Under the pieces are notes generated by a model. That model ran no database searches. It was given only the letters and a program-made list of their open reading frames with translations, and had not been told where the DNA came from. This document shows, piece after piece, positions 1 to 64,000 of a DNA stretch of 64,000 nucleotides. The position numbers and the translations under genes are program-made. Within the stretch, counting starts at the first letter, position 1. The number at the start of each line of letters is the position of its first letter. The stretch is from Defluviimonas aquaemixtae. Its GTDB lineage: Bacteria > Pseudomonadota > Alphaproteobacteria > Rhodobacterales > Rhodobacteraceae. The stretch spans positions 1,550,001 to 1,614,000 of the forward strand of contig NZ_OMOQ01000001.1 of assembly GCF_900302475.1 (NCBI RefSeq), given 5' to 3'.

Positions 1-521
1 AAGCGTGGGAACGAGTAGCCATCGACGAACGCGGTCTCATCCAGCTCCTTCGGCACTCCGCGCATGAAGCCTTCGAGAATCCAGACCGCGAGAGGGATGT
101 TGAACAGGCAGTGCGCGAGCGCGACCGCGATATGCGTGTCGAAGAGCTCCATCGCCGAGTAGAGTTGGAAGAAGGGCAGCGCGAAGACCGCCGCCGGCGC
201 CATCCGATTGGTCAGGAGCCAGAAGAACAACTGCTTGTCGCCGAGGAAGCGGTAGCGCGAGAAGGCATAGGCCGCCGGCAGCGCCACCGTGACGGAAATC
301 ACTGTGTTTATCGTTACGTAGATGATGGAATTGATGTAACCCCAGTACCAGGTCGGATCGGTGAATATCGTCTTGTAGCTCGCCAGCGTCCAGGTCTGGG
401 GAAAAAGCGAGAACCCTCCCAGAATCTCCTGTGTGGTCTTGAAGCTCATCGCCACGAGCCAGTAGATCGGCAACATGAGGAAGAGGATGTAGAGGATTGG
501 AATGATTGATCGCTTCTTCAT
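1..521 (-). CDS. glpQ: ABC transporter permease (MalG type), 3' end cut off by window edge
   Basis: Inner-membrane permease of the binding-protein-dependent importer encoded just upstream. About 173 residues are visible. They start MKKRSIIPIL and carry a first hydrophobic segment at residues 6-24, a periplasmic stretch, a second segment around residues 63-85 and a third around 95-115. The piece stops before the conserved EAA loop that docks on the ATPases, because the gene runs off position 1. The start lies 9 bases after the stop of the previous permease gene, so the two are one transcription unit. Family placement is firm. The glycerol (GlpQ) assignment rests on the operon's binding protein and ATPases, not on this fragment. 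Confidence 0.8.
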   Translation of the reverse strand, partial: MKKRSIIPILYILFLMLPIYWLVAMSFKTTQEILGGFSLFPQTWTLASYKTIFTDPTWYWGYINSIIYVTINTVISVTVALPAAYAFSRYRFLGDKQLFFWLLTNRMAPAAVFALPFFQLYSAMELFDTHIAVALAHCLFNIPLAVWILEGFMRGVPKELDETAFVDGYSFPR

Positions 522-530
522 CTTGATCCC

Positions 531-1394
531 CTATTTCACGTCGTGCCGCGTCATCAGCGTGTAGAACAGCCACGAGACGAAAAGCGTGATCGCGAAGTAG
601 ATCAGGCTCATCGCCGCCGCCGGGCCGAGGTCGAACTGGCCAAGTGCGATCTTCACGAGGTCGATCGACAGGAGCGTCGTGGAGTTGCCGGGCCCGCCCC
701 CCGTCAGCACGAAGGGCTCGGTGTATATGTTGAAGCTGTCCATGAAGCGCAGAAGAATGGCGATGGTCAGCACCTGCTTCATCTTCGGCAACTGGATGTA
801 GCGGAACACCGCCCAGTTCGACGCCCCGTCGATCTTCGCGGCCTGGTAGTAGGCATCGGGGATTGAGACAAGCCCCGCATAGCACAAAAGTACGACCAGC
901 GAAGTCCAGTGCCAGACATCCATGGTGATGATCGTGACCCAAGCCGCTATCGGGCTCCGCGTCATGTTGTAATCGATGCCGAGCGTGTGGTTCATCAGGT
1001 AGCCGAGCAGACCGATGTCGGGGAGCGTGAAGATGTTCCACATCGCGCCCACGACGTTCCACGGGATCAGCATCGGCAGCGCCATCGTGACCAGGCAGAC
1101 CGGCACCCAGAACCCCTTGCGGGGCATCGACAGGGCGATGATGATGCCCAGCGGCACCTCGATCACGAGGATCATGAAGGTGAACAGGAACTGACGCCCG
1201 AGCGCGGCGTGGAACCGTTCGGAGCGCAAGATATCCTGGAACCATCCCAGTCCGTGCCAGAAGAACTGGTTGTTGCCAAAGGTTTCCTGCACCGAGTAGT
1301 TCACGACCGTCATCATCGGGACGAGCGCGTTGAACGCGACGAGGATGAGGACCGGGAGGACGAAGAGCCAGCCCTTCTGGTTGACCTTGCGCAT
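531..1394 (-). CDS. glpP: ABC transporter permease (MalF type)
   Basis: First of two inner-membrane permeases of the importer, about 287 residues with roughly six hydrophobic segments. The EAA-like loop is visible as AAKIDGASNWAVFRYIQLP, which is where an ATPase would dock. I place the start at 1394 (MRKVNQKGW). Its ATG overlaps the stop of the upstream ATPase gene by one base (TGATG), a translational-coupling arrangement, and homologous permeases start with this short cytoplasmic leader. An in-frame ATG further upstream would extend it into the ATPase gene and is unlikely. It probably pairs with the truncated permease downstream to form the channel of a glycerol or related polyol importer. 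Confidence 0.85.
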   Translation of the reverse strand: MRKVNQKGWLFVLPVLILVAFNALVPMMTVVNYSVQETFGNNQFFWHGLGWFQDILRSERFHAALGRQFLFTFMILVIEVPLGIIIALSMPRKGFWVPVCLVTMALPMLIPWNVVGAMWNIFTLPDIGLLGYLMNHTLGIDYNMTRSPIAAWVTIITMDVWHWTSLVVLLCYAGLVSIPDAYYQAAKIDGASNWAVFRYIQLPKMKQVLTIAILLRFMDSFNIYTEPFVLTGGGPGNSTTLLSIDLVKIALGQFDLGPAAAMSLIYFAITLFVSWLFYTLMTRHDVK

Positions 1395-2473
1395 CAGGCG
1401 GCCCTCCCTTTTTCGCTGGCGATCCATCCGTCCCGGTACAGCCGCGTCTGCTCGGGCTTGAAGGAAAGGTGAACGGTGTCGCCCTGTCCCGGCGCCGCAC
1501 CTTCGACCACGGCGCTGATGCGCGCATCGCCCGCGACAGCCTCGACGACCGAGTGGCGGCCGAGGTCCATTACCTTGCGCACGGTCGCCGGAACGCCTGC
1601 CTCGGACAGCGCAACGAATTCCGGCCGGACGCCGATTTCGTGGCGGCCCGATCCGGCTGAGATAGTTCCTTCAAGCACGATCCGCTGACCAGCGAAGAAG
1701 GCCGCGCCGTCCCGAACTTCGGCCGGCAGGACATTCATGCCGGGCGAGCCAATGAAGTGGCCCACGAATGTATGCGCCGGGCGTTCGAACAGCTCCACGG
1801 GCGTGCCGATCTGCACGACCTCGCCTTCCTGCATCACCACGACCTGATCGGCGAAGGTCAGCGCCTCGGTCTGGTCGTGCGTGACATAGATCATCGTCAC
1901 GCGCACGCGCTGGTGCAGCTCTTTCAGTTTCGACCTGAGTTTCCATTTCAGGTGCGGATCGATCACGGTCAGCGGCTCGTCGAACATGATGACGTTGACG
2001 TCGTCGCGAACAAGGCCGCGGCCCATGGAGATTTTCTGCTTGTTGTCAGCCGTCAGGTGCGCGGCGCGGACGCTCAGCATCTCCGTCACTTCGAGCATCG
2101 CGGCGATCTCTTCGACTCGCGCTTTTACATGCCCCTCGTCGACCCCCCGATTCCTGAGCGGAAAGGCAAGGTTGTCGTAGACCGTCATCGTGTCGTAGAT
2201 GACGGGAAACTGGAACACCTGCGCGATATTGCGCTTGTCCGGCGGAAGCTGCGTCACGTCATTGCCGTCGAAAAGGATCCGCCCTTCCGTAGGGTAAAGA
2301 AGTCCGGAAATGATATTCAGAAGTGTGGATTTCCCGCATCCTGACGGACCGAGAAGAGCGTAGGCGCCGCCGTTCTCCCAGTCGAGATCAATCTCCTTCA
2401 GCGCATAGTCCTCGGGGCCTTTCGGATCGGCCATGTAGCTGTGGCGCAGCTTTTCAAGCGTGATCTTCGCCAT
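1394..2473 (-). CDS. glpT: ABC importer ATPase, GlpT-like, degenerate signature motif
   Basis: Cytoplasmic ATPase of the importer, 359 residues: a nucleotide-binding domain (about 1-230) and a C-terminal TOBE-like regulatory domain. Walker A is GPSGCGKST (42-50), Walker B is VIMFDEP (161-167) with the catalytic Glu present, and the H-loop YVTHDQTEAL keeps its His (199). The ABC signature, normally LSGGQ, is replaced by LTADNKQKIS (140-149). The neighbouring ATPase has the mirror-image defect, so the two probably form a heterodimer with one competent ATP site. The stop overlaps the start of the permease gene. The assignment to the GlpT family of glycerol ABC ATPases is from recognition of overall sequence and is moderately sure. 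Confidence 0.8.
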   Translation of the reverse strand: MAKITLEKLRHSYMADPKGPEDYALKEIDLDWENGGAYALLGPSGCGKSTLLNIISGLLYPTEGRILFDGNDVTQLPPDKRNIAQVFQFPVIYDTMTVYDNLAFPLRNRGVDEGHVKARVEEIAAMLEVTEMLSVRAAHLTADNKQKISMGRGLVRDDVNVIMFDEPLTVIDPHLKWKLRSKLKELHQRVRVTMIYVTHDQTEALTFADQVVVMQEGEVVQIGTPVELFERPAHTFVGHFIGSPGMNVLPAEVRDGAAFFAGQRIVLEGTISAGSGRHEIGVRPEFVALSEAGVPATVRKVMDLGRHSVVEAVAGDARISAVVEGAAPGQGDTVHLSFKPEQTRLYRDGWIASEKGRAA

Positions 2474-2482
2474 CTCTTCCCC

Positions 2483-3547
2483 TCAGGCCACGAGCGCGCC
2501 GTCGGGCGCGAAATAGAAGCAATGCGCGGGGTCCATGAAGAACTCATGATCCTCGCCGACGCGGTAGGGATGGACGCCAGAGGCGAGCGACACCCAGGTC
2601 TCTTCCCCCATCCGGAAATGCGCGGTCGACTCTGAGCCCGACAGCTCGGTGATCTGCACGGTTCCGGTCATGGGCACATGCGCGGTTTCCGTACGCACGG
2701 GCGAAACGTAGTTCGGCCGCACCGCGACGGTGTAGGTGCCGTCCTTTAGTTCGGCCGCAGGGCCGATAAGCCGCCAGCCGACGCCGTGTCCAAGCTCGGC
2801 CCGGTCGCCTTTTTTCGCGACCATCGCCGAGTTGATCGGCGGGTCGGAGAAGACGCGGGCCGACGTCAATGTGTTGGGGTGCCGGTAGATCTCGGCCGTC
2901 GGGCCGAATTGCGTGACGTATCCGTCCTGCATCAGCGCCGTCTTGCCGCCGAGCATCAACGCCTCGGCCGGTTCCGACGTCGCGTAGACGACCACCGCGC
3001 CACGACCGGCGAACAGCTCGGGCAGCTGGTCGCGCAACTCCTCGCGCAGCTTGTAGTCGAGATTGGCGAGCGGTTCGTCGAGAAAGACGGCGGTGGATTC
3101 CTTGGCGATAGCGCGGGCGAGCGCGGTCCTCTGCTGCTGCCCGCCAGAGAGTTCATGCGGACGGCGGTGGAGCATTGGACGCAGCTGCAGCACATCCGCC
3201 GCAGCCTCAACGCGCCCCTGGATCTCGGACTTCGGCAGACGCGCCACCCGGAGCGGCGAGGCGATATTGTCGAACACCGTCATGTGGGGGTAATTGACGA
3301 AGAACTGGTGGACGAGGCTGATGTTGCGCTTCTGCGGGCTCATCCCGGTGACGTCCTGCCCATCCATGAAGATCTGCCCGGAAGACACCCGGTCGAGCCC
3401 GGCCATCAGCTTGATCAGCGAGGTCTTGCCCGATCCCGTCTCGCCGAGGAGAATGTTGAATCGTCCCGGCTCCAAGACAAGCGAGGTTTCCTTGATATGC
3501 GTCACCTGGCCCACGCGCTTGGTGATCGCCTTGAGTTCGAGCGCCAT
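2483..3547 (-). CDS. glpS: ABC importer ATPase, GlpS-like, degenerate H-loop
   Basis: Partner ATPase, 354 residues, with an N-terminal nucleotide-binding domain and a C-terminal TOBE-like domain. Walker A is GETGSGKTS (35-43), the signature LSGGQQQR (133-140) is intact and Walker B is AVFLDEP with Asp157 and Glu158. The H-loop reads YATSEPAEAL, with Ser191 where the switch His is expected. Only 9 bases separate its stop from the GlpT-like gene. Two unlike ATPase genes back to back are typical of the GlpS/GlpT glycerol importer of rhizobia and relatives, whereas most CUT1 sugar importers have one. The start ATG is unambiguous at the N-terminus MALELKAITK. Confidence 0.82.
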   Translation of the reverse strand: MALELKAITKRVGQVTHIKETSLVLEPGRFNILLGETGSGKTSLIKLMAGLDRVSSGQIFMDGQDVTGMSPQKRNISLVHQFFVNYPHMTVFDNIASPLRVARLPKSEIQGRVEAAADVLQLRPMLHRRPHELSGGQQQRTALARAIAKESTAVFLDEPLANLDYKLREELRDQLPELFAGRGAVVVYATSEPAEALMLGGKTALMQDGYVTQFGPTAEIYRHPNTLTSARVFSDPPINSAMVAKKGDRAELGHGVGWRLIGPAAELKDGTYTVAVRPNYVSPVRTETAHVPMTGTVQITELSGSESTAHFRMGEETWVSLASGVHPYRVGEDHEFFMDPAHCFYFAPDGALVA

Positions 3548-3593
3548 GTCCCCTCCCCGGCACGATCCGCGACGGCCGCTCGCGGGTCGCGAA

Positions 3594-3617
3594 GGCCGGG
3601 GCGCAGCCGCCCCGGCC
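3594..3617 (-). promoter_or_regulatory. GC hairpin between binding-protein and ATPase genes
   Basis: A perfect 10-bp inverted repeat, GGCCGGGGCG (3594-3603) and CGCCCCGGCC (3608-3617), with a 4-base loop. It lies in the 113-base gap after the substrate-binding protein gene. No T-run follows in the direction of transcription, so it does not look like an intrinsic terminator. Hairpins at this place in transporter operons are known to protect the upstream binding-protein mRNA from 3' decay and so raise its dose over the membrane genes. That role here is an inference. Confidence 0.6.
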
Positions 3618-3660
3618 GGACCCGCCCGGCGCGATGGCCGGACGGGAGTTTCGCTTGGTC

Positions 3661-5400
<1,740 letters not shown>

Positions 5401-5766
5401 CCTGTCTCCTCCCTGTTCATGTTGGGCCAGCGGAAACTGGCCGACAGATCATCCATGGATGCGCCGGCGTTTGTCAAACTAAATATTTAGTAGACGCGAG
5501 CCTGCTTTGGCCAAGCCTGTATATAACTGTTTTGACTAACTTTTCTCGCCGCCTTTGGACAACTTTCGGGGCGGAAAAGCGTTCATGTCAGTCGCCGCAA
5601 CCACGGCAAGACTTAGCAAAACCTCGGCGGAAGTCGGGGATAGTTGAGGCGAATAAACCGGCCTAAACACAACTATACCGAATAATCGCCCCGGTTCCGG
5701 CACATTGTCGCCACATCTCGATGGCGGGATGGCTGCGAAAGCTGCCACTTTCGCGAGACCGCCACC
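5401..5766. other. Divergent intergenic region between glpV and the cysteine peptidase gene
   Basis: A 366-base gap, more AT-rich than its surroundings. It holds the putative glpV promoter and palindrome described separately. It also has a second TGACTAACT-like half site near 5533-5541 and a long-spaced inverted repeat, ATAGTTG (5640-5646) and CAACTAT (5670-5676). No credible gene or RNA was seen. Confidence 0.6.
5448..5491 (-). promoter_or_regulatory. Promoter of the glp-like operon with an abutting 14-bp palindrome
   Basis: Reading the minus strand there is a consensus -35 box TTGACA (5477-5472), an 18-base spacer and a -10-like GATGAT (5453-5448), about 50 bases before the glpV start. Directly upstream of the -35 box lies ACTAAATATTTAGT (5478-5491), a perfect 14-bp palindrome. 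Such a palindrome is the shape of a dimeric regulator's operator. Its position touching the -35 box fits either an activator or a repressor. The regulator is not in the window. Confidence 0.5.
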
Positions 5767-6390
5767 ATGATGCTGCCGCTCTGGACTCGCGGACCGATTG
5801 ACGTATCGCTCCGCACAATCGCTCTTTGCGCGCTCGTCGCGCTTGGCCTGCCCCACGGCTCTCAGGCCGCTTCGCGGATCGATCCCGCGCGGCTGGCGCC
5901 GAAAAGTGCGATCGCCGCGCCATCGGGCGCCGCGACCCTGTGCCACCGCTACGGCTGGGCCTGTTCGGGTAGCGGCGCTGCAATTGCCCCAAGCGACCTG
6001 CTTCATCATGCCCGCCGTGTCAACACGGCCGTAAACGCTCGGACCCGCGAGTTGTCGGACCGGAGCCAGTACGGCATCGAAGAGATGTGGGCCCTTCCCA
6101 CCCGGCGCGGCGGCGACTGCGAGGATTTCGCGCTCGAGAAGAAGCGTCGGCTGATCGCGGCCGGTCTTCCGGCGCGTTCTCTGCTGATCGCCACGGTTCT
6201 CGACCAACGGCGCAACTCGCATGCGGTTCTGGTGCTGCGCACCGAACAGGGCGACTTCGTGCTGGACAATTTACGGTCCGGCATCCTCGACTGGCGTCGC
6301 ACGGGCTACAGCTTCCTCAAGATGCAGAATCCCGAGCGGCCGGCACGCTGGGACGCGATCCTGGCCGGCGGCGTCTTCGGGCGGGTGTAA
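5767..6390 (+). CDS. Transglutaminase-like cysteine peptidase (BTLCP/LapG family)
   Basis: A 207-residue protein with an N-terminal hydrophobic segment (about 14-35, ending GSQAA) that should send it to the periplasm. The papain-like triad is clear: Cys118 in GGDCEDFA, His152 in NSHAVLV and Asp167 in FVLDNL. This is the bacterial transglutaminase-like cysteine proteinase family. The best-known member, LapG, clips large surface adhesins under c-di-GMP control. No LapD-type receptor or adhesin gene is next to it, so the substrate is unknown. The ATG at 5767 has only a weak ribosome-binding site, and a second ATG follows at once. Confidence 0.85.
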   Translation: MMLPLWTRGPIDVSLRTIALCALVALGLPHGSQAASRIDPARLAPKSAIAAPSGAATLCHRYGWACSGSGAAIAPSDLLHHARRVNTAVNARTRELSDRSQYGIEEMWALPTRRGGDCEDFALEKKRRLIAAGLPARSLLIATVLDQRRNSHAVLVLRTEQGDFVLDNLRSGILDWRRTGYSFLKMQNPERPARWDAILAGGVFGRV

Positions 6391-6493
6391 ATCCGGCAGG
6401 CTGCGGCACTAGTGAGGCTCGACCGTCACCGCGTCTGCGCAAATGCAGACCAAGACCTCGAGAAACGCGTCGAGCATCGCAACTCACCAGTGA

Positions 6494-7414
6494 TTAGTTG
6501 CGCTTCGTGATGTAGCCCCAGACTTCTCCAAGCGTCCAGGCCGAACTCAAGAGCATCACGAAAGGCAGCGCGCGAAGATAGCGCCCCGCCCTTCCCTTCG
6601 ACGCCTGGATGCGGAAATGCCGGAACCAGAGAACCGGGGCGATCAGCGGGCTTGCCAGGATCAGCACCCAGCGCTTGCCCGCGGGCATGTCGCGCACCCG
6701 GATTTCTCCGAACAGCCGGCCCCAGCCAAAGCGTTCCGGCAACAACTGGCGAAACGTTGTGGGCGGGCGCTGATGATGCACGACCAGCTCGTTCGAAAGC
6801 CACAGCGCCTCTCCCTTGTCGATCAGGTACCAGTGCACGATCGGCTCATGATAGCGATCCTTCCAGAGATGCCGCGTCTCCTCCAATGCCCACCGGGAAT
6901 AGCTGAGATTGACGTCTGAAACCCAGTCGGCCGGGCCGCTGTCGAAGGGACGCCCGTAACGGCCGAAATCGGTGACGTAGAAGGACCAGTTGAGAATGCT
7001 CGCCGGCTCCTTGCACTCGATCGCGCCGCCGATGACGTTCTTGCCGGTCTCGGCATAGAGCCCGACAAGCACCCGCGCCCAATCCTTCTGCGGCCGCCCG
7101 CGATCCTCCAGAATGCCGATGATGTCGCCGGTCACGGCCGCAAGCCCAGCCGACCGGCGGCGGTCGTAAAGCTCGTGCTTGCCTGCCTCGCTGGTGATCG
7201 GCCTCTTCGGCACGATGCGGCCGAGGGGCAAGAACTTCACGTCCGGAAACTCGTCCTGATACGCGGCGATGTCGGCGATGCTGTCGTCGTAGGGCACGAT
7301 GACTTCCAGTGGCGGCGGGTTCTCGAATGCCGCGACGTCGCGCAGAAAGTCGCGCACATATGTGCCGCCTTCGACGACCGTGAGCACGATCGACAGCTTC
7401 GGATCCTCGTCCAT
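6494..7414 (-). CDS. Glycosyltransferase family 2, membrane-anchored
   Basis: A 306-residue GT-A fold enzyme expected to move a sugar from a nucleotide donor to a surface-polysaccharide or lipid acceptor at the inner membrane. N-terminal KLSIVLTVVEGG is the typical first strand of GT2. ILEDRGRP near residue 100 takes the place of the metal-binding DxD region. The C-terminus (about 250-303) is hydrophobic and basic, suggesting membrane association. The start at 7414 (MDEDPKLSI) has a purine-rich ribosome-binding site. It lies 35 bases after an oxidoreductase gene on the same strand, so the two are probably cotranscribed. Donor and acceptor cannot be told from sequence. Confidence 0.8.
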   Translation of the reverse strand: MDEDPKLSIVLTVVEGGTYVRDFLRDVAAFENPPPLEVIVPYDDSIADIAAYQDEFPDVKFLPLGRIVPKRPITSEAGKHELYDRRRSAGLAAVTGDIIGILEDRGRPQKDWARVLVGLYAETGKNVIGGAIECKEPASILNWSFYVTDFGRYGRPFDSGPADWVSDVNLSYSRWALEETRHLWKDRYHEPIVHWYLIDKGEALWLSNELVVHHQRPPTTFRQLLPERFGWGRLFGEIRVRDMPAGKRWVLILASPLIAPVLWFRHFRIQASKGRAGRYLRALPFVMLLSSAWTLGEVWGYITKRN

Positions 7415-7449
7415 GTCTCTTCCCCCGCCTGTCCTGTCCTGCGCCACGA

Positions 7450-8502
7450 TCACACCCGCATCGGCCCAAGGTTCTCGAGCTCGACCGCCTGCCCGCTGCG
7501 TGTCGATTCCGCCACCGCCGCGGCGACCTCGATCGCGCGGAGACCGGCATGTCCGTCGGCGATCCGCAGTTCCGTCTTGCCCTCGACGAGGTCGATGAAT
7601 TCGGAAAGCTCGTCGGCGAACGACTTCACCGCCGTCGTCTTCCACGACTGCAGTTTCTCGCGCACCGCGATGTCTAAGTAACGCTTCGTCGTCCGGCGCT
7701 GCGCCCCGCCCGGCCGATCCATGACGATCAGGTCGTTGCGCATCGGCGCATAGGCCCCGCGCACCATGCCCTTCGTGCCGTAAGCCTCGACCATGCTCTT
7801 GTAGCCGTTCCAGTCGTTCCAAGAGGCTTGGTAGATCGCCGAAAGCCCGGACGGCGCGGTGAAGACCGCCATTGCGTTGTCCTCCGACCCCTCAACACCC
7901 CAGACCTTGTTCGAGGAGACGCCGTAGACCCGCGTGATCTCGCCCATCAGATGGCGGCCCATGTCGGTCATGTGGATTCCCACATCCCACATCGCGCCCC
8001 CGCCCGAGAGTTCGGACTTGTACTCCCAGTCATGCGCGAAGTTCGAAAGCCCCGCGTGGCCGCCATAGATGCGGACATGGTCTATATCGCCAATCTCGCC
8101 GCTTTCCATCACGTCCTTCACGTAGGCGAAAGCGGGATAGTAGCGCATGTTGAAGCCGGCCCCGAGGTGCCGTTTCGCCGTCTTCGCGGCGGCGAGAATG
8201 CGGCGGCTTCCCTCGACCGTGTTGTGCAGCGGCTTTTCCGACAGCACGTGCAGGCCGTGCTCGAAGGCGGCAAGACACAAGGGTTCGCGCACATGAGCAG
8301 GCGTGGAGATCACGACGGCGTCCATGGGCACATCCAGGAAGGCGTCGAGATCGGTGAAAGCCGGGACGCCGTGGGCATGTGCCTTGGCTTTCTCAATCGT
8401 CATGTCCATGACGGCCACGAGTTCCGCCCGCGACTCTGAGAGGACCGTCGCAACGCGCATTTGGCCGATCTTGCCAGCCGCCCCGATCACTCCGATCCGC
8501 AT
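7450..8502 (-). CDS. Gfo/Idh/MocA family NAD(P)-dependent oxidoreductase
   Basis: A 350-residue protein: a Rossmann domain starting MRIGVIGAAGKIG, then the family motif SEKPLHN with the catalytic Lys90, then an alpha/beta substrate domain containing GGGAMWDVGIHMTDMGRHL. Enzymes of this family oxidise or reduce sugars, inositols or UDP-sugars. Among polysaccharide genes the substrate is probably a nucleotide sugar or sugar residue. I start it at 8502, where the dinucleotide fold begins; an earlier in-frame ATG adds residues unlike the family. It is followed by the GT2 gene on the same strand. Confidence 0.85.
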   Translation of the reverse strand: MRIGVIGAAGKIGQMRVATVLSESRAELVAVMDMTIEKAKAHAHGVPAFTDLDAFLDVPMDAVVISTPAHVREPLCLAAFEHGLHVLSEKPLHNTVEGSRRILAAAKTAKRHLGAGFNMRYYPAFAYVKDVMESGEIGDIDHVRIYGGHAGLSNFAHDWEYKSELSGGGAMWDVGIHMTDMGRHLMGEITRVYGVSSNKVWGVEGSEDNAMAVFTAPSGLSAIYQASWNDWNGYKSMVEAYGTKGMVRGAYAPMRNDLIVMDRPGGAQRRTTKRYLDIAVREKLQSWKTTAVKSFADELSEFIDLVEGKTELRIADGHAGLRAIEVAAAVAESTRSGQAVELENLGPMRV

Positions 8503-8667
8503 GCCCGATCCTTCCCGGCGCGCCACCCAAAAAGCGCCAACCCAATCCGATAAACAATGCAATGGCGCTAGCATAGCCGATGGATTCGGGCCAGCTTGGG
8601 ACCCGGTGACAGTTTCAATGGCGCGGCGCTGTGTCTATTCTGCGCCGCAGCGGCAATTGGGTGAAGC

Positions 8668-9741
8668 ATGGAAACAGACGCGATTGTGGGGCTCAAGGGG
8701 CGCAAGGTTTTCGTCACCGGTGCGACGGGTTTCATCGGTCGGCGCCTCGTCGCCGCCCTGGCCGAACACGGCGCGGAAGTGACAGCGCTGGTCCGCAGCC
8801 GCGCGGGCGTGCGCGATCTTCCCGTAGAGATCGTGATGGGTGGAATGGAGGACGAATCTGCCCTCGCCGCCCAACTCGCCGGGCACGAGGTGTTGTTCAA
8901 CCTCGCCTATGACGTCCGCGCCACTGCGGCCGCGAACCTTGACGCCTTCGACCGGCTCTTGAAAGCGGCCGATACGGCCGGCGTGAAACGCATCGTTCAC
9001 ACGAGCTCCATCGTCGTCTACGACGACTGGCCCGACCATGACATCGACGAAACCGGGTCGATGGAGCGCCCCGGCGGCAGCGCCTACCGGCGCGCCAAGG
9101 TCGCCATGGAAATGCGGCTCATGTCCGCGCCGATGTCCGTGGCGATCCTTCAGCCAACGATCGTCTACGGCCCCGGATCCTCGCTCTGGACAGACGGCTT
9201 CGCCACCGCTCTCGCGCAAGGCGGCGTCGTTCTGCCCGAGCCGGAGGGGCGCTGCAACGGCGTCTTTGTGGACGATGTCGTTCAGGCAGCGCTTCGGGCG
9301 GCCGTGCTGCCAGATCTCGGGCGCGAACGCTTCGTGATCTCGGGGCCGGAGCCATTCCCGTGGTCGGCGCTTTTGGAGGGCTACGCGCGGATCATCGGTC
9401 GGGGCGAGGTCCGGCACGTACCTCTTCAGCAACTGACTGCGGGTCTCGGGCCGAAACCCGACGAAAGCGAGGACGCGCCGCCATCGCTTGCGGCGCGCGT
9501 CAGCGCCCTCGTGCGGCGGATCATCGGCCATCAACGGTTCGAGGCAATGGTGAGGGGGCTGAAGCGGCGAGTTTCGAAAGGCGGTATGCTCCATCCCAAC
9601 CATCATCTTCTCGAGGAGTTTTCCGGGGCAGGTACATGCCGCATCGACCATGCGCGCCAAAGGCTTGGCTACGCGCCGGACTTCGACCTCACCTCGGGCC
9701 TCGCCGCCAGTGCCGATCACCTCAGGCGGCTGGCGGGCTGA
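8668..9741 (+). CDS. NAD-dependent epimerase/dehydratase (extended SDR)
   Basis: A 357-residue short-chain dehydrogenase/reductase of the extended type. The cofactor loop is VTGATGFIGRRL (16-27). The catalytic residues are a Ser in HTSS (about 113) and Tyr140-x-x-x-Lys144 in SAYRRAK, preceded by DIDETG. A likely role is making a modified nucleotide sugar for the neighbouring glycosyltransferases. The C-terminus has an extra segment rich in Arg and Gly (about 265-310) that is not part of the fold core. Its last 20 bases overlap the end of the convergent GT4 gene. Divergent from the oxidoreductase gene, with 165 bases between. Confidence 0.8.
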   Translation: METDAIVGLKGRKVFVTGATGFIGRRLVAALAEHGAEVTALVRSRAGVRDLPVEIVMGGMEDESALAAQLAGHEVLFNLAYDVRATAAANLDAFDRLLKAADTAGVKRIVHTSSIVVYDDWPDHDIDETGSMERPGGSAYRRAKVAMEMRLMSAPMSVAILQPTIVYGPGSSLWTDGFATALAQGGVVLPEPEGRCNGVFVDDVVQAALRAAVLPDLGRERFVISGPEPFPWSALLEGYARIIGRGEVRHVPLQQLTAGLGPKPDESEDAPPSLAARVSALVRRIIGHQRFEAMVRGLKRRVSKGGMLHPNHHLLEEFSGAGTCRIDHARQRLGYAPDFDLTSGLAASADHLRRLAG

Positions 9742-10882
9742 CCCCGCGCCCCGCAAGCGAGAAATAGGTTTTCTCGAACTGCCTGTGCACCCAGTCCGGG
9801 TCGAACCGGTCCAGCTTCGATTTTGCGAGCGCCGCTATGCCCATGGATTCGGGAAGCGTATCATTCGTAAGGATTTCCGTGACCGCCGTGGCAATCGCGT
9901 CCACGTCACCGATCGGCACGACGCGCCCCACCTCGTCATCGATGAGTTCGACCACCCCGGAACAGGCCGCCGACACGGAGGGCGTTCCCGCCTGGAACGC
10001 CTCCACGATCGTGAACGGCAGCGCCTCCCAGCGAGAGGTCAGGAGGAAGAGGTCCGCAGCGCGCAAGTAGAGATGCGGGCGGCTCACGCGGCCGAGGAAG
10101 CGAAGATGGCTCTCCACGCCCCGCTCTTTCGCCAGCGCCTTCAGCTTCGCTTCGTCCGGCCCGTCGCCCGCGACCACGAAGCGGAGTTCAGGATGGTCGC
10201 GCATGATCCGGGCGACCACGTCGATCAGGATGTCGATGCCCTTCTGATGCACTAGTCGCGCGACGGTAATGACGAGCTTCTCGCCGCCGGCCAGCAACTC
10301 GCGCCTCAGCGCCGCGATCTCGTCGGGCGGGTCGTCCGGCGCCGGCGTAACGCCGAGGCCCAGGACCATGATTTTCGCCTCGGGCACCCCGCCGATCTTC
10401 GCCAGATCCTCCGCCGAACGGTGCGAGGGCGTGATCACGAGATCCGCCTTCGACGCGATTTTGCCAAAGGAAGCGATGCGTGAGGGGTCGGAGCCGTGAT
10501 AGGTGACCGCAAGCGGGATGCCGGTGCCCATCCGGGCAAGGTTCGCAGCGAGCATCGGCGCGGATTCGTGAGCATGGATCAGGTCGACCCGATTGGCCTT
10601 CAGCCAGCGGCGAAGCGTCCAGGCGGCGCGGCAGGCGTTCGTCAGCCGCGCCGGAACGGACCCGCCAAAGTCCGAGATGAATTTGATGGGCAGCTCCAGA
10701 TAGTCGGACTCCGTCTCCGGTCCGGCCCACGCGTCGGACGTGCCGGCGAGCGTGATCCGGTGGCCCCGCGCACGCATCCAGTCCCTGAGCGACAGGACAT
10801 GCCGCGTGATCCCGCCCACGCCGAACTGGGTTTGCATCTCAAGGACATGAAGCCTGCCCAAACCGGGATCATCACTCGTCAT
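9722..10882 (-). CDS. Glycosyltransferase family 4
   Basis: A 386-residue GT-B enzyme. The N-terminal acceptor domain opens with LHVLEMQTQFGVGGITRH, the glycine loop of family 4. The C-terminal donor domain has VARLVHQKGIDILIDVVA and the EALPFTIVEAFQAGTPSV segment, whose Glu residues hold the nucleotide sugar. It probably adds one sugar in the exopolysaccharide or LPS pathway of this region. The 3' end overlaps the convergent SDR gene by 20 bases. Divergent from the next GT4 gene across 239 bases. Confidence 0.85.
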   Translation of the reverse strand: MTSDDPGLGRLHVLEMQTQFGVGGITRHVLSLRDWMRARGHRITLAGTSDAWAGPETESDYLELPIKFISDFGGSVPARLTNACRAAWTLRRWLKANRVDLIHAHESAPMLAANLARMGTGIPLAVTYHGSDPSRIASFGKIASKADLVITPSHRSAEDLAKIGGVPEAKIMVLGLGVTPAPDDPPDEIAALRRELLAGGEKLVITVARLVHQKGIDILIDVVARIMRDHPELRFVVAGDGPDEAKLKALAKERGVESHLRFLGRVSRPHLYLRAADLFLLTSRWEALPFTIVEAFQAGTPSVSAACSGVVELIDDEVGRVVPIGDVDAIATAVTEILTNDTLPESMGIAALAKSKLDRFDPDWVHRQFEKTYFSLAGRGVSPPAA

Positions 10883-11011
10883 GCTTCAATCCGATCCTGA
10901 AAAACGCGTCCCATCGTCCTTACTCCAGCCGCCACGGGATGGCACGTCCAAGATCGCCGCTTTGGGGGCGGATCGGATGACTGGAGCCGGAATGGAAACG
11001 ACGTGACAGAA

Positions 11012-11026
11012 TTGCAACCTTTGCAA
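11012..11026. repeat. 15-bp palindrome between two divergent glycosyltransferase genes
   Basis: TTGCAA (11012-11017), CCT, TTGCAA (11021-11026). Each half is itself palindromic, and together they form a symmetric site in the region between the two GT4 starts. It sits 96 bases before the plus-strand start and about 130 before the minus-strand start. It could be an operator serving one or both genes. The rest of the 239-base gap shows only a strong AGGAGG-type ribosome-binding site before 11122. Confidence 0.35.
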
Positions 11027-11121
11027 ACGCACGACGATCGGCACTACGAAGAAGGTTCGCGCCGGTTGGGCTCGCGCGCGGGATCGGTCATAGGGGAACG
11101 GAAGGAACAGGAGGAGCGGCC

Positions 11122-12294
11122 ATGCACGTCGCCATCGACGCGAGCGCCTGGGATAACGATCGCGGTTTCGGCCGCTTCACCCGCAGCCTCGTCGCCGCCC
11201 TCGCCGCACGCGACACCGGGTTCCGCTATACCCTCCTCTTCGACCGCGCCCCAGAACGCGCCGCGCCCGAAGGTGTCGATGTGGTCGTCGCGGGCGCCGG
11301 CCAGTCCATGTCCGAAGCCTCGTCCGGCACGAGCGCACGGGCCGGTGCGGACATGCTGACCCATTCGCGCGCCGCCGCCAGGCTCGACTGCGATCTCTTC
11401 TTTTTCCCGGCGAGCTATTCATTTTATCCCATCCTGTCGCGCGTGCCGAAGCTCGTCTGCTTTCACGACACCATCCCGGAGCGTTTCCCGGATCTCGTCT
11501 TCCCGACCAAGCGGAACTTCCGACTGTGGCAGATCAAGACCTGGATCGCCAAGGCGCAGGCCCGGCGGATCCTTACCGTCTCCGACGCCTCGGCCGCCGA
11601 CCTGTCGCAGATCCTCCGCATCCCGCGCGACCGGATCGATGTGACGACCGAAGGCGCCTACGAGGCGTTCCGCCCGATCGAGGACGCGGCCCGCATCGCC
11701 GCCATCCGCGACCGTCACGGCATCGCCGAGGACGACAAGGTGCTCCTCTATATCGGAGGCTTCAACCGCCACAAGAATGTGCTGAGGCTGATCGAAGCAA
11801 TGCCTGCGGTTCTCGCCGCCGAACCGCTCGCGCGGTTGGTGATCGTCGGCCGCACGACCGGCGCGCGGTTCTGGGACAATGTCGACGAACTCAAGGCCGG
11901 CGCGTCGCGAGATGCCCGCACCTCCGACCGCATCACTTTCACCGGCGAGATTTCCGACGAAGATATGGCCGAGCTTCTGAACGCCTCCCACGCGCTCGTC
12001 ATGCCGTCCTTGTGGGAAGGCTTCGGCCTGCCCGCGCTCGAGGCGATGGCCTGCGGCACGCCAGTCCTCTCGTCGGACCGGGGCAGCCTGCCCGAGGTCG
12101 TGGGCGACGCCGGCCTCTTCTTCGACCCCGAAGACACCGGAGCGCTTGCCGCCTGCGCGATCCAGCTTCTGAGCGACGAGGTGCTGCACGGGCGGCTGTC
12201 GGCGCAGGCGTTGGCCCGGGCGTCCACGTTCACTTGGGAGAAGAGCGCGGAACTGACGGAGGCGTCGTTCGGAAGGACCGTCGCGAAAGGCTGA
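11122..12294 (+). CDS. Glycosyltransferase family 4 (mannosyltransferase-like)
   Basis: A 390-residue GT-B enzyme beginning MHVAIDASAW, the opening of many mannosyl or rhamnosyl transferases. It has KVLLYIGGFNRHKNVLRLIEA at the start of the donor domain and SLWEGFGLPALEAMACGTPV as the EX7E nucleotide-sugar site. With GDP-mannose genes nearby, mannose is a reasonable but unproven donor. The start has a good ribosome-binding site (GGAACAGGAGGAGCGGCC before ATG). It is followed by a convergent esterase gene 126 bases on. Confidence 0.85.
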   Translation: MHVAIDASAWDNDRGFGRFTRSLVAALAARDTGFRYTLLFDRAPERAAPEGVDVVVAGAGQSMSEASSGTSARAGADMLTHSRAAARLDCDLFFFPASYSFYPILSRVPKLVCFHDTIPERFPDLVFPTKRNFRLWQIKTWIAKAQARRILTVSDASAADLSQILRIPRDRIDVTTEGAYEAFRPIEDAARIAAIRDRHGIAEDDKVLLYIGGFNRHKNVLRLIEAMPAVLAAEPLARLVIVGRTTGARFWDNVDELKAGASRDARTSDRITFTGEISDEDMAELLNASHALVMPSLWEGFGLPALEAMACGTPVLSSDRGSLPEVVGDAGLFFDPEDTGALAACAIQLLSDEVLHGRLSAQALARASTFTWEKSAELTEASFGRTVAKG

Positions 12295-12420
12295 CAGGGT
12301 CGCCACAACGCACATTCAGCCGGCGCCCCGCCGATATCCTTGGAGAATTCGAGCCGAGTTCAGGCTGCGCCTGACACCGCATTTCTCTCCGACGGAACCG
12401 CTCGTTGGTCAGCAGGTTCC

Positions 12421-13503
12421 CTATTCTGCGTGCACCAGTCGCGCGCCAACCCAGGGAAGGACGATCCGCTCCAATCGCTCTCCGACGTGCTCACGATGGT
12501 CTCCCTCGTAGACGTCCAGGCGATGAGGTATGCGCTCTGCTCCAAGACGCTGCGAGAATGCGAGCGTTCCAGGCGGAATGTGCAGAAACTGATCGCCAAG
12601 ACCGACGCCGATAGCAAGTCCGCGCAAGCTGCGAAGCGCTTCGCGGGAGTCGTCCACCCGCCGCACTGGCAAGGCATCCAAGAAGCGATCGTAGGCTGCA
12701 TCCTCGAGAACCACCTCGCCGCGAACGATATCGAACGGAAAATCACCATAGGTTGGCGGATTATCGGGATCCGGGCTGAAGGCGGTGACGATGCCGAGCG
12801 AAGCGATCGGGTAGAAATCCCTGCTCTCGAACAAGGATTGCAAGTCTTCTTCGGACGCGACCTCGGCCGCGCGTTTCCATGCGTCATTGCCGAAGCCAAA
12901 GTCGTCGGTGGCAGCCAGACAGCACGGACTCAGGGCCCAAACAACAGAGAACAATCCGGGACGCGTCATCGCTAAATGCAGGGCACCGTAGCCGCCCATG
13001 GAATGGCCAACCACGGCGCGGCTGTCTGCGCTGGCCTTGGTGCGATAATTGGTGTCGACGAAAGCGACGAGATCGGTGGCGATGTAGTCGCCCCAGTGTC
13101 CACTGACCGCCGAATTGCGATAGAAGCCGCCACCGTACTTGTTTCCAGCATTCGGCATGACCACCACCAATTCTGGAATGTCTCCTGCCTCAATGAGGCG
13201 ATCCAGAATTGCCGGCACCTCGAAGTGCTCAAGCCAGACGACATAGTCGTCGAAGATGCCGTGCAGCAGATACACAACCGGATATCGGCGCTCTGGTTGG
13301 CTGCCGTAGCTCGGCGGCAGATAGATGGCGGCACCTTGGATGTCCGGAGTCCCGAGCAGGTTGCCGGCCAGCGACGGGGCTGAAATCTCGACTTCGACGA
13401 CACGACCGGCAGTGTCGCCGGCCGATTGCGCTGTCAGAACGCCAGGCGTCGCAAACATAATCCCGATCTGGAACAAACCTGCGCAGAGAAGTTGAAACCT
13501 CAT
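12421..13503 (-). CDS. Secreted alpha/beta-hydrolase esterase (esterase D / feruloyl-esterase type)
   Basis: A 360-residue esterase of the putative-esterase family. The signal peptide runs over residues 1-26 (MRFQLLCAGL to LTAQSAG), so it should be exported. The body has YPVVYLLHGIFDDYVVW, the nucleophile elbow GHSMGGYGAL with Ser168, a possible acid Asp304 and the C-terminal His in EGDHREHV (336 or 339). I start it at 13503 because a GGAGG ribosome-binding site lies 5 bases before that ATG; the ATG 12 bases upstream contains this site. Codon third positions are less GC-rich than in neighbours, and it breaks up a polysaccharide cluster, so it may be acquired. The substrate could be an ester on a surface or plant polysaccharide. 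Confidence 0.82.
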   Translation of the reverse strand: MRFQLLCAGLFQIGIMFATPGVLTAQSAGDTAGRVVEVEISAPSLAGNLLGTPDIQGAAIYLPPSYGSQPERRYPVVYLLHGIFDDYVVWLEHFEVPAILDRLIEAGDIPELVVVMPNAGNKYGGGFYRNSAVSGHWGDYIATDLVAFVDTNYRTKASADSRAVVGHSMGGYGALHLAMTRPGLFSVVWALSPCCLAATDDFGFGNDAWKRAAEVASEEDLQSLFESRDFYPIASLGIVTAFSPDPDNPPTYGDFPFDIVRGEVVLEDAAYDRFLDALPVRRVDDSREALRSLRGLAIGVGLGDQFLHIPPGTLAFSQRLGAERIPHRLDVYEGDHREHVGERLERIVLPWVGARLVHAE

Positions 13504-13667
13504 CGAAGCCTCCATGTTTACCAGATTAACATCTAGGGTCGCGGGATTGCTCGAACAAGTACATTGAAGATCCGGACGCACCCGCGCGTCGCCCATGGCT
13601 CACGCTTGGAAGTAACCGCCAGATCTTCGCACCAGCGGTTCAACAAGGCAATCGCGAGGCCATGCCG

Positions 13668-15074
13668 CTACACGCGGCCGAACTCGTCCTCGATCCGCTC
13701 GATATCGTCCTCTTCCAGATAGGTGCCGGTCTGCACCTCGATGATCTCGACCGGGATGCGGCCGGGGTTGGCCAGCCGATGGATTCCGCCGATCGGGATG
13801 TATACGCTTTCGTTCTCGTGCAGGACCGAAACCTTGTCGCCCAGCGTCACCTCGGCCGTGCCGCGCACGACCACCCAGTGTTCCGCCCGGTGGTGGTGCT
13901 TCTGCAGCGACAGCCGCGCGCCCGGCTTCACCACGATCCGCTTCACCCGGAACCGCTCACCCAGGTCCATCGTCTGATACCAGCCCCAGGGCCTGTGATT
14001 GCGGATGTGCTCCTCGGCCTCGGGCCGTCCGTCAGCCTTCAGCGCACCGACAAGCGACTTGACCTCCTGCGCACGGCCACGCGGGACCACCATGACCGCG
14101 TCCGGCGTCTCGACGATGGCAAGGTCGTCGACGCCAAGCGCGCAGACGAGCCGCCCCTCGGAATGGATGAGATTGCCGCGCCCCTCCATCACCAGCCCGT
14201 CACCGCGAATCGCGTTATCGGCAGCATCCTTGCCAAGAACCGACCAGACCGCGTTCCAGTCGCCGACGTCGGACCAGTGGAAATCGGCTGGCACGACATA
14301 GGCGTCCTTCGTGGTCTCCATGAATCCGTGGTCGAAGGATATCGCGCGGGCCTTCGCGAACGTAGCCCCCGGAATCAGCATCCCGAGATCGGGCTTCAGA
14401 GCGCGCACGGCCTCGGTCACGGCGGCAACCGTCTTCGGGTCGACCTCGCGCGCGGCCTCGATCAGCCAGCCCGCGCGGAAACAGAAGATGCCTGCGTTCC
14501 ACAGGCAGCCGTCAAAGATCAGCCGGTGCGCCCGTTCCGCGTCGGGTTTCTCGACGAAGCGCATGACCGCAGCGGCTCCCTCGCCCGCCGACGCGCCCGG
14601 CTTTACGTAGCCGTAGGCGGTCGATGGTTCGGTGGGCGTCACGCCAATCACCGCAATCCCTGCCTCGCGGACCTGGGTGGCGGCCGTCACGACTGCGGCG
14701 CGGAAAGCCTCGGTCTCGCGGATCAGATGATCCGACGGCATAACCGCAAGGACGCTGTCGGCATCGTCGTCCGCCGCGATCGCAGCCGCGAGAAGGACAG
14801 CGGCGAGCGTATCGCGCCGCTCAGGTTCGATCACCACGCGCGCGCCCGGCGCAACCGCTTCGACCTGGTCGCGGATCGTGAACCGGACGGGATGGGCGCC
14901 GATCACCATCGGTTCGGCAAATCCATTGCCCGCGACGCGGCGCAGCGTCATCTGCAACAGGGTCTCCTCGCCTGCGATGGGAAGGAGCTGCTTGGCCATA
15001 CCCTCGCGCGACACCGGCCAGAGCCGCGTGCCCGTGCCACCGCAAAGGATCACCGGCAGGATCTTGTCGCTCAT
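13668..15074 (-). CDS. manC: Mannose-1-phosphate guanylyltransferase / mannose-6-phosphate isomerase
   Basis: A bifunctional enzyme of 468 residues that makes GDP-mannose, and can isomerise fructose-6-P to mannose-6-P. The N-terminal pyrophosphorylase domain has CGGTGTRLWPVSREGMAKQ (11-28), MPSDHLI, FVEKPDAE and DVGDWNAVW. The C-terminal cupin (about 350-468) has HHHRAEHWVVVRGTAEV. Two normally conserved stretches vary: PKQ reads AKQ, and the GRNTAPA loop reads RRDTLAA (86-92). I start it at 15074 (MSDKILPVIL), at the first strand of the fold. It pairs with the phosphomannomutase gene, divergent across 442 bases. Confidence 0.88.
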   Translation of the reverse strand: MSDKILPVILCGGTGTRLWPVSREGMAKQLLPIAGEETLLQMTLRRVAGNGFAEPMVIGAHPVRFTIRDQVEAVAPGARVVIEPERRDTLAAVLLAAAIAADDDADSVLAVMPSDHLIRETEAFRAAVVTAATQVREAGIAVIGVTPTEPSTAYGYVKPGASAGEGAAAVMRFVEKPDAERAHRLIFDGCLWNAGIFCFRAGWLIEAAREVDPKTVAAVTEAVRALKPDLGMLIPGATFAKARAISFDHGFMETTKDAYVVPADFHWSDVGDWNAVWSVLGKDAADNAIRGDGLVMEGRGNLIHSEGRLVCALGVDDLAIVETPDAVMVVPRGRAQEVKSLVGALKADGRPEAEEHIRNHRPWGWYQTMDLGERFRVKRIVVKPGARLSLQKHHHRAEHWVVVRGTAEVTLGDKVSVLHENESVYIPIGGIHRLANPGRIPVEIIEVQTGTYLEEDDIERIEDEFGRV

Positions 15075-15516
15075 CGTGGGTTCCTTCGCGCTATCGTGCC
15101 CCGGGCGCGCCCGAAGGGTGCCGTCTTTTGCTCGGGCTGCCGGGAAGCCGGTGCTCGGCACATTCGGCATGCACTGTCGGGTTCACGGGGGGCTGCTCGC
15201 ATGCTGCTCTGTCGCGTTCTCCTGGGCAGGATAGGCCGAATGACGGGGCACCGCGACCCTCAAACGCATGGCTGGGCGAATTGGTGGAAAGTGCGAAACA
15301 ATGGCCGCCCGGCGAGAATACTCCTGCCATGCATGGTCGAATACCGCGCCGTTCAATGCGCGTCGCACCACGCTCCAGCCGCCTGCCGCCTCCGGCCCGC
15401 CCCGCGCCCGTTCCGCAAGCCGCGCGGCGCGTGCGGCCCCCTGCCGCGACGACTATACATCTGCGTCCGATCTGTCACAATTGCCTCTCGTAAACCACTG
15501 AAAGCGTGCGAGGAAA
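15075..15516. other. Intergenic region between manC and the phosphomannomutase gene
   Basis: A 442-base divergent gap. Reading frames across it are low-complexity Arg/Pro/Ala translations typical of GC-rich noncoding DNA, with no ribosome-binding site at any start. The only element I can support is GCGAGGAAA just before the ATG at 15517. Both flanking genes need promoters here, but I cannot place them with confidence. Confidence 0.5.
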
Positions 15517-16905
15517 ATGGTACCGAAATTCGGAACGAGCGGGCTCCGGGGCCTGGTGAGTGAGCTCACCGACGGGCTGACGGCGGGCTATGTGAACGCC
15601 TTCCTGAAGTCGGTCCCGCATCGCGGCGTCCTCTTCATCGGACGCGACCTGCGCCCCTCCTCACTGCGCCTTGCCGAGGCGGTCGCAGCGGCGGCCGAAA
15701 ATCTCGGGCTCGACGTTGTCAATTGTGGTGCACTGCCGACCCCGGCTCTCGCGCTCGCCGCCATGTCGGCGGGCGCGCCGGCGGTGATGGTGACCGGCAG
15801 CCACATTCCGGCCGATCGCAACGGGCTGAAGTTCTACAAGGCCGATGGCGAAATCACGAAGGCCGACGAGGCCGCCATCCTCGCCTCCTACGACGGCGAG
15901 GCCGTTCTGCCATCTGCCCAACTCGGCGCCGCGCCCGATGCCCTTCAATCCTATGCCCGCCGCTATCTCGGCTACTTCGCGGCCGGCGCACTTTCCGGGC
16001 TGCGGGTCGGGCTGTGGCAACACAGCTCGGTCGCGCGCGACCTGCTCGACCGCGTGCTGATCGCTCTGGGGGCCGAAACCGTGCCCCTCGGTCGTTCGGA
16101 GGAATTCGTGCCTGTCGACACCGAAGCGGTCAGCGACGAGACGCGCGCACTGCTTGCGTCCTGGGCGCACGAGCACCGGCTCCACGCGATTGTCTCGACC
16201 GACGGCGACGCGGACCGGCCGCTCGTGGCGGATGCCGAAGGCCGGGTCGTCCCCGGTGACGTGCTGGGTCTTCTGACCGCATGGGCGCTCGGTGCAGGCA
16301 CGGTGGTGACGCCGCTTTCCTCGAACACGGTGATCGAGGCGTCCGGCGCGTTCGCGCAGGTGATCCGCACGCGGATCGGCTCGCCATACGTGATCGAGGC
16401 GATGGAGGTTGCGCGGCGCGATCCTGCGGCCCGCGTGGTCGGGTTCGAGGCGAATGGCGGCTTTCTTCTGGGCTTCGAGGCATCGGGCTCGGGCGACAGT
16501 GTGGCGCCCTTGATGACGCGTGATGCATTCCTGCCGATCCTCGTGCCGCTGGCCGAGACGGCCGCAAGGGGAAAGCCGCTGTCGGCACTCGTCGCCGCCC
16601 TGCCCAACCGTCACACGGCGAGCGACCGGCTTCAGAACACGCCGTCGGAACGCTCGTCAGACCTGGTTGCACGGCTTGCCGCAGATGCGGAGGAACGTGC
16701 CCGGTTCTTCGCCGGTCTTGGCCCCGAAACTGCGCTCGATCTGACCGACGGGCTCAGGGTGACCTTCACCTCCGGCGCGATCGCGCATCTACGACCGTCA
16801 GGCAATGCGCCGGAGCTCAGGGCCTATGCCGAGGCGAGCAGCGAGAGCAACGCCGCCGCGCTCGTTCGCCAGCTTCTGAGCCGTGCCCGAGACGCGCTTA
16901 CCTGA
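15517..16905 (+). CDS. Phosphomannomutase (alpha-D-phosphohexomutase family)
   Basis: A 462-residue enzyme interconverting mannose-6-P and mannose-1-P, the step before GDP-mannose synthesis by the divergent manC product. The phosphoserine loop is VTGSHIPADRNGLKF with Ser95, the metal loop is STDGDADRPLVAD, the sugar-binding loop is GFEANGGFLLG, and the phosphate-binding end is LRPSGNAPELRAYAE. It is not GlmM-like in length or loop sequence (GlmM has TASHNP). Phosphoglucomutase side activity is possible. The end overlaps the convergent C45 gene by 8 bases. Confidence 0.87.
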   Translation: MVPKFGTSGLRGLVSELTDGLTAGYVNAFLKSVPHRGVLFIGRDLRPSSLRLAEAVAAAAENLGLDVVNCGALPTPALALAAMSAGAPAVMVTGSHIPADRNGLKFYKADGEITKADEAAILASYDGEAVLPSAQLGAAPDALQSYARRYLGYFAAGALSGLRVGLWQHSSVARDLLDRVLIALGAETVPLGRSEEFVPVDTEAVSDETRALLASWAHEHRLHAIVSTDGDADRPLVADAEGRVVPGDVLGLLTAWALGAGTVVTPLSSNTVIEASGAFAQVIRTRIGSPYVIEAMEVARRDPAARVVGFEANGGFLLGFEASGSGDSVAPLMTRDAFLPILVPLAETAARGKPLSALVAALPNRHTASDRLQNTPSERSSDLVARLAADAEERARFFAGLGPETALDLTDGLRVTFTSGAIAHLRPSGNAPELRAYAEASSESNAAALVRQLLSRARDALT

Positions 16906-17890
16906 CCCCGATCCCAGCCGTCTCCGGCGTGTGAATGAGCCGCGTGCCTTCCTCGAATCCGTCCAGGGCGAAGCGCCAAGACGCACCGGGCCAGCGCAGT
17001 TCCATCTCACCCAGGCGTGGCCGGTAGACGGCGGTGTAGAGCGTTCCGAACCCGTGCGCGAAGGCGGTCGAATAGATCGGCGGGCGCAGGAAGGCCGAGA
17101 TGAACTTTTCCTGCGCTTCGATATGCAGCGTGAGGCGCTGTAGCAGGAAGCGCTCACGCTCCACCGTCGCGGTCATGCGCGCATGGCTCGTCCACTCCAC
17201 TGTCTTCTGGTGATTGGTGGCGACCGCCGCATGCGTGATCTCGGCCGGGCGGTCGGGCGCCATCATCACGGTCAGGAAGCGCCGCTTGGCGTCAAGGACG
17301 GTGACGTTGTAGCTCATATGCGTGGGGATGCGGGCGAGCGCCGCGCCCGCCTCTTCGGCGGTCTGGCAGGTCTGGAGCACGTAGCGCAGGATCAGCGGCA
17401 CGCCGAAGCCCTCCCCCACCACCTGTCTTCCACCGAAGGTCAGAGATGCGGCGAGCCCGGCGTCGTTCACGCCATCGACGAGCCCCCAGAGCCCGTCGCT
17501 CGTGCCGAGCACGCTCCGCCCCAGCCACTCCGTACGCATTATGATCCTGTCGAACGCGTTTGGATTGTAGTCGTAGTTCCGGACCATGACCGGCTCGCGC
17601 CCCGGCCAGATCGCCTGGCTGCATCCTGACAGGTAAGGCGGCGGGCGGTAGAAGGACAAAAACCGCGCTGCGTGATCTCCACCGCCGGCAAGCTCGCAGA
17701 GCCGGTCATAGAGCGGAACGAGTTCCGGCATGTGCTGCTTCAGCGCCTGCCGGCTTTCCCAGAAAGGCGGGCGCGGCCCCTCGCCCTCCCTCAGCCACCA
17801 GCGATGATAGTCCGGCCAATACTCGGCAAAAAGCGCGGCCCATTTCGGGCCGGGCTTGGGTTCGTCGATGGCGCGCCAGGGAAATTCCAT
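16898..17890 (-). CDS. C45-type Ntn hydrolase / acyltransferase (carcinine hydrolase, isopenicillin-N acyltransferase family)
   Basis: A 330-residue protein with the plan of C45 self-processing Ntn hydrolases. The likely nucleophile is Cys90 in LSGCSQAIW, followed by VMVRNYDYNP and GLWGLVDGVNDAGLAASL, then NVTVLDAKRRFLTV. Family members cut or form amide bonds of small amines and beta-lactam precursors. Here it is the last gene of a run with an ATP-grasp ligase, a decarboxylase and a nitrilase-type amidase, 47 bases after the ligase gene, so an amine amide is a likely substrate. I start it at 17890 (MEFPWRAIDE). Reading further upstream enters the preceding gene in another frame. Confidence 0.7.
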   Translation of the reverse strand: MEFPWRAIDEPKPGPKWAALFAEYWPDYHRWWLREGEGPRPPFWESRQALKQHMPELVPLYDRLCELAGGGDHAARFLSFYRPPPYLSGCSQAIWPGREPVMVRNYDYNPNAFDRIIMRTEWLGRSVLGTSDGLWGLVDGVNDAGLAASLTFGGRQVVGEGFGVPLILRYVLQTCQTAEEAGAALARIPTHMSYNVTVLDAKRRFLTVMMAPDRPAEITHAAVATNHQKTVEWTSHARMTATVERERFLLQRLTLHIEAQEKFISAFLRPPIYSTAFAHGFGTLYTAVYRPRLGEMELRWPGASWRFALDGFEEGTRLIHTPETAGIGVR

Positions 17891-17937
17891 GTCGGTCCGG
17901 TCCTCGGGTGCGGCGCACGCGCCGGACCCGGCATGGG

Positions 17938-19398
17938 CTACATAATCTTGAACACGGGATCGGCAAGCGCCGGACCGGCCTGCGCCATGTCCAGGGGCCG
18001 CGCGGCGAAGCCGTGCTTGATACCGTGGATCCACTTCTTGGCGCGCTCGTTGAGCTTGAAGCCCGCGGTCATCGAGCGTCCGCGCGTGACGAGAATGCCG
18101 AGATCGGCGCCTTCGTAGCGGTAGTCGCCGGGCTTCAGGATGCGCAGGAAGAAGGCCTCGTTCTCCGATTCCACGGCGCGGCGGTGATAGTCGAAGCGGT
18201 CGAAGACGACCCGGCCGTCCTCCAGCATCTTGTAGATGCCGGTCTGCGGCGCGTGGGTGACGATGTCGACGCTGTCCTCGGTATGCTTGATGACCATCTG
18301 GCTCCATGAATCGATCATGTCGGCATCGGCCCAGCGGGCGTTCAGCTCCTTGATGCCGAGGTGGAACTTCTTTCTCGAGAACTCGAGCAGATGGAACAGG
18401 AAGAGCGGCGCGTCGGCATGGGCGAAGGCGGCGTGGTTTGTCATTGATGACGCCCCGGTAATGCGCGGATTTAGCTCGCCAAGCCAGATGTCGCCGGTCT
18501 TCTTGTCGATCAGGAAATCAAGCTCGAAGTAGCCGCGATACCCCTCCTTGCGAAGCTGCTCGCCGAACTTGAAGGTCAGCTCCCGCGCCTTCTGGCGGGT
18601 CTTCGGCGGGAAGGCGGTCGAGAATATCTCGTTGCCGCACCAGCCGCCGCGATAGGGGGTCAGCTCCTTGAAGCCCACGAGCTCGGTCATCAGGGGCCCG
18701 ACGATCGTGCCCTCCTTCGTCGCGCAGGCTTCGATCGCCGATCCGCGGCAATCGATGCGCTTCATGATCTTGATCTCGCCTTCGCCGATGATCTCGTGTT
18801 CGTGGCGGCGGAAATCGGCCTCGGACTTGATGAAGAATGTGGTATGGCCGGAATCGCCGAACGCCGATTGCAGCACGAGGTCATGGCCGATCCCGGCCTT
18901 CTCGCACGTCTTGCGGAGGTCGTCGTAGCTCTTGACCTCGGCCAGCACGTTCGGCACCGAGGGCACACCGGCCTTGTTGCCGATCCGCACGGTCTCGATC
19001 TTGTTGTCCATATTGGTCCGGAGCTTCGCCTTCGGGAACCAGACCTCGGCGCCCAGCTCCTTGGCCAGCCGCTCGGTCTCCTCGTCGAACATCAGGAAGA
19101 CGAACTTCGGCTTGCCGCCGCGCCGCTTGATGAGGTCGATCACCTCCTTGTGCTGGAGGAGGTAGTTGTTGATCTCCTCGATCGACTGGAACTCCGCATG
19201 CGGCTGCTCGGACGGGCAGAACACGTTCGGATGACGGCCGTCATAGCAGTCGATATAGCATATGTATTTGAAATTCTTGCACCATTCGTCGATGCCCAAG
19301 AGGTTGAAATTGGTCGCCGAGATGAAATAGATCGGATCTTCGTTGCGGTGAAAATGCCGGCGGATTTCGGAGATGTTCTTCAGTTCGCCTTTAGCCAT
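17938..19398 (-). CDS. ATP-grasp ligase (annotated biotin-carboxylase-like)
   Basis: A 486-residue ATP-grasp enzyme. The nucleotide-binding part includes VLQSAFGDSGHTTFFI (about 175-190), a small-residue loop over the phosphates. The metal-binding core is FELDF (Glu292, Asp294) and GELNPRITG (Glu308, Asn310, Arg312). There is no biotin-carrier partner gene and no biotin carboxylase N-terminal signature, so carboxylation is unlikely. Ligation of a carboxylate to an amine is more plausible. The gene lies 15 bases after the decarboxylase gene and 47 before the C45 gene, a tight operon. The N-terminal ~130 residues (HFHRNEDPIYFISATNFN) are unlike common ATP-grasp enzymes known to me. Confidence 0.75.
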   Translation of the reverse strand: MAKGELKNISEIRRHFHRNEDPIYFISATNFNLLGIDEWCKNFKYICYIDCYDGRHPNVFCPSEQPHAEFQSIEEINNYLLQHKEVIDLIKRRGGKPKFVFLMFDEETERLAKELGAEVWFPKAKLRTNMDNKIETVRIGNKAGVPSVPNVLAEVKSYDDLRKTCEKAGIGHDLVLQSAFGDSGHTTFFIKSEADFRRHEHEIIGEGEIKIMKRIDCRGSAIEACATKEGTIVGPLMTELVGFKELTPYRGGWCGNEIFSTAFPPKTRQKARELTFKFGEQLRKEGYRGYFELDFLIDKKTGDIWLGELNPRITGASSMTNHAAFAHADAPLFLFHLLEFSRKKFHLGIKELNARWADADMIDSWSQMVIKHTEDSVDIVTHAPQTGIYKMLEDGRVVFDRFDYHRRAVESENEAFFLRILKPGDYRYEGADLGILVTRGRSMTAGFKLNERAKKWIHGIKHGFAARPLDMAQAGPALADPVFKIM

Positions 19399-19413
19399 TT
19401 GGTACTCCCCTGT

Positions 19414-22152
19414 TCATTCCGCCGCCTTCGGCAGCTTCTTCTTCAATAGTCCGTGCAGCGCCTCCTCGGTGAAGACGCGCAGGCCCAGGTCGGGCCGGTA
19501 GCCGTGGATCTCGTTCACGTCGAGCGCGCGCATGAAGGCGAGGATCTCCTCGCTCACCACCTGACCGGGCACGAGGATCGGGAAGCCAGGCGGATAGGGG
19601 ATGATGAATGAGGCCGACACGACCTCGCGCCCGCTTTCCATCGCCTCGCGGATGGAGCCGTCGAGCGCGAGATAGTCGCAGTTGTTCTCGTCGTAGCTGT
19701 AGAAGAACGCGGTCCGGATGTCGCCCTCCCCGGTCGTCGGGTCGCCGCAGAATGCGTCGTGGAAGCGCGAGAAGTCAGGCAGCGGCGGCAGATCCTCCAC
19801 CAGCGCCTTGACGCGGTGTTCGAAGGCGAGCCGCTCCATCTTCGAGGCATCGTCGAGCAGGTCGTCGAGTTCATGCGCGATCTCCACGAGAACCTCGATC
19901 AGGTAGGCGACCGAGGACCGCGTGGTGCCGATGTTCGTCATGAACAGCACGGTGTTGCGCGAGGTCTTGTTGATCTGGATGCCGTACTTGTCCATCAGGA
20001 TCTGGGTCTTGAACGTGTCGCCGTCCCAGCCGGTACCGCCGACGGCGAGCGTCACCCGCGTCGCGTCGAGCACGAACTCGTCCTGTTCCCAGCATTCCCA
20101 GATGTCGGTCCAGCCCTGATGGGGGTCGTAGTAGCTCTCGACCCCGCTTTCGCGGTACTCCTCGGGGATCATGTCGCCGGCGGTCAGGACCTTGAAGTAT
20201 TTCTGCAAGAGCGGATGGGTCGAGATCGCCTTGCGCATCGACATCGCCGCCTCGACCTGGCGCTGCACGAATTCGAACCCCTCGAGCTCGACCTGCCGCC
20301 GGCCGACATCTAGCGAGGCGATGATCTGGTAGTTCGGGCTGGTCGAGGTGTGGGTCATGTAGGCTTCATGGAACGATTGCTCGACCTCGCCCTTGAAGTC
20401 CTGATCGTTGACATGGATCATCGATCCCTGTCGGAGCGCGGTTAGCGTCTTGTGCGTCGACTGGGTCGCGTAGACCCGAACGCGCGCGTCGGGCGGCGGG
20501 ACGAGCCGCGCGTTCAGCAGCGCCTTCTCGTCGGCGTCTTTCAGCTTTTCTTGCTGCTTCTCCCAGGCCTTGGTCTGGTCGGGGCCTCTAAGCCGCTCCC
20601 TCAGCGCGTTGGCGGCGTTCATCGCGGTGCGCTGACGGTAAGTCGGACCGAACCGGGCGAAGGCGAACCAGGCCTCGTCCCAGAGGAAGATGAGGTCGGG
20701 CTTGACGGCGAGGCATTCCTCCATCACCCGCTCGACATTGTAGACCACGCCGTCGAAGGTGCAGTTCGTGAGCAGGAGCATCCGCACCTTATCGAGCTTG
20801 CCCGCCGCCTTCAGCTTCAGAAGCTGATGCTTGATTTCCCGAAGCGGCACCGCCCCGTACATCGAGTATTCGTTCAGGGGATAGCTGTCGAGATAGACGA
20901 CCTGCGCGCCCGCCAGCACCATGCCGTAGTGGTGCGACTTGTGGCAGTCGCGGTCCACCAGCACGATATCTCCCGGCCTGACAAGGGCTTGTACGACGAT
21001 CTTGTTGCAGGTCGAAGTGCCGTTCGTAGCGAAGAACGTCTGCTTCGAGCCGAAGGCGCGGGCAGCGAGTTCCTGGGCGCGTTTGATCGGCCCGTGCGGT
21101 TCGAGCAGGCTGTCGAGCCCGCCGCTCGTCGCCGAGGTCTCGGCGAGGAAGATGTTCGGCCCGTAGAACGCCCCCATGTCCTGGATCCAGTGCGAGCGCG
21201 AGATCGACTTGCCGCGGCTGATCGGCATAGCGTGAAAGACGCCGGTGGGCTGCTTGGAATACTCCACGAGCGCCGTGAAGAACGGCGTCTTGTAGCGGGA
21301 CTGCACCCCCCTCAGGATGTTGAGGTGCAATTCCATGAAGTCTTCCTGGTTGTAGAAGACGCGCCGGCAGATGCCGAGATCGAGCCCGGCGATCTCCTCC
21401 ACCGAGCGTTCGGTCACCAGATAGGCGTCAAGCTCCGGCCGCACCTTCGCGATCAGCCGGCAGAGCTCGGGCCCGTAATCCTCGGGCTTAAGCCCCTCGA
21501 TTCCCTCCGCGCCGCCGGCCCGGTTCAGGTAGCGCTTCAGGATCGGCAGTTCCGCCCGCGACTTCAGCGTCAGCCCGGGTCTCACCACGACCGCCTGGAC
21601 GTTGTGGTTGAAGAGCACGCCGATCAGTGCGTCCTCGAGGCTCGGCACCACGACGGTCTCGTAGACGAAGGGATCCTCGCTCCGCCGCATGCGCTGGACG
21701 TTGTTCCTGAGCCAGCGTTCCTGATGCTCGTTCAGGTCGTCGACGATGATCACCTCGAAATACGGGCGCGCCAGCGCCCGCGCTTCGGGCGGCAGCATCG
21801 CCTCGTCCTCGTGATCCTCGGCATCGGCCGCGTCGCGGTCGAGCGGGATGTGCCGCCGGCGATAGGCCCCGGTCGTAAGCGCCCGCGTGACCCGGTGCAC
21901 GCCAAAGGCGAGGTCGTCGAGATTGCCATGCTCGAATTGGCGGCGGAGGTGGTCGAAGGCCTGAGTGCCTGGAAAGGCCCAATAGCGCTCGATGAGCGCG
22001 AGCGCATCGAAAAGTTCGTTGACCTGCTTGTTGAGCGCCGCCGCCTTGCGGCCGGATGGATCGCGACTAAGTTCCCCCGTCGCGGCGCGCAGGGCGCTCC
22101 AGCGATCCGAGCGGAGCTGAATGGCAGAATAGTAGTCGTTGACCGATTGCAT
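19414..22152 (-). CDS. Oversized Orn/Lys/Arg-type PLP decarboxylase
   Basis: A fold-type-I PLP enzyme of 912 residues, against about 710-755 for LdcI, SpeC or AdiA. After a non-family N-terminal ~130 residues comes the wing-like region (YFEVIIVDDLNEHQ). The catalytic domain follows, with NGTSTCNK (377-384), LVDRDCHKSHHYG, FLWDEAWFAF (Asp492 to the PLP nitrogen) and YATQSTHKTL with the PLP lysine at 568. About 50 residues rich in Lys, Glu and Gln (510-557) are inserted just before the lysine. The substrate (arginine, ornithine, lysine or another amino acid) cannot be read out. It is 71 bases after the amidase gene and 15 before the ligase gene. Confidence 0.85.
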   Translation of the reverse strand: MQSVNDYYSAIQLRSDRWSALRAATGELSRDPSGRKAAALNKQVNELFDALALIERYWAFPGTQAFDHLRRQFEHGNLDDLAFGVHRVTRALTTGAYRRRHIPLDRDAADAEDHEDEAMLPPEARALARPYFEVIIVDDLNEHQERWLRNNVQRMRRSEDPFVYETVVVPSLEDALIGVLFNHNVQAVVVRPGLTLKSRAELPILKRYLNRAGGAEGIEGLKPEDYGPELCRLIAKVRPELDAYLVTERSVEEIAGLDLGICRRVFYNQEDFMELHLNILRGVQSRYKTPFFTALVEYSKQPTGVFHAMPISRGKSISRSHWIQDMGAFYGPNIFLAETSATSGGLDSLLEPHGPIKRAQELAARAFGSKQTFFATNGTSTCNKIVVQALVRPGDIVLVDRDCHKSHHYGMVLAGAQVVYLDSYPLNEYSMYGAVPLREIKHQLLKLKAAGKLDKVRMLLLTNCTFDGVVYNVERVMEECLAVKPDLIFLWDEAWFAFARFGPTYRQRTAMNAANALRERLRGPDQTKAWEKQQEKLKDADEKALLNARLVPPPDARVRVYATQSTHKTLTALRQGSMIHVNDQDFKGEVEQSFHEAYMTHTSTSPNYQIIASLDVGRRQVELEGFEFVQRQVEAAMSMRKAISTHPLLQKYFKVLTAGDMIPEEYRESGVESYYDPHQGWTDIWECWEQDEFVLDATRVTLAVGGTGWDGDTFKTQILMDKYGIQINKTSRNTVLFMTNIGTTRSSVAYLIEVLVEIAHELDDLLDDASKMERLAFEHRVKALVEDLPPLPDFSRFHDAFCGDPTTGEGDIRTAFFYSYDENNCDYLALDGSIREAMESGREVVSASFIIPYPPGFPILVPGQVVSEEILAFMRALDVNEIHGYRPDLGLRVFTEEALHGLLKKKLPKAAE

Positions 22153-22223
22153 GTTCTCGACCCTGTTGTGACGGCGGCCGAGAGCTGATCCGGAATACGT
22201 GGATTTCGTATCGCTCCGAGCGC

Positions 22224-23213
22224 TCAGCCGCTCGCTGTTCTGTCCGCCTTGGGCGGCTGGTCATCCGTCTCGGTCTGAACCGAGTGGAACGCCATCTGAT
22301 GTCCAGCATGCGCGATCCCATCGGTTCCCACAACCGGAAACTGAAGCCCCGCGCGCGAGCCTTGGCGCGGAATTTCTAAGGGTCCCAACGTCTTGAGATA
22401 CGCGTCTGCGGCGCTCGCCCGGTCGTAGACCGAAAAATCCACCGACCGGTCGCGGAAGCTTTTCAACACCTGGCCCAGTCCCTTGAACCCGGTTTCGCGC
22501 TGACGACGCACTTGATCGATATCGATTTCGATCGGGAACATGTCCTCCTGCCCCGCCGACTGGTGCAGCACCGTGGCCGCAGGATCGACGACCAGCGAAC
22601 GGCCGACCCCGCCCGCGCCGAGCCCGTTCACGTCGATGATATAGCTTTGGAACTGCGCGGCCGTGGCGCGCGTGATCGCAAGCTCCGCGTCACGGTCCGT
22701 CGTTCCGGTCAGGACCGGGTGCAGCAGGACCTCGACCCCCGCGCTGGTCAGCTGCCGCGTGGTCTCGGGGAACCAGATATCGTAGCAGATCGACAGCCCG
22801 AAGCGGCCGACACTCGGCACGTCGAAGATGCAGAACTCGGTGCCCGCCTCGACCTCGGACTCGTAGGGCCGGAACGGGAACATCTTGCGGTAGCGCGTGA
22901 CGACATGACCCGAAGGGTCGATGACGGCCGCGGTGTTAAAGATGCGGCCATCCTCCGTGCGCTCGAACATCGAGCCCGGGATCAGCCAGACCCCGTGCCG
23001 CTTCGCGGCCGCGCGGAACTGGTCGAGCGCCTCATTCTCGAAGGGCTGGACGAACCGCGTGAGCGGCCCGTAGGGCGACAATTCGGAAAACAGGACCATC
23101 TGGGTCCAGGGAAAGCGCATCATCAGAATGTCGAGGCGATGGATCATGCCTTCGACGTTCGAGTTGAGGGCGCTGACATGCATCTGCACGCCGGCAATCG
23201 CAAAGGGAGTCAT
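22224..23213 (-). CDS. Carbon-nitrogen hydrolase (nitrilase superfamily amidase)
   Basis: A 329-residue member of the nitrilase superfamily. The triad is visible: Glu44 in LFSELSP, Lys110 in RYRKMFPF and Cys143 in SICYDIWFPE. It hydrolyses, or could transfer, the acyl group of an amide or carbamoyl amine. N-carbamoylputrescine amidase (AguB) belongs to the same superfamily and would suit a decarboxylase neighbour, but AguB is shorter and has a different sequence around its Cys. The extra C-terminal ~60 residues (after LGPLEIP) are unusual. It is the first gene of the tight four-gene run, with a GGAG ribosome-binding site. Confidence 0.8.
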   Translation of the reverse strand: MTPFAIAGVQMHVSALNSNVEGMIHRLDILMMRFPWTQMVLFSELSPYGPLTRFVQPFENEALDQFRAAAKRHGVWLIPGSMFERTEDGRIFNTAAVIDPSGHVVTRYRKMFPFRPYESEVEAGTEFCIFDVPSVGRFGLSICYDIWFPETTRQLTSAGVEVLLHPVLTGTTDRDAELAITRATAAQFQSYIIDVNGLGAGGVGRSLVVDPAATVLHQSAGQEDMFPIEIDIDQVRRQRETGFKGLGQVLKSFRDRSVDFSVYDRASAADAYLKTLGPLEIPRQGSRAGLQFPVVGTDGIAHAGHQMAFHSVQTETDDQPPKADRTASG

Positions 23214-23479
23214 TTCAACGTCTCCGTCGCCCGGCTGGCCGCGATGGACCAGCGATGCGGGCCGTTCTCTGTTCGGGCCCCTCCATATCCGTTAATCACG
23301 GCGACGAAAAGCCAATCGCGGAGAAGTGTGGCTCCGCTGCACGCGTCGGATCTGCAGGGTCCCGGGCTTCAACTGTCGATCGGGTCGGAGTTTCAATGGC
23401 CGCCGAACCCGCGAGATCGCCGGCCGCGCCGGCCCGATCGAGGACTGGTTCAGCAAGCACCCTGTCAACCGCGTCCGGT

Positions 23480-25678
23480 TCATTCGAGGATCGTCAGAAG
23501 GTTCGCGAAATCATCGGTCCAGATGCGCCCGCCATCGGATGGCAGCGGCTGCCACCGGCCGTCCCGCGCGAGCGGTCCAAGCGCCGCTTCGCTGCGCGAG
23601 ATCAGGACAACGCGCGAGGCAGTGTCGCCGGGATCGATCTCGGTATTGCCCTGGTAGGTTTGGATGCGCGCCTGAAGCCCCAGCGCTTCGGCGCTCCGCG
23701 ACAAGGGCCGCTGGATCGCGTAGTAGCGGTTCGAGATGTGATAGACGAGCAGCCCGTCCGGCGACAGCCGGTCAAGGTAAAGCTGCATCGCCTCATGGGT
23801 CGTCAGATGCATCGGCACCGCATCCGAGCCATAGGCGTCGATGATGAGGATGTCGAAACGCAAGCCCTCCTGCCCTGCAAGCACCATGCGCGCATCGCCG
23901 AGATGGGTGGGCGCGTCGGACGCGCAGTTCGACATGAAGGTGAAAAGTTCGGAATTGCGCGCGATCTCGTCGACCACGCGGTCAATCTCGTAGAAATGCC
24001 ATTCCTGCCCGTCCTGCCGGTAGCAGGACAGCGCGCCGACGCCCAGCCCGACGATGCCCACTCGCCCGGCCATTTGGCCCGGTTCCGAGGTCAGCACCTG
24101 CGCCATGGGCCCATTCGGGTGGTAGTAGAACAAAGGCTCGGGCCGCGGCGCGCCGTAGTCGGTCAGGCGCTCGGCGCCGTGGATCGTCGTGCCGTTCGCG
24201 TAGTGCCGCATCCCGTCCTCGTCGGTCACCCGGTGCGTGCCGAAGAAACTGCGGTCGCGGAAGCTGTCGCCGTCGGGAATGACGTAGGTGCCCGACACCA
24301 TGACAAGCCCCGCCGCCAGCGCCGCCGCCGGCAGCGTCGTGCGCAGCGCGATTGCGGCGAAGGCGGCCATCGCGAACATGATGAGCTTCAGTGTCAGCCA
24401 ATCGTCGATCTGCACGGCGCGTGCGGCCAGAATCAACGGCAGCGCCGCCAGCGCGCCCCCGATCAGCCCCTTGCGGATAAGGGCCCGTGTGAGCCGCATC
24501 TGGGCGCTGAGAACGAGCGTGGCGGCCAGAAGCGTTGTCACGCCGCCTTCGGCGAGGCTGTTGAAGATGATGGGCGCGAGGACCGAGTTGAAGAGCCCGC
24601 CAAGCGCTCCCCCCACCGACATCACGAGGTAGAAGAGCGTCAGATGCGCGCCTGAGGGCCGCGCTGCATACAGCTTCTGATGCGCGAAGAGCGCCACAAT
24701 GAAGAAGCTGACGATCAGCGCGCCAACCCCCCAAAGCTCCAGATGTGCGCCTGCGAGGCCGGTGAAGACAGCCCCGAGCCAGCCGAGCGCGCCGAGATAG
24801 GCGATGCGCAGCACGCCAGGCGGCAGGAGCGACCGGCGCGTGAAGGTCAGGACGAAGCTCAGGAGATACAGCGCGAGCGGGATCACCCAGACGAGCGGGA
24901 TCGCCCCGATATCGGTCGAGATCTTGGTGGTCACCGCCAGCATCATCGACGAGGGAACGAAGGCCAGTAGGACCCAGCGCCCGATCGCGGCGGGGCCGGG
25001 CCGCGCCTCGGGCGCCGCGGGCTCGGCATGGGTCACAAAGTCGCGGCCACGGGCGGCCAGAAGGCCGGATGACAGGAGAAACACGCCCAGCAACGCGAAC
25101 CCGGCGGCCCATCCCCGCCCGATCTCGGCCGCGCCGAACAGCGGCTCGGCGACCAGCGGAAATGCCAGAAGGGCGACAAGCGAACCAAGATTGCTCGCAC
25201 CGTAGAGAAAATACGGGTCCTCCGCCGAAGGCCCGTCGCTGCGCGCATACCACGACTGCAACAGCGGCGCGTTCGCCGACAGGACCGCGAAGGGCACGCC
25301 CACGCCGAGCCCGAACAGCATCAGCGTTTGCCAGACCGCCGGCCGCGCGGCGTCGTACTGCCAGCCCTCGGGAATGGCGAGCGGCAGGAATGCGAGCGCA
25401 CCGCCCCAAAGCAACAGATGGAGCGCAAGCTGCGCGCGAACGGGCAGATGCCGCGCGACGACATGCGCGTAGAGATAGCCGCCGATCAGCACCGTCTGGA
25501 AGAACAGCATCGCCGTCGTCCAGACCGCGGGAGCGCCGCCGATCTGCGGCAGCACAATCTTGGCAAAGAGCGGCTGGACGAAGAACAGAAGCGATGCGCT
25601 GAGAAATATCGTGCCGGTGAAGACGACGGGCGCAAGAACGCCTGGCCGTGCGGCGCTGTCAGTATCGGTCGCGTGCAT
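23480..25678 (-). CDS. Fused MFS-like membrane domain / spermidine synthase-like protein
   Basis: A 732-residue fusion. Residues about 15-450 hold some 12 hydrophobic segments (from PVVFTGTIFLSASLLFFVQP), typical of the membrane half of these fusions. Residues about 500-732 form a spermidine-synthase-like Rossmann domain: VGIVGLGVGALSCY, HFYEIDRVVDEIA and LIIDAYGSDAVPMHLTTHE, with an Asp-x-Tyr in place of the DxxD aminopropyl-transfer site. Function of the family is not established; an aminopropyl or methyl transfer at the membrane is possible. It lies 266 bases upstream of the amidase gene on the same strand, so it may be a separate unit. Confidence 0.8.
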   Translation of the reverse strand: MHATDTDSAARPGVLAPVVFTGTIFLSASLLFFVQPLFAKIVLPQIGGAPAVWTTAMLFFQTVLIGGYLYAHVVARHLPVRAQLALHLLLWGGALAFLPLAIPEGWQYDAARPAVWQTLMLFGLGVGVPFAVLSANAPLLQSWYARSDGPSAEDPYFLYGASNLGSLVALLAFPLVAEPLFGAAEIGRGWAAGFALLGVFLLSSGLLAARGRDFVTHAEPAAPEARPGPAAIGRWVLLAFVPSSMMLAVTTKISTDIGAIPLVWVIPLALYLLSFVLTFTRRSLLPPGVLRIAYLGALGWLGAVFTGLAGAHLELWGVGALIVSFFIVALFAHQKLYAARPSGAHLTLFYLVMSVGGALGGLFNSVLAPIIFNSLAEGGVTTLLAATLVLSAQMRLTRALIRKGLIGGALAALPLILAARAVQIDDWLTLKLIMFAMAAFAAIALRTTLPAAALAAGLVMVSGTYVIPDGDSFRDRSFFGTHRVTDEDGMRHYANGTTIHGAERLTDYGAPRPEPLFYYHPNGPMAQVLTSEPGQMAGRVGIVGLGVGALSCYRQDGQEWHFYEIDRVVDEIARNSELFTFMSNCASDAPTHLGDARMVLAGQEGLRFDILIIDAYGSDAVPMHLTTHEAMQLYLDRLSPDGLLVYHISNRYYAIQRPLSRSAEALGLQARIQTYQGNTEIDPGDTASRVVLISRSEAALGPLARDGRWQPLPSDGGRIWTDDFANLLTILE

Positions 25679-25841
25679 GTATTGCCCCGGGATTCGTGGT
25701 CAATGCACAGAAAATCCCGTGAATGGGTTAAGAATGGGGCGAAATCGCGGTTTCGGCGCGCCCACTGTCGATGCCGGGTCCGCGCCTTGACGGCGCACTA
25801 CGCGCGATGCACCGTTCGTCCGACCGATGCAAAGGACCGCC

Positions 25842-26402
25842 ATGACCCGTCTCGCCCGCACGCTCGCCGCCATCGACGCGGCCAATGACGCCGATCCCGA
25901 CCGTTCCGAAGGCACGCCCGCCGCGCGGCTTTACGGCGAGCGCATGACGGAAGAGCTCGAACGGCTTCGCCCCGGCGCTTCGGACGAGTTGCGCATCGCC
26001 GCACGCGGTCAGCATGTCGAACGCTGGACCTCGCCCCGCGCCGGTTATCCCGAGGGCCGTAAGGGCTATCTCGACTGGCGCCGCGACCTCGCCCAGTATC
26101 ACGCGCGCCGCGTGGGCGAGATCATGTCGGCGCAAGGTTACGACCCCGAGAGCATCGACCGGGTAGGCCGCATGATCCGCAAGGAGGGCATAAAGCGCGA
26201 CGACGAGGTGCAGGCGCTCGAGGACGTGATCTGCTTCACTTTCCTTAGGTGGTATTTTCAACCCTTCGCCGACGGACGCGACACGGAGGAGCTTGAGCGA
26301 ATCGTCACCCGCACCGCCCGCAAGATGTCCGCCGAAGCCCGCGCCCGCGCCCTGGTCGAGTTCGACTTGCCTGAACCTTTCGCCGCCGCATTCGCGTCTT
26401 GA
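25842..26402 (+). CDS. DUF4202 family protein
   Basis: A 186-residue cytoplasmic protein of a conserved family without known function. Recognisable stretches are ARGQHVERWTSPRAGYPEGR, a WRRDLAQYHARRV helix, IRKEGIKRDDEVQALEDVIC and FTFLRWYFQPFA. The conserved His and acidic residues are arranged rather like a small metal-dependent phosphohydrolase, though that is only an impression. The start at 25842 has AAAGGA seven bases upstream; the ATG at 25827 has none. Monocistronic, divergent from the MFS/spermidine synthase gene. Confidence 0.78.
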   Translation: MTRLARTLAAIDAANDADPDRSEGTPAARLYGERMTEELERLRPGASDELRIAARGQHVERWTSPRAGYPEGRKGYLDWRRDLAQYHARRVGEIMSAQGYDPESIDRVGRMIRKEGIKRDDEVQALEDVICFTFLRWYFQPFADGRDTEELERIVTRTARKMSAEARARALVEFDLPEPFAAAFAS

Positions 26403-26715
26403 CCCGAAATGGCTCGGCGCCCGAGGCTCCGCCCGCAATCGCGGGTTGATAGCCTCGGCGAATACTTGCCCGATTATGTTTCAAATCCGAGCTTTAAGCG
26501 GGATTCGAACCCCGGAATGTTGCCCGAAAGACTCGCAATCACCGGATTATGGAATACCCCCGTTGGCGAAAACACATTTGTGTAACAAAATTATTGACGG
26601 TGCCCGGTCGCGGCCTTATCTGCGCCGCGCCATTGTCACCGTCAAATGTGAGTATGGCCTTACAGTAGGGTCAAGTCGCGGTTCCGGAGAGGACCGCGCG
26701 GGAAGGAAGAAGCGG
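26403..26715. promoter_or_regulatory. AT-rich intergenic region with a sigma70-like promoter
   Basis: This stretch between the DUF4202 gene and a small reading frame is clearly lower in GC than the rest of the window. It contains TTGACG (26594-26599), a 17-base spacer and TATCTG (26617-26622), a plausible plus-strand promoter. An inverted repeat, ACACA and TGTGT around a TT centre, lies at about 26571-26582. GGGATTCGAACCCC (26500-26513) resembles a tRNA T-arm on the minus strand, but no acceptor stem can be formed. Confidence 0.35.
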
Positions 26716-26880
26716 ATGGACATGCCGAAGCAAATGGAAGCGGGAACGACAGAGCGCCGCCAGCAGACGCAGCAGAGCCAATCGGAGACGAGGGAACGCC
26801 GCAAGCCGGATTCGCAGCTTGCCGATACCCCTGCGGAACAGATGCGGCCGATGCATTTCAGCGACTGGGCGTCGATCTGA
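26716..26880 (+). CDS. Possible 54-residue disordered small protein
   Basis: A short frame MDMPKQMEAGTTERRQQ onward, 54 residues, rich in Gln, Arg, Glu and Ser with no hydrophobic stretch, ending HFSDWASI. It is supported by a purine-rich ribosome-binding site (GGAAGGAAG, 26701-26709) and a promoter-like pair about 100 bases upstream. I do not recognise it. It could be a genuine small intrinsically disordered protein or a chance frame. A start six bases later (second Met) is equally possible. Confidence 0.4.
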   Translation: MDMPKQMEAGTTERRQQTQQSQSETRERRKPDSQLADTPAEQMRPMHFSDWASI

Positions 26881-26944
26881 GTATAGTCGCCAGTCCGCGC
26901 GCGGGCTAGACTGGCGGGACGCCAGGTGCCTCCCAGTTGCCCCA

Positions 26945-27298
26945 ATGCCGGACCCCGTATCGACGATTCCCAATCTCGGCCCCGCCTCCGAGGCGGCCTT
27001 CGCCCGGGCTGGCATTCACACGGCCGAGGAAATCCGCGCATTGGGCGCGGACCAAGCCTACCTGAAACTCCTGAAAGCCGGAACGCGGCCGCATTTCATC
27101 GGCTACTACGTCCTCGTCATGGGTCTTCAGGGCCGGCCCTGGAATGATTGCCGGGGCGACGAGAAGAAGGCGCTCAGGGCAAGGTTCGACGCGCTGAAGG
27201 CTCAGGTCGTCACGTTGCCGGAAAAGGAAAAGGACCGCGCCCAGATGGAAGCGGTCCTCGATGAGATCGGTCTCAGGCCACGCGGCCCGGAAACTTAG
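26945..27298 (+). CDS. TfoX/Sxy C-terminal-domain protein
   Basis: A 117-residue protein made only of the TfoX C-terminal domain. It opens with [32 protein letters not shown], a helix-hairpin-helix-like pattern, then [18 protein letters not shown]. In gammaproteobacteria TfoX/Sxy activates competence genes. Stand-alone C-terminal domains are common in alphaproteobacteria and their role is not known. Its stop overlaps the end of the convergent ndk gene by 4 bases. The start at 26945 has no strong ribosome-binding site. Confidence 0.75.
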
Positions 27299-27717
27299 CC
27301 GACGAGTTCGAGACCCGAGAAGAAGAAGGCGATCTCGACCGTCGCGGTTTCCGGCGCATCCGAACCGTGGACCGAATTTTCGCCGACCGAGTTCGCGAAT
27401 TCCTTGCGAATCGTGCCCGGTGCGGCGTCGGCGGGGTTGGTCGCGCCCATCACTTCGCGGTTTTTCGCGATGGCGCTCTCGCCTTCGAGCACCTGAACGA
27501 CGACCGGAGCCGAGGCCATGAACTCGCACAGTTCGCCGTAGAACGGGCGTTCCTTGTGGACCTCGTAGAACTTGCCGGCCTCATCCATCGTCAGCTTAAT
27601 GCGCTTCTGAGCGATGATGCGAAGCCCCGCCTCTTCGAACTTGGCGTTGATCTTGCCGGTCAGGTTGCGGTTCGTCGCGTCGGGTTTGATGATGGAAAGC
27701 GTGCGTTCGATCGCCAT
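27295..27717 (-). CDS. ndk: Nucleoside diphosphate kinase
   Basis: The full-length 140-residue enzyme that moves the gamma phosphate between NTPs and NDPs in the cytoplasm. The start [12 protein letters not shown], the stretch [18 protein letters not shown] and the active-site His in [12 protein letters not shown] are all intact. Divergent from the ABC-F gene and convergent with the TfoX-like gene. A single-gene unit. Confidence 0.97.
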
Positions 27718-27918
27718 GTCGGTGCCCTCGTTGTGGCGGCGCGGCAGGCCCTTCCCCCGCGCCGGATTTGGATTGCGCGCCTGCTAGCATGGGGGCTCAG
27801 AATTGAAAAGGTGCCGCTGACGCCGCCGGCCGCAGCGGCGCCCCGGACCGCGCAGTATGTGGAGACAGAACGTGAGGTGGGCTTTATCCCGATCCGTCGC
27901 TTTGCTATGCGCATCGCC

Positions 27919-29772
27919 ATGCTCAGGATCGCCGACATCACCTATTCCGTCGAGGGGCGGCCGCTCATCGAAGGGGCGTCGGCCACGATTCCCGCAGGCC
28001 ACAAGGTCGGGTTGGTCGGCAAGAACGGCGCGGGCAAGACGACGCTCTTCAAGCTGATCCGCGGCGAGTTGGCGCTCGAAGGCGGCGAGATCGCCCTGCC
28101 CTCGCGCGCGAAGATTGGCGGCGTGGATCAGGAAGTGCCATCATCCTCGACCCCGCTGCTCGACACGGTCCTTGCGGCCGACACCGAACGGGCCGGCTTG
28201 TTGGCCGAGGCAGAGACCGCGACCGACCCGCACCGCATCGCCGAGATCCAGCACCGGCTGGCGGATATCGACGCATGGTCGGCCGAGGCGAGGGCGTCGG
28301 CGATCCTGAAAGGTCTCGGATTCGACGAGGCCGACCAGCGCCGACCCTGCTCGGACTTCTCGGGCGGCTGGCGGATGCGGGTGGCGCTGGCGGGCGTGCT
28401 GTTCGCAGAGCCTGACTTGCTGCTTCTGGACGAACCGACCAATTATCTCGACCTGGAAGGGGCGCTCTGGCTTGAAAGCTACCTCGCGAAGTATCCCCAT
28501 ACCGTCATCATCATCAGCCACGACCGCGGCCTTCTGAACCGCGCCGTGGGCGCGATCCTGCATCTGGAAAACCGCAAGCTCACGCTCTGGACCGGACCCT
28601 ACGAAACCTTCGCCGCGAACCGCGCCGCGCGGATGGCGGTGCAGGCGGCGGAAGCAAAAAAGCAGGAGGCGCGGCGCGCGCATCTGCAAAGCTTCGTCGA
28701 CCGCTTCCGCTACAAGGCGTCGAAGGCGGTGCAGGCGCAGAGCCGGATCAAGATGCTCGAGAAGATGACGCCGATCACCGTGCCGGAGGAGGCCAGGCGC
28801 GTCGTTTTCACCTTCCCCGCGCCCGAGCAGCTTTCGCCGCCGATCATCCAGATGGAGGGTGCGGCGGTTGGCTATGACGGACCGCCGGTGCTGAGGCGGC
28901 TGAACCTCAGGATCGACCAGGACGACCGGATCGCGCTTCTCGGCAAGAACGGCGAGGGGAAATCCACGCTTTCCAAGCTCTTGGCGGACAAGCTTCAGAC
29001 CTGTGACGGCAAGGTCGAACGGTCCCGCAAGCTCCGCATCGGCTATTTCGCGCAGCATCAGGTGGACGAGTTGCACGTGGACGAAACGCCCCTGCAGCAC
29101 GTCCGGCGCCTCCGCCCCGAGGAGGCGCAGGCGAAGCTCCGCGCCCGGCTTGCGGGCTTCGGGCTGCTCGCCGAACAGGCCGACACGCCCGTCGCGCGGC
29201 TCTCGGGCGGGCAGAAGGCGCGGCTGTCGCTCCTTCTCGCCACGATCGACGCGCCGCATCTCCTGATCCTCGACGAACCCACAAACCACCTCGACATCGA
29301 AAGCCGCGAGGGGCTGGTCGAGGCGCTGACCGAATATCCCGGCGCGGTGATCCTCGTCTCGCACGACATGCATCTTCTGAGCCTGATCGCGGACCGCCTC
29401 TGGCTCGTGAAGGGCGGCACTGTCGTGCCCTATCCACACGATCTCGAGACCTACCGGAACGACTTGCTGGCGCGCGATGACGCGGTCAAACCCGCCGCGA
29501 GGCCGAAAACCAAAGAGGCGCTGGCGCCACGCGACACGATTCTCGCGCTTCGCTCGGACGTGCGCAAATGCGAGGAGCGGCTCGAAAAGCTCTCCGAGAT
29601 GCGCGAGAAGCTCTCGGCCAAGCTCGCCGACCCCTCGCTGTACGATGAGACGCGCATCCACGAGCTTGAGGGCTGGAACCGCAAGTTCGCGGAAATCGAA
29701 GACGCGATGGCGCGTGCCGAGGCGCTCTGGCTCGCCGCGCACGAGCGGCTTGACGCGATGGAAGCGGACTGA
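27919..29772 (+). CDS. ABC-F family ATPase (YheS/Uup group)
   Basis: A soluble ribosome-associated type ATPase of 617 residues without membrane segments. Two ABC domains: Walker A VGKNGAGKTT, signature FSGGWRMR and Walker B LLLLDEPTN in the first; GKNGEGKSTL, LSGGQKAR and LLILDEPTNHLD in the second. The linker between them carries FRYKASKAVQAQSRIKMLEKM-like charged helices. A C-terminal coiled coil (about 520-610) follows. ABC-F proteins bind the ribosomal E site and affect translation. I start at 27919 (MLRIADITYSV), where the fold begins; an ATG 12 bases earlier is possible. Confidence 0.88.
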   Translation: MLRIADITYSVEGRPLIEGASATIPAGHKVGLVGKNGAGKTTLFKLIRGELALEGGEIALPSRAKIGGVDQEVPSSSTPLLDTVLAADTERAGLLAEAETATDPHRIAEIQHRLADIDAWSAEARASAILKGLGFDEADQRRPCSDFSGGWRMRVALAGVLFAEPDLLLLDEPTNYLDLEGALWLESYLAKYPHTVIIISHDRGLLNRAVGAILHLENRKLTLWTGPYETFAANRAARMAVQAAEAKKQEARRAHLQSFVDRFRYKASKAVQAQSRIKMLEKMTPITVPEEARRVVFTFPAPEQLSPPIIQMEGAAVGYDGPPVLRRLNLRIDQDDRIALLGKNGEGKSTLSKLLADKLQTCDGKVERSRKLRIGYFAQHQVDELHVDETPLQHVRRLRPEEAQAKLRARLAGFGLLAEQADTPVARLSGGQKARLSLLLATIDAPHLLILDEPTNHLDIESREGLVEALTEYPGAVILVSHDMHLLSLIADRLWLVKGGTVVPYPHDLETYRNDLLARDDAVKPAARPKTKEALAPRDTILALRSDVRKCEERLEKLSEMREKLSAKLADPSLYDETRIHELEGWNRKFAEIEDAMARAEALWLAAHERLDAMEAD

Positions 29773-29808
29773 GCGCCCCTTGCCGAACCCGCAAGCCGCC
29801 CGTATGGC

Positions 29809-30429
29809 ATGATGATGGATACCGCTTTCCTCATCACCTCATTCGCCACGCTCTTCGTGGTCATCGACCCGCCCGGACTCGTGCCCCTCTTCATCGCATT
29901 GACACAGGGGATGGACGCCGAGCACCGCCGCCGGCTGGGGCTGCGCGCCTGCCTGATCGCGGGCATGCTTCTGACATTGTTCGGGCTCTTCGGGGAATCG
30001 ATCCTCGGATTCATCGGCATCTCGATGCCGGCCTTCCGCATCGCGGGCGGCATCCTGCTCTTCCTCACCGCGCTCGACATGCTCTTCGAGCGCCGCACTC
30101 AGCGGCGCGAGGGCCAGCAGCCCGACCCCGATCACGATCCGTCGGTCTTTCCGCTCGCCACGCCTCTCATCGCCGGGCCGGGCGCGATCGCCTCGATGAT
30201 CCTCTTGATCGGCGAATCGGGCGGCGATTGGCCCGGCACGTTGACCGTGCTCGGGCTCATGGCGGCCATGCTGATCGTTACCTTTCTCTTCTTCCTCGCC
30301 TCCACCCCGATCGAACGGCTCCTGGGCCGCACCGGGACGGTTGTCATAACCCGGCTTCTCGGGATGCTCCTCGCCGCGCTGTCGGTCCAGTTCGTCCTTG
30401 ACGGAATCCGCGGCACGGGGTTCCTCTAA
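29809..30429 (+). CDS. MarC/YhgN family integral membrane protein
   Basis: A 206-residue membrane protein with six hydrophobic segments. Family features are FATLFVVIDPPGLVPLF near the start and PLATPLIAGPGAIASMIL in the middle, two similar half-repeats. MarC was once linked to multiple antibiotic resistance, but its transport function is not settled. Three ATG codons in a row at 29809-29817 leave the exact start open. It is 36 bases after the ABC-F gene and 3 bases before the aspartic protease gene, so probably cotranscribed. Confidence 0.85.
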   Translation: MMMDTAFLITSFATLFVVIDPPGLVPLFIALTQGMDAEHRRRLGLRACLIAGMLLTLFGLFGESILGFIGISMPAFRIAGGILLFLTALDMLFERRTQRREGQQPDPDHDPSVFPLATPLIAGPGAIASMILLIGESGGDWPGTLTVLGLMAAMLIVTFLFFLASTPIERLLGRTGTVVITRLLGMLLAALSVQFVLDGIRGTGFL

Positions 30430-30432
30430 GCG

Positions 30433-31008
30433 ATGGCTGAGGGTGACGTCGCACGGCTGATCTATCTGGGACTGCTCGGCGCGGTCATCGCTGGCTATTT
30501 CCTGATGCAGAACCGCAAACAGCTCGGCAAGACGGCGCAGCAGGCGGCTGTCTGGGGGCTCATCTTCCTCGGCGCGATTGCCGTCGCCGGGCTCTGGGGC
30601 GACATCCAACGCTCGGCCATTCCGCAAGAGGCGGTGCTGCGCGGCGACCAGATCGAGGTGCCGGTCGCCGAGGACGGCCATTTCTACGTCACGGCAGAAA
30701 TCAACGGGGCGCGGGTGCTCTTCGTGGTGGATACCGGGGCCTCGGACATCGTGCTGAGCCAGCGCGACGCCGAACGCGCGGGACTTGACCCCGAGACGCT
30801 GAACTACTTCGGCACCGCGATGACCGCGAATGGACGGGTGGAGACCGCACCGGTGCGCCTCGAGACCTTCACGCTCGCCGGCATCACCGACACCAACCTG
30901 CCCGCCGTGGTGAACGGCGGCGCGCTCGACACCTCGCTTCTGGGCATGAGCTATCTCGCCCGGCACGAGGTGACGCTGACGCGCGACCGGCTGATCCTCA
31001 GGCGCTGA
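30433..31008 (+). CDS. Membrane-anchored retropepsin-like aspartic protease (clan AA, TIGR02281 type)
   Basis: A 191-residue protein with two N-terminal hydrophobic segments (about 10-22 and 36-56), then a single retropepsin-like domain. The catalytic motif is VVDTGASDIVLS and the flap-side end is TSLLGMSYLARHEVTL. One Asp per chain implies a dimer, with the active site on the periplasmic side. Substrate unknown. It starts 3 bases after the MarC gene stop. Confidence 0.85.
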   Translation: MAEGDVARLIYLGLLGAVIAGYFLMQNRKQLGKTAQQAAVWGLIFLGAIAVAGLWGDIQRSAIPQEAVLRGDQIEVPVAEDGHFYVTAEINGARVLFVVDTGASDIVLSQRDAERAGLDPETLNYFGTAMTANGRVETAPVRLETFTLAGITDTNLPAVVNGGALDTSLLGMSYLARHEVTLTRDRLILRR

Positions 31009-31090
31009 CACCGGCGGCTCTCGGCCGGTCCCCTGTTCGCGGAGGCGCCGGCCATGCTACCATCGCGCGGGTCAACGGAAGGACCCTGCA

Positions 31091-31693
31091 TTGAAGCGCC
31101 GCGATTTCTTTGCCTTCGGAGCCGCCGCCGCGGCGGCAGGTATGATCTCCAGCCGCGCGCGCGCCGAGACGATCGTGGGCGACGACGGGCTTCACAAGCA
31201 GCCGTTCTTCCTTGACAGCTTTCTAGAGCTCGGGGCCGATCTCGAAGATGCGGCGGCCGAGGGCAAGGGGCTGATCGCCCTCTTCGAGCAGCGCGGCTGC
31301 CCCTATTGCCGCGAACTGCATCAGGTCAATTTCGCCCGCACCGAGATCACCGATTTCATCCAGGCGCATTTCCTGGTCGTGCAGCTCGACCTCTGGGGCG
31401 CGCGGGCCGTTCTGGATTTCGACGGCGAGGAAATGGAAGAGCGTCAACTCGCGCAGAAGTGGTTCGTGAACTTCACGCCGACCCAAGTTCTCTTTCCAGC
31501 CGAAAATGCCGGTGCGAGCGATCTGCGGCAGGCGGAGGCCTTCCGGTTGCCTGGCTATTTCAAGCCGTTCCACCATCTCTCGGGCCTCGAATACGTCGCC
31601 ACCGGCGCTTATCGCGACCAGCCTTTCCAGCGATATCTGCAGGACAAGTTCGCAGAGCTGGAAGCGCAAGGGATCGACCCGGACGTCTGGTAG
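31091..31693 (+). CDS. Periplasmic thioredoxin-fold protein (SoxW-like)
   Basis: A 200-residue protein with a twin-arginine-like leader (KRRDFFAFGAAAAAAGM) and a thioredoxin fold carrying CPYC in EQRGCPYCREL. The cis-proline region is FTPTQVLF. It probably acts as a periplasmic thiol reductase or isomerase. The start codon is TTG at 31091: GGAAGGA lies about 8 bases upstream and no ATG is available near the signal sequence. Convergent with holC. SoxW belongs to sulfur oxidation clusters, but no other sox gene is here, so a general redox role is likely. Confidence 0.8.
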   Translation: MKRRDFFAFGAAAAAAGMISSRARAETIVGDDGLHKQPFFLDSFLELGADLEDAAAEGKGLIALFEQRGCPYCRELHQVNFARTEITDFIQAHFLVVQLDLWGARAVLDFDGEEMEERQLAQKWFVNFTPTQVLFPAENAGASDLRQAEAFRLPGYFKPFHHLSGLEYVATGAYRDQPFQRYLQDKFAELEAQGIDPDVW

Positions 31694-31721
31694 TCTCCCG
31701 AGGCGAAAGAATCCGCCCGGC

Positions 31722-32186
31722 TCACGCCCCGCTCTCGGCCTTCTTTTCCCAGCGCCCGCCCGCCTCGCTCCAGTATTGCGCGACGGCACCCGCCTGGGTC
31801 AGCGCCTTCCACTGCCCGCGCGCATGGTCGAGCGCGGTCGCGTCATTGCCGTCGAAGATCACGCAGACACGCTCGAGCCGCGCGCATTCCTCGATCGCGA
31901 CCCCGGCTCCATCCACCGACATGAGGCACTGGGCGCCGTTCGGCATCTCTTCCCCCGTCGTAAGCAGGATTGGCTGCAGGGCGTCATGCGCTCCTTCGGC
32001 GATCCCATGCGGCAGAAACGCCTCCTCCGAACCCGTCCAAAGCTTCTGGTCAAGCCAGGTCAGGCGATCCGCGTCACGGCCCCGCACGACCACATGCCAG
32101 CCGGCCTGAAGCGACTTCGACAGCAGCATCGGAAGCGTCGTCTCGAGCGGCGAGCGCGTGAGGTGATAGAAGAAAACCTGTCCCAT
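31722..32186 (-). CDS. holC: DNA polymerase III subunit chi
   Basis: A 154-residue protein that links the clamp loader to single-stranded-DNA-binding protein in the replisome. It starts GQVFFYHLTRSPLE and has TWLDQKLWTG, FLPHG and LERVCVIFDGND, all typical of alphaproteobacterial HolC. Its ATG overlaps the stop of the VOC gene (TGATG). It lies in the usual pepA-holC neighbourhood, here with one gene inserted between. Confidence 0.9.
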   Translation of the reverse strand: MGQVFFYHLTRSPLETTLPMLLSKSLQAGWHVVVRGRDADRLTWLDQKLWTGSEEAFLPHGIAEGAHDALQPILLTTGEEMPNGAQCLMSVDGAGVAIEECARLERVCVIFDGNDATALDHARGQWKALTQAGAVAQYWSEAGGRWEKKAESGA

Positions 32187-32593
32187 CAGGCCGGATGCGG
32201 GGCGAGCGGATCATAGCTGCCGAAGGACCAGATATGGCCTTCCGGATCGGCGGCGGTGAAGCTCTGGCCGCCGTAGTCCTCGTGCCTAAGCGGCAGGAGA
32301 ATTTTCGCCCCCCTCTCCTTCGCCTGCTCATAAAGGCCGGGAACGTCGCGGACCACGACATAGATCGTCGTCGTCTCGCGCCCGCCCGTTTCGGCGGGAT
32401 CGGTCATCAGCTTGTCGAACTCACCGTCCCGCGCCGGGCCGAACATGACCATACCGCCCGCATGCATAAGCTGTGCATGGACGATGTTCCCCGCCTCATC
32501 GCGATGGATGGCATGTTCGTGAAGACCGAACGCCTCCTTCAGAAAGCCAAGCGCGGCCTCGCAGTCCTTGTAGCGTGTGGCGGGGATGATCAT
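32186..32593 (-). CDS. VOC superfamily protein (glyoxalase/bleomycin-resistance fold)
   Basis: A 135-residue single-domain protein with paired beta-alpha-beta-beta-beta modules: YKDCEAALGFLKEAFGLHEH, QLMHAGGMVMFG, TTTIYVVVRDVPGLYEQAKERG and YGGQSFTAADPEGHIWSFGSY. It resembles PhnB-type or glyoxalase-like proteins. Members bind a metal and act on small molecules, but the substrate cannot be guessed. It sits 26 bases after pepA and overlaps holC, so it is expressed with both. Confidence 0.85.
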   Translation of the reverse strand: MIIPATRYKDCEAALGFLKEAFGLHEHAIHRDEAGNIVHAQLMHAGGMVMFGPARDGEFDKLMTDPAETGGRETTTIYVVVRDVPGLYEQAKERGAKILLPLRHEDYGGQSFTAADPEGHIWSFGSYDPLAPHPA

Positions 32594-32619
32594 GGCGTTC
32601 GTTCCCGGTTTCGGGGGCC

Positions 32620-34095
32620 TCAGCCCTGGCCTTCAAACCTATCACGGATTAGCCGGTCAAGCGACATAACCCCCCAGCCGGTCGCCCCTTTGGGCGCGAG
32701 ATCGGTTTCCTTCGGTGGCAGCGTCACGCCCGCGATGTCGATATGGCACCAGGGTACATCGTCCTTCACGAAACGGCGCAGGAACTGCGCGGCGGTGATC
32801 GACCCGGCGGGCCGGCCGCCGATGTTCTTCATGTCCGCCAGCCGCGATTTCAACAGCTCGTCATAGGCCGCGCCCATCGGCATCCGCCAGGCACCCTCGC
32901 CTTCCGCTTCCGCGGCCTTCAGGAGCGCGCCGCAGAGCGCGTCGTCGTTCGAGAAGACACCCGCGTTTTCATGGCCGAGCGCGATGATCATCGCGCCCGT
33001 GAGCGTCGCGAGATTGACGAGCCCGGCAGGCTTGTACCTGTCCTGCGCGTACCACAGAACGTCGGCCAGGACGAGCCGCCCTTCGGCGTCGGTGTTGATC
33101 ACCTCGATCGTGTCGCCCTTCATCGACTTCACGATGTCGCCCGGCCGCTGGGCGCGGCCGTCCGGCATGTTCTCGACGAGGCCCACGAGCCCGACGACAT
33201 TAGCCTTGGCCTTCCTCAGCGCGATGGCGCGCATCACACCTGCGACGACGCCAGCGCCGCCCATGTCCATCGTCATCTCTTCCATCCCCGCGGCCGGCTT
33301 GATCGAGATCCCGCCGGTGTCGAAGACGACCCCCTTGCCCACGAGCGCCAAGGGCGCGTCGCCCTTCTTGCCGCCCTGCCACTCCATCACGACGACCTTC
33401 GAGGGGCTCTCGGACCCCTGCCCCACGCCCAGAAGCGCGCGCATGCCGAGCTTTTCGAGCTCCTTCTCTTCCAGCACCTCGACCTTGAGCCCGATTTCAT
33501 TCATCGCGGCGAGCCGGTCGGCGAAATCCGTGGTCGTGAGCACATTGGCGGGCTCGTTGACGAGGTCGCGGGTGAACGCGATGCCCTCGGCGACCGCCGC
33601 ATATGCGGCCCATTCCGCCTCGAGCGCCTCGACCTTGGCGGTCAAGATCGTGATCGCGCCCTTGCCATTGCCCTCCGACGTGCGGTGGCGGCGGAAATCA
33701 TAGGCCCTGAGCACCGCTCCCAGCACGATGTCCGTCGTCCGTCCGTGGCCCGCCGCCATCACAGTCACGCCGTTTTCTCCAAGCGCCTTGCCGATCGCGC
33801 CGCCGGCCTTTCGCGCCTCGGTCACGCTCACCTTCTTCGGCAGCTTCACGAGCTGGACGGCCTCCGCCTCAAGCCCGGCCGGATAGGCGAGCTCCATCGC
33901 CTCGCCGGACTTGAGCTTCGTCCACGCCTTGCCCTCCATCGCGCGCGAGATCGCGCCCCGCATCAGCCGGTCGAGACGGCGCGCGAAGGCCCCGGGACGC
34001 GCATCCGGCGCAAGGATCAGCGCGATGCGGCCGCCCGCCTCCTTCAGAGTCTCGAACTCGGCGGGGCGGAACTGGATGGGGACGGTTGTCGTCAT
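32620..34095 (-). CDS. pepA: Leucyl aminopeptidase (M17)
   Basis: A 491-residue cytosolic aminopeptidase. The C-terminal catalytic domain has VGKGVVFDTGGISIKPA, EEMTMDMGGA and the signature NTDAEGRLVLADVL that supplies metal ligands. The Arg and Lys of the active site are in place. The N-terminal domain (about 1-170) is less conserved, as usual. The protein is hexameric in other bacteria. Divergent from lptF across about 125 bases. Confidence 0.95.
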   Translation of the reverse strand: MTTTVPIQFRPAEFETLKEAGGRIALILAPDARPGAFARRLDRLMRGAISRAMEGKAWTKLKSGEAMELAYPAGLEAEAVQLVKLPKKVSVTEARKAGGAIGKALGENGVTVMAAGHGRTTDIVLGAVLRAYDFRRHRTSEGNGKGAITILTAKVEALEAEWAAYAAVAEGIAFTRDLVNEPANVLTTTDFADRLAAMNEIGLKVEVLEEKELEKLGMRALLGVGQGSESPSKVVVMEWQGGKKGDAPLALVGKGVVFDTGGISIKPAAGMEEMTMDMGGAGVVAGVMRAIALRKAKANVVGLVGLVENMPDGRAQRPGDIVKSMKGDTIEVINTDAEGRLVLADVLWYAQDRYKPAGLVNLATLTGAMIIALGHENAGVFSNDDALCGALLKAAEAEGEGAWRMPMGAAYDELLKSRLADMKNIGGRPAGSITAAQFLRRFVKDDVPWCHIDIAGVTLPPKETDLAPKGATGWGVMSLDRLIRDRFEGQG

Positions 34096-34220
34096 GGCGG
34101 CTCTCCGGCGTGGTTTCGCCGGACCCTACATGGGCGCCCCGGCCTTGGCCAGATATCAGTTTTCCCCGCCCCGCGATTGAGTTAGGGATGGCTCGGGACG
34201 AGCGACGGGAGAAGGAAAAG

Positions 34221-35351
34221 GTGTCCAGATTCGACAGATACTTGCTGTCGCAGCTGATGATGCTCTTCGGCTTCTTCGCGCTGATCCTCGTCTCGGTCTA
34301 CTGGGTCAATCGGGCGGTGTCGCTCTTCGACCAGCTCATCTCGGACGGCCAGTCGGCTTGGGTTTTCCTAGAATTCACCGCGCTTACGCTGCCGAACGTC
34401 ATCCGTCTCGTCCTGCCGGTCGCGGCCTTTGTCGCCACGGTCTATGTCACGAACCGGCTATCGGCCGAAAGTGAGCTCATCGTCATGCAGGCCACCGGCT
34501 TCTCGCCTTGGCGGCTTGCCCGGCCCGTCCTGATCTTCGGCCTCGTTGTCGCGCTGATGATTGCGGTTCTCGTGACGGTGCTCGTCCCGGCAAGTCGCGC
34601 CAAGCTCGCCGAGCGGCGCGGCGAGATCGCCGAAAACGTCGCCGCGAACTTTCTGACCGAGGGTACATTCCTGCATCCCGCCGCGGGCATCACGTTCTAC
34701 ATCCGCAAGATCACGCCCCGCGGCGAGTTGCAGGATATCTTCCTGACCGATCTGCGGGCGGCGGGACAGCGCACGACCTACACCGCCCGGCGCGCCATCC
34801 TCGTGAAAGACCCCGGAGGGCCGAAGCTCGTGATGTTCGATGGCATGGCCCAGACCCTCTCGACCGAGACGCGGGGCCTCGCCGTCACGCGATTTTCGGA
34901 CTTCACCTACGACATTGGCGCGCTCATCGCAGGGCGCGGTTCTCCGGTGCCGACGGTCGAGGAACTTCCAACGCAGGCACTTATTGCGCCCGATTCCGTG
35001 CTGCTCGCCACGATGGGAACGGACGCCGCTGCGCTGCGGGTCGAACTGCATCACCGGCTCTCTCAACCGGCCCTTGCGGTGGTCGCCGCGCTCATCGGTT
35101 TTGCCACGCTTCTGACCGGCGGCTACAGCCGGTTCGGGCTCTGGCGGCAGATCGTGTTTGCGGTCGTGCTCCTGATCGTCGTCCAGTTTTTCGTCAACGG
35201 CGCGACGAGCTTGGTGACCGGCGCTCCCGCGCTCTGGCCGGTGCTCTACCTGCCCTCGCTCGCGGGGCTCGCGCTCTCCGCCCTGCTCCTTGCCTATGCC
35301 GGGCGCATCCGGAAGGTGCATCATGAATTCGCCTCGGCGGTGGCCTCATGA
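34221..35351 (+). CDS. lptF: LPS export permease LptF
   Basis: One of the two membrane subunits of the LptB2FG complex, which extracts lipopolysaccharide from the inner membrane. About 376 residues: three hydrophobic segments near the N-terminus (RYLLSQLMMLFGFF onward), a periplasmic jellyroll domain (about 140-260) and three C-terminal segments. I prefer the GTG at 34221, which has GAAGGA just upstream and gives the family start SRFDRYLLSQ; the ATG at 34188 would add 11 charged residues. The stop overlaps lptG by 4 bases. Confidence 0.9.
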   Translation: MSRFDRYLLSQLMMLFGFFALILVSVYWVNRAVSLFDQLISDGQSAWVFLEFTALTLPNVIRLVLPVAAFVATVYVTNRLSAESELIVMQATGFSPWRLARPVLIFGLVVALMIAVLVTVLVPASRAKLAERRGEIAENVAANFLTEGTFLHPAAGITFYIRKITPRGELQDIFLTDLRAAGQRTTYTARRAILVKDPGGPKLVMFDGMAQTLSTETRGLAVTRFSDFTYDIGALIAGRGSPVPTVEELPTQALIAPDSVLLATMGTDAAALRVELHHRLSQPALAVVAALIGFATLLTGGYSRFGLWRQIVFAVVLLIVVQFFVNGATSLVTGAPALWPVLYLPSLAGLALSALLLAYAGRIRKVHHEFASAVAS

Positions 35352-36445
35352 CACTGTCGTTCTACATCGCGCGCCGGTTCCTTGTGATGTTCCTGACCGT
35401 GTTCATCGGCTTCTTCCTACTGCTCTTTCTCATCGAGATGGTCGAGCAGATCCGGCGTTTCGCAGGCACCGGGCTCGGCCTTACCGCGACAGCCGAACTC
35501 GCGCTTCTCAACGTGCCGCAATCGGTTTACCGGATCCTTCCGATGATCACGATCCTGTCGTCGATCGCGTTCTTCCTCGCACTCGCGCGCTCCTCCGAAC
35601 TCGTCGTGATCCGGGCGGCGGGGCGCTCTGCGCTCAGGATGCTCGTCTCGCCGCTTCTGATGGCGCTCGTCATCGGAGCCTTCGCCGTCGCTGTACTGAA
35701 CCCGATCGTCGCGGGCACGGCCAAGCGTTACGACACGCTCTCTAACGAGTATCGTGCCGGCGAGGCAAACGTGGTCTCGGTCTCGCGCGAGGGGATGTGG
35801 CTGCGACAGGGCGGGCCGGACGGGCAGACCGTGATCCGTGCGGCGCGGGCAAATTACGACGGTACAACGCTTTACGACGCGACGTTCATCTCATTCGACG
35901 CAGACGGTCTGCCTCAGTCGCGCCTCGATGCGAGCGAGGCGCGGCTCGAAGCCGGCGGCTGGGTCCTGAGCGACGCGAAGGCATGGGAATTCGCGCAAGG
36001 CCAGAACCCGGAACAGAGGGCGCAGACGCTGGCCGAGCACCGCCTGCCTTCGGACCTCACAGCCGACCAAATCCGCGACAGCTTCGGTACGCCCGCAACG
36101 ATTCCCGTCTGGGACCTGCCGAGCTTCATATCCAGGCTCGAACGGGCCGGCTTCTCGGCGCGCAAGCACACTGTCTGGTTCCAGATGGAGCTTGCCTTGC
36201 CGCTTCTTCTGATGTCCATGGTCCTCGTCGGCGCGGGCTTCACGATGCGCCACGCGCGCTCTGGCCAGACCGGAACGATGGTCCTGCTCGCCATCGTCTC
36301 GGGCTTCGCGATCTTCCTTCTGCGCAACTTTGCCCAAGTTCTGGGCGAGAACGGCCAGATACCCGTAATCCTCGCGGCCTGGATCCCGCCCGTGGCCGCC
36401 GCCATGCTGTCATTGAGCCTCGTCCTGCACCTGGAGGACGGATGA
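35348..36445 (+). CDS. lptG: LPS export permease LptG
   Basis: The partner permease in LptB2FG, 365 residues with the same plan as LptF: N-terminal TYPE segments (SFYIARRFLVMFLTVFIGFF), a central periplasmic domain and C-terminal segments after MELALPLLLMSMVL. Its ATG overlaps the lptF stop (ATGA), and its own stop overlaps the lptD start in the same way. The subunits should therefore be made in fixed ratio. Confidence 0.93.
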   Translation: MTLSFYIARRFLVMFLTVFIGFFLLLFLIEMVEQIRRFAGTGLGLTATAELALLNVPQSVYRILPMITILSSIAFFLALARSSELVVIRAAGRSALRMLVSPLLMALVIGAFAVAVLNPIVAGTAKRYDTLSNEYRAGEANVVSVSREGMWLRQGGPDGQTVIRAARANYDGTTLYDATFISFDADGLPQSRLDASEARLEAGGWVLSDAKAWEFAQGQNPEQRAQTLAEHRLPSDLTADQIRDSFGTPATIPVWDLPSFISRLERAGFSARKHTVWFQMELALPLLLMSMVLVGAGFTMRHARSGQTGTMVLLAIVSGFAIFLLRNFAQVLGENGQIPVILAAWIPPVAAAMLSLSLVLHLEDG

Positions 36446-38583
36446 TGCGCCAGCTTCTTGGCGCGATCCTCCTATGGCTTCTGGCCCTGCCCGCGCACGC
36501 GCAGGACCAGGCGACGCTCGTCGCCGACCGGGTCTACCTCTCGGGTGACGACACTCTGACTGCCGAAGGCGCGGTCGAGGTCTTCTACAGGGGGGCGCGT
36601 CTCACGGCGGAGAAGATCGTCTACGACCAGCCCACGGACCAGTTGACGATCACCGGGCCCATTCGGCTGACCGAAGGCGGTGGAATGATCGTGCTCGCCG
36701 ACGCGGCGGAACTCTCGCGTGACCTTCAGGAAGGCATCCTGACCAGCGCGCGACTCGTCCTCGACCAGCAGCTCCAGCTTGCAGCAACCGAGATGGCGCG
36801 CATCAGCGGGCGCTACACTCGGATGAGCCGGGTCGTCGCCTCCTCCTGCCAGGTCTGCCCAGGCAATCCCACGCCGCTTTGGGAGGTGCGCGCCCGCCGC
36901 GTGATCCACGATCAGCAGGAACGCCAGCTGTATTTCGACCACGCCCAGTTCCGGGTCGCGGGCGTGCCCGTCTTCTACCTCCCGCGCCTCAGGATGCCCG
37001 ACCCGACGCTGAAGCGCGCAACAGGCTTTCTCCTGCCCTCGATCCGCACCACCTCGTCGCTCGGGCCGGGGATCAAGCTTCCTTACTTCATCGCGATGGG
37101 CGACAGCCGCGACCTGACGCTCACACCTTACGTTTCGTCCTCGCGCACCCGGACGCTGGAGTTCCGCTACCGCCAGGCATTCCGCAAAGGCGAACTCGAG
37201 ATGAAGGGCGCGGTGAGCCGCGACGACATCCTGATGAACGAAACACGCGGCTACCTCTTCGGCGAAGGCAGCTTCGACCTGCCGCGCGACTTCCAGCTCG
37301 ACTTCTGGGTGCAGGGGGTCAGCGACGACGCCTATATCCTCGACTATGGCCTGGGAGACATCGACCGGCTCGCTTCGGGCGTCCGCGTCACCCGCACCCG
37401 GCGGAACGAACATATCGAGGCCAGCGTCTTTCGCTACTGGTCGCTGCGCGCAGGCGACGACAACGCGGTCCTGCCGAACCTGGTCGGCGATTTCAGCTTC
37501 CAGCGCCGTTTCAAGCCCCGCTATCTTGGCGGCGAAGGCAAGTTCGCGTTCGAGGTTCACAGCCAAGAGCGCCGTTCGGCAATCTCGACGGACGCAAATG
37601 GCGACGGCGTCACCGATGGGCGCGACGTGTCGCGTGCGACCGCGATGGTCGACTGGCGCCGCAACTGGGTCCTCGGGAACGGCATCTTGGTGTCCGGCGC
37701 CGCGCAGGCGACGGCCGACTTCTACGCGGTCAGCCAGGACGTCACGTTTCCCGGCACGATCACGCGCTTCACCCCCGCCGCCGCGGTTGAGCTGCGTTGG
37801 CCTTGGGTCCGCAGCGCGCCGACGGGCGGCGCGAGCCATGTGATCGAGCCTGTCGTCCAGCTCGTCGTCAGCCCCGATTCGACCGAGACGGTGCCCAACG
37901 AAGACAGCCAGATCGTCAGCTTCGACGAAGGAAACCTCTTCGGTTTCAACCGGTTTTCCGGCGCCGACCGTCACGAGCTGGGCACTCGGATCAACATGGG
38001 GCTGTCCTGGACACGCCACGACCCGGCCGGCTGGTCGCTCGGCATCACCGCGGGACGCGTTTTCCGCAAGAATGATCTCGGCCAGTTCGGCTCGGCCTCG
38101 GGTCTCGACGGCACGTCGTCAGACTGGCTGGTCGCGGCGCAGATCGAAACCGCGGACGGGCTTCGCGTCATCAACCGCGCGATCTTCGACGACGGGTTCG
38201 ACTTCAGCCGCGACGAGCTGCGTGTCGACTACCTGACCGACCGCTACACGCTCGCGGCGAGCTATCTTTGGCTAACCGCCGATCCTGCCGAGGGGCGGCT
38301 ATCGCCCAGTTCCGAAGTCGTGTTCGATGCGGGCTGGAGCATCACGCCCCGCTGGCGCGGCACGGTCGCGGGGCGCTACGATTTCGACGCCGACCGCGCC
38401 GCACGCGCTTCGGTCGGGCTCGAATACCGCAACGAATGCGCGGCTATCGATCTTTCCCTCTCGCGTCGTTTTACATCCTCGACTAGTGTAAGCGCCGATA
38501 CCGACTTCAACCTGTCCGTCGAACTTTTGGGCTTCGGCAGTACGACGGACGGGCGGATGTACCGCCGCAGCTGCGTGCGATAG
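36442..38583 (+). CDS. lptD: LPS-assembly outer-membrane protein LptD
   Basis: The beta-barrel that inserts LPS into the outer membrane, about 713 residues. A signal peptide (MMRQLLGAILLWLLALPAHAQ) is followed by the OstA/LptA-like jellyroll (about 25-140: VADRVYLSGDDTLTAEGAVE) and the barrel. The motif ISGRYTRMSRVVASSCQVCP holds two cysteines; a third is in YRNECAAIDL near the C-terminus, and the protein ends RRSCVR. These fit the LptD disulfide pattern. ATG codons at 36442 and 36445 are both possible starts, after GGAGGACGG. Confidence 0.94.
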   Translation: MMRQLLGAILLWLLALPAHAQDQATLVADRVYLSGDDTLTAEGAVEVFYRGARLTAEKIVYDQPTDQLTITGPIRLTEGGGMIVLADAAELSRDLQEGILTSARLVLDQQLQLAATEMARISGRYTRMSRVVASSCQVCPGNPTPLWEVRARRVIHDQQERQLYFDHAQFRVAGVPVFYLPRLRMPDPTLKRATGFLLPSIRTTSSLGPGIKLPYFIAMGDSRDLTLTPYVSSSRTRTLEFRYRQAFRKGELEMKGAVSRDDILMNETRGYLFGEGSFDLPRDFQLDFWVQGVSDDAYILDYGLGDIDRLASGVRVTRTRRNEHIEASVFRYWSLRAGDDNAVLPNLVGDFSFQRRFKPRYLGGEGKFAFEVHSQERRSAISTDANGDGVTDGRDVSRATAMVDWRRNWVLGNGILVSGAAQATADFYAVSQDVTFPGTITRFTPAAAVELRWPWVRSAPTGGASHVIEPVVQLVVSPDSTETVPNEDSQIVSFDEGNLFGFNRFSGADRHELGTRINMGLSWTRHDPAGWSLGITAGRVFRKNDLGQFGSASGLDGTSSDWLVAAQIETADGLRVINRAIFDDGFDFSRDELRVDYLTDRYTLAASYLWLTADPAEGRLSPSSEVVFDAGWSITPRWRGTVAGRYDFDADRAARASVGLEYRNECAAIDLSLSRRFTSSTSVSADTDFNLSVELLGFGSTTDGRMYRRSCVR

Positions 38584-38665
38584 ATCCCCGGGGACCGGCA
38601 CGGACAGGAACCGCGAACGCAGCGGCGCGGCATCGAAAGAAGAACAGAGCAGACGGACGACAACG

Positions 38666-39961
38666 ATGCGTATCATGACTCTCCTTTCTCTCGCCCTCGC
38701 GGGCCTCACGGCGATGAGCCTGCCCGGGGCGGCGCAAAGCGGGCGCTTTTCGCCCGCCGTGATCGTGAACGGCTCCGTCGTGACGAACTACGAGCTCGAA
38801 CAGCGCATCCGCTTCCTTCAGTTGCTGCGCGCGCCTGGCGACCCCGTGGTCGAGGCGGAAAAGGGCCTGATCGACGATCGGCTCCGCGCCCAGGCCGCCG
38901 AGGCCGCGGACATCACCGTCACGCCCGAACAAGTCACGGCCGGAATGGCCGAATTCGCCGGCCGCGCCAATCTCGAAACAGAACAGTTCCTTCAGGCCAT
39001 CGGCCAGGGCGGCGTCGCGCCCGAGACCTTCCGCGACTTCGTGACCGCCGGCCTTGCCTGGCGCGACGTCGTCCGCGCCCGGTTTGTCCCCCGCGTTCGC
39101 ATCACTGAGGCCGAGATCGACCGCGCGATGTCCGTCGCCGCGCAGCGTGGCGCAGGTCCGCGCGTGCTTATCTCCGAAATTCTCCTGCCCCTGACGCCCG
39201 CGACGGCGGCCGAGACCCAGGAGCTCGCGACCGAACTGTCCGAGACCATCGGCAGCGAGGCGGCGTTCTCTGCCGCCGCGCGCCGGCACTCCGCCGCCGC
39301 CTCGCGCGAGCGCGGCGGGCAATTGGGCTGGATTCCGCTGACCAACCTGCCGCCGCAGCTCCGTGCTGTCGTCGCCGGCATGGCGAACGGCCAGGTGAGC
39401 CCGCCGGTGCCGCTCGGGGGCGCGATCGCCATCGTGCGGTTGCGTGGAATTCAACAGGGCGGCGAGATCGCGGCGCGCAACCTCACTGTCGACTACGCGC
39501 AGTTCCTGATCCCCGGCGGCCGCAGCCCCGCGGCCCTCGCCGAGGCGGAGCGCGTGCGGGGCGAGGTCGACACCTGCGACGACCTCTATCGTGTCGCAAG
39601 CGGCCTGCCCGCGGGCCGGCTCCTGCGCGACGAGCGGCCTTTGGGCCAAGTGCCCGCCGACATCGCCGCCGAACTCGCCCGCCTCGACGACAACGAAAGT
39701 TCCGCGACGCTCACGCGCGGTGGCGCGCTGGTCTTTCTCATGCTCTGCGAAAGGCGCGCGACGCTCGCCGAAGGCGGCCTGCCTTCCGCCACGGCGGCGA
39801 GCGCGGTCGAAGGCGCCCCAGCGGTCGACCCCGAACTCGGCTTCGGCGCGGGGCCGAGCCGGGCGCAGATCCGCGAGGAGCTGACCAACCAGCAACTCGC
39901 TGGCTATGCCGACGGCTACCTCGCCGAACTGCGCGCGAATGCCATTATCCAGACCCCGTGA
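38666..39961 (+). CDS. surA: SurA-type periplasmic chaperone / peptidylprolyl isomerase
   Basis: A 431-residue protein: signal peptide (1-23, ending GAAQSG), SurA N-terminal domain (PAVIVNGSVVTNYELEQRIRFLQ) and a parvulin domain (about 165-270: VLISEILLPL, AARRHSAAASRERGGQLGWI, VPLGGAIAIVRL). A less conserved C-terminal part follows. It helps outer-membrane proteins such as LptD to fold, which suits its place 82 bases after lptD. Parvulin activity itself is not certain from the visible residues. Confidence 0.9.
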   Translation: MRIMTLLSLALAGLTAMSLPGAAQSGRFSPAVIVNGSVVTNYELEQRIRFLQLLRAPGDPVVEAEKGLIDDRLRAQAAEAADITVTPEQVTAGMAEFAGRANLETEQFLQAIGQGGVAPETFRDFVTAGLAWRDVVRARFVPRVRITEAEIDRAMSVAAQRGAGPRVLISEILLPLTPATAAETQELATELSETIGSEAAFSAAARRHSAAASRERGGQLGWIPLTNLPPQLRAVVAGMANGQVSPPVPLGGAIAIVRLRGIQQGGEIAARNLTVDYAQFLIPGGRSPAALAEAERVRGEVDTCDDLYRVASGLPAGRLLRDERPLGQVPADIAAELARLDDNESSATLTRGGALVFLMLCERRATLAEGGLPSATAASAVEGAPAVDPELGFGAGPSRAQIREELTNQQLAGYADGYLAELRANAIIQTP

Positions 39962-39971
39962 CCGGGCGGAG

Positions 39972-40949
39972 ATGGCGCTCGCGCCCATCGCCTTGACCTG
40001 TGGCGAACCCGCCGGCATCGGTCCGGAAATCGCGGTGAAGGCGCGCGCGCGACTTGGGCAAGATGTGCCGTTCTTCTGGATCGGCGCGCCCCGACATCTG
40101 CCCGCCGGAACCGCAATCCGCGAGATTGACGATCCGGCCGAGGCGGCTGCGGTTCCGACCGCGCTGCTCCCCGTTATTGCGCATGATTTCCCCGCCCCTG
40201 CCCGGCCCGGTCTACCCGCGCCGGAAAACGCCGCGGCGGTGATCGAGACCATCGCGCGCGCCGTCGATTTCGTCCGCGACGGGGCCGCCTCGGCTATCTG
40301 CACCGCGCCGATCCACAAGAAGGCGCTGAAGGACGGCGCGGGCTTCGGCTTTCCCGGCCATACCGAATACCTCGCGCATCTCGCAGGAACAGAGCGCGTC
40401 GCAATGATGCTCGCCTGTGACGAGCTGAAGGTCGTTCCCGCGACGATCCACATTCCGCTGACCGAGGTTCCGCGCGCGCTGACCGAAGAGGTCCTCGAAA
40501 CCGCAATCCGCCTGACCCATGCCGGGCTCAGGCGCGACTTTGCCGTGGCCGAGCCCCGGCTCGCCGTCGCCGGGCTCAACCCGCATGCAGGCGAGGAAGG
40601 CGCGATGGGCGACGAGGAAATCCGGTTGATCCGACCGCTTCTCGACCGGCTCCGCGCCGAAGGCATGACGATTTCCGGACCGCACTCCGCCGACACGATG
40701 TTCCACCCCGCCGCGCGTGCGCGCTATGACGCCGCAATCTGCATGTATCACGACCAGGCGCTTATCCCGATCAAGACGATCGACTTTGCGGGTGGGGTGA
40801 ACGTGACCCTCGGCCTGCCCTTCGTCCGCACTTCGCCCGACCACGGCACGGCCCTCGACATCGCGGGGCGAGGCGCGGCCGACCCGTCGAGCCTCATCGC
40901 CGCGCTGCAACTCGCACGCGACATGGCGCGGAACCGGGAGGCCGGATGA
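39972..40949 (+). CDS. pdxA: 4-hydroxythreonine-4-phosphate dehydrogenase
   Basis: A 325-residue enzyme of pyridoxal-5'-phosphate synthesis (DXP-dependent route). It opens PIALTCGEPAGIGPEIAVKA and has FPGHTEYLAHLAG, the metal His in NPHAGEEGAMGDEE, and CMYHDQALIPIKT with the second metal site. GLPFVRTSPDHGTALDIAG is the usual C-terminal block. The ATG at 39972 follows GGGCGGAG and is 10 bases after surA. The pair surA-pdxA-rsmA is conserved in many proteobacteria. Confidence 0.95.
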   Translation: MALAPIALTCGEPAGIGPEIAVKARARLGQDVPFFWIGAPRHLPAGTAIREIDDPAEAAAVPTALLPVIAHDFPAPARPGLPAPENAAAVIETIARAVDFVRDGAASAICTAPIHKKALKDGAGFGFPGHTEYLAHLAGTERVAMMLACDELKVVPATIHIPLTEVPRALTEEVLETAIRLTHAGLRRDFAVAEPRLAVAGLNPHAGEEGAMGDEEIRLIRPLLDRLRAEGMTISGPHSADTMFHPAARARYDAAICMYHDQALIPIKTIDFAGGVNVTLGLPFVRTSPDHGTALDIAGRGAADPSSLIAALQLARDMARNREAG

Positions 40950-41076
40950 AGCCGCTCCTGTTCGGATACAAGCGCCGACGGCGCCCGGCCCGCCGCGCGG
41001 ACGGACCTTGCCTGCACTCCCGCCCATCGCGCTTTCCCCGGCATTGCTTCCGCGAAAATGAAAGCCGGAGGACGTA

Positions 41077-41919
41077 GTGGCCGCGCTCGACGGATTGCCA
41101 CCATTGCGCGAGGTGATCGCGACGCACGGAATCGCCGCGAAGAAGGCGCTTGGGCAGAATTTCCTTCTAGATCTGAATCTGACCGCAAAGATCGCGCGCT
41201 CGGCTGGTGATCTTCGCGCGTCCGACGTTCTCGAGGTCGGGCCCGGCCCCGGCGGGCTGACACGTGGGCTGCTTGCCGAAGGCGCGCGGCGCGTGCTCGC
41301 GGTCGAGAAGGACGCCCGCTGCCTGGCCGCGCTCGACGAGATCGCGGCCACCTATCCCGGCCGCCTCACGGTCCTGAATGCCGATGCGCTGGAAATCGAC
41401 CCCACGGCGCATCTGTCGCCGCCGATCCGGATCGTGGCCAACCTGCCCTACAATGTCGGGACCGAGCTTCTCGTGCGCTGGCTCACGCCCGCCGCCTGGC
41501 CGCCGTTCTGGCAGACGATGACTCTCATGTTCCAGAAGGAGGTGGCCGAACGGATCGTGGCGCAGCCCGGCTCGAAGGCCTACGGGCGGCTCGCGATCCT
41601 CGCCGCGTGGCGCACCGACGCGCGCATCGTCCTGACGCTACCCCCCGAAGCCTTCACGCCGCCGCCGAAGGTCCATTCGGCAGTCGTCCACTTCACGGCA
41701 CTGCCCACGCCGCGATTCCCGGCCGATCCGAAGGTCCTGAACCGGATCGTCGCGGCGGGATTCAATCAACGGCGCAAGATGCTCCGCTCGAGCCTCAAGG
41801 CGCTGTCGCCCGACATCGAGCGGATCTTGCTGGACACCGGGATCGCGCCGACGGCGCGCGCCGAGGAGGTTTCGCTCGAGGCGTTCTGCCGGCTCGCACG
41901 CGCGCTCGAAACGCTCTGA
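41077..41919 (+). CDS. rsmA: 16S rRNA m6(2)A dimethyltransferase (KsgA)
   Basis: A 280-residue SAM-dependent enzyme that dimethylates the two adenines near the 3' end of 16S rRNA. The SAM loop is [16 protein letters not shown], the catalytic motif is [11 protein letters not shown], and the [11 protein letters not shown] leader is present. The start codon is GTG at 41077 with GGAG upstream, giving [10 protein letters not shown]. It is 127 bases after pdxA. Confidence 0.95.
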
Positions 41920-41950
41920 GCCCCCGTCAACATTGACGTCTGTCTTGAAA

Positions 41951-41970
41951 GGCCCGGCGCGCGGCGGGCC
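41951..41970. terminator. Weak hairpin between convergent rsmA and DUF4167 genes
   Basis: GGCCCG (41951-41956) and CGGGCC (41965-41970) form a 6-bp GC stem with an 8-base loop in the 66-base convergent gap. There is no T-run on either side. A termination role is possible but not strongly supported. Confidence 0.25.
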
Positions 41971-41985
41971 CGGGTTCGCCCCGCC

Positions 41986-42666
41986 TTACTCGGCCGCGTC
42001 TGCGGTGGAATCGCCGTTCCCGCCGTCCGACTTTGTGGCCTCGCCGCCCTCTTCCGGGCCCGCGCGCTTTCCACGCGGTTTGCGGGGGCCGCGCGGTGCG
42101 CGGGCGGGCTTCTTGCCGCCGGCCTCTTCTGCCTCGGCCGGTTGCGGCATGTCGGGCATCATGGGCGCGGCGCGCTGGCGCGCCTCGGGCGTCTCCACGA
42201 GGCCCGGCCCCTCATCGGCGTCATCCTGGCGCGCCGTGGACAATGCGTCGCTGACCCGGCCGCCGGTGTCCCGCTCGCCGCGGTCCTGGTCGCGGCCGCG
42301 CTGGCCGCCCTGCCGGTCGGAGCCGTTCGCCTGGCCGCCATTGCCCTGCCCGCCGTGCTGGTTGCCGCCGCCATCGGGCTGGCCCTGGCTCTGTTGCCGG
42401 CTTTCCTGCTCGCGCGCCATGTCGCGCTGCGCCTCGCCCAGAAGGCGCGCGTAGTGCTCGGCATGCTGGAGAAAGTTCTGCTCCGCCACCCGGTCGTTGC
42501 CGAGCTGCGCGTCCCGCGCAAGCGCGAGGTACTTGTCGATGATCTGCTGCGGCGTCCCGCGCACCTTGCCCTCGGGTCCAGAGGAATCGAACACCCGGTT
42601 GACGATGTTGCCGAGAGAACGCTGTCGGTTCGATTTCGAACGCGAACGGTTTTTAGATGATCTCAT
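41986..42666 (-). CDS. DUF4167 family basic, disordered protein
   Basis: A 226-residue protein. A conserved N-terminal block (RSSKNRSRSKSNRQRSLGNIVNRVFDSSGPEGKVRG split over residues 2-38, then IIDKYLALARDAQL and DRVAEQNFLQHAEHYARLLGEA) defines DUF4167. The remaining ~130 residues are Gln/Gly/Arg/Pro-rich and should be disordered. Its basic tail and constant place beside prmC and prfA in alphaproteobacteria suggest RNA or ribosome binding, but the function is unknown. Transcribed after prmC with 248 bases between. Confidence 0.9.
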   Translation of the reverse strand: MRSSKNRSRSKSNRQRSLGNIVNRVFDSSGPEGKVRGTPQQIIDKYLALARDAQLGNDRVAEQNFLQHAEHYARLLGEAQRDMAREQESRQQSQGQPDGGGNQHGGQGNGGQANGSDRQGGQRGRDQDRGERDTGGRVSDALSTARQDDADEGPGLVETPEARQRAAPMMPDMPQPAEAEEAGGKKPARAPRGPRKPRGKRAGPEEGGEATKSDGGNGDSTADAAE

Positions 42667-42803
42667 GTTTTTCGTTTTTTTCCGAGCCTAGGGCTTTCAG
42701 AGGGCTTGCCCGGTCCCACGTCCTGCGCCGAAAGAGGCGGCTGCGGCTGCGCGGTCCTGATAGAGATGGGCGAAGCGATCGGGGCGGTACCTAACGGCCA
42801 CCC

Positions 42804-42819
42804 GTTACGCGACTGTTAA
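42804..42819 (-). promoter_or_regulatory. CtrA-box-like sequence upstream of the DUF4167 gene
   Basis: Reading the minus strand, TTAA (42819-42816), seven bases, then GTAAC (42808-42804). The CtrA consensus of alphaproteobacteria is TTAA-N7-TTAAC, so this is one mismatch away. It lies about 140 bases upstream of the DUF4167 start in the gap after prmC. Chance occurrence is quite possible. Confidence 0.2.
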
Positions 42820-42914
42820 TGCACGATGTGTCGCCACGGGCAAGAGGAATCTGACATTTTCAGCGAATTTCGTCCGAATTCGGCATCAATGCGCCGGATA
42901 TGCCCTGATCCGCC

Positions 42915-43742
42915 CTACGGCAGGGCGGTGACGATCCGGTCACGGCCGTCAAGGTCCGGATGGATAGAAACCGTACCGAACCCCATGTTCCCGAAAAGCT
43001 CCGCGACCGCCGCCCCTTGCTGCCAGCCGATCTCCACGACGACGGCGCCGCCGGGCAAAAGATGCGCCTTCGCGCCGGCGGCGATCGCCCGATAGGCCGA
43101 CAGGCCGTCGCCAAAATCGGTCAGTGCGGCCGGCGGCTCCCACTCGCGGACTTCGGGCGCGAGTGCGGCCATTTCGTCTTGCGCAATGTAAGGCGGATTC
43201 GAGACGATCAGGTCAAAGCGCCCCGAGACGCCGGAAAACCAGTCGGCCTGCTGGAACTCCGACCGTGCCTCGACGCCAAGCATGCGGGCATTGTCGCGGG
43301 CGGCAGCAAGTGCGGCCGTGCAGATATCGGTACCGAGCCCAGTCGCCTCGGGCCGTTCGGACAGAAGCGTGATCAGGATCGCGCCGGTCCCGGCGCCGAG
43401 ATCAAGCACGCGAGCGAACGGTCGCACGAGTGCCCGTTCAACCAGCTGCTCGGTCTCCGGCCGGGGATCGAGCGTATCGCGCGTCACCCGGAAATCGCGC
43501 CCGTAGAACGCGCGCCGCCCCACGATCTGGGAGACGGGCTGGCGCGCCGCGCGCTTGTCAATCGCGGACTCGAACGCGGCGGCCGCCTCGGGACCGAACG
43601 GCTGATCCAGCACCAGGGTCAGGCGCTCGGGCGTCAGCCCCAGCGCATGGGCCATGAGCCGCCGCGCATCACGCTGAGGGCCCTCCACGCCCGCCGCGCC
43701 GAGCCGGTCGACGGCGGCGCGGAGTGCGTCGGCGCCAGTCAT
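42915..43742 (-). CDS. prmC: Release factor glutamine methyltransferase
   Basis: A 275-residue SAM-dependent enzyme that methylates the GGQ glutamine of RF1 and RF2. The SAM loop is [12 protein letters not shown] and the catalytic NPPY is in [14 protein letters not shown] helical N-terminal domain (1-85) recognises the release factor. Its ATG overlaps the stop of prfA by 4 bases, which couples the enzyme to its substrate protein. Confidence 0.95.
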
Positions 43743-44794
43743 GCTTCCATCTCGGCGAGCTTCGCGGCCTGGTCGGCCGCGATCAGCGCGTCGGTGATCT
43801 CGCCCAGATCGCCCTGCATGACCTGGTCGAGCCGGTAGAGCGTCAGGTTGATCCGGTGATCAGTCATGCGGCCCTGCGGGAAGTTGTAGGTGCGGATGCG
43901 CTCGGACCGGTCGCCCGAGCCCACCTGCGCCTTGCGGTCGGCGGCACGGGCATCGGCGGCGCGCATCCGCTCCATGTCGAACAGGCGCGCTCTGAGCACT
44001 GCCATTGCATTCGCGCGGTTCTGGTGCTGAGACTTCTCCGACGAGGTGACAACGATGCCCGTCGGGACATGGGTGATCCGGACCGCCGAGTCGGTCGTGT
44101 TGACGTGCTGGCCGCCCGCCCCGCTCGCGCGCATCGTGTCGATGCGGATATCGCTGGCCGGGATTTCGATATCGACCTCCTCCGCCTCGGGCAGGACGGC
44201 GACGGTCGCAGCAGACGTATGGATACGTCCGCCCGACTCGGTCTCTGGCACGCGCTGGACGCGGTGGACGCCGGATTCGAACTTGAGGCGGGCGAAGACC
44301 CCCTCTCCCTCGATCCGGGCGACGGCTTCCTTGACACCGCCAAGCTCAGTTTCGCTGAGGTCCAGAAGCTCGAACCGCCAGCCCTGCGCCTCAGCGTATT
44401 TCTGGTACATCCGCAAAAGGTCGCCGGCGAAGAGCGCGGCCTCGTCTCCGCCCGTTCCGGGCCGCACCTCGAGGAGCGCGGGCCGCGCGTCGGCGGCGTC
44501 CTTCGGCAGAAGCGCGACGCGCAGCCGCTGCTCCATCTCGGGAATGCGCTCCTTCAGCCGCGGCAGCTCGTCCTCGGCCAGCACGCGCATCTCGGGATCG
44601 GCGAGCATCGCCTCGGCCTCGTCGAGATCGGCGAGCGCCTGCTTGTAGGCGGCGATCTCGGCAGCGACGGGCTTCAGCTCGGAATATTCACGGCTGAGCG
44701 TTGCGATATCGGCCGGGTCCGCGCCGGCCGAAAGCTTCGCTTCGAGAAACTCGAAACGCCGCGTGATCTGATCGAGCTTGTCGATGGGCACCAT
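43739..44794 (-). CDS. prfA: Peptide chain release factor 1
   Basis: A 351-residue RF1 that terminates translation at UAA and UAG. The peptidyl-tRNA hydrolysis motif GGQ is in [19 protein letters not shown], and [18 protein letters not shown] is the RF1/RF2 domain-2 signature. I start at 44794 ([10 protein letters not shown]); upstream in-frame ATG codons would add a non-homologous leader. Overlaps prmC. The 222 bases before it hold nothing I could identify beyond an implied promoter. Confidence 0.95.
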
Positions 44795-45016
44795 CTGGGC
44801 GGTTTCGCTCTTGTCCGGGCGGCGGTCAAGGGGGGAGAGCGCCCTGGGCGTACCTGCAAAAAGAAGAAGATCGGAGGTGCGCGCCTGTCGGGACAGTGTC
44901 GGGACGCATGCCATACGGAAGCGGTAGGGATGCCAGACGCGGCCGCCTGCCGTCAACGCCCCGCGAAACCGGCCGCTTGATCACCAGCTTGATCGACTTC
45001 TAAGACGGCGGCGCCT

Positions 45017-45982
45017 CTAACTTTTCCGACGCGTCCAGCAGTAGAGGCAGATGAGCTCATGCGCGACATGCGCCCCCGCGATCGCGGTCGCGCCGGTCGT
45101 GTCGTAGGCCGGGGATACCTCGACCACGTCGCCGCCGACAAGGTTGATTCCCGCCAGATCGCGCAGGATCGCGGCGACCTGCCAGCTGGTGAGGCCGCCC
45201 CAGACCGGCGTGCCGGTGCCGGGCGCGAAGGCAGGATCGAGGCAGTCGATGTCGAAGGTCAGGTAGGTCGGGCGATCACCCAGTATGGCCTTGATCTTCT
45301 TGACGACCGCCGCCGCCCCTGTCTCATGCACCTCGCGGGCGTCGATGACGTTCACGCCCATGAAGTCGTCGTTGTGGGTGCGGATGCCGACCTGAACCGA
45401 GGACTTCGGGGCGACGATCCCCGACTTGATCGCCTTGTAGAACATCGTGCCGTGGTCGATCCGGGTAAAGTCGTCGTCGGCCCAGGTATCGGAATGGGCG
45501 TCGAAATGCAGCAGGCTGAGTGGCCCGAACTTCTCGGCATAGGCCTTGAGGATCGGGAAAGTGATGTAGTGATCGCCGCCGAGAGTCACGGTGCCGGGTC
45601 CGGCTTTCAGGATATCTGCGATGTGGGCGGTAAGCGTGTCAGGGAAATCGGACACCTTGGCGTAGTCGAAGGCCACGTCGCCGTAATCGACGATGTCGAA
45701 CTCCTCCAGGGGCGAGAAGCCCCAGCCATAGGGCAGATCGAACGGCTGCAGCGCCGAAGCCTCGCGCACCGCGCGCGGCCCGAAGCGGGTGCCCGTGCGG
45801 TGCGTGACCGCCTGATCGAACGGTACGCCGGTGATCGCCAGATCGACGCCGGCCAGGTCCTTCGTGTAGCGCCGGCGCAGAAAGCTCGTCGCGCCGCCGA
45901 ACGCGTTCTCATAGGCAAGGCCCCGCCGTTCAGGCTGGGTGAAGGCCAGGTCCACTTCCTTCTTTGCGTCTTCGAGAGCCAT
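45017..45982 (-). CDS. speB: Agmatinase-type ureohydrolase (arginase superfamily)
   Basis: A 321-residue binuclear-manganese hydrolase. Metal ligands are in TLGGDHYITFP, LLHFDAHSDTW and LTFDIDCLDPAFAPGTGTP, all intact, so it should be active. Agmatinase (agmatine to putrescine plus urea) is the usual call; guanidinobutyrase or another guanidino hydrolase is possible. It may use agmatine made by the 19-22 kb decarboxylase if that acts on arginine. I start at 45982 (MALEDAKKE), which has GGAG nine bases upstream; an ATG at 45997 is the alternative. Confidence 0.85.
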   Translation of the reverse strand: MALEDAKKEVDLAFTQPERRGLAYENAFGGATSFLRRRYTKDLAGVDLAITGVPFDQAVTHRTGTRFGPRAVREASALQPFDLPYGWGFSPLEEFDIVDYGDVAFDYAKVSDFPDTLTAHIADILKAGPGTVTLGGDHYITFPILKAYAEKFGPLSLLHFDAHSDTWADDDFTRIDHGTMFYKAIKSGIVAPKSSVQVGIRTHNDDFMGVNVIDAREVHETGAAAVVKKIKAILGDRPTYLTFDIDCLDPAFAPGTGTPVWGGLTSWQVAAILRDLAGINLVGGDVVEVSPAYDTTGATAIAGAHVAHELICLYCWTRRKS

Positions 45983-46089
45983 CGGAACAATCTCCATTCT
46001 CGGAAACGGACATCGTTCGGGGCCGGAGATGTCGCCGATCCGGTTGCGGCCACCCCACGCGATGGTCGCGCGGATGTCAAGCCGGCCGC

Positions 46090-46632
46090 TCAGGCACCGA
46101 GCGCCTTCCCAAGACGCGGCAGCCGCGCCCGCTTCAGGAGCGCCCGGACGGGCTGCGGTTCGCCCGAGAGGCGCTCGGCTTCTGCGCGCACGGTTTCGAC
46201 GACGTCCGCAACGGGGCCGGGCTTGGCCTGCCAGAAGGCGAGAAGGAAGGCGTCGGGGTCCGCGCGGTCCAGCCCCTCTTCGCGCAGCGTTCCACGCGGG
46301 AAGTCGGCGGCGTTGAACGTGACGATCACATCCGCCTGCCCCGAAATGGCGGCGGCGAGGACATGGATATCTGCCGGGTCGGGCAGCCAGAGCCGCGCCT
46401 CGAGCCCATCACGCGGCGGAACAGTGGCGCGCGGAAAAACCGCCCGCAACGCCGCAATCTCTCCCCGCGCGATGGTTTCCGCGCCGGGGCCAAGCTTGAC
46501 CGTCGCGCGGGCCCATTCCTCAAGAATGCGGTCGGACCAGAGGGGCGAATAGAGCCCCGCCTGCGCGACGCCGATCAGAATTTCGCGCAGGACGGTCGGG
46601 TAGAGAACGCAGGCGTCAAGAAGCGCCTTCAT
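46090..46632 (-). CDS. PIN-domain ribonuclease-like protein
   Basis: A 180-residue protein with a PIN fold: Asp6 in MKALLDACVL, Glu38-Glu39 in DRILEEWAR, and the later acidic cluster PDPADIHVLAAAI with FNAADFP. PIN domains are metal-dependent RNases, often the toxin of VapBC pairs. No small antitoxin gene lies upstream. Instead the ATG overlaps the stop of the rlmI-like gene by 4 bases, so the two proteins are made together. This argues for a housekeeping RNA role, or an orphan toxin. It is longer than VapC (about 130 residues). Confidence 0.8.
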   Translation of the reverse strand: MKALLDACVLYPTVLREILIGVAQAGLYSPLWSDRILEEWARATVKLGPGAETIARGEIAALRAVFPRATVPPRDGLEARLWLPDPADIHVLAAAISGQADVIVTFNAADFPRGTLREEGLDRADPDAFLLAFWQAKPGPVADVVETVRAEAERLSGEPQPVRALLKRARLPRLGKALGA

Positions 46633-47825
46633 CCGTCGAGCCGAAAGAACAGCGCCTTGAGATAACCGCTCTCGGCAAGTTGCGGCAGTTGCGGGTGATC
46701 CGGCCCCGCAAAGCCTGTGTGAAGAAGCTGCGCGCGCCGCGCGCCACGGCCGATTCCGCGCGCCGATGCATTGCGGAACTGCGCAAGATCGGCGGCGTGC
46801 GAACACGAACACAGGACGAGGTAACCGCCCGGCGAGACAAGCTGCGCGGCCAATCGCGCGACGCGCTCATAGGCTCTCAGTCCGGCCGCCAGCGCCGGCT
46901 TCGACGGCGCGAAGGCGGGCGGATCGCAGATCACGAGATCAAACCGCTCACCCTCCCCCTGAAGCGCTTCCATTACCGCGAAGGCATCGCCCTTTCGGGT
47001 GGCGAAGCGTTCCCCCACGCCGCTCGCCGCGGCGCCCCGCGCGGCGAGGTCCAGCGCCGACGCCGAGCCGTCCACGGCAATGGCGCGCGCTGCACCGGCG
47101 GCAAGTGTCGCAAGCGAAAAGCCCCCGACATGGGAGAAGACGTCGAGGACCGATCCGCCCCGTGCAAGTCGCGCCGCGAAAGCATGGTTGTCGCGTTGAT
47201 CGAAGAACAGACCCGTTTTCTGTCCACCCAGGAGATCGGCCATGTAGGTCGCGCCGTTCATTTCCACCGGCACCGGCCCGTCGAGCGCGCCGGCGAGGAT
47301 CGACATCTCCTCCGGCAAGCCTTCAAGGCCGCGCGCACGCCCCGTGCCGTTCTTCACGATAATCGCCACGCCAGCCACATCGGCAAGCGCGGCGGCAAGA
47401 TCGCCAATCATCGCGTCGGCCCAGGCCGCGTTGGGCTGGATAACCGCCGCATCGCCATAGCGGTCGATCACGACGCCGGGCAACCCGTCCGCCTCGGCGT
47501 GGACCAGACGGTAGAACGGCGTCTCATAGAGCCGCGCACGCAGGTCCATGGCCTGCGCCATGCGCGCCGCGACCCACCGGTGATCGATTCGCGCTTCGGG
47601 ATCGCGGTCTAGTATCCGGGCGATGAGCTTGGAATTCGGATTGACCGTTACCGTTCCAAGCGGTTGCCGCGTAGCGTCTTCGAGCCTGGCGATCGCGCCG
47701 GGCTGAAGCGCCTTGGTGCGTCGGTCGGTGACCAGTTCGTCGGCATAGACCCACGGAAACCCGTGTCGCAAGGCGCGGGCATCGGCCTTGGGTCTGAGGC
47801 GTACGGTGGGCAGAGGGTCGGTCAT
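46629..47825 (-). CDS. rlmI: Class I SAM-dependent rRNA (cytosine-5) methyltransferase, RlmI-like
   Basis: A 398-residue protein with an N-terminal PUA domain (VRLRPKADARALRHGFPWVYADEL), a central EEHEE-like part (HAEADGLPGVVIDRYGD) and a Rossmann methyltransferase domain (SVLDVFSHVGGFSLATL, then VICDPPAFAPSK). In E. coli RlmI makes m5C1962 in 23S rRNA. The catalytic Cys is probably in YLVLCSCSH. The PIN-domain gene downstream overlaps its stop. Confidence 0.87.
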   Translation of the reverse strand: MTDPLPTVRLRPKADARALRHGFPWVYADELVTDRRTKALQPGAIARLEDATRQPLGTVTVNPNSKLIARILDRDPEARIDHRWVAARMAQAMDLRARLYETPFYRLVHAEADGLPGVVIDRYGDAAVIQPNAAWADAMIGDLAAALADVAGVAIIVKNGTGRARGLEGLPEEMSILAGALDGPVPVEMNGATYMADLLGGQKTGLFFDQRDNHAFAARLARGGSVLDVFSHVGGFSLATLAAGAARAIAVDGSASALDLAARGAAASGVGERFATRKGDAFAVMEALQGEGERFDLVICDPPAFAPSKPALAAGLRAYERVARLAAQLVSPGGYLVLCSCSHAADLAQFRNASARGIGRGARRAQLLHTGFAGPDHPQLPQLAESGYLKALFFRLDG

Positions 47826-47940
47826 CGAGCGGCTCCGGCATTCGGGGACCGCTTCGGTCTAGTCGCTGATCGCGCCGCGCGAAAGGCCGGACGGGTGGTG
47901 GCGAACGAATTCGCCCCCTACCCGCCAGCCTTGCGACCGA

Positions 47941-48102
47941 TCAATGCGCCACAGCGCTTTGCGCGGCAAAGTAACGGGTGATTGCACTGCGCACTGCGCG
48001 GAACATGTCGGCGATCGCCCGTGCGCGAAGGACTTCGGCCCGCCGCATGAGCGCTTGTTGCTCTGCGAAGGTCGGCATGTGAAACTCGTTTTCCCGGGCC
48101 AT
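47941..48102 (-). CDS. 53-residue small protein with a strong ribosome-binding site
   Basis: Starts MARENEFHMP and ends ITRYFAAQSAVAH. The middle (about 18-45) is a basic, Ala-rich helix that looks amphipathic: LMRRAEVLRARAIADMFRAV. It has a near-perfect ribosome-binding site, AAAGGAG, eight bases before the ATG at 48102, which is rare in this window and the main reason to believe it. It resembles short basic RSP_7527-type or DUF1127-like proteins of Rhodobacterales in size and charge, but I cannot assign it to either. It is divergent from edd. Confidence 0.6.
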   Translation of the reverse strand: MARENEFHMPTFAEQQALMRRAEVLRARAIADMFRAVRSAITRYFAAQSAVAH

Positions 48103-48175
48103 GATTGGCTCCTTTCGTTTCTGTTGCTTTAGAGCTAGGCAATGCTGCAGCGCAGCACCACCTATCCCTTTGCAA

Positions 48176-48204
48176 TGCCGCCATGCGCAACCAGCATGGC
48201 GGCA
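48176..48204. repeat. 10-bp-stem hairpin between the small gene and edd
   Basis: TGCCGCCATG (48176-48185) and CATGGCGGCA (48195-48204) are perfect inverted repeats around a 9-base loop. A second, smaller stem, TGCTGC and GCAGCA around AGC, lies at 48143-48157. No T-run follows either. The larger one lies next to the edd operator and could form in the leader of the small gene, or be a protein site. Confidence 0.4.
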
Positions 48205-48212
48205 AGGACAGG

Positions 48213-48241
48213 TTGTTAGCGCTAACGGATCATGCTATGCC
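48213..48241 (+). promoter_or_regulatory. edd promoter with LacI-family operator palindrome
   Basis: GTTAGCGCTAAC (48215-48226) is a perfect 12-bp palindrome with the central CG of LacI-family operators, such as GntR of the gluconate and Entner-Doudoroff regulon. It overlaps a possible -35 box TTGTTA (48213-48218); 17 bases later is a weak -10, TATGCC (48236-48241). The operator centre is about 73 bases before the edd start, a position suited to repression. The regulator gene is not in the window. Confidence 0.6.
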
Positions 48242-48293
48242 GCCCGCGATCGCCTAAGATAATCAGGGTCAGCACCTCCGAGGAGCCGCCGTC

Positions 48294-50099
48294 ATGCCTC
48301 TCAATTCCCGCCTCGCAGAAATCACCGACCGGATCGCCGAACGGTCCCGCGACACGCGCAGCCGCTATCTCGACCGCATCCGCGTGGCGGCCGAGGAAGG
48401 CCCGGCCCGTGCTCATCTAAGCTGCGGAAACCAGGCCCACGCCTACGCGGCAATGGCTGACGACAAGGACGCACTCGCGCGCGGGCGGGCGCCGAACATC
48501 GGGATCGTGACGGCCTACAACGACATGCTATCGGCCCATCAGCCCTACGAGGACTATCCCAAGCTGATCCGCGCCGCCGCACGAAAGGCGGGCGCGACCG
48601 CCCAGGTGGCAGGCGGCGTGCCGGCGATGTGCGACGGCGTGACGCAGGGCCGCACTGGGATGGAACTTAGCCTCTTTTCGCGCGATGTGATCGCGCTCGC
48701 CGCCGGAGTGGCGATGAGCCACAACTGCTACGATGCGGCGCTCTATCTCGGCATCTGCGACAAGATCGTGCCGGGCCTCGTCATGGCAGCGGCAACCTTC
48801 GGCCACGTGCCCTCGATCTTTGTGCCCGGCGGGCCGATGCCCTCGGGCCTCCCGAACGACGAGAAATCGAAGATCCGCAACCGCTTCGCGGCCGGAGAGA
48901 TCGGCCGCGACGAACTGATGAAGGCCGAGATGGAAGCCTATCACGGCCCCGGCACCTGCACCTTCTACGGCACCGCGAACACCAACCAGATGCTGATGGA
49001 GTTCATGGGCCTCCACCTGCCGGGCGCGAGCTTCGTCAACCCCAACACGCCCCTGCGCGAGGCTCTGACGGTCGCCGCGGTGAACCGCGCCTCCGAGATC
49101 ACCGCGCTCGGCAACGACTACCGGCCGGCGGGCGAGATCCTCGACGAACGCGCCTTCGTCAACGGCATGGTCGGGCTGATGGCGACGGGCGGCTCGACGA
49201 ATCTAGTCATGCACTTGCCCGCGATGGCGCGCGCTGCGGGAATCGCGCTGGAGCTTGAGGATTTCGCCGGTGTCGCCGCGATCGTGCCGCTGATGGCCAA
49301 GGTCTATCCGAACGGGCTGGCCGACGTGAACCACTTCCATGCCGCCGGCGGGCTTGGCTACATGATCGGAGAGCTGATCGCGGCCGGGCTCCTGCACGAG
49401 GATGTCCGCACTGTCGCGGGCGACGGGCTCAGCCGGTACACCGAGGAGCCGGTCCTGAAGGACGGCGCGCTATCGTGGCGCGCGGGTCCGACGGAGACGG
49501 CCAACGACAAGGTCCTGCGCCCCGCGCGAGACCCGTTCCAGCCGACGGGCGGGCTCATGGAGCTCACCGGCAATCTCGGCCGCGCGGTCATCAAGGTCTC
49601 GGCCGTCGCGCCCGAACACCGGATCGTCGAGGCCCCGGTGCGCATCTTCCACGACCAGGACGAGGTCAAGGCCGCCTTCCAGAAGGGCGAGTTCACCTCC
49701 GATACCATCGTCGTCGTCCGCTTCCAGGGCCCGCGCGCCAACGGCATGCCCGAGCTGCACTCGCTGACGCCGGTCCTCTCGGTCCTTCTCGGACGCGGCC
49801 TGAAGGTGGCGCTCGTGACCGACGGGCGCATGTCGGGCGCATCGGGCAAGGTGCCCGCCGCGATCCATGTGAGCCCCGAAGCTGCATCGGGCGGTCCGCT
49901 CGCGAAGCTGCGCGACGGCGACCTGATAAAGCTCGACGCGACTGCCGGCACACTCGAGGCGGTTGCGGTCGATCTGGCAAAACGCGAAGCCGCAGTCCCG
50001 GACCTCGCGGCGAATCGCTACGGCACGGGCCGCGAGCTGTTCGAATCCTTCCGCCAGCACGTCTGCGCGGCCACCGAAGGCGCCTCGGCCGTGATCTGA
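48294..50099 (+). CDS. edd: 6-phosphogluconate dehydratase
   Basis: First enzyme of the Entner-Doudoroff pathway, 6-phosphogluconate to KDPG, 601 residues, of the IlvD/Edd iron-sulfur dehydratase family. Recognisable stretches are [64 protein letters not shown] and [20 protein letters not shown], which hold the cluster cysteines, and [22 protein letters not shown] near the end. Full length. It is followed by eda 82 bases later, and preceded by a LacI-type palindrome. Confidence 0.96.
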
Positions 50100-50181
50100 T
50101 GGCTCCGGACTACTTCATTGCCCAAAGACCCCCGCCGGAGGCGTCATCCGCCTCCGCGCGCACGAATGAAAGGACACCGCG

Positions 50182-50829
50182 ATGACGCCCGCCGAACAAT
50201 CCCGCCGCGCCGCCGAGATCTGCGCGCTCGCCCCCGTCATCCCGGTTCTCGTGATCGACGACGTAGCCAAGGCCGCCCCGCTTGCGAAGGCGCTCGTGGC
50301 CGGTGGGCTTCCGGCGCTCGAGATCACTCTCCGCACGCCTGCCGCACTCGACGCGATCAGCGCAATGGCCGAGGTTCCGGGCGGCGTGGTCGGTGCGGGC
50401 ACGCTGCTCACGCCCGCCGACGTCAAGGCTGCGAAACGTGCGGGAGCGACCTTCGGCGTCTCTCCCGGCGCGACCGACCGGCTCCTTGACGCCTGTGCGG
50501 AAGAAGGGCTGCCGCTCCTGCCCGGGGCTGCGACCGCGACCGAGGTGATGACGCTGCTCGAAAGGGGCTACACCGTTCAGAAATTCTTCCCCGCCGAAGC
50601 ATCGGGCGGCGCGCCCGTGCTCGCGGCGATCGGCGCGCCGATCCCACAGGTCACATTCTGTCCGACGGGCGGCATCGGGCCCGCCAATGTCGACGCCTAT
50701 CTGAAACTCGCCAATGTCTCGTGCGTCGGCGGCAGTTGGGTCGCGCCGAAAGACAAAGTCGCGGCCGAGGACTGGGCGGGGATTGAGGCGCTTGCGCGAA
50801 CCGCGTCGGAGCTCAAGCGCGCACGCTGA
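50182..50829 (+). CDS. eda: KDPG aldolase (KDPG/KHG aldolase)
   Basis: A 215-residue class I aldolase that splits KDPG into pyruvate and glyceraldehyde-3-P, completing the Entner-Doudoroff pathway with edd. The catalytic Glu is in LPALEITLRTP, the GAGTLL loop binds phosphate, and the Schiff-base Lys is in YTVQKFFPAEASGG. CPTGGIGPANVDAYL closes the barrel. It is in the same unit as edd, controlled from its operator. Confidence 0.95.
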   Translation: MTPAEQSRRAAEICALAPVIPVLVIDDVAKAAPLAKALVAGGLPALEITLRTPAALDAISAMAEVPGGVVGAGTLLTPADVKAAKRAGATFGVSPGATDRLLDACAEEGLPLLPGAATATEVMTLLERGYTVQKFFPAEASGGAPVLAAIGAPIPQVTFCPTGGIGPANVDAYLKLANVSCVGGSWVAPKDKVAAEDWAGIEALARTASELKRAR

Positions 50830-50836
50830 TCGCAAC

Positions 50837-51307
50837 TTAGCCGTCTTGCTCGCGCGCCTCCTTCAGCGCGCGGCGGATCGCGTCGTGCGTGCAGGCCACC
50901 TCGCCAATCAACACCCAGGCCGCGACGAAGAAGATCGCAAGCATCTGCAGGACGAGGCCGAGCCCCGCGTGAAGCGGGATTTCGGTACCGATCCCGGCGA
51001 ACCCGACGAGCGTCGCCGTGGCAAGCACGGTTCCAGCCGCGGCGAAGACAAATGCATAGCGCGCCCGGTTGCGCCGGAGGAGCAGGAGCCTCTCGATGGC
51101 ATGAAACCGGCCTCGCTGTGCCGCGTCGCCTGGCGGAGCGGAGGCCCGACCCACCGCCAGAGCGAAGGCCAAGAAGCCGAGAGCCAGAAGAACAGCGGGT
51201 GCGAGCCCCGGCGCATTTCGCATCGACAGACTGCTGAGACATACGGCAATTCCTGCGCCGGGTGCGAAACAGGTCAGGAAACTTCGGACAGGATACAAGT
51301 TCCGCAT
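50837..51307 (-). CDS. Hypothetical four-helix membrane protein
   Basis: About 156 residues from MRNLYPVRSF with four hydrophobic segments: about 8-24, 30-50, 85-105 and 115-135. A basic loop (RLLLLRRNRARY) lies between the second and third, and a soluble charged tail (CTHDAIRRALKEAREQDG) ends it. I do not recognise the family. The start is uncertain; an ATG at 51355 would add 16 residues. It ends 7 bases from the convergent eda stop. Coding bias of the region is consistent with a real gene. Confidence 0.6.
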   Translation of the reverse strand: MRNLYPVRSFLTCFAPGAGIAVCLSSLSMRNAPGLAPAVLLALGFLAFALAVGRASAPPGDAAQRGRFHAIERLLLLRRNRARYAFVFAAAGTVLATATLVGFAGIGTEIPLHAGLGLVLQMLAIFFVAAWVLIGEVACTHDAIRRALKEAREQDG

Positions 51308-51449
51308 GGAAAAAGGCAGCTTGCTGACATCACTGTCGCCCTTCTGACATGCCATTTTGGCGCATGGATGACGGCCCGGTGGTCACGGAACGGCAAGACT
51401 TTGATGCCGCATCGCCGCGTCCGGTGCGTTGCGGTGGCCGCGCGCGGGC

Positions 51450-51746
51450 CTATTGTTCGCCGTGTCGCGCGACACGGGCCGCCCGTCCGCCCCGGCGCAC
51501 GGGACTCGGGGGCGTCGCGAGTCCGTCCGTCAGGACCCGGCTCATCGGGTGGTCCGGACGATCCAGACCGTAGTGCGCTAGCAGCACGCGCATCGCTTCG
51601 GCGGCATCCGTCGCGGGGCCGAGACTCAGTGCCCAGTCGAGGAAGATCGACCGGCATTCCGAGGCCGTGATCCCCTCGATCGCGTAGCTTTCCCGGACCA
51701 GGCCCCTCGGGTCCGCAAGCGACATATCCATGATCTTCCTCGCCAT
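51450..51746 (-). CDS. Small conserved hypothetical protein
   Basis: A 98-residue soluble protein. The stretch DPRGLVRESYAIEGITASECRSIF and FLDWALSL is of a type I recall from a Rhodobacterales-specific family of unknown function, but I cannot name it. The C-terminus is basic and Gly/Arg-rich (VRRGGRAARVARHGEQ). Start at 51746 is assumed; the ATG at 51731 has a better ribosome-binding site (GAGGA). It lies 20 bases after the glnE stop on the same strand, so it is probably cotranscribed. Confidence 0.65.
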   Translation of the reverse strand: MARKIMDMSLADPRGLVRESYAIEGITASECRSIFLDWALSLGPATDAAEAMRVLLAHYGLDRPDHPMSRVLTDGLATPPSPVRRGGRAARVARHGEQ

Positions 51747-51766
51747 CCAGACCCCGCCTTTCGCTT

Positions 51767-54571
51767 TCAGCCCGCGCGCTCGTCCGCCGCGTCATCCGGG
51801 AGCGCCAGGCTGCGGGCGATGATGGCGCCGGCGCGATCGGCATGGCTGTCCAGCAGCGACGCCATCCCTGCGAGTTCCGACGCGCCCGTCTCGCGCATCA
51901 GGAATGCGCGCGCGCCCTCGCCCACCGCCTCCATGTCGAGCGGCCGTTCCGTCAGAAGTCGCCCGCCTGCCTGAAGCCGCCAGAGAAATCGGTACGCTTC
52001 CTGAAGCGCTGCCTCGTCCTCCTTGGACAGAAAACCTGCCTGCTTGCCCGCGCGAAGCTGCGCCTCGACCCGGCGCGCCGGAACCGCCGCGCGAAGCGCA
52101 CAGGATTGCGCGAGAAGTTCGATATCCTGCAGCCGACCGGGGCCGATCTTGGCCTCCCACGCGCCGTCCGAAGCCTTGGCGGCGAAGATGCGCTCGCGCA
52201 TTTCGGCCACGTCGGTCAGGATCTTTGCCGCGCCCCCCTTGGCCGCCAGCACGGCCTTCCGCGCTGCTTCCACCTCGACGCCGATCGCCGTCTCGCCCGC
52301 CACTGGCCGCGCCCGGGTCAGCGCCAGATGCTCCCACGTCCAGGCCTCTTCCATCTGGTAGCTGCGAAAAGACTGGATCGACGTGGCGACGGGCCCCTGC
52401 CGGCCGGAGGGCCGGAGCCGCATGTCGACCTCGTAAAGCCGGCCATCCGCCATTGGCGCCGACAAGGCGGTCACGAGCGCCTGAGTGAGGCGCGCATAAT
52501 AGGCGCGCGCCGCCAGCGGCCGCGATCCGTCCGAAGACTCCGTCCCGTCCGCGTCATAGATCACGATCAGATCGAGATCCGACGCCGCGTTCAGACGCTC
52601 GGCCCCGAGCGACCCCATACCGACCACGACCGCGCCGCGACCCGGCGGCGTGCCATGTTTGCGGGCGAACTCCTCGACGCAGACCGGCCAAAGCGCCGAG
52701 AGGATAGCGCCAGCTAGATCGGCATATTCACGGCCGGCCTGGTTCGCGTCGATCAAACCGCGCAGATGATGGACGCCAATCCGGAAGTGCCATTCGCGCG
52801 CCCAGATCCGCGCCGCCGTCAGCCGCCACTCGTAGTCGCTCTGCTCCGCAAGCCGTTCGGCGAGCGCCGTTGACAGAGCGGGCGCCCCCGGCCACGGAGC
52901 GAAGAAATCGCCCCCGATCACGGCGTCCAGAACTGCCGCATTCCGCGACAGGTAGGCGGCGAGCCCCGGTGCCGTCGCGCAGATATCGACAATCAGGTCC
53001 ACAAGCTGCGGATTGGCGTCGAAGAGAGAAAAGAGCTGCACACCGGCTGGCAGTCCGGAGAGGAACCCGTCGAACTGGCGCAGCGCTTCGGACGGGTTGG
53101 CCGCGCGCTTGAGGCGCGAGAGGATTTCCGGCTGTAGGCGCTTGAAGATCGCGACCGCACGCCCGGAGCGCAGCGAGGGATAGGCGCGCCAGCCCTCCAC
53201 AACCTCACGCATCTCGTCGCTGATTTCCGGACCCTTGCCCGCTTCGCCCGGCGCAAAGAAGCCTTCCGTCAGCTCCGCGACACGTTCAAGCCGCTCCTGG
53301 AGCGCGGCCCGCAGCGCTTGAGTGTCCGGCTCCCCCATCATCCGGGCGAGCCGATCGAAGCCCTCGCCGTTCGCCGGCAGGTCGTGCGTCTGGGCGTCCG
53401 CCACCATCTGCACGCGGTGTTCGACTTCGCGATGGGCGCGGTAGTGGTCCGTCAACTCCTTCGCATCGGCCGCAGGCACCCAGCCTTTGGAGGCCAGCGC
53501 CGCCAATCCGCCCACCGTGTCGCGCTGGCGCAGCTCCGGGTCGCGCCCACCTGCGATCAGCTGCCGGGTCTGGGTGAAGAATTCGATCTCGCGGATACCG
53601 CCCACGCCGAGCTTCATGTCATGTCCTTCAAGCACGATGGGACCATGCAGACCCTTGTGCTCGCGGATCCTGAGCCGCATGTCATGGGCGTCCTGGATCG
53701 CCGCGAAATCGAGATGCCGGCGCCAGACGAACGGCGTGAGCGTCGCGAGGAACCTGTCACCTGCCGCGATATCTCCGCCGCAGGACCGCGCCTTGATATA
53801 GGCCGCCCGCTCCCACGTGCGACCCTGCGCCTCGTAATACTGTTCGGCGGCGGCCATCGAGATGCAGACGGGCGTGACCGCGGCGTCGGGCCGGAGCCTG
53901 AGATCGGTGCGGAAGACGTAGCCATCGGGGGTCAGGTCCGACAGAAGCGCCGCCATCCGGCGCACGACCTTAATGAACGCCGCGCGCGCATCCTGCACGT
54001 CGTCCGCGTCATAGCGGGTTTCGTCGAACAGGCAGATGAGGTCGATATCGGAGGAGTAGTTCAGCTCCCCCGCCCCCATCTTGCCCATCGCGAGTGCGAC
54101 GATGCCGGCCGCCGTCCCCGCATCTTCGGGCACAGCGCCCGGCACCTTGCCGCGCCGGATTTCGTCGGCGACGAGGGCGCGGAGCGATTCATGCACGCTC
54201 AGATCCGCGAGCCGTGTCAACGCCCCGGTCACCCCCTCGAGCGGCCAGACGCCGCCAAGATCGGCAAGCCCCGCAAGAAGCGCCACGCGCGCCTTGGCGC
54301 GCCTGAGTGCGGGTTTGAGTGCAGCGCTGTCGAGTTCTCCAAACCCTGTCAACGTCGCGTCGAGCGCTGCTTCGGGCGACCCCGACAGCGCCTCGTCCAG
54401 CCAATCGGCCTCACGCATCATAAGATCGGCGAGATAGGGGCTGCACCCGGCCGTGCCTTCCAGAAGCGCGCGCAGTTCGGGCGCGAACGCCGTGAAGCGT
54501 TCGCGCGTATCCGCTGTCCGTTCGGGCTCATAAGGGATCGGGCAGCGCGTGATGCGGGCGGCAAAGGTCAT
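51767..54571 (-). CDS. glnE: Bifunctional glutamine synthetase adenylyltransferase / deadenylase
   Basis: A 934-residue regulator of glutamine synthetase. Two nucleotidyltransferase domains are visible: GAGELNYSSDIDLICLFDE in the N-terminal deadenylylase half and GSLGAERLNAASDLDLIVIYD in the C-terminal adenylylase half, each followed by an all-helical domain. Full length and intact. It answers to PII signalling in other bacteria. Divergent from the YbaK-type gene. Confidence 0.95.
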   Translation of the reverse strand: MTFAARITRCPIPYEPERTADTRERFTAFAPELRALLEGTAGCSPYLADLMMREADWLDEALSGSPEAALDATLTGFGELDSAALKPALRRAKARVALLAGLADLGGVWPLEGVTGALTRLADLSVHESLRALVADEIRRGKVPGAVPEDAGTAAGIVALAMGKMGAGELNYSSDIDLICLFDETRYDADDVQDARAAFIKVVRRMAALLSDLTPDGYVFRTDLRLRPDAAVTPVCISMAAAEQYYEAQGRTWERAAYIKARSCGGDIAAGDRFLATLTPFVWRRHLDFAAIQDAHDMRLRIREHKGLHGPIVLEGHDMKLGVGGIREIEFFTQTRQLIAGGRDPELRQRDTVGGLAALASKGWVPAADAKELTDHYRAHREVEHRVQMVADAQTHDLPANGEGFDRLARMMGEPDTQALRAALQERLERVAELTEGFFAPGEAGKGPEISDEMREVVEGWRAYPSLRSGRAVAIFKRLQPEILSRLKRAANPSEALRQFDGFLSGLPAGVQLFSLFDANPQLVDLIVDICATAPGLAAYLSRNAAVLDAVIGGDFFAPWPGAPALSTALAERLAEQSDYEWRLTAARIWAREWHFRIGVHHLRGLIDANQAGREYADLAGAILSALWPVCVEEFARKHGTPPGRGAVVVGMGSLGAERLNAASDLDLIVIYDADGTESSDGSRPLAARAYYARLTQALVTALSAPMADGRLYEVDMRLRPSGRQGPVATSIQSFRSYQMEEAWTWEHLALTRARPVAGETAIGVEVEAARKAVLAAKGGAAKILTDVAEMRERIFAAKASDGAWEAKIGPGRLQDIELLAQSCALRAAVPARRVEAQLRAGKQAGFLSKEDEAALQEAYRFLWRLQAGGRLLTERPLDMEAVGEGARAFLMRETGASELAGMASLLDSHADRAGAIIARSLALPDDAADERAG

Positions 54572-54713
54572 GGCCAGACACTAGCGCCCGGTCGGTCGGC
54601 GTCAACGCGGCTGGTCCCGGCTTGCCCGAAATAACCCTTTTGCAGGCATTGAAGTTTGTTCCCGGTCATGACCTTCTTGCTTTCGGAGAGGCCGTTCGAG
54701 GCAAGATGACGGG

Positions 54714-55184
54714 ATGAGCAAGAGCCTGGCACGCGTGAGATCGGCGCTCGAAGCGGCGAGACTCGACGTGGACATACTGGAAATGTCGAGTGAAACGCGC
54801 ACGGCGGCCGAGGCGGCGGAAGCGGCGGGCTGTGCGCTCGATCAGATCGCGAAATCCATCATCTTTCGCGGCGAGGCGACGGGCCATGTCGTTCTCTTCC
54901 TTACCGCCGGCGGCAACCGCGTGAGCACGTCAAAGGCGAGCACGGTCGCGAGCCAGCCGCTTGGCAAGGCCGATGCCGCCCTCGTCCGCGCAGAGACCGG
55001 ATTCGCCATCGGGGGCGTCGCGCCCATCGGCCACCTCCGCCCAGTCGAGAGCTATTTCGATCCACGCTTGCTCGACTTTGACCGCGTCTGGGCCGCGGCC
55101 GGCACGCCGCGCCACATCTTCGCCATCGCGCCCGATGCGCTCCTCGGCCTCACCCGCGCCCGGCCAACCGACTTTGTCGAGTGA
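54714..55184 (+). CDS. YbaK/EbsC-type aminoacyl-tRNA deacylase
   Basis: A 156-residue protein with the single YbaK fold, which hydrolyses mischarged aminoacyl-tRNA (Cys-tRNAPro or similar). It has CALDQIAKSIIFRG with the conserved Lys, VLFLTAGGNRVS, and GFAIGGVAPIGH, the usual substrate-binding loop. Start at 54714 (MSKSLARVRS). It is 82 bases before the DUF2852 gene, but a new regulatory region lies between, so they are probably separate. Confidence 0.85.
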   Translation: MSKSLARVRSALEAARLDVDILEMSSETRTAAEAAEAAGCALDQIAKSIIFRGEATGHVVLFLTAGGNRVSTSKASTVASQPLGKADAALVRAETGFAIGGVAPIGHLRPVESYFDPRLLDFDRVWAAAGTPRHIFAIAPDALLGLTRARPTDFVE

Positions 55185-55200
55185 GCGTCTTTTCACGGCC

Positions 55201-55279
55201 GATGTGAAAAACATTCACATCACCTCTTGACGCAGCCGCCGACCGTCACAATGTTGGGGATGTGAAAGGAATTTACATG
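55201..55279 (+). promoter_or_regulatory. DUF2852 promoter flanked by two copies of an inverted repeat
   Basis: Site 1 is GATGTGAA (55201-55208), five bases, TTCACATC (55214-55221), a perfect inverted repeat. Site 2 has GATGTGAA (55259-55266), five bases, TTTACATG (55272-55279), which matches with two changes and covers the ribosome-binding site and the start codon at 55277. Between them lie TTGACG (55227-55232), 17 bases and AATGTT (55250-55255), a plausible promoter. Two operators 58 bases apart around a promoter suggest looping or cooperative repression. Confidence 0.6.
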
Positions 55280-55765
55280 TCCAGAACAGAGGAGTTGAAC
55301 ATGTCCACGATAGCCGCCTGGCCCGGACGGGCTGAAGCATGGCTCGACGAGCGCGGTAAAGGCGCTTGGATCGCCGCCATGGTGCTCGGCTTCATCTTCT
55401 TCTGGCCTATCGGCCTCTTTCTTCTCGCCTACATGATCTGGAGCAAGCGCATGTTCTCAAAAGGCTGCGGCTGGAGCCGCCACGACGCCCATTCCCACAT
55501 GGCCCGCAATCATTGCCGCCGGCATGGCTTCCGCTCCTCGGGCAACACGGCATTTGACGCCTACAAAGCCGACACGCTCGATCGGCTGGAGCGCGAGCAG
55601 GACGAGTTCGAAGCCTTCCTGAAGCGGCTTCGCGAAAGCAAGGACAAGGCCGAGTTCGATCAGTATCTCGACGAGCGTGCACGCGCCGCCCGCGAAAGCG
55701 GCGAGGACAGCGACGATCGCGACAACGATGGTGACGGCGACCACCCCGAGCGTGGCCGCTACTGA
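55277..55765 (+). CDS. DUF2852 family membrane protein
   Basis: A 162-residue protein. One hydrophobic segment (about 31-55: WIAAMVLGFIFFWPIGLFLL) is followed by a cytoplasmic part with KRMFSKGCGWSRHD and a charged coiled-coil-like stretch (DRLEREQDEFEAFLKRLRESKDKAEFDQYL split), then an Asp-rich tail. The family has no known function. The start at 55277 has AAAGGA upstream; a start at 55301 is less likely. Expression is expected to be tightly controlled, given its two operators. It ends at a strong terminator. Confidence 0.88.
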   Translation: MSRTEELNMSTIAAWPGRAEAWLDERGKGAWIAAMVLGFIFFWPIGLFLLAYMIWSKRMFSKGCGWSRHDAHSHMARNHCRRHGFRSSGNTAFDAYKADTLDRLEREQDEFEAFLKRLRESKDKAEFDQYLDERARAARESGEDSDDRDNDGDGDHPERGRY

Positions 55766-55781
55766 CCTGCAACCACCGCTA

Positions 55782-55817
55782 CGAACGGCCCGGCCCCGAC
55801 CGGGCCGTTCGCGTTTT
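55782..55817 (+). terminator. Rho-independent terminator after the DUF2852 gene
   Basis: A perfect 12-bp stem, CGAACGGCCCGG (55782-55793) and CCGGGCCGTTCG (55800-55811), with a 6-base loop, followed by TTTT at 55814-55817. It lies 17 bases after the stop of the DUF2852 gene. This is the best intrinsic terminator in the window. Confidence 0.9.
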
Positions 55818-55915
55818 CACTGGAATCCCAACTCGGGGCTTGGCGGAAATGCCTCCGCTTGCTAACGTCTTCTTAGCCACCGAACAGCAATGAACGCCGC
55901 CCCGCCCCTTCGGCC

Positions 55916-56761
55916 ATGCGCCATACGCTTCCCATAGCGCCCCAATTCTACGTGACGGCTCCGCAATCCTGCCCCTATCTCGAGGGCCGGTCGGAGCGGA
56001 AGCTGTTCACGGCACTCCAGGGCGAAAATGCGGAGAAGCTGAACGACGCGCTTTCCAAGCAGGGCTTCCGCCGGTCGCAGAATGTGCTCTACCGCCCTTC
56101 GTGCGCCGAATGCGCGGCTTGTCTCTCGGCGCGTATCCGCGTGGCCGATTTCACGCCGAGCCGCAGCCAGCGCCGCACGCTGAAGCGCAACGTCGACCTT
56201 AGGCGCGACGCGACGAGCCCTTGGGCGACCGAGGATCAGTATGCGCTTTTCCGACGCTACCTCGACAGCCGGCACGCGGATGGCGGCATGGCCGACATGG
56301 ATATCTTCGAATTCGCCGCGATGATCGAGGAGACGCCGGTACGTAGCCGGGTGGTCGAGTATTCCGTCCCGGCCGCGACACCACAGGACCGGCGCAAGCT
56401 GGTGGCGGTCTGCCTTACCGATGTGCTCGATGATGGCCTGTCTATGGTCTACAGCTTCTACGATCCCGACCGGGCGGCGCACAGCTTGGGGACCTACATC
56501 ATCCTCGACCATATCGAGATCGCCCGACGTTCCGGCCTGCCCTACGTCTATCTGGGCTACTGGGTGCCCGGCAGCAAGAAGATGGGCTACAAGGCGGGAT
56601 TCAACGCGCTCGAAATCTACAAGAACGGACGCTGGCAGGACATCGGAAACCCGGCCGACCATTCCGGCAAAACTCACCCCCTGTCGGTCGAGCCCATCGC
56701 AGAGCAGGTGGCGCGGATCGCTCTACCCGAGACGCGACCGACAACTCCAACCAAGCGCTGA
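55916..56761 (+). CDS. bpt: Aspartate/glutamate leucyltransferase (bacterial ATE homologue)
   Basis: A 281-residue enzyme that transfers Leu from Leu-tRNA to proteins starting with Asp or Glu, making them targets of the N-end rule (ClpS/ClpAP). Family stretches are [32 protein letters not shown], and [15 protein letters not shown] with [20 protein letters not shown]. The cysteines CxxCxxC in the second are conserved. Convergent with the PLP enzyme gene. Confidence 0.92.
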
Positions 56762-56767
56762 CGGCGG

Positions 56768-57883
56768 CTACGAAGTTGCCCGTCCGAGTTCCCTTTCGAG
56801 CGCTGGCCAAAGCGCCTCGGCCGGCTCACACCCGATCGACAGTCGGACATAGCTGGGCTCAACCGCATCGCCCCAACGCGCGCGCCGTTCAGCCGAACTG
56901 TGAACGCCGCCGAAAGAGGTCGCGGGCCTGAGAAAGGCGCATCCGTCGATAAAGCGCTCGGCGGCGCCCTTAGATGCAAAGGTGAGGCCGATAAGAAATC
57001 CAAAGCGCCGCATCTGCCGCGCGGCCAAACCGTGCGACGCATCTGCCGTCAGTCCCGGATAACGAACGCTCAAGAGCGCGGGGTGGTCAGCGAGCCGGGG
57101 CGCGACTGCTTCGGCCGTGTCGCACATCCGGGCAAAGCGCACATCCAGCGTTTCGAGTCCGCGATGGGCGAGCCACGCTTCGAACGGCCCCGGAATGCTG
57201 CCCGACAGCCGGCGCCAGTCGGAGAGCGCGGCCAGCAGATCCGCATCCCGCGTCGCCACGTGGCCCATGAGAAGGTCGGAATGGCCGTTCATCGCCTTCG
57301 TGTCGGCCGACACCACGATATCGGCCCCGAAATCTAGCGGGCGCTGGCCGAAGGGCGTCATCGTGGTGTTGTCGACGACGGTGAGGCCGCTCGCCGCTCT
57401 AACGGCCTCGGCGGTGGCGGCGATGTCACAAACGTCCAGGCCCGGATTGGACGGCGTCTCGACGAAGACGAGGCGATAGCCCTCGAATCCGCCGTCGAGG
57501 AAAGCTGCGGTTGGGCGCGTCTCCACCACGATCCCCATTGGCGCGAGGAACCGCTCGGCCAGCGCGCGGGTCGCGTAGTAGCCGTCCGAAGGCAGCAAGA
57601 GGCGATCTCCTGCACGCAATGTCGCGAAGAACACTCCCGCGATCGCCGCCATGCCCGAGGGAAAGGCGATACAGGGTGCGCCTTCGAGATGGCCGAGCGC
57701 CTTTTCCAGACCTTCCCAGGTCGCATTGTGGGTCCGGCCATACTGGGCGGCTCCCTCGGGATCGCCCGGCAGGTGATACATGGAGGCCATGGTCAACGGC
57801 ATGGGCAGCGGTTCGCCCTTGTCGAGCGTCGCGCCCCTCAGGTGCAGAAGTGCCGCCGCGCGATCGGCATCATCGGAGGTCAT
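56768..57883 (-). CDS. Trans-sulfuration PLP enzyme (cystathionine gamma-synthase/beta-lyase family)
   Basis: A 371-residue Cys/Met-metabolism PLP enzyme. It has YGRTHNATWEGLEKALGHLEG, AFPSGMAAI, VFVETPSNPGLDV, VVDNTTMTPFGQRP and the PLP Lys in SADTKAMNGHSDLLMG. The usual motif is SATKYxxGH; here it is SADTKAMNGH, so specificity may differ. It could be a cystathionine beta-lyase, gamma-lyase or methionine gamma-lyase. It lies 82 bases downstream of the dctM end but a hairpin separates them. Confidence 0.85.
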   Translation of the reverse strand: MTSDDADRAAALLHLRGATLDKGEPLPMPLTMASMYHLPGDPEGAAQYGRTHNATWEGLEKALGHLEGAPCIAFPSGMAAIAGVFFATLRAGDRLLLPSDGYYATRALAERFLAPMGIVVETRPTAAFLDGGFEGYRLVFVETPSNPGLDVCDIAATAEAVRAASGLTVVDNTTMTPFGQRPLDFGADIVVSADTKAMNGHSDLLMGHVATRDADLLAALSDWRRLSGSIPGPFEAWLAHRGLETLDVRFARMCDTAEAVAPRLADHPALLSVRYPGLTADASHGLAARQMRRFGFLIGLTFASKGAAERFIDGCAFLRPATSFGGVHSSAERRARWGDAVEPSYVRLSIGCEPAEALWPALERELGRATS

Positions 57884-57933
57884 CGAAAGGCTCCCCTCCC
57901 GTTACAGGCTGCTGCTGACTAGACCAAAGGTGG

Positions 57934-57958
57934 CGCGGGCGGAAGGCGTCCGCCCGCG
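57934..57958 (-). terminator. Hairpin at the end of the TRAP operon
   Basis: CGCGGGCGGA (57934-57943) and TCCGCCCGCG (57949-57958) form a 10-bp stem with a 5-base loop, 8 bases after the dctM stop. Only a short TTT follows on the minus strand, so it is at best a weak intrinsic terminator. It may also protect the TRAP mRNA 3' end. Confidence 0.45.
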
Positions 57959-57965
57959 GCCGGTG

Positions 57966-60323
57966 TCAGTTGTTGGGCAGAAGCGCCGGCACGATCGTCA
58001 CGATGGATGGGAAGGCCCACAGGAGCGCGAGCCCGATCACCTGGATCAGCACGAAAGGAATGATGCCGCGATAGATCTGGCCTGTCGTCACGCTCGCGGG
58101 CGCCACGCCCCTGAGGTAGAAGAGGGCGAAGCCGAAGGGCGGCGTCAGGAATGAGGTCTGGAGGTTCACGGTGATCATGATCGTCACCCACGAGGGGTCG
58201 TAGGTGCCGCCGTAAATCACCGGGCCCACGATTGGCACGACGATGTAGATGATCTCGAGGAAATCGAGCACGAATCCCAGGATGAACAGAACCAGCATGA
58301 CAATCAGGAAGGCCGTCCACTCCTCCTCGAACGACCGCAGGAAACTCTGGATATAGTGCTCGCCGCCGAAGGAGATGAGCACGAGGTTCAGGATCTGCGA
58401 GCCGATGAGGATCGTGAAGACCATCGACGTAACCTTGGCCGTCTCGCGCACGACAGGGCCGAGGATGCGGCCCCGAAGAAGCACCCAGCACGCATAAAGA
58501 AGTCCGATGATCGCGAAGAAATAGGATATGCGCGCGACGTAGAAGGCGATCAGATCCTCAGTCGGAACGACGGCGCGGCCGAGCCTGAGGTCGAAGTTGA
58601 TCCCGACGAGGATCATGATCACGACCGCGAAGGCGGTCGCCAGGATGAACGCGCCGGTTCTGTTCTGGTCATGGAGCCGCCGGTAGGCGGCCAGAAGAAG
58701 CGCCCCGCCCGCGCCGAGCGCCGCTGCCGGCGTGGGGTTGGTAATGCCGCCAAGGATGGACCCCAGCACGGCGATGATGAGAACGAGCGGCGGGAACACA
58801 ACCCTTATGAGGTCGTTGTGCGACATGCTCCCCGCCGCAGCCGCGCAGCCGTAGATGGTCAGTGCGAACGGTATGGCGAGGAACAGGAAGCTTTGGCCAG
58901 GGCTCATCGTTGGCGGGACCAGGATCGCGTCGGCCAGAAGTCCGGCGGCAACCCCGATCGCACCCACGATCAAGGGTCTGACGTCAGCGGTGGGCGACAC
59001 ACCGCGCGCCGTCGTCAGGACGAGCGCCGCAAGGATGAACAGGACGGTCACGCCGGTGCCGATGGGCGCGGCATCCGAGATCTTGGCAGCTCGGGCCGTC
59101 TCCAACTCCTCAGCGGTCCGGCGCGAACTTCGTGCCACGCCGCCCGCTTCGTCGATCGCAGACTGTTCGGCGACTGCATTGTCCCAGGCCTCTTGCCCGT
59201 GCAGCTCGATCATCGAGGTCTTGCACTGCTCCGATACGCGCGTGCGGAGCGCGGCTGTCTGGCCGGCGTCGGTGAAGCTGTCAACCGTCAGGTCCTGGGT
59301 GCCGACAAGCCCGATCTGGCCCGCGAGAAGCGCGCCGCCAATCAACGCGACGGGCGCGAGGACGAACCACCTCAGCGCGTCGAACCGTGTCACGATCTCG
59401 CCGCCCACCGGCTCGAGCGAGACCGGGGGCGCGTTCTTCGGACTGTATAGCGCGTAGCTGAACGCGTAGAGCGCATAGAGTCCGGCCAGCATGATCCCGG
59501 GCAGAAGTGCGGCCTGGAAGAGCGTGCCAACCGACAGCACCGCCGCTTCGCCGAGATAGGTTAGCGCGTCCGAACAGCCCGCCGCGCTCGCCCGGATTTC
59601 CTGGCCGGCGGCGTAGAGGTCGCCCGCGAGCGTGCCCAGAAGCACGATGACGATCGAGGGCGGGATGATCTGGCCGAGCGTCCCTGACGCGGCGATGACG
59701 CCGGTAGCGAGCTCGGGCGAATAGTGGTTTCTGAGCATCGTCGGCAGCGAGAGCAGACCCATCGTGACGACGGTCGCACCGACGATCCCGGTCGAGGCGG
59801 CGAGGAACGCGCCGACGACCACGACCGATACCGCCAGTCCGCCCGGCAAGGGCCCGAAGACCCGCGCCATTGTCGTCAGCAGCTCGTTGGCGATCTTCGA
59901 CCGTTCGAGCGTGATCCCCATCATCACGAACATCAAGACGGCCAGTAGCGTTTCGATCGACTGACCCGCGAAGACGCGTTCGTTCATCCGGTTGACGATG
60001 AAGCCGAGATTGCGGTCGAGGGCGAGTTCCCAGCCGCCGGGGAACAGGGGTTCCACCGAGCGCGGCAGCTCGGGATAGGAGAACTTGGATATCTCGATCT
60101 CGGATATGCCCTGCGCTAGAAGCGCCCGGTATCCTTCCGAGGCGTGGTCAACGAATTCATGGACCAGCAACCCCGAGGAATCGAGCGCGGCGATGATGCC
60201 AAAGGCGATGATACCGGCGCCACCGAGTGCGAAGGCTACCGGAAAGCCGGAAAGGATCCCTGCGAAGAGACAGAGGAAAACGATGACAAGGCCGACCTCG
60301 ACGCCGTCAAGTCCCAGAAACAT
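57966..60323 (-). CDS. dctM: TRAP transporter large permease (DctM type), enlarged
   Basis: The large membrane subunit of a TRAP importer, which uses the sodium gradient to take up organic acids. It has 785 residues, against about 430 for typical DctM. Core family stretches are GAFLAASTGIVGATVVTMGLLSLP, ASGTLGQIIPPSIVIVLLG and NLQTSFLTPPFGFALFYLRGV. Extra material includes a soluble loop after the first segments (about 55-120), a charged loop (about 340-420) and some four additional hydrophobic segments. It is 14 bases after dctQ. Confidence 0.88.
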   Translation of the reverse strand: MFLGLDGVEVGLVIVFLCLFAGILSGFPVAFALGGAGIIAFGIIAALDSSGLLVHEFVDHASEGYRALLAQGISEIEISKFSYPELPRSVEPLFPGGWELALDRNLGFIVNRMNERVFAGQSIETLLAVLMFVMMGITLERSKIANELLTTMARVFGPLPGGLAVSVVVVGAFLAASTGIVGATVVTMGLLSLPTMLRNHYSPELATGVIAASGTLGQIIPPSIVIVLLGTLAGDLYAAGQEIRASAAGCSDALTYLGEAAVLSVGTLFQAALLPGIMLAGLYALYAFSYALYSPKNAPPVSLEPVGGEIVTRFDALRWFVLAPVALIGGALLAGQIGLVGTQDLTVDSFTDAGQTAALRTRVSEQCKTSMIELHGQEAWDNAVAEQSAIDEAGGVARSSRRTAEELETARAAKISDAAPIGTGVTVLFILAALVLTTARGVSPTADVRPLIVGAIGVAAGLLADAILVPPTMSPGQSFLFLAIPFALTIYGCAAAAGSMSHNDLIRVVFPPLVLIIAVLGSILGGITNPTPAAALGAGGALLLAAYRRLHDQNRTGAFILATAFAVVIMILVGINFDLRLGRAVVPTEDLIAFYVARISYFFAIIGLLYACWVLLRGRILGPVVRETAKVTSMVFTILIGSQILNLVLISFGGEHYIQSFLRSFEEEWTAFLIVMLVLFILGFVLDFLEIIYIVVPIVGPVIYGGTYDPSWVTIMITVNLQTSFLTPPFGFALFYLRGVAPASVTTGQIYRGIIPFVLIQVIGLALLWAFPSIVTIVPALLPNN

Positions 60324-60337
60324 GCCCTACTGCCCCC

Positions 60338-61261
60338 TCAATGCACGCCTTCATAGGCTTCTTCACCGGCCCCGAGCGTATCCTTGTCGAGATACTTGCC
60401 TTCGGAATCCGGCCCTTCGATGAATTCCAGAAGCGAGCGCCAAAAGAAGGCGAACGCGTGCAGGAAGGTGAGCCCGACGAAGGTCAGGATCAGCAGCTTG
60501 AAAAGAAAGTAGGCGTCGAACCCGTTCGGGCTGAAGCCGATCGTCTCGACCTTCCACCTGAGCGCCCGTGCCTTCAGGAGCAGTTTGTCGAGGCTGTCGG
60601 AGGCCGACGAATTCGGCACCACCATCACGCGCCAGAAGAAGAACCACGCGAAGAGCCAGGTCAAGGCGGCCATCGGCAACATGAAGAAGAGCGAGCCGAA
60701 CATGTCGATCACGCGCTTCGTGCGGTAAGAAACGGCGGCGTAGATCAGGTCGACCCGCACATGGCCGCCCTGAATGAACGTGTAGGTGACGCAGAGTGCC
60801 ACGATCATCGCGTTGTAGAGCTTCAGCTCCTCCGACCACCAGCTCACATCCCGCGCGAAGCCGACTCCGCCATGGCCGAGCTGGATCGCTGAGACGGCGA
60901 AGATCCGTTGCAGGAAGACGATCACGATCTGCTGGATAACCATGATCAGTCCGACCCAGGCGGCGATCCGGCCCAGACCGTTGGCAAAGGCTTCGAGCCC
61001 GCGCACATAGGCCCACATGATCGGCCGGCGCCAGAGCCCGATTGCGGTCAGGATGACGAACACAACGAGCACGAAGAACAGGAATTCGGACGAGGCGCCG
61101 TAGTAGATGAACCGCATCAGCGATTCCTTGGCCTCGGCTGTTTCCAGCTTGCCGATCTCGCTTACCCAGCCGAGCCAGAGTCCGGGATTCGCGAGCGCAT
61201 GGAAGACGTTGGCGAAGACGTTCAAAATACTGGCAAGGAACCAGCCGATGGCGTCGACCAT
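60338..61261 (-). CDS. dctQ: TRAP transporter small permease (DctQ type), enlarged
   Basis: The small membrane subunit, 307 residues against the usual 160-220. Hydrophobic segments fall at about 10-30, 53-75, 95-117, 145-165, 185-210 and 248-270. WLGWVSEIGKLETAEAKESLM is an extra N-terminal soluble stretch, and the core HVRVDLIYAAVSYRTKRVIDMFGSL is typical. It lies between dctP and dctM, after a hairpin. Confidence 0.85.
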   Translation of the reverse strand: MVDAIGWFLASILNVFANVFHALANPGLWLGWVSEIGKLETAEAKESLMRFIYYGASSEFLFFVLVVFVILTAIGLWRRPIMWAYVRGLEAFANGLGRIAAWVGLIMVIQQIVIVFLQRIFAVSAIQLGHGGVGFARDVSWWSEELKLYNAMIVALCVTYTFIQGGHVRVDLIYAAVSYRTKRVIDMFGSLFFMLPMAALTWLFAWFFFWRVMVVPNSSASDSLDKLLLKARALRWKVETIGFSPNGFDAYFLFKLLILTFVGLTFLHAFAFFWRSLLEFIEGPDSEGKYLDKDTLGAGEEAYEGVH

Positions 61262-61310
61262 CCTCTCCCCCCGTGGTTCCGGCGGCGCGACCGCGCCTTC
61301 CGAGGTGGTT

Positions 61311-61341
61311 GCCCTCCGGTCCGCGCTACGGGCCGGAGGGC
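61311..61341 (-). promoter_or_regulatory. GC hairpin between dctP and dctQ
   Basis: GCCCTCCGGTCCG (61311-61323) and CGGGCCGGAGGGC (61329-61341) pair over 13 positions with one G-U wobble and a 5-base loop. It starts 11 bases after the dctP stop on the minus strand and has no T-run. It looks like the hairpin after the glpV gene and may hold the binding-protein mRNA stable. Confidence 0.6.
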
Positions 61342-61351
61342 GCGTGGTGGA

Positions 61352-62437
61352 TCAGCCGAGCACGCGGTCGCGCTGCGCCGTATAGGCGCCGTCCGACAGC
61401 TTCAGCCAGGCCGATGATGACTTCATCGATGCAATGTAACTGTCGTAGATCTTCTTGTAGATCTCGTCGCCCATGTTTTCCTGGTGCACCTCGTCCGCGG
61501 CTTTGCCGAAAGCATCCCAGACCGAGTCAGGGAATTGCAGCGTCTTGACGCCGGCGGATTGAAGCCGCGACAGCGCGGCCGAGTTGTTGGCCAGGAACTG
61601 GGCAAGGTTCCACTGATGCGCCTCGCCCGAGGCGATCTCGATGATCTTCTGCTGGGCGGGCGTCAGGCTTTCGAAGACTTCGCGGTTGGTGGCGAGGCTC
61701 AGACCCGCGCCGGGTTCGTGGAAACCGGCGGTGTAGTAGATCTGCGTGATCTCCTGGAAGCCGGCCTTCTCGTCGGCCCACGGACCGATCCACTCGGTAC
61801 CGTCGATCGCGCCCGAGGCCAGCGCCTGATACACTTCGCCGCCCGGAAGGTTCTGCACCGAGGCGCCGAGCTTGCCGAGCGCTTTGCCGCCCAGGCCGGG
61901 CATCCGGAACTTGAGACCGTTGAAGTCTTCCGGCCCGGCGATCTCCTTGCGGAACCAGCCGCCCGCCTGTGCGCCGGTGTTGCCCGACAGGAACGATTTG
62001 AGGCCGAAGATCTCTCCAAGCTCGTCATGCAGCTCGTGCCCGCCACCGTGATAGTACCAGTTCACCAGCTCCTGCGCGGTCATGCCGAACGGCACCGAGG
62101 TGAAGAAGGCATAGCCCGGATGCTGTCCCACGAAGTAGTAGTCGGCGCCGTGATACATGTCGGCCTGACCCGAGGTCACGGCGTCGAACACCTCGAACGC
62201 GCCCACGAGTTCGCCCGCCGCCTTGAGGTCGACGGTCAACTGGCCGTCGGTCATCGCGGTGATCATGTCAGCGCAGCGCTGTGCGCTGTCATGTACGCCC
62301 GCCAGTCCGCGCGACCACGTCGTCACGAGCGTGAGCGTCCGGTTGCCCTGCGCATATGCCGGCGCGGCGAGTGTGGTGGCCGCAGCGGCGGCCGTGCCGC
62401 CAACGGCGGCTTTCGTCAGAAACGAACGACGATCCAT
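61352..62437 (-). CDS. dctP: TRAP transporter solute-binding protein, TakP-like, Tat-exported
   Basis: The periplasmic receptor of the TRAP importer, 361 residues. It has a clear twin-arginine leader (MDRRSFLTKAAVGG, then a hydrophobic run ending APAYAQG). The ligand-site stretches WYYHGGGHELHDEL, GAQAGGWFRKEI and DGTEWIGPWADEKAGF match the TakP group, which binds 2-oxo acids such as pyruvate with sodium. The Arg in WFRKEI should bind the carboxylate. First gene of the operon. Confidence 0.9.
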   Translation of the reverse strand: MDRRSFLTKAAVGGTAAAAATTLAAPAYAQGNRTLTLVTTWSRGLAGVHDSAQRCADMITAMTDGQLTVDLKAAGELVGAFEVFDAVTSGQADMYHGADYYFVGQHPGYAFFTSVPFGMTAQELVNWYYHGGGHELHDELGEIFGLKSFLSGNTGAQAGGWFRKEIAGPEDFNGLKFRMPGLGGKALGKLGASVQNLPGGEVYQALASGAIDGTEWIGPWADEKAGFQEITQIYYTAGFHEPGAGLSLATNREVFESLTPAQQKIIEIASGEAHQWNLAQFLANNSAALSRLQSAGVKTLQFPDSVWDAFGKAADEVHQENMGDEIYKKIYDSYIASMKSSSAWLKLSDGAYTAQRDRVLG

Positions 62438-62718
62438 TCGAAGTCATCCTCCCGGTTTTCGTCCGCACGGGGCAACCCGCCCCGCCGAACCCTTACGATG
62501 CGTCGGAGACTAGCGGTGGAATTCCGCCGGGGGAATACCGACTATTACGGATGCGGGCGAAAATCACGGAACCCCGCCGCCCTGTAGCTGCGCTGTGATG
62601 CATATCCCAACAAAGGGCCACGTCGCGCGCCTCTTGGACGGGCAGGCGAATTGACCCGGTGCCCGCCCATCCGCATCCTGCGCCGCGAATCGCAATGACG
62701 GGAGGCGTCGCGGACATC

Positions 62719-64000
62719 ATGCGCATGCTTTGGCGCCGACTCCGGGCGACCCCGAGGCTCGACTACGGCCAGAAGCTCCACCTCCTGGCGACGCTGCCGT
62801 TGATTGTGGCCGCGGCCGCGATCGCGATGCTCGTCGCGCACGAGTCGCGCGCGCTGTCGGAACGCGAGATCGCGGCGCTCGAGGCGCAGCTCATCGCCGC
62901 CAAGAAGGACGAGCTGAAGAACTACATCAGCCTCGCGCGGACGGCCTTCGGCTTCATCTACGGTAACGCGCTGCCCGACGACGAGGAGGCCAAGACCGAG
63001 GTCGCCCAGATCCTCGCCGCGATGATCTACGGTCAGGACGGCTATTTTTTCGTCTATGATTACGACGGCAACAACCTCGTCGCGCCGCGCCAGACCTGGC
63101 TCATCAACCGAAACTGGGCCGGGCTTGGCGACGCCAATGGTACGCCGGTCGTCGACGAGCTGATCCGGATCGCGCGGCAGGGCGGCGGCTATCATTCCTA
63201 TGTCTGGAAGAAGCCCTCTACCGGACAAGAGGCGCAGATGGTGTCCTACGTCGTAGGGCTTCAGGATTGGCGATGGGCGGTGGGTACGGGCGTCTTCCTC
63301 GACGACGTTTTGGGGCCCGTTGCCGCGGCCCGGTCCGAGACGGAGGCGCAGATCCGCCGGACCTTCGGCTGGATCGCGGCGATCGCATTCGGCGCGGTGC
63401 TTCTCGTCTTCGCTTCGGGCATGATCATCACGGTGCGCGAACGCAGATTGGCCGACGTGAAGCTCAAACGATTGACGCAGCGCATCGTCGACACGCAGGA
63501 GGAGGAACGCGGCCGGGTCGCGCGCGAACTGCACGATTCCATCAGCCAGATGCTCGTCGGCGTGCGCTACGCGCTCGAACTCGCGCGGCGGCGTCTCGCG
63601 CTCGGCGATGAGCGCGCGGGCGAAAGCCTGTCGGCGGGGATCGAACACCTGAACGGCGCGATCGGCGAAGTGCGACGGATCAGCCGCGACCTGCGCCCGG
63701 GCGTGCTGGACGATCTCGGCCTTGGCCCCGCGCTCCAGACGCTTATGGAGGAGTTCGGGCACAGGACAGGCATGGAGACCGAGTTCGAAACCGTGGTCTT
63801 CCGCAACCGGCTGGACCAAGAAGCCAAGATTGCGCTTTACCGCATCGCACAGGAAGCACTGACGAACGTCGAAAAGCATTCCGGCGCGACGAGGGTCAGC
63901 CTGATGGTTCGGGGCCACAAAGCCGGCGCGATGATGCGGCTCGAGGACAACGGCTGCGGCCTTGCCCATTCGCGCGGCGACGACGGCGCCGAGGGCGGTC
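62719..64000 (+). CDS. Cache-domain sensor histidine kinase (NarL-type), 3' end cut off
   Basis: About 427 residues are visible. A TM segment (25-45) is followed by an extracytoplasmic single-cache domain (about 65-210: AKKDELKNYISLARTAF, GQDGYFFVYDYDG, WAVGTGVFLDDV), a second TM (220-240) and a HisKA_3 dimerisation domain with His in VARELHDSISQ. The HATPase_c domain starts at LYRIAQEALTNVEKHSGA and runs off the window past its first ATP-binding motif, LEDNGCG. Being divergent from dctP across 281 bases, it may sense the organic acid carried. Start at 62719 is uncertain; an in-frame ATG at 62695 is possible. A response regulator gene should follow. Confidence 0.85.
   Translation, partial: MRMLWRRLRATPRLDYGQKLHLLATLPLIVAAAAIAMLVAHESRALSEREIAALEAQLIAAKKDELKNYISLARTAFGFIYGNALPDDEEAKTEVAQILAAMIYGQDGYFFVYDYDGNNLVAPRQTWLINRNWAGLGDANGTPVVDELIRIARQGGGYHSYVWKKPSTGQEAQMVSYVVGLQDWRWAVGTGVFLDDVLGPVAAARSETEAQIRRTFGWIAAIAFGAVLLVFASGMIITVRERRLADVKLKRLTQRIVDTQEEERGRVARELHDSISQMLVGVRYALELARRRLALGDERAGESLSAGIEHLNGAIGEVRRISRDLRPGVLDDLGLGPALQTLMEEFGHRTGMETEFETVVFRNRLDQEAKIALYRIAQEALTNVEKHSGATRVSLMVRGHKAGAMMRLEDNGCGLAHSRGDDGAEGG

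Follow-up and report, generated by a model that had tools for sequence, protein, structure and literature searches.

The locus raises the question of whether a row of neighbouring genes in Defluviimonas aquaemixtae acts as one pathway, as an earlier note had supposed, and what that pathway would handle. Five reading frames are borne on the minus strand of the window, by which we mean the whole analysed stretch of 64,000 nucleotides of contig NZ_OMOQ01000001.1. From the highest coordinates downwards they encode a protein of 732 amino acids resembling a fused MFS/spermidine synthase (MFS/SpdSyn; 23480..25678; NF037959, 43.1 bits with a cut-off of 40), an amidase of the nitrilase superfamily (NIT; 22224..23213; 329 amino acids; CN_hydrolase PF00795, 7.6e-29), a PLP decarboxylase with the Orn/Lys/Arg fold (DC; 19414..22152; 912 amino acids; OKR_DC_1 PF01276, 2.8e-78), an ATP-grasp ligase (GRASP; 17938..19398; 486 amino acids) and an Ntn amidase/acyltransferase (C45; 16898..17890; 330 amino acids). 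Re-reading of the sequence confirmed the genes, the strand and the gaps given in the earlier note: 266 bases between MFS/SpdSyn and NIT, 71 between NIT and DC, 15 between DC and GRASP and 47 between GRASP and C45.

The arrangement was compared in 90 relatives whose ligase gene has 4.5 kb or more of sequence on either side. NIT, DC, GRASP and C45 were all present in 77 of these loci, in two gene orders. DC, GRASP and C45 occurred without NIT in eight loci (one of them, L136, with only a fragment of C45), NIT, GRASP and C45 without DC in four, and GRASP alone in one; GRASP and C45 were thus found together in 89 of the 90. The incomplete loci are what could be cited for a chance neighbourhood of genes with no common pathway, but the association persists across differing orders and distant families, and the homologues stay clustered in the relatives instead of being scattered. 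Tight clustering of this kind is far beyond chance, and we give a chance neighbourhood practically no weight. NIT, DC, GRASP and C45 are a real, widespread and conserved module, in line with the earlier view of the four tightly spaced genes as a unit. The fifth gene does not belong to it. Neighbours were counted by tblastn in 108 related loci with flanks of 10 kb for most and shorter ones for some; 80 of the 108 are the closest matches from one scan, mostly roseobacters, so that context counts are not independent. As to polyamine synthases, the MFS/SpdSyn gene was the one looked for, and it was found in 0 of the 108 loci with these flanks. The five-gene grouping is therefore unsupported, and with this gene falls the idea that its product adds or exports a polyamine unit.

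Of 588 pattern matches listed from GTDB species genomes, at least 565 proved to encode a relative of the ligase (tblastn, E ≤ 1e-3). The distribution is patchy: in the family to which the window belongs 29 of 149 genomes have a ligase relative, and in the class the count is 11 of 385; the sites are chromosomes and rhizobial plasmids. The module is annotated as biotin carboxylase and in places as ornithine decarboxylase. A literature search by gene set and family name located no published description in the titles and abstract openings covered. Within that scope the earlier statement that no described pathway has exactly this set holds, and this bacterial module is apparently undescribed.

The assignment of DC to the Orn/Lys/Arg family is clear (PF01276, 263.9 bits vs 27), and its family matches name Lys/Arg/Orn decarboxylases. 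Alignment with CadA, AdiA and SpeF identified Lys568 in the motif STHK as the PLP lysine; it is kept in all 112 relatives, and H567 and D492 are likewise invariant. DC shares with CadA/LdcI, AdiA and SpeF the fold-type-I PLP architecture, the PLP lysine in S-x-HK and the YPPG motif, but differs from them by a longer N-terminal part (about 280 residues precede the catalytic domain, a trait of the subfamily) and by PGQ in place of PGE, R574 and R313. The Glu of the PGE motif common to AdiA, CadA and SpeF is replaced by Gln in 114 of 114 cases; DC thus lacks the residue that we used as a sign of a basic-substrate decarboxylase, a marker of our own and no published criterion. In the alignment R313, R574 and Q864 are specific to the subfamily, which has Arg at sites where the three reference enzymes carry Ser or Gly. 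Every characterised enzyme of this fold known to us takes basic amino acids. Rv2531c (PDB 9n0n/9n0o) matches DC over residues 14-900 of 912 with an E value of about 6e-250 and has reportedly been the subject of a cryo-EM study. According to PMC12910592, Rv2531c itself has no assigned activity so far.

Context adds to this picture. Next to DC relatives that lack the ligase, an AspT (aspartate:alanine) exchanger adjoins the gene in 9 of 11 loci, the exceptions being L174 and L175; the ligase-less relatives on which this argument draws are 48-51% identical to DC. AspT was found in 0 of the 108 GRASP loci. Because of the Gln in place of the PGE Glu, the new Arg residues and the AspT genes beside ligase-less relatives, we consider Glu or Asp, an acidic substrate that would yield GABA or beta-alanine, more likely than Arg, Orn or Lys.

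GRASP scores 764.6 bits against the curated model NF005096 (PRK06524), named biotin carboxylase, with a cut-off of 684, and the nearest folds to its predicted fold are biotin carboxylase and PurK. With biotin carboxylase it has in common the ATP-grasp fold and the ATP/Mg residues; the search with the predicted fold did not separate carboxylases from amide ligases. In contrast, all four residues compared with E. coli AccC are replaced: Q294, V295 and E296, which we take to be the bicarbonate and base residues, are kept in 0 of 112 GRASP relatives, and R338, presumably on the biotin side, in 0 of 25. No gene for a biotin carrier or a carboxyltransferase is among the four module genes. Despite family name and fold, a function as biotin carboxylase was rejected, and an amide ligase is more likely, because none of the relatives checked retains the biotin-carboxylase residues. 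Identity between GRASP and the ATP-grasp amide ligases, PylC among them, is 10%.

Both amidases retain their catalytic residues. In NIT the Glu44-Lys110-Cys143 triad of the nitrilase superfamily is intact, and all 97 relatives checked have the same three residues. C45 scores 170.8 bits with NF040521, above the curated cut-off of 85; its nucleophile Cys90 is invariant, and its predicted Ntn fold is that of isopenicillin N acyltransferase, although identity to this and other C45 enzymes is 13%. N-carbamoylputrescine amidase AguB (TIGR03381) is the best equivalog of NIT, at 67.6 bits, far under the cut-off of 410.25. This match and the nearest folds of GRASP are in favour of a scheme in which GRASP would carboxylate or carbamoylate an amine and NIT and C45 would break the product, by a logic like that of urea carboxylase or AguB. 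The low score of NIT and the altered bicarbonate and base residues in 112 of 112 relatives make such a reaction very improbable.

The recurrent neighbours that were identified are genes of glutamate/GABA type, mostly for uptake and catabolism. GabT is present in 28 of the 108 loci, a PuuR-like regulator in 25 (134.6 bits, short of the cut-off at 211) and the transaminase PRK07483 in 22; PRK07483 is absent from this window and is found in this genome on another contig. TAXI transporters, a type that takes up glutamate in a related bacterium, also recur beside the module. At L035 the whole module sits inside an ectoine operon, near doeA, doeB and eutB, and the neighbours at L173 and L176 are eutB, eutC, doeA, doeB and ehuABCD. 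At L035 and L173, genes for SSADH and a class III transaminase were considered as GABA genes and rejected, since their neighbours show them to belong to ectoine degradation; they point to aspartate or diaminobutyrate, an intermediate of the ectoine pathway, rather than to GABA. At L175 ectB lies 2.7 kb from DC with an IS element in between. At L132, on a Rhizobium plasmid, the start of DC is about 1 kb away from nifH (nifHDKEN), and a peptide-type ABC transporter follows. A GABA link is not general among loci that lack DC: neither GabT nor the arginine route was found at L142, L162, L193 and L196.

We tentatively propose, with somewhat less than even confidence, that the four genes form an amino-acid conjugation module in which GABA or beta-alanine is made, joined to a partner and freed again. 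DC would strip the alpha-carboxylate from L-glutamate or L-aspartate, and GRASP would spend ATP on coupling the partner through an amide bond to the resulting omega-amino acid or to a closely linked carboxylate. C45, which would mature by self-cleavage before Cys90, and NIT would cut or transfer amide bonds, so that the module may both make and break the conjugate; the freed omega-amino acid could enter central metabolism via transaminases such as GabT or PRK07483. The earlier sequence of decarboxylation, ligation and hydrolysis is, as far as can be read from sequence, consistent with the enzyme families and their conserved catalytic residues.

The glutamate/GABA-type neighbours, together with PGQ, the extra Arg residues and the AspT pairing, weaken the earlier suggestion of Arg, Orn or Lys as substrates; the PuuR-like regulator and the copy in the ectoine operon still speak for a basic or diamine reading. 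DC would then convert Orn, Lys, Arg or 2,4-diaminobutyrate to a diamine, GRASP would protect one amine by acylation in the manner of PuuA, a class III transaminase would oxidise the other end, and C45 or NIT would deprotect the product to GABA or a homologue. The Puu pathway, the gamma-glutamyl-putrescine route, also ligates and then hydrolyses, and shares the PuuR-like regulator with the module; yet its hydrolases are from other families, and the glutamine-synthetase-type PuuA is absent from the cluster, whose ligase is of the ATP-grasp type. Membership of DC in OKR_DC_1, the occurrence of PuuR, PRK07483 and GabT beside the module and the vicinity of ectoine genes at L035 and L175 are in keeping with this protected catabolism. 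The missing PGE Glu with Arg at two further sites, the pairing of most ligase-less DCs with AspT and the restriction of PRK07483 to 22 loci outside this window argue against it, and we regard it as possible but rather unlikely. A small secreted or stored amide (an osmolyte, a signal or a nodule metabolite), built by DC and GRASP and finished or recycled by C45 or NIT, would suit the position near nifH and the ABC transporter at L132, the osmolyte operon at L035 and the patchy occurrence in family and class. Uptake and catabolic genes prevail among the recurrent neighbours, however, and two amide-cutting enzymes would be odd in a purely biosynthetic cluster; this alternative seems improbable.

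Conjugation of GABA or beta-alanine would have a parallel in the insect black-ebony-tan cycle, which consists of an aspartate decarboxylase, a beta-alanyl-amine ligase and a C45 hydrolase. If DC acts on acids, the module would resemble it in the order of reaction types, with a decarboxylase, then an amide ligase and then a C45 amidase; Ebony is NRPS-like and not ATP-grasp, and the module has an additional nitrilase. It is a doubtful but conceivable idea that bacteria assembled a counterpart from other enzymes, with an OKR-fold decarboxylase re-tuned to acids, an ATP-grasp enzyme joining an amine or an amino acid to the GABA or beta-alanine formed and release by C45, located in roseobacters beside glutamate-type uptake genes, within an ectoine operon and on plasmids of legume rhizobia. 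An acid-acting decarboxylase would to our knowledge be the first of the Orn/Lys/Arg fold; with Glu or Asp as its substrate, DC would extend what this textbook enzyme fold is known to accept. In that case the module suggests a function, open to experiment, for a subfamily that has a solved structure but awaits characterisation, and its amide would add a new node to nitrogen metabolism in the sea and in nodules.

Matches to Pfam and NCBIfam on the minus strand of the window identified a fused MFS/spermidine-synthase-like gene (25678-23480), followed by genes for a nitrilase-superfamily amidase (NIT, 23213-22224), a PLP decarboxylase of the Orn/Lys/Arg fold (DC, 22152-19414), an ATP-grasp ligase (GRASP, 19398-17938) and a C45 Ntn amidase/acyltransferase (C45, 17890-16898). 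The gaps between them are 266, 71, 15 and 47 bases, so that the five genes, the common strand and the gaps stated in an earlier note were all reproduced. A DUF4202 protein (PF13875) is encoded at 25827-26402 on the plus strand, divergent to the MFS gene. The genome (4.2 Mb, 99.94% complete) contains a single DC match.

For comparison 108 GRASP loci were used. When GTDB species genomes were scanned with a GRASP alignment, at least 565 relatives were obtained. The 80 best (L040-L119) were retained, and eight loci from the phylum sample (L032-L039), eight from the class sample (L155-L162) and twelve from plasmids (L132-L143) were added. Gene order was counted in the 90 loci with at least 4.5 kb on each side of GRASP. 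The order NIT-DC-GRASP-C45 was found in 75 of them, NIT-GRASP-C45-DC in two, DC-GRASP-C45 in eight, and GRASP-C45 without DC and with NIT on the opposite strand in three; NIT-GRASP-C45 and a lone GRASP occurred once each. At one of the eight DC-GRASP-C45 loci (L136) IS elements follow GRASP and C45 is an annotated 83-aa remnant ahead of an IS element, and one of the three loci with opposite-strand NIT (L140) has a DC elsewhere on its plasmid (L174). This plasmid record, NZ_CP084753.1, is named Roseateles sp. XES5; its proteins in the region are 88-96% identical to Shinella, and it is probably a rhizobial plasmid. At L037, which is ended by a contig end, DC and GRASP share a strand, and C45 and NIT lie together on the opposite one.

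Because the 80 scan loci are closely related, the locus counts are not independent. Independent support for the unit is its cohesion: the four genes stay grouped in varied orders and with varied neighbours in Rhodobacterales, rhizobia, Cupriavidus and other families of the phylum. The four tight genes had thus been correctly recognized as a cluster. The MFS/spermidine-synthase-like gene, proposed as fifth member, was found at none of the 108 loci and has to be removed from the set. Our searches of open-licence papers gave no description of the four-gene module.

GRASP orthologues above 500 bits were detected in 9 of 299 phylum genomes (six of the nine passed the curated cut-off; the tally including weaker matches was 147), and all nine fall within the 13 genomes of this sample that contain DC. 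The distribution of the module is patchy, because GRASP was found in only 11 of 385 class genomes and 29 of 149 family genomes.

DC belongs to PF01276, and the residues typical of the fold, the PLP lysine, a His and an Asp, are retained. Its closest relative with a solved structure is 9n0n/9n0o; a review assigns this entry to Rv2531c, a decarboxylase whose activity is unknown (PMC12910592). Comparison with E. coli AdiA, CadA and SpeF revealed that R313 replaces a Gly (110/110 copies of the subfamily), R574, six residues after the PLP lysine, a Ser (112/112), and Q864 the Glu of the PGE motif, SGE in AdiA (114/114); N607 and Q609 are conserved in 111 of 112 copies. Judged from sequence, these exchanges would be consistent with a lost binding site for a cationic side chain.

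All four phylum genomes with DC and without a GRASP orthologue carry an aspartate:alanine exchanger gene (Asp-Al_Ex, AspT) immediately after DC. When seven loci picked among plasmid matches are included, AspT is present at nine of eleven DC loci without GRASP nearby (L163-L166, L169-L173), two of which (L169, L170) additionally contain aspartate 4-decarboxylase; neither gene was seen at L174 and L175, and AspT was found at none of the 108 GRASP loci. The E. coli genes adiA, cadA and speF each cluster with antiporter or transporter genes, and the exchanger family is described as including succinate and glutamate exporters (PMC9527358). The AspT pairing and this acidic cargo point to an acidic amino acid as substrate of the GRASP-less relatives; these share 48-51% identity with the DC of the window. 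An HdeA/HdeB-type chaperone is encoded near the AspT-paired DC of L170; this branch is possibly an acid-stress system.

Recurrent neighbours of GRASP were a TAXI-TRAP transporter (39/108 loci), the transaminase GabT (28), a UspF-like protein (26), a PuuR-like XRE-cupin regulator (25; its family match lies under the cut-off), a PRK07483 transaminase (22) and an FMN glutamate-synthase-like gene (20). In several roseobacters the module sits inside a TAXI-type row between Usp and transaminase. A TAXI system of Cereibacter sphaeroides, which has three downstream genes, is reported as the Na-dependent L-glutamate importer on the basis of deletion and complementation (PMC12632250), and L-glutamate binding is reported for a Vibrio TAXI protein (PMC11574862). 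Apart from the module, the genome of the window contains on another contig (C3, L190:5777-12034) genes for a TAXI-SBP, a TRAP permease, Usp, a PRK07483 transaminase and a BKACE-like protein, named from sequence; possibly this row is the equivalent of the five-gene row reported for glutamate uptake in C. sphaeroides.

Several loci lack DC. GRASP and C45 of Shinella and of two records resembling it (L134, L140, L141) share a row with an agmatinase-type hydrolase, 5-guanidino-2-oxopentanoate decarboxylase, aldehyde dehydrogenase, D-amino-acid dehydrogenase and racemase; such a row forms a route from arginine to GABA. A distant clade in the family of the window has NIT, C45 and GRASP without DC (L193-L195); at L196, ended by a contig end, GRASP and C45 are visible. 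GabT, a PuuR-like regulator and aldehyde dehydrogenase adjoin two of these four loci. Neither GabT nor the arginine route was seen at the DC-less loci L142 (Cupriavidus), L162, L193 and L196. The row at L193 (5863-17745), NIT-C45-GRASP, adjoins genes for a peptide-type ABC transporter and a dipeptidase-like protein (named from sequence), neighbours that suggest a peptide-like substrate. On the Rhizobium plasmids L132, L137 and L139 DC, GRASP and C45 are followed by a peptide-type ABC transporter, an amidase and a serine hydrolase. On two R. leguminosarum plasmids the row lies near nitrogen fixation genes: at L132 (7246-14471) it adjoins nifHDKEN, with the DC start about 1 kb from nifH, and at L136 (12141-30000) genes of the FixA/FixB type and nifA/nifB follow at a distance of about 6-12 kb, with nifA about 10 kb from GRASP. 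Near the module L136 also encodes, at 7503-8780, a second ATP-grasp protein whose C-terminal domain is of the L-amino-acid-ligase type (LAL_C2); a glutamate dehydrogenase gene lies next to it.

The main rival explanation is a protected catabolism of diamines derived from a basic substrate. It is kept alive by the PuuR-like regulator, by the transaminases near the module and by the ectoine-degradation operon (diaminobutyrate) of L035, in which the four genes lie on one strand between doeB/doeA with an Lrp gene on one side and doeC/doeD/eutB on the other. The residue changes in DC and the AspT pairing of its relatives indicate that Arg, Orn or Lys, the substrates named for testing in the earlier note, are probably wrong; the reaction types it proposed, decarboxylation, ligation and hydrolysis or transfer of amides, appear to be right.

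Taken together, the smallest hypothesis covering most facts is a module centred on an omega-amino acid. DC would convert Glu or Asp to GABA or beta-alanine, and at several DC-less loci a different route to GABA, or GabT, lies alongside. GRASP would form an amide, which C45 and NIT would cut or transfer; the black-ebony-tan cycle of insects offers a parallel.
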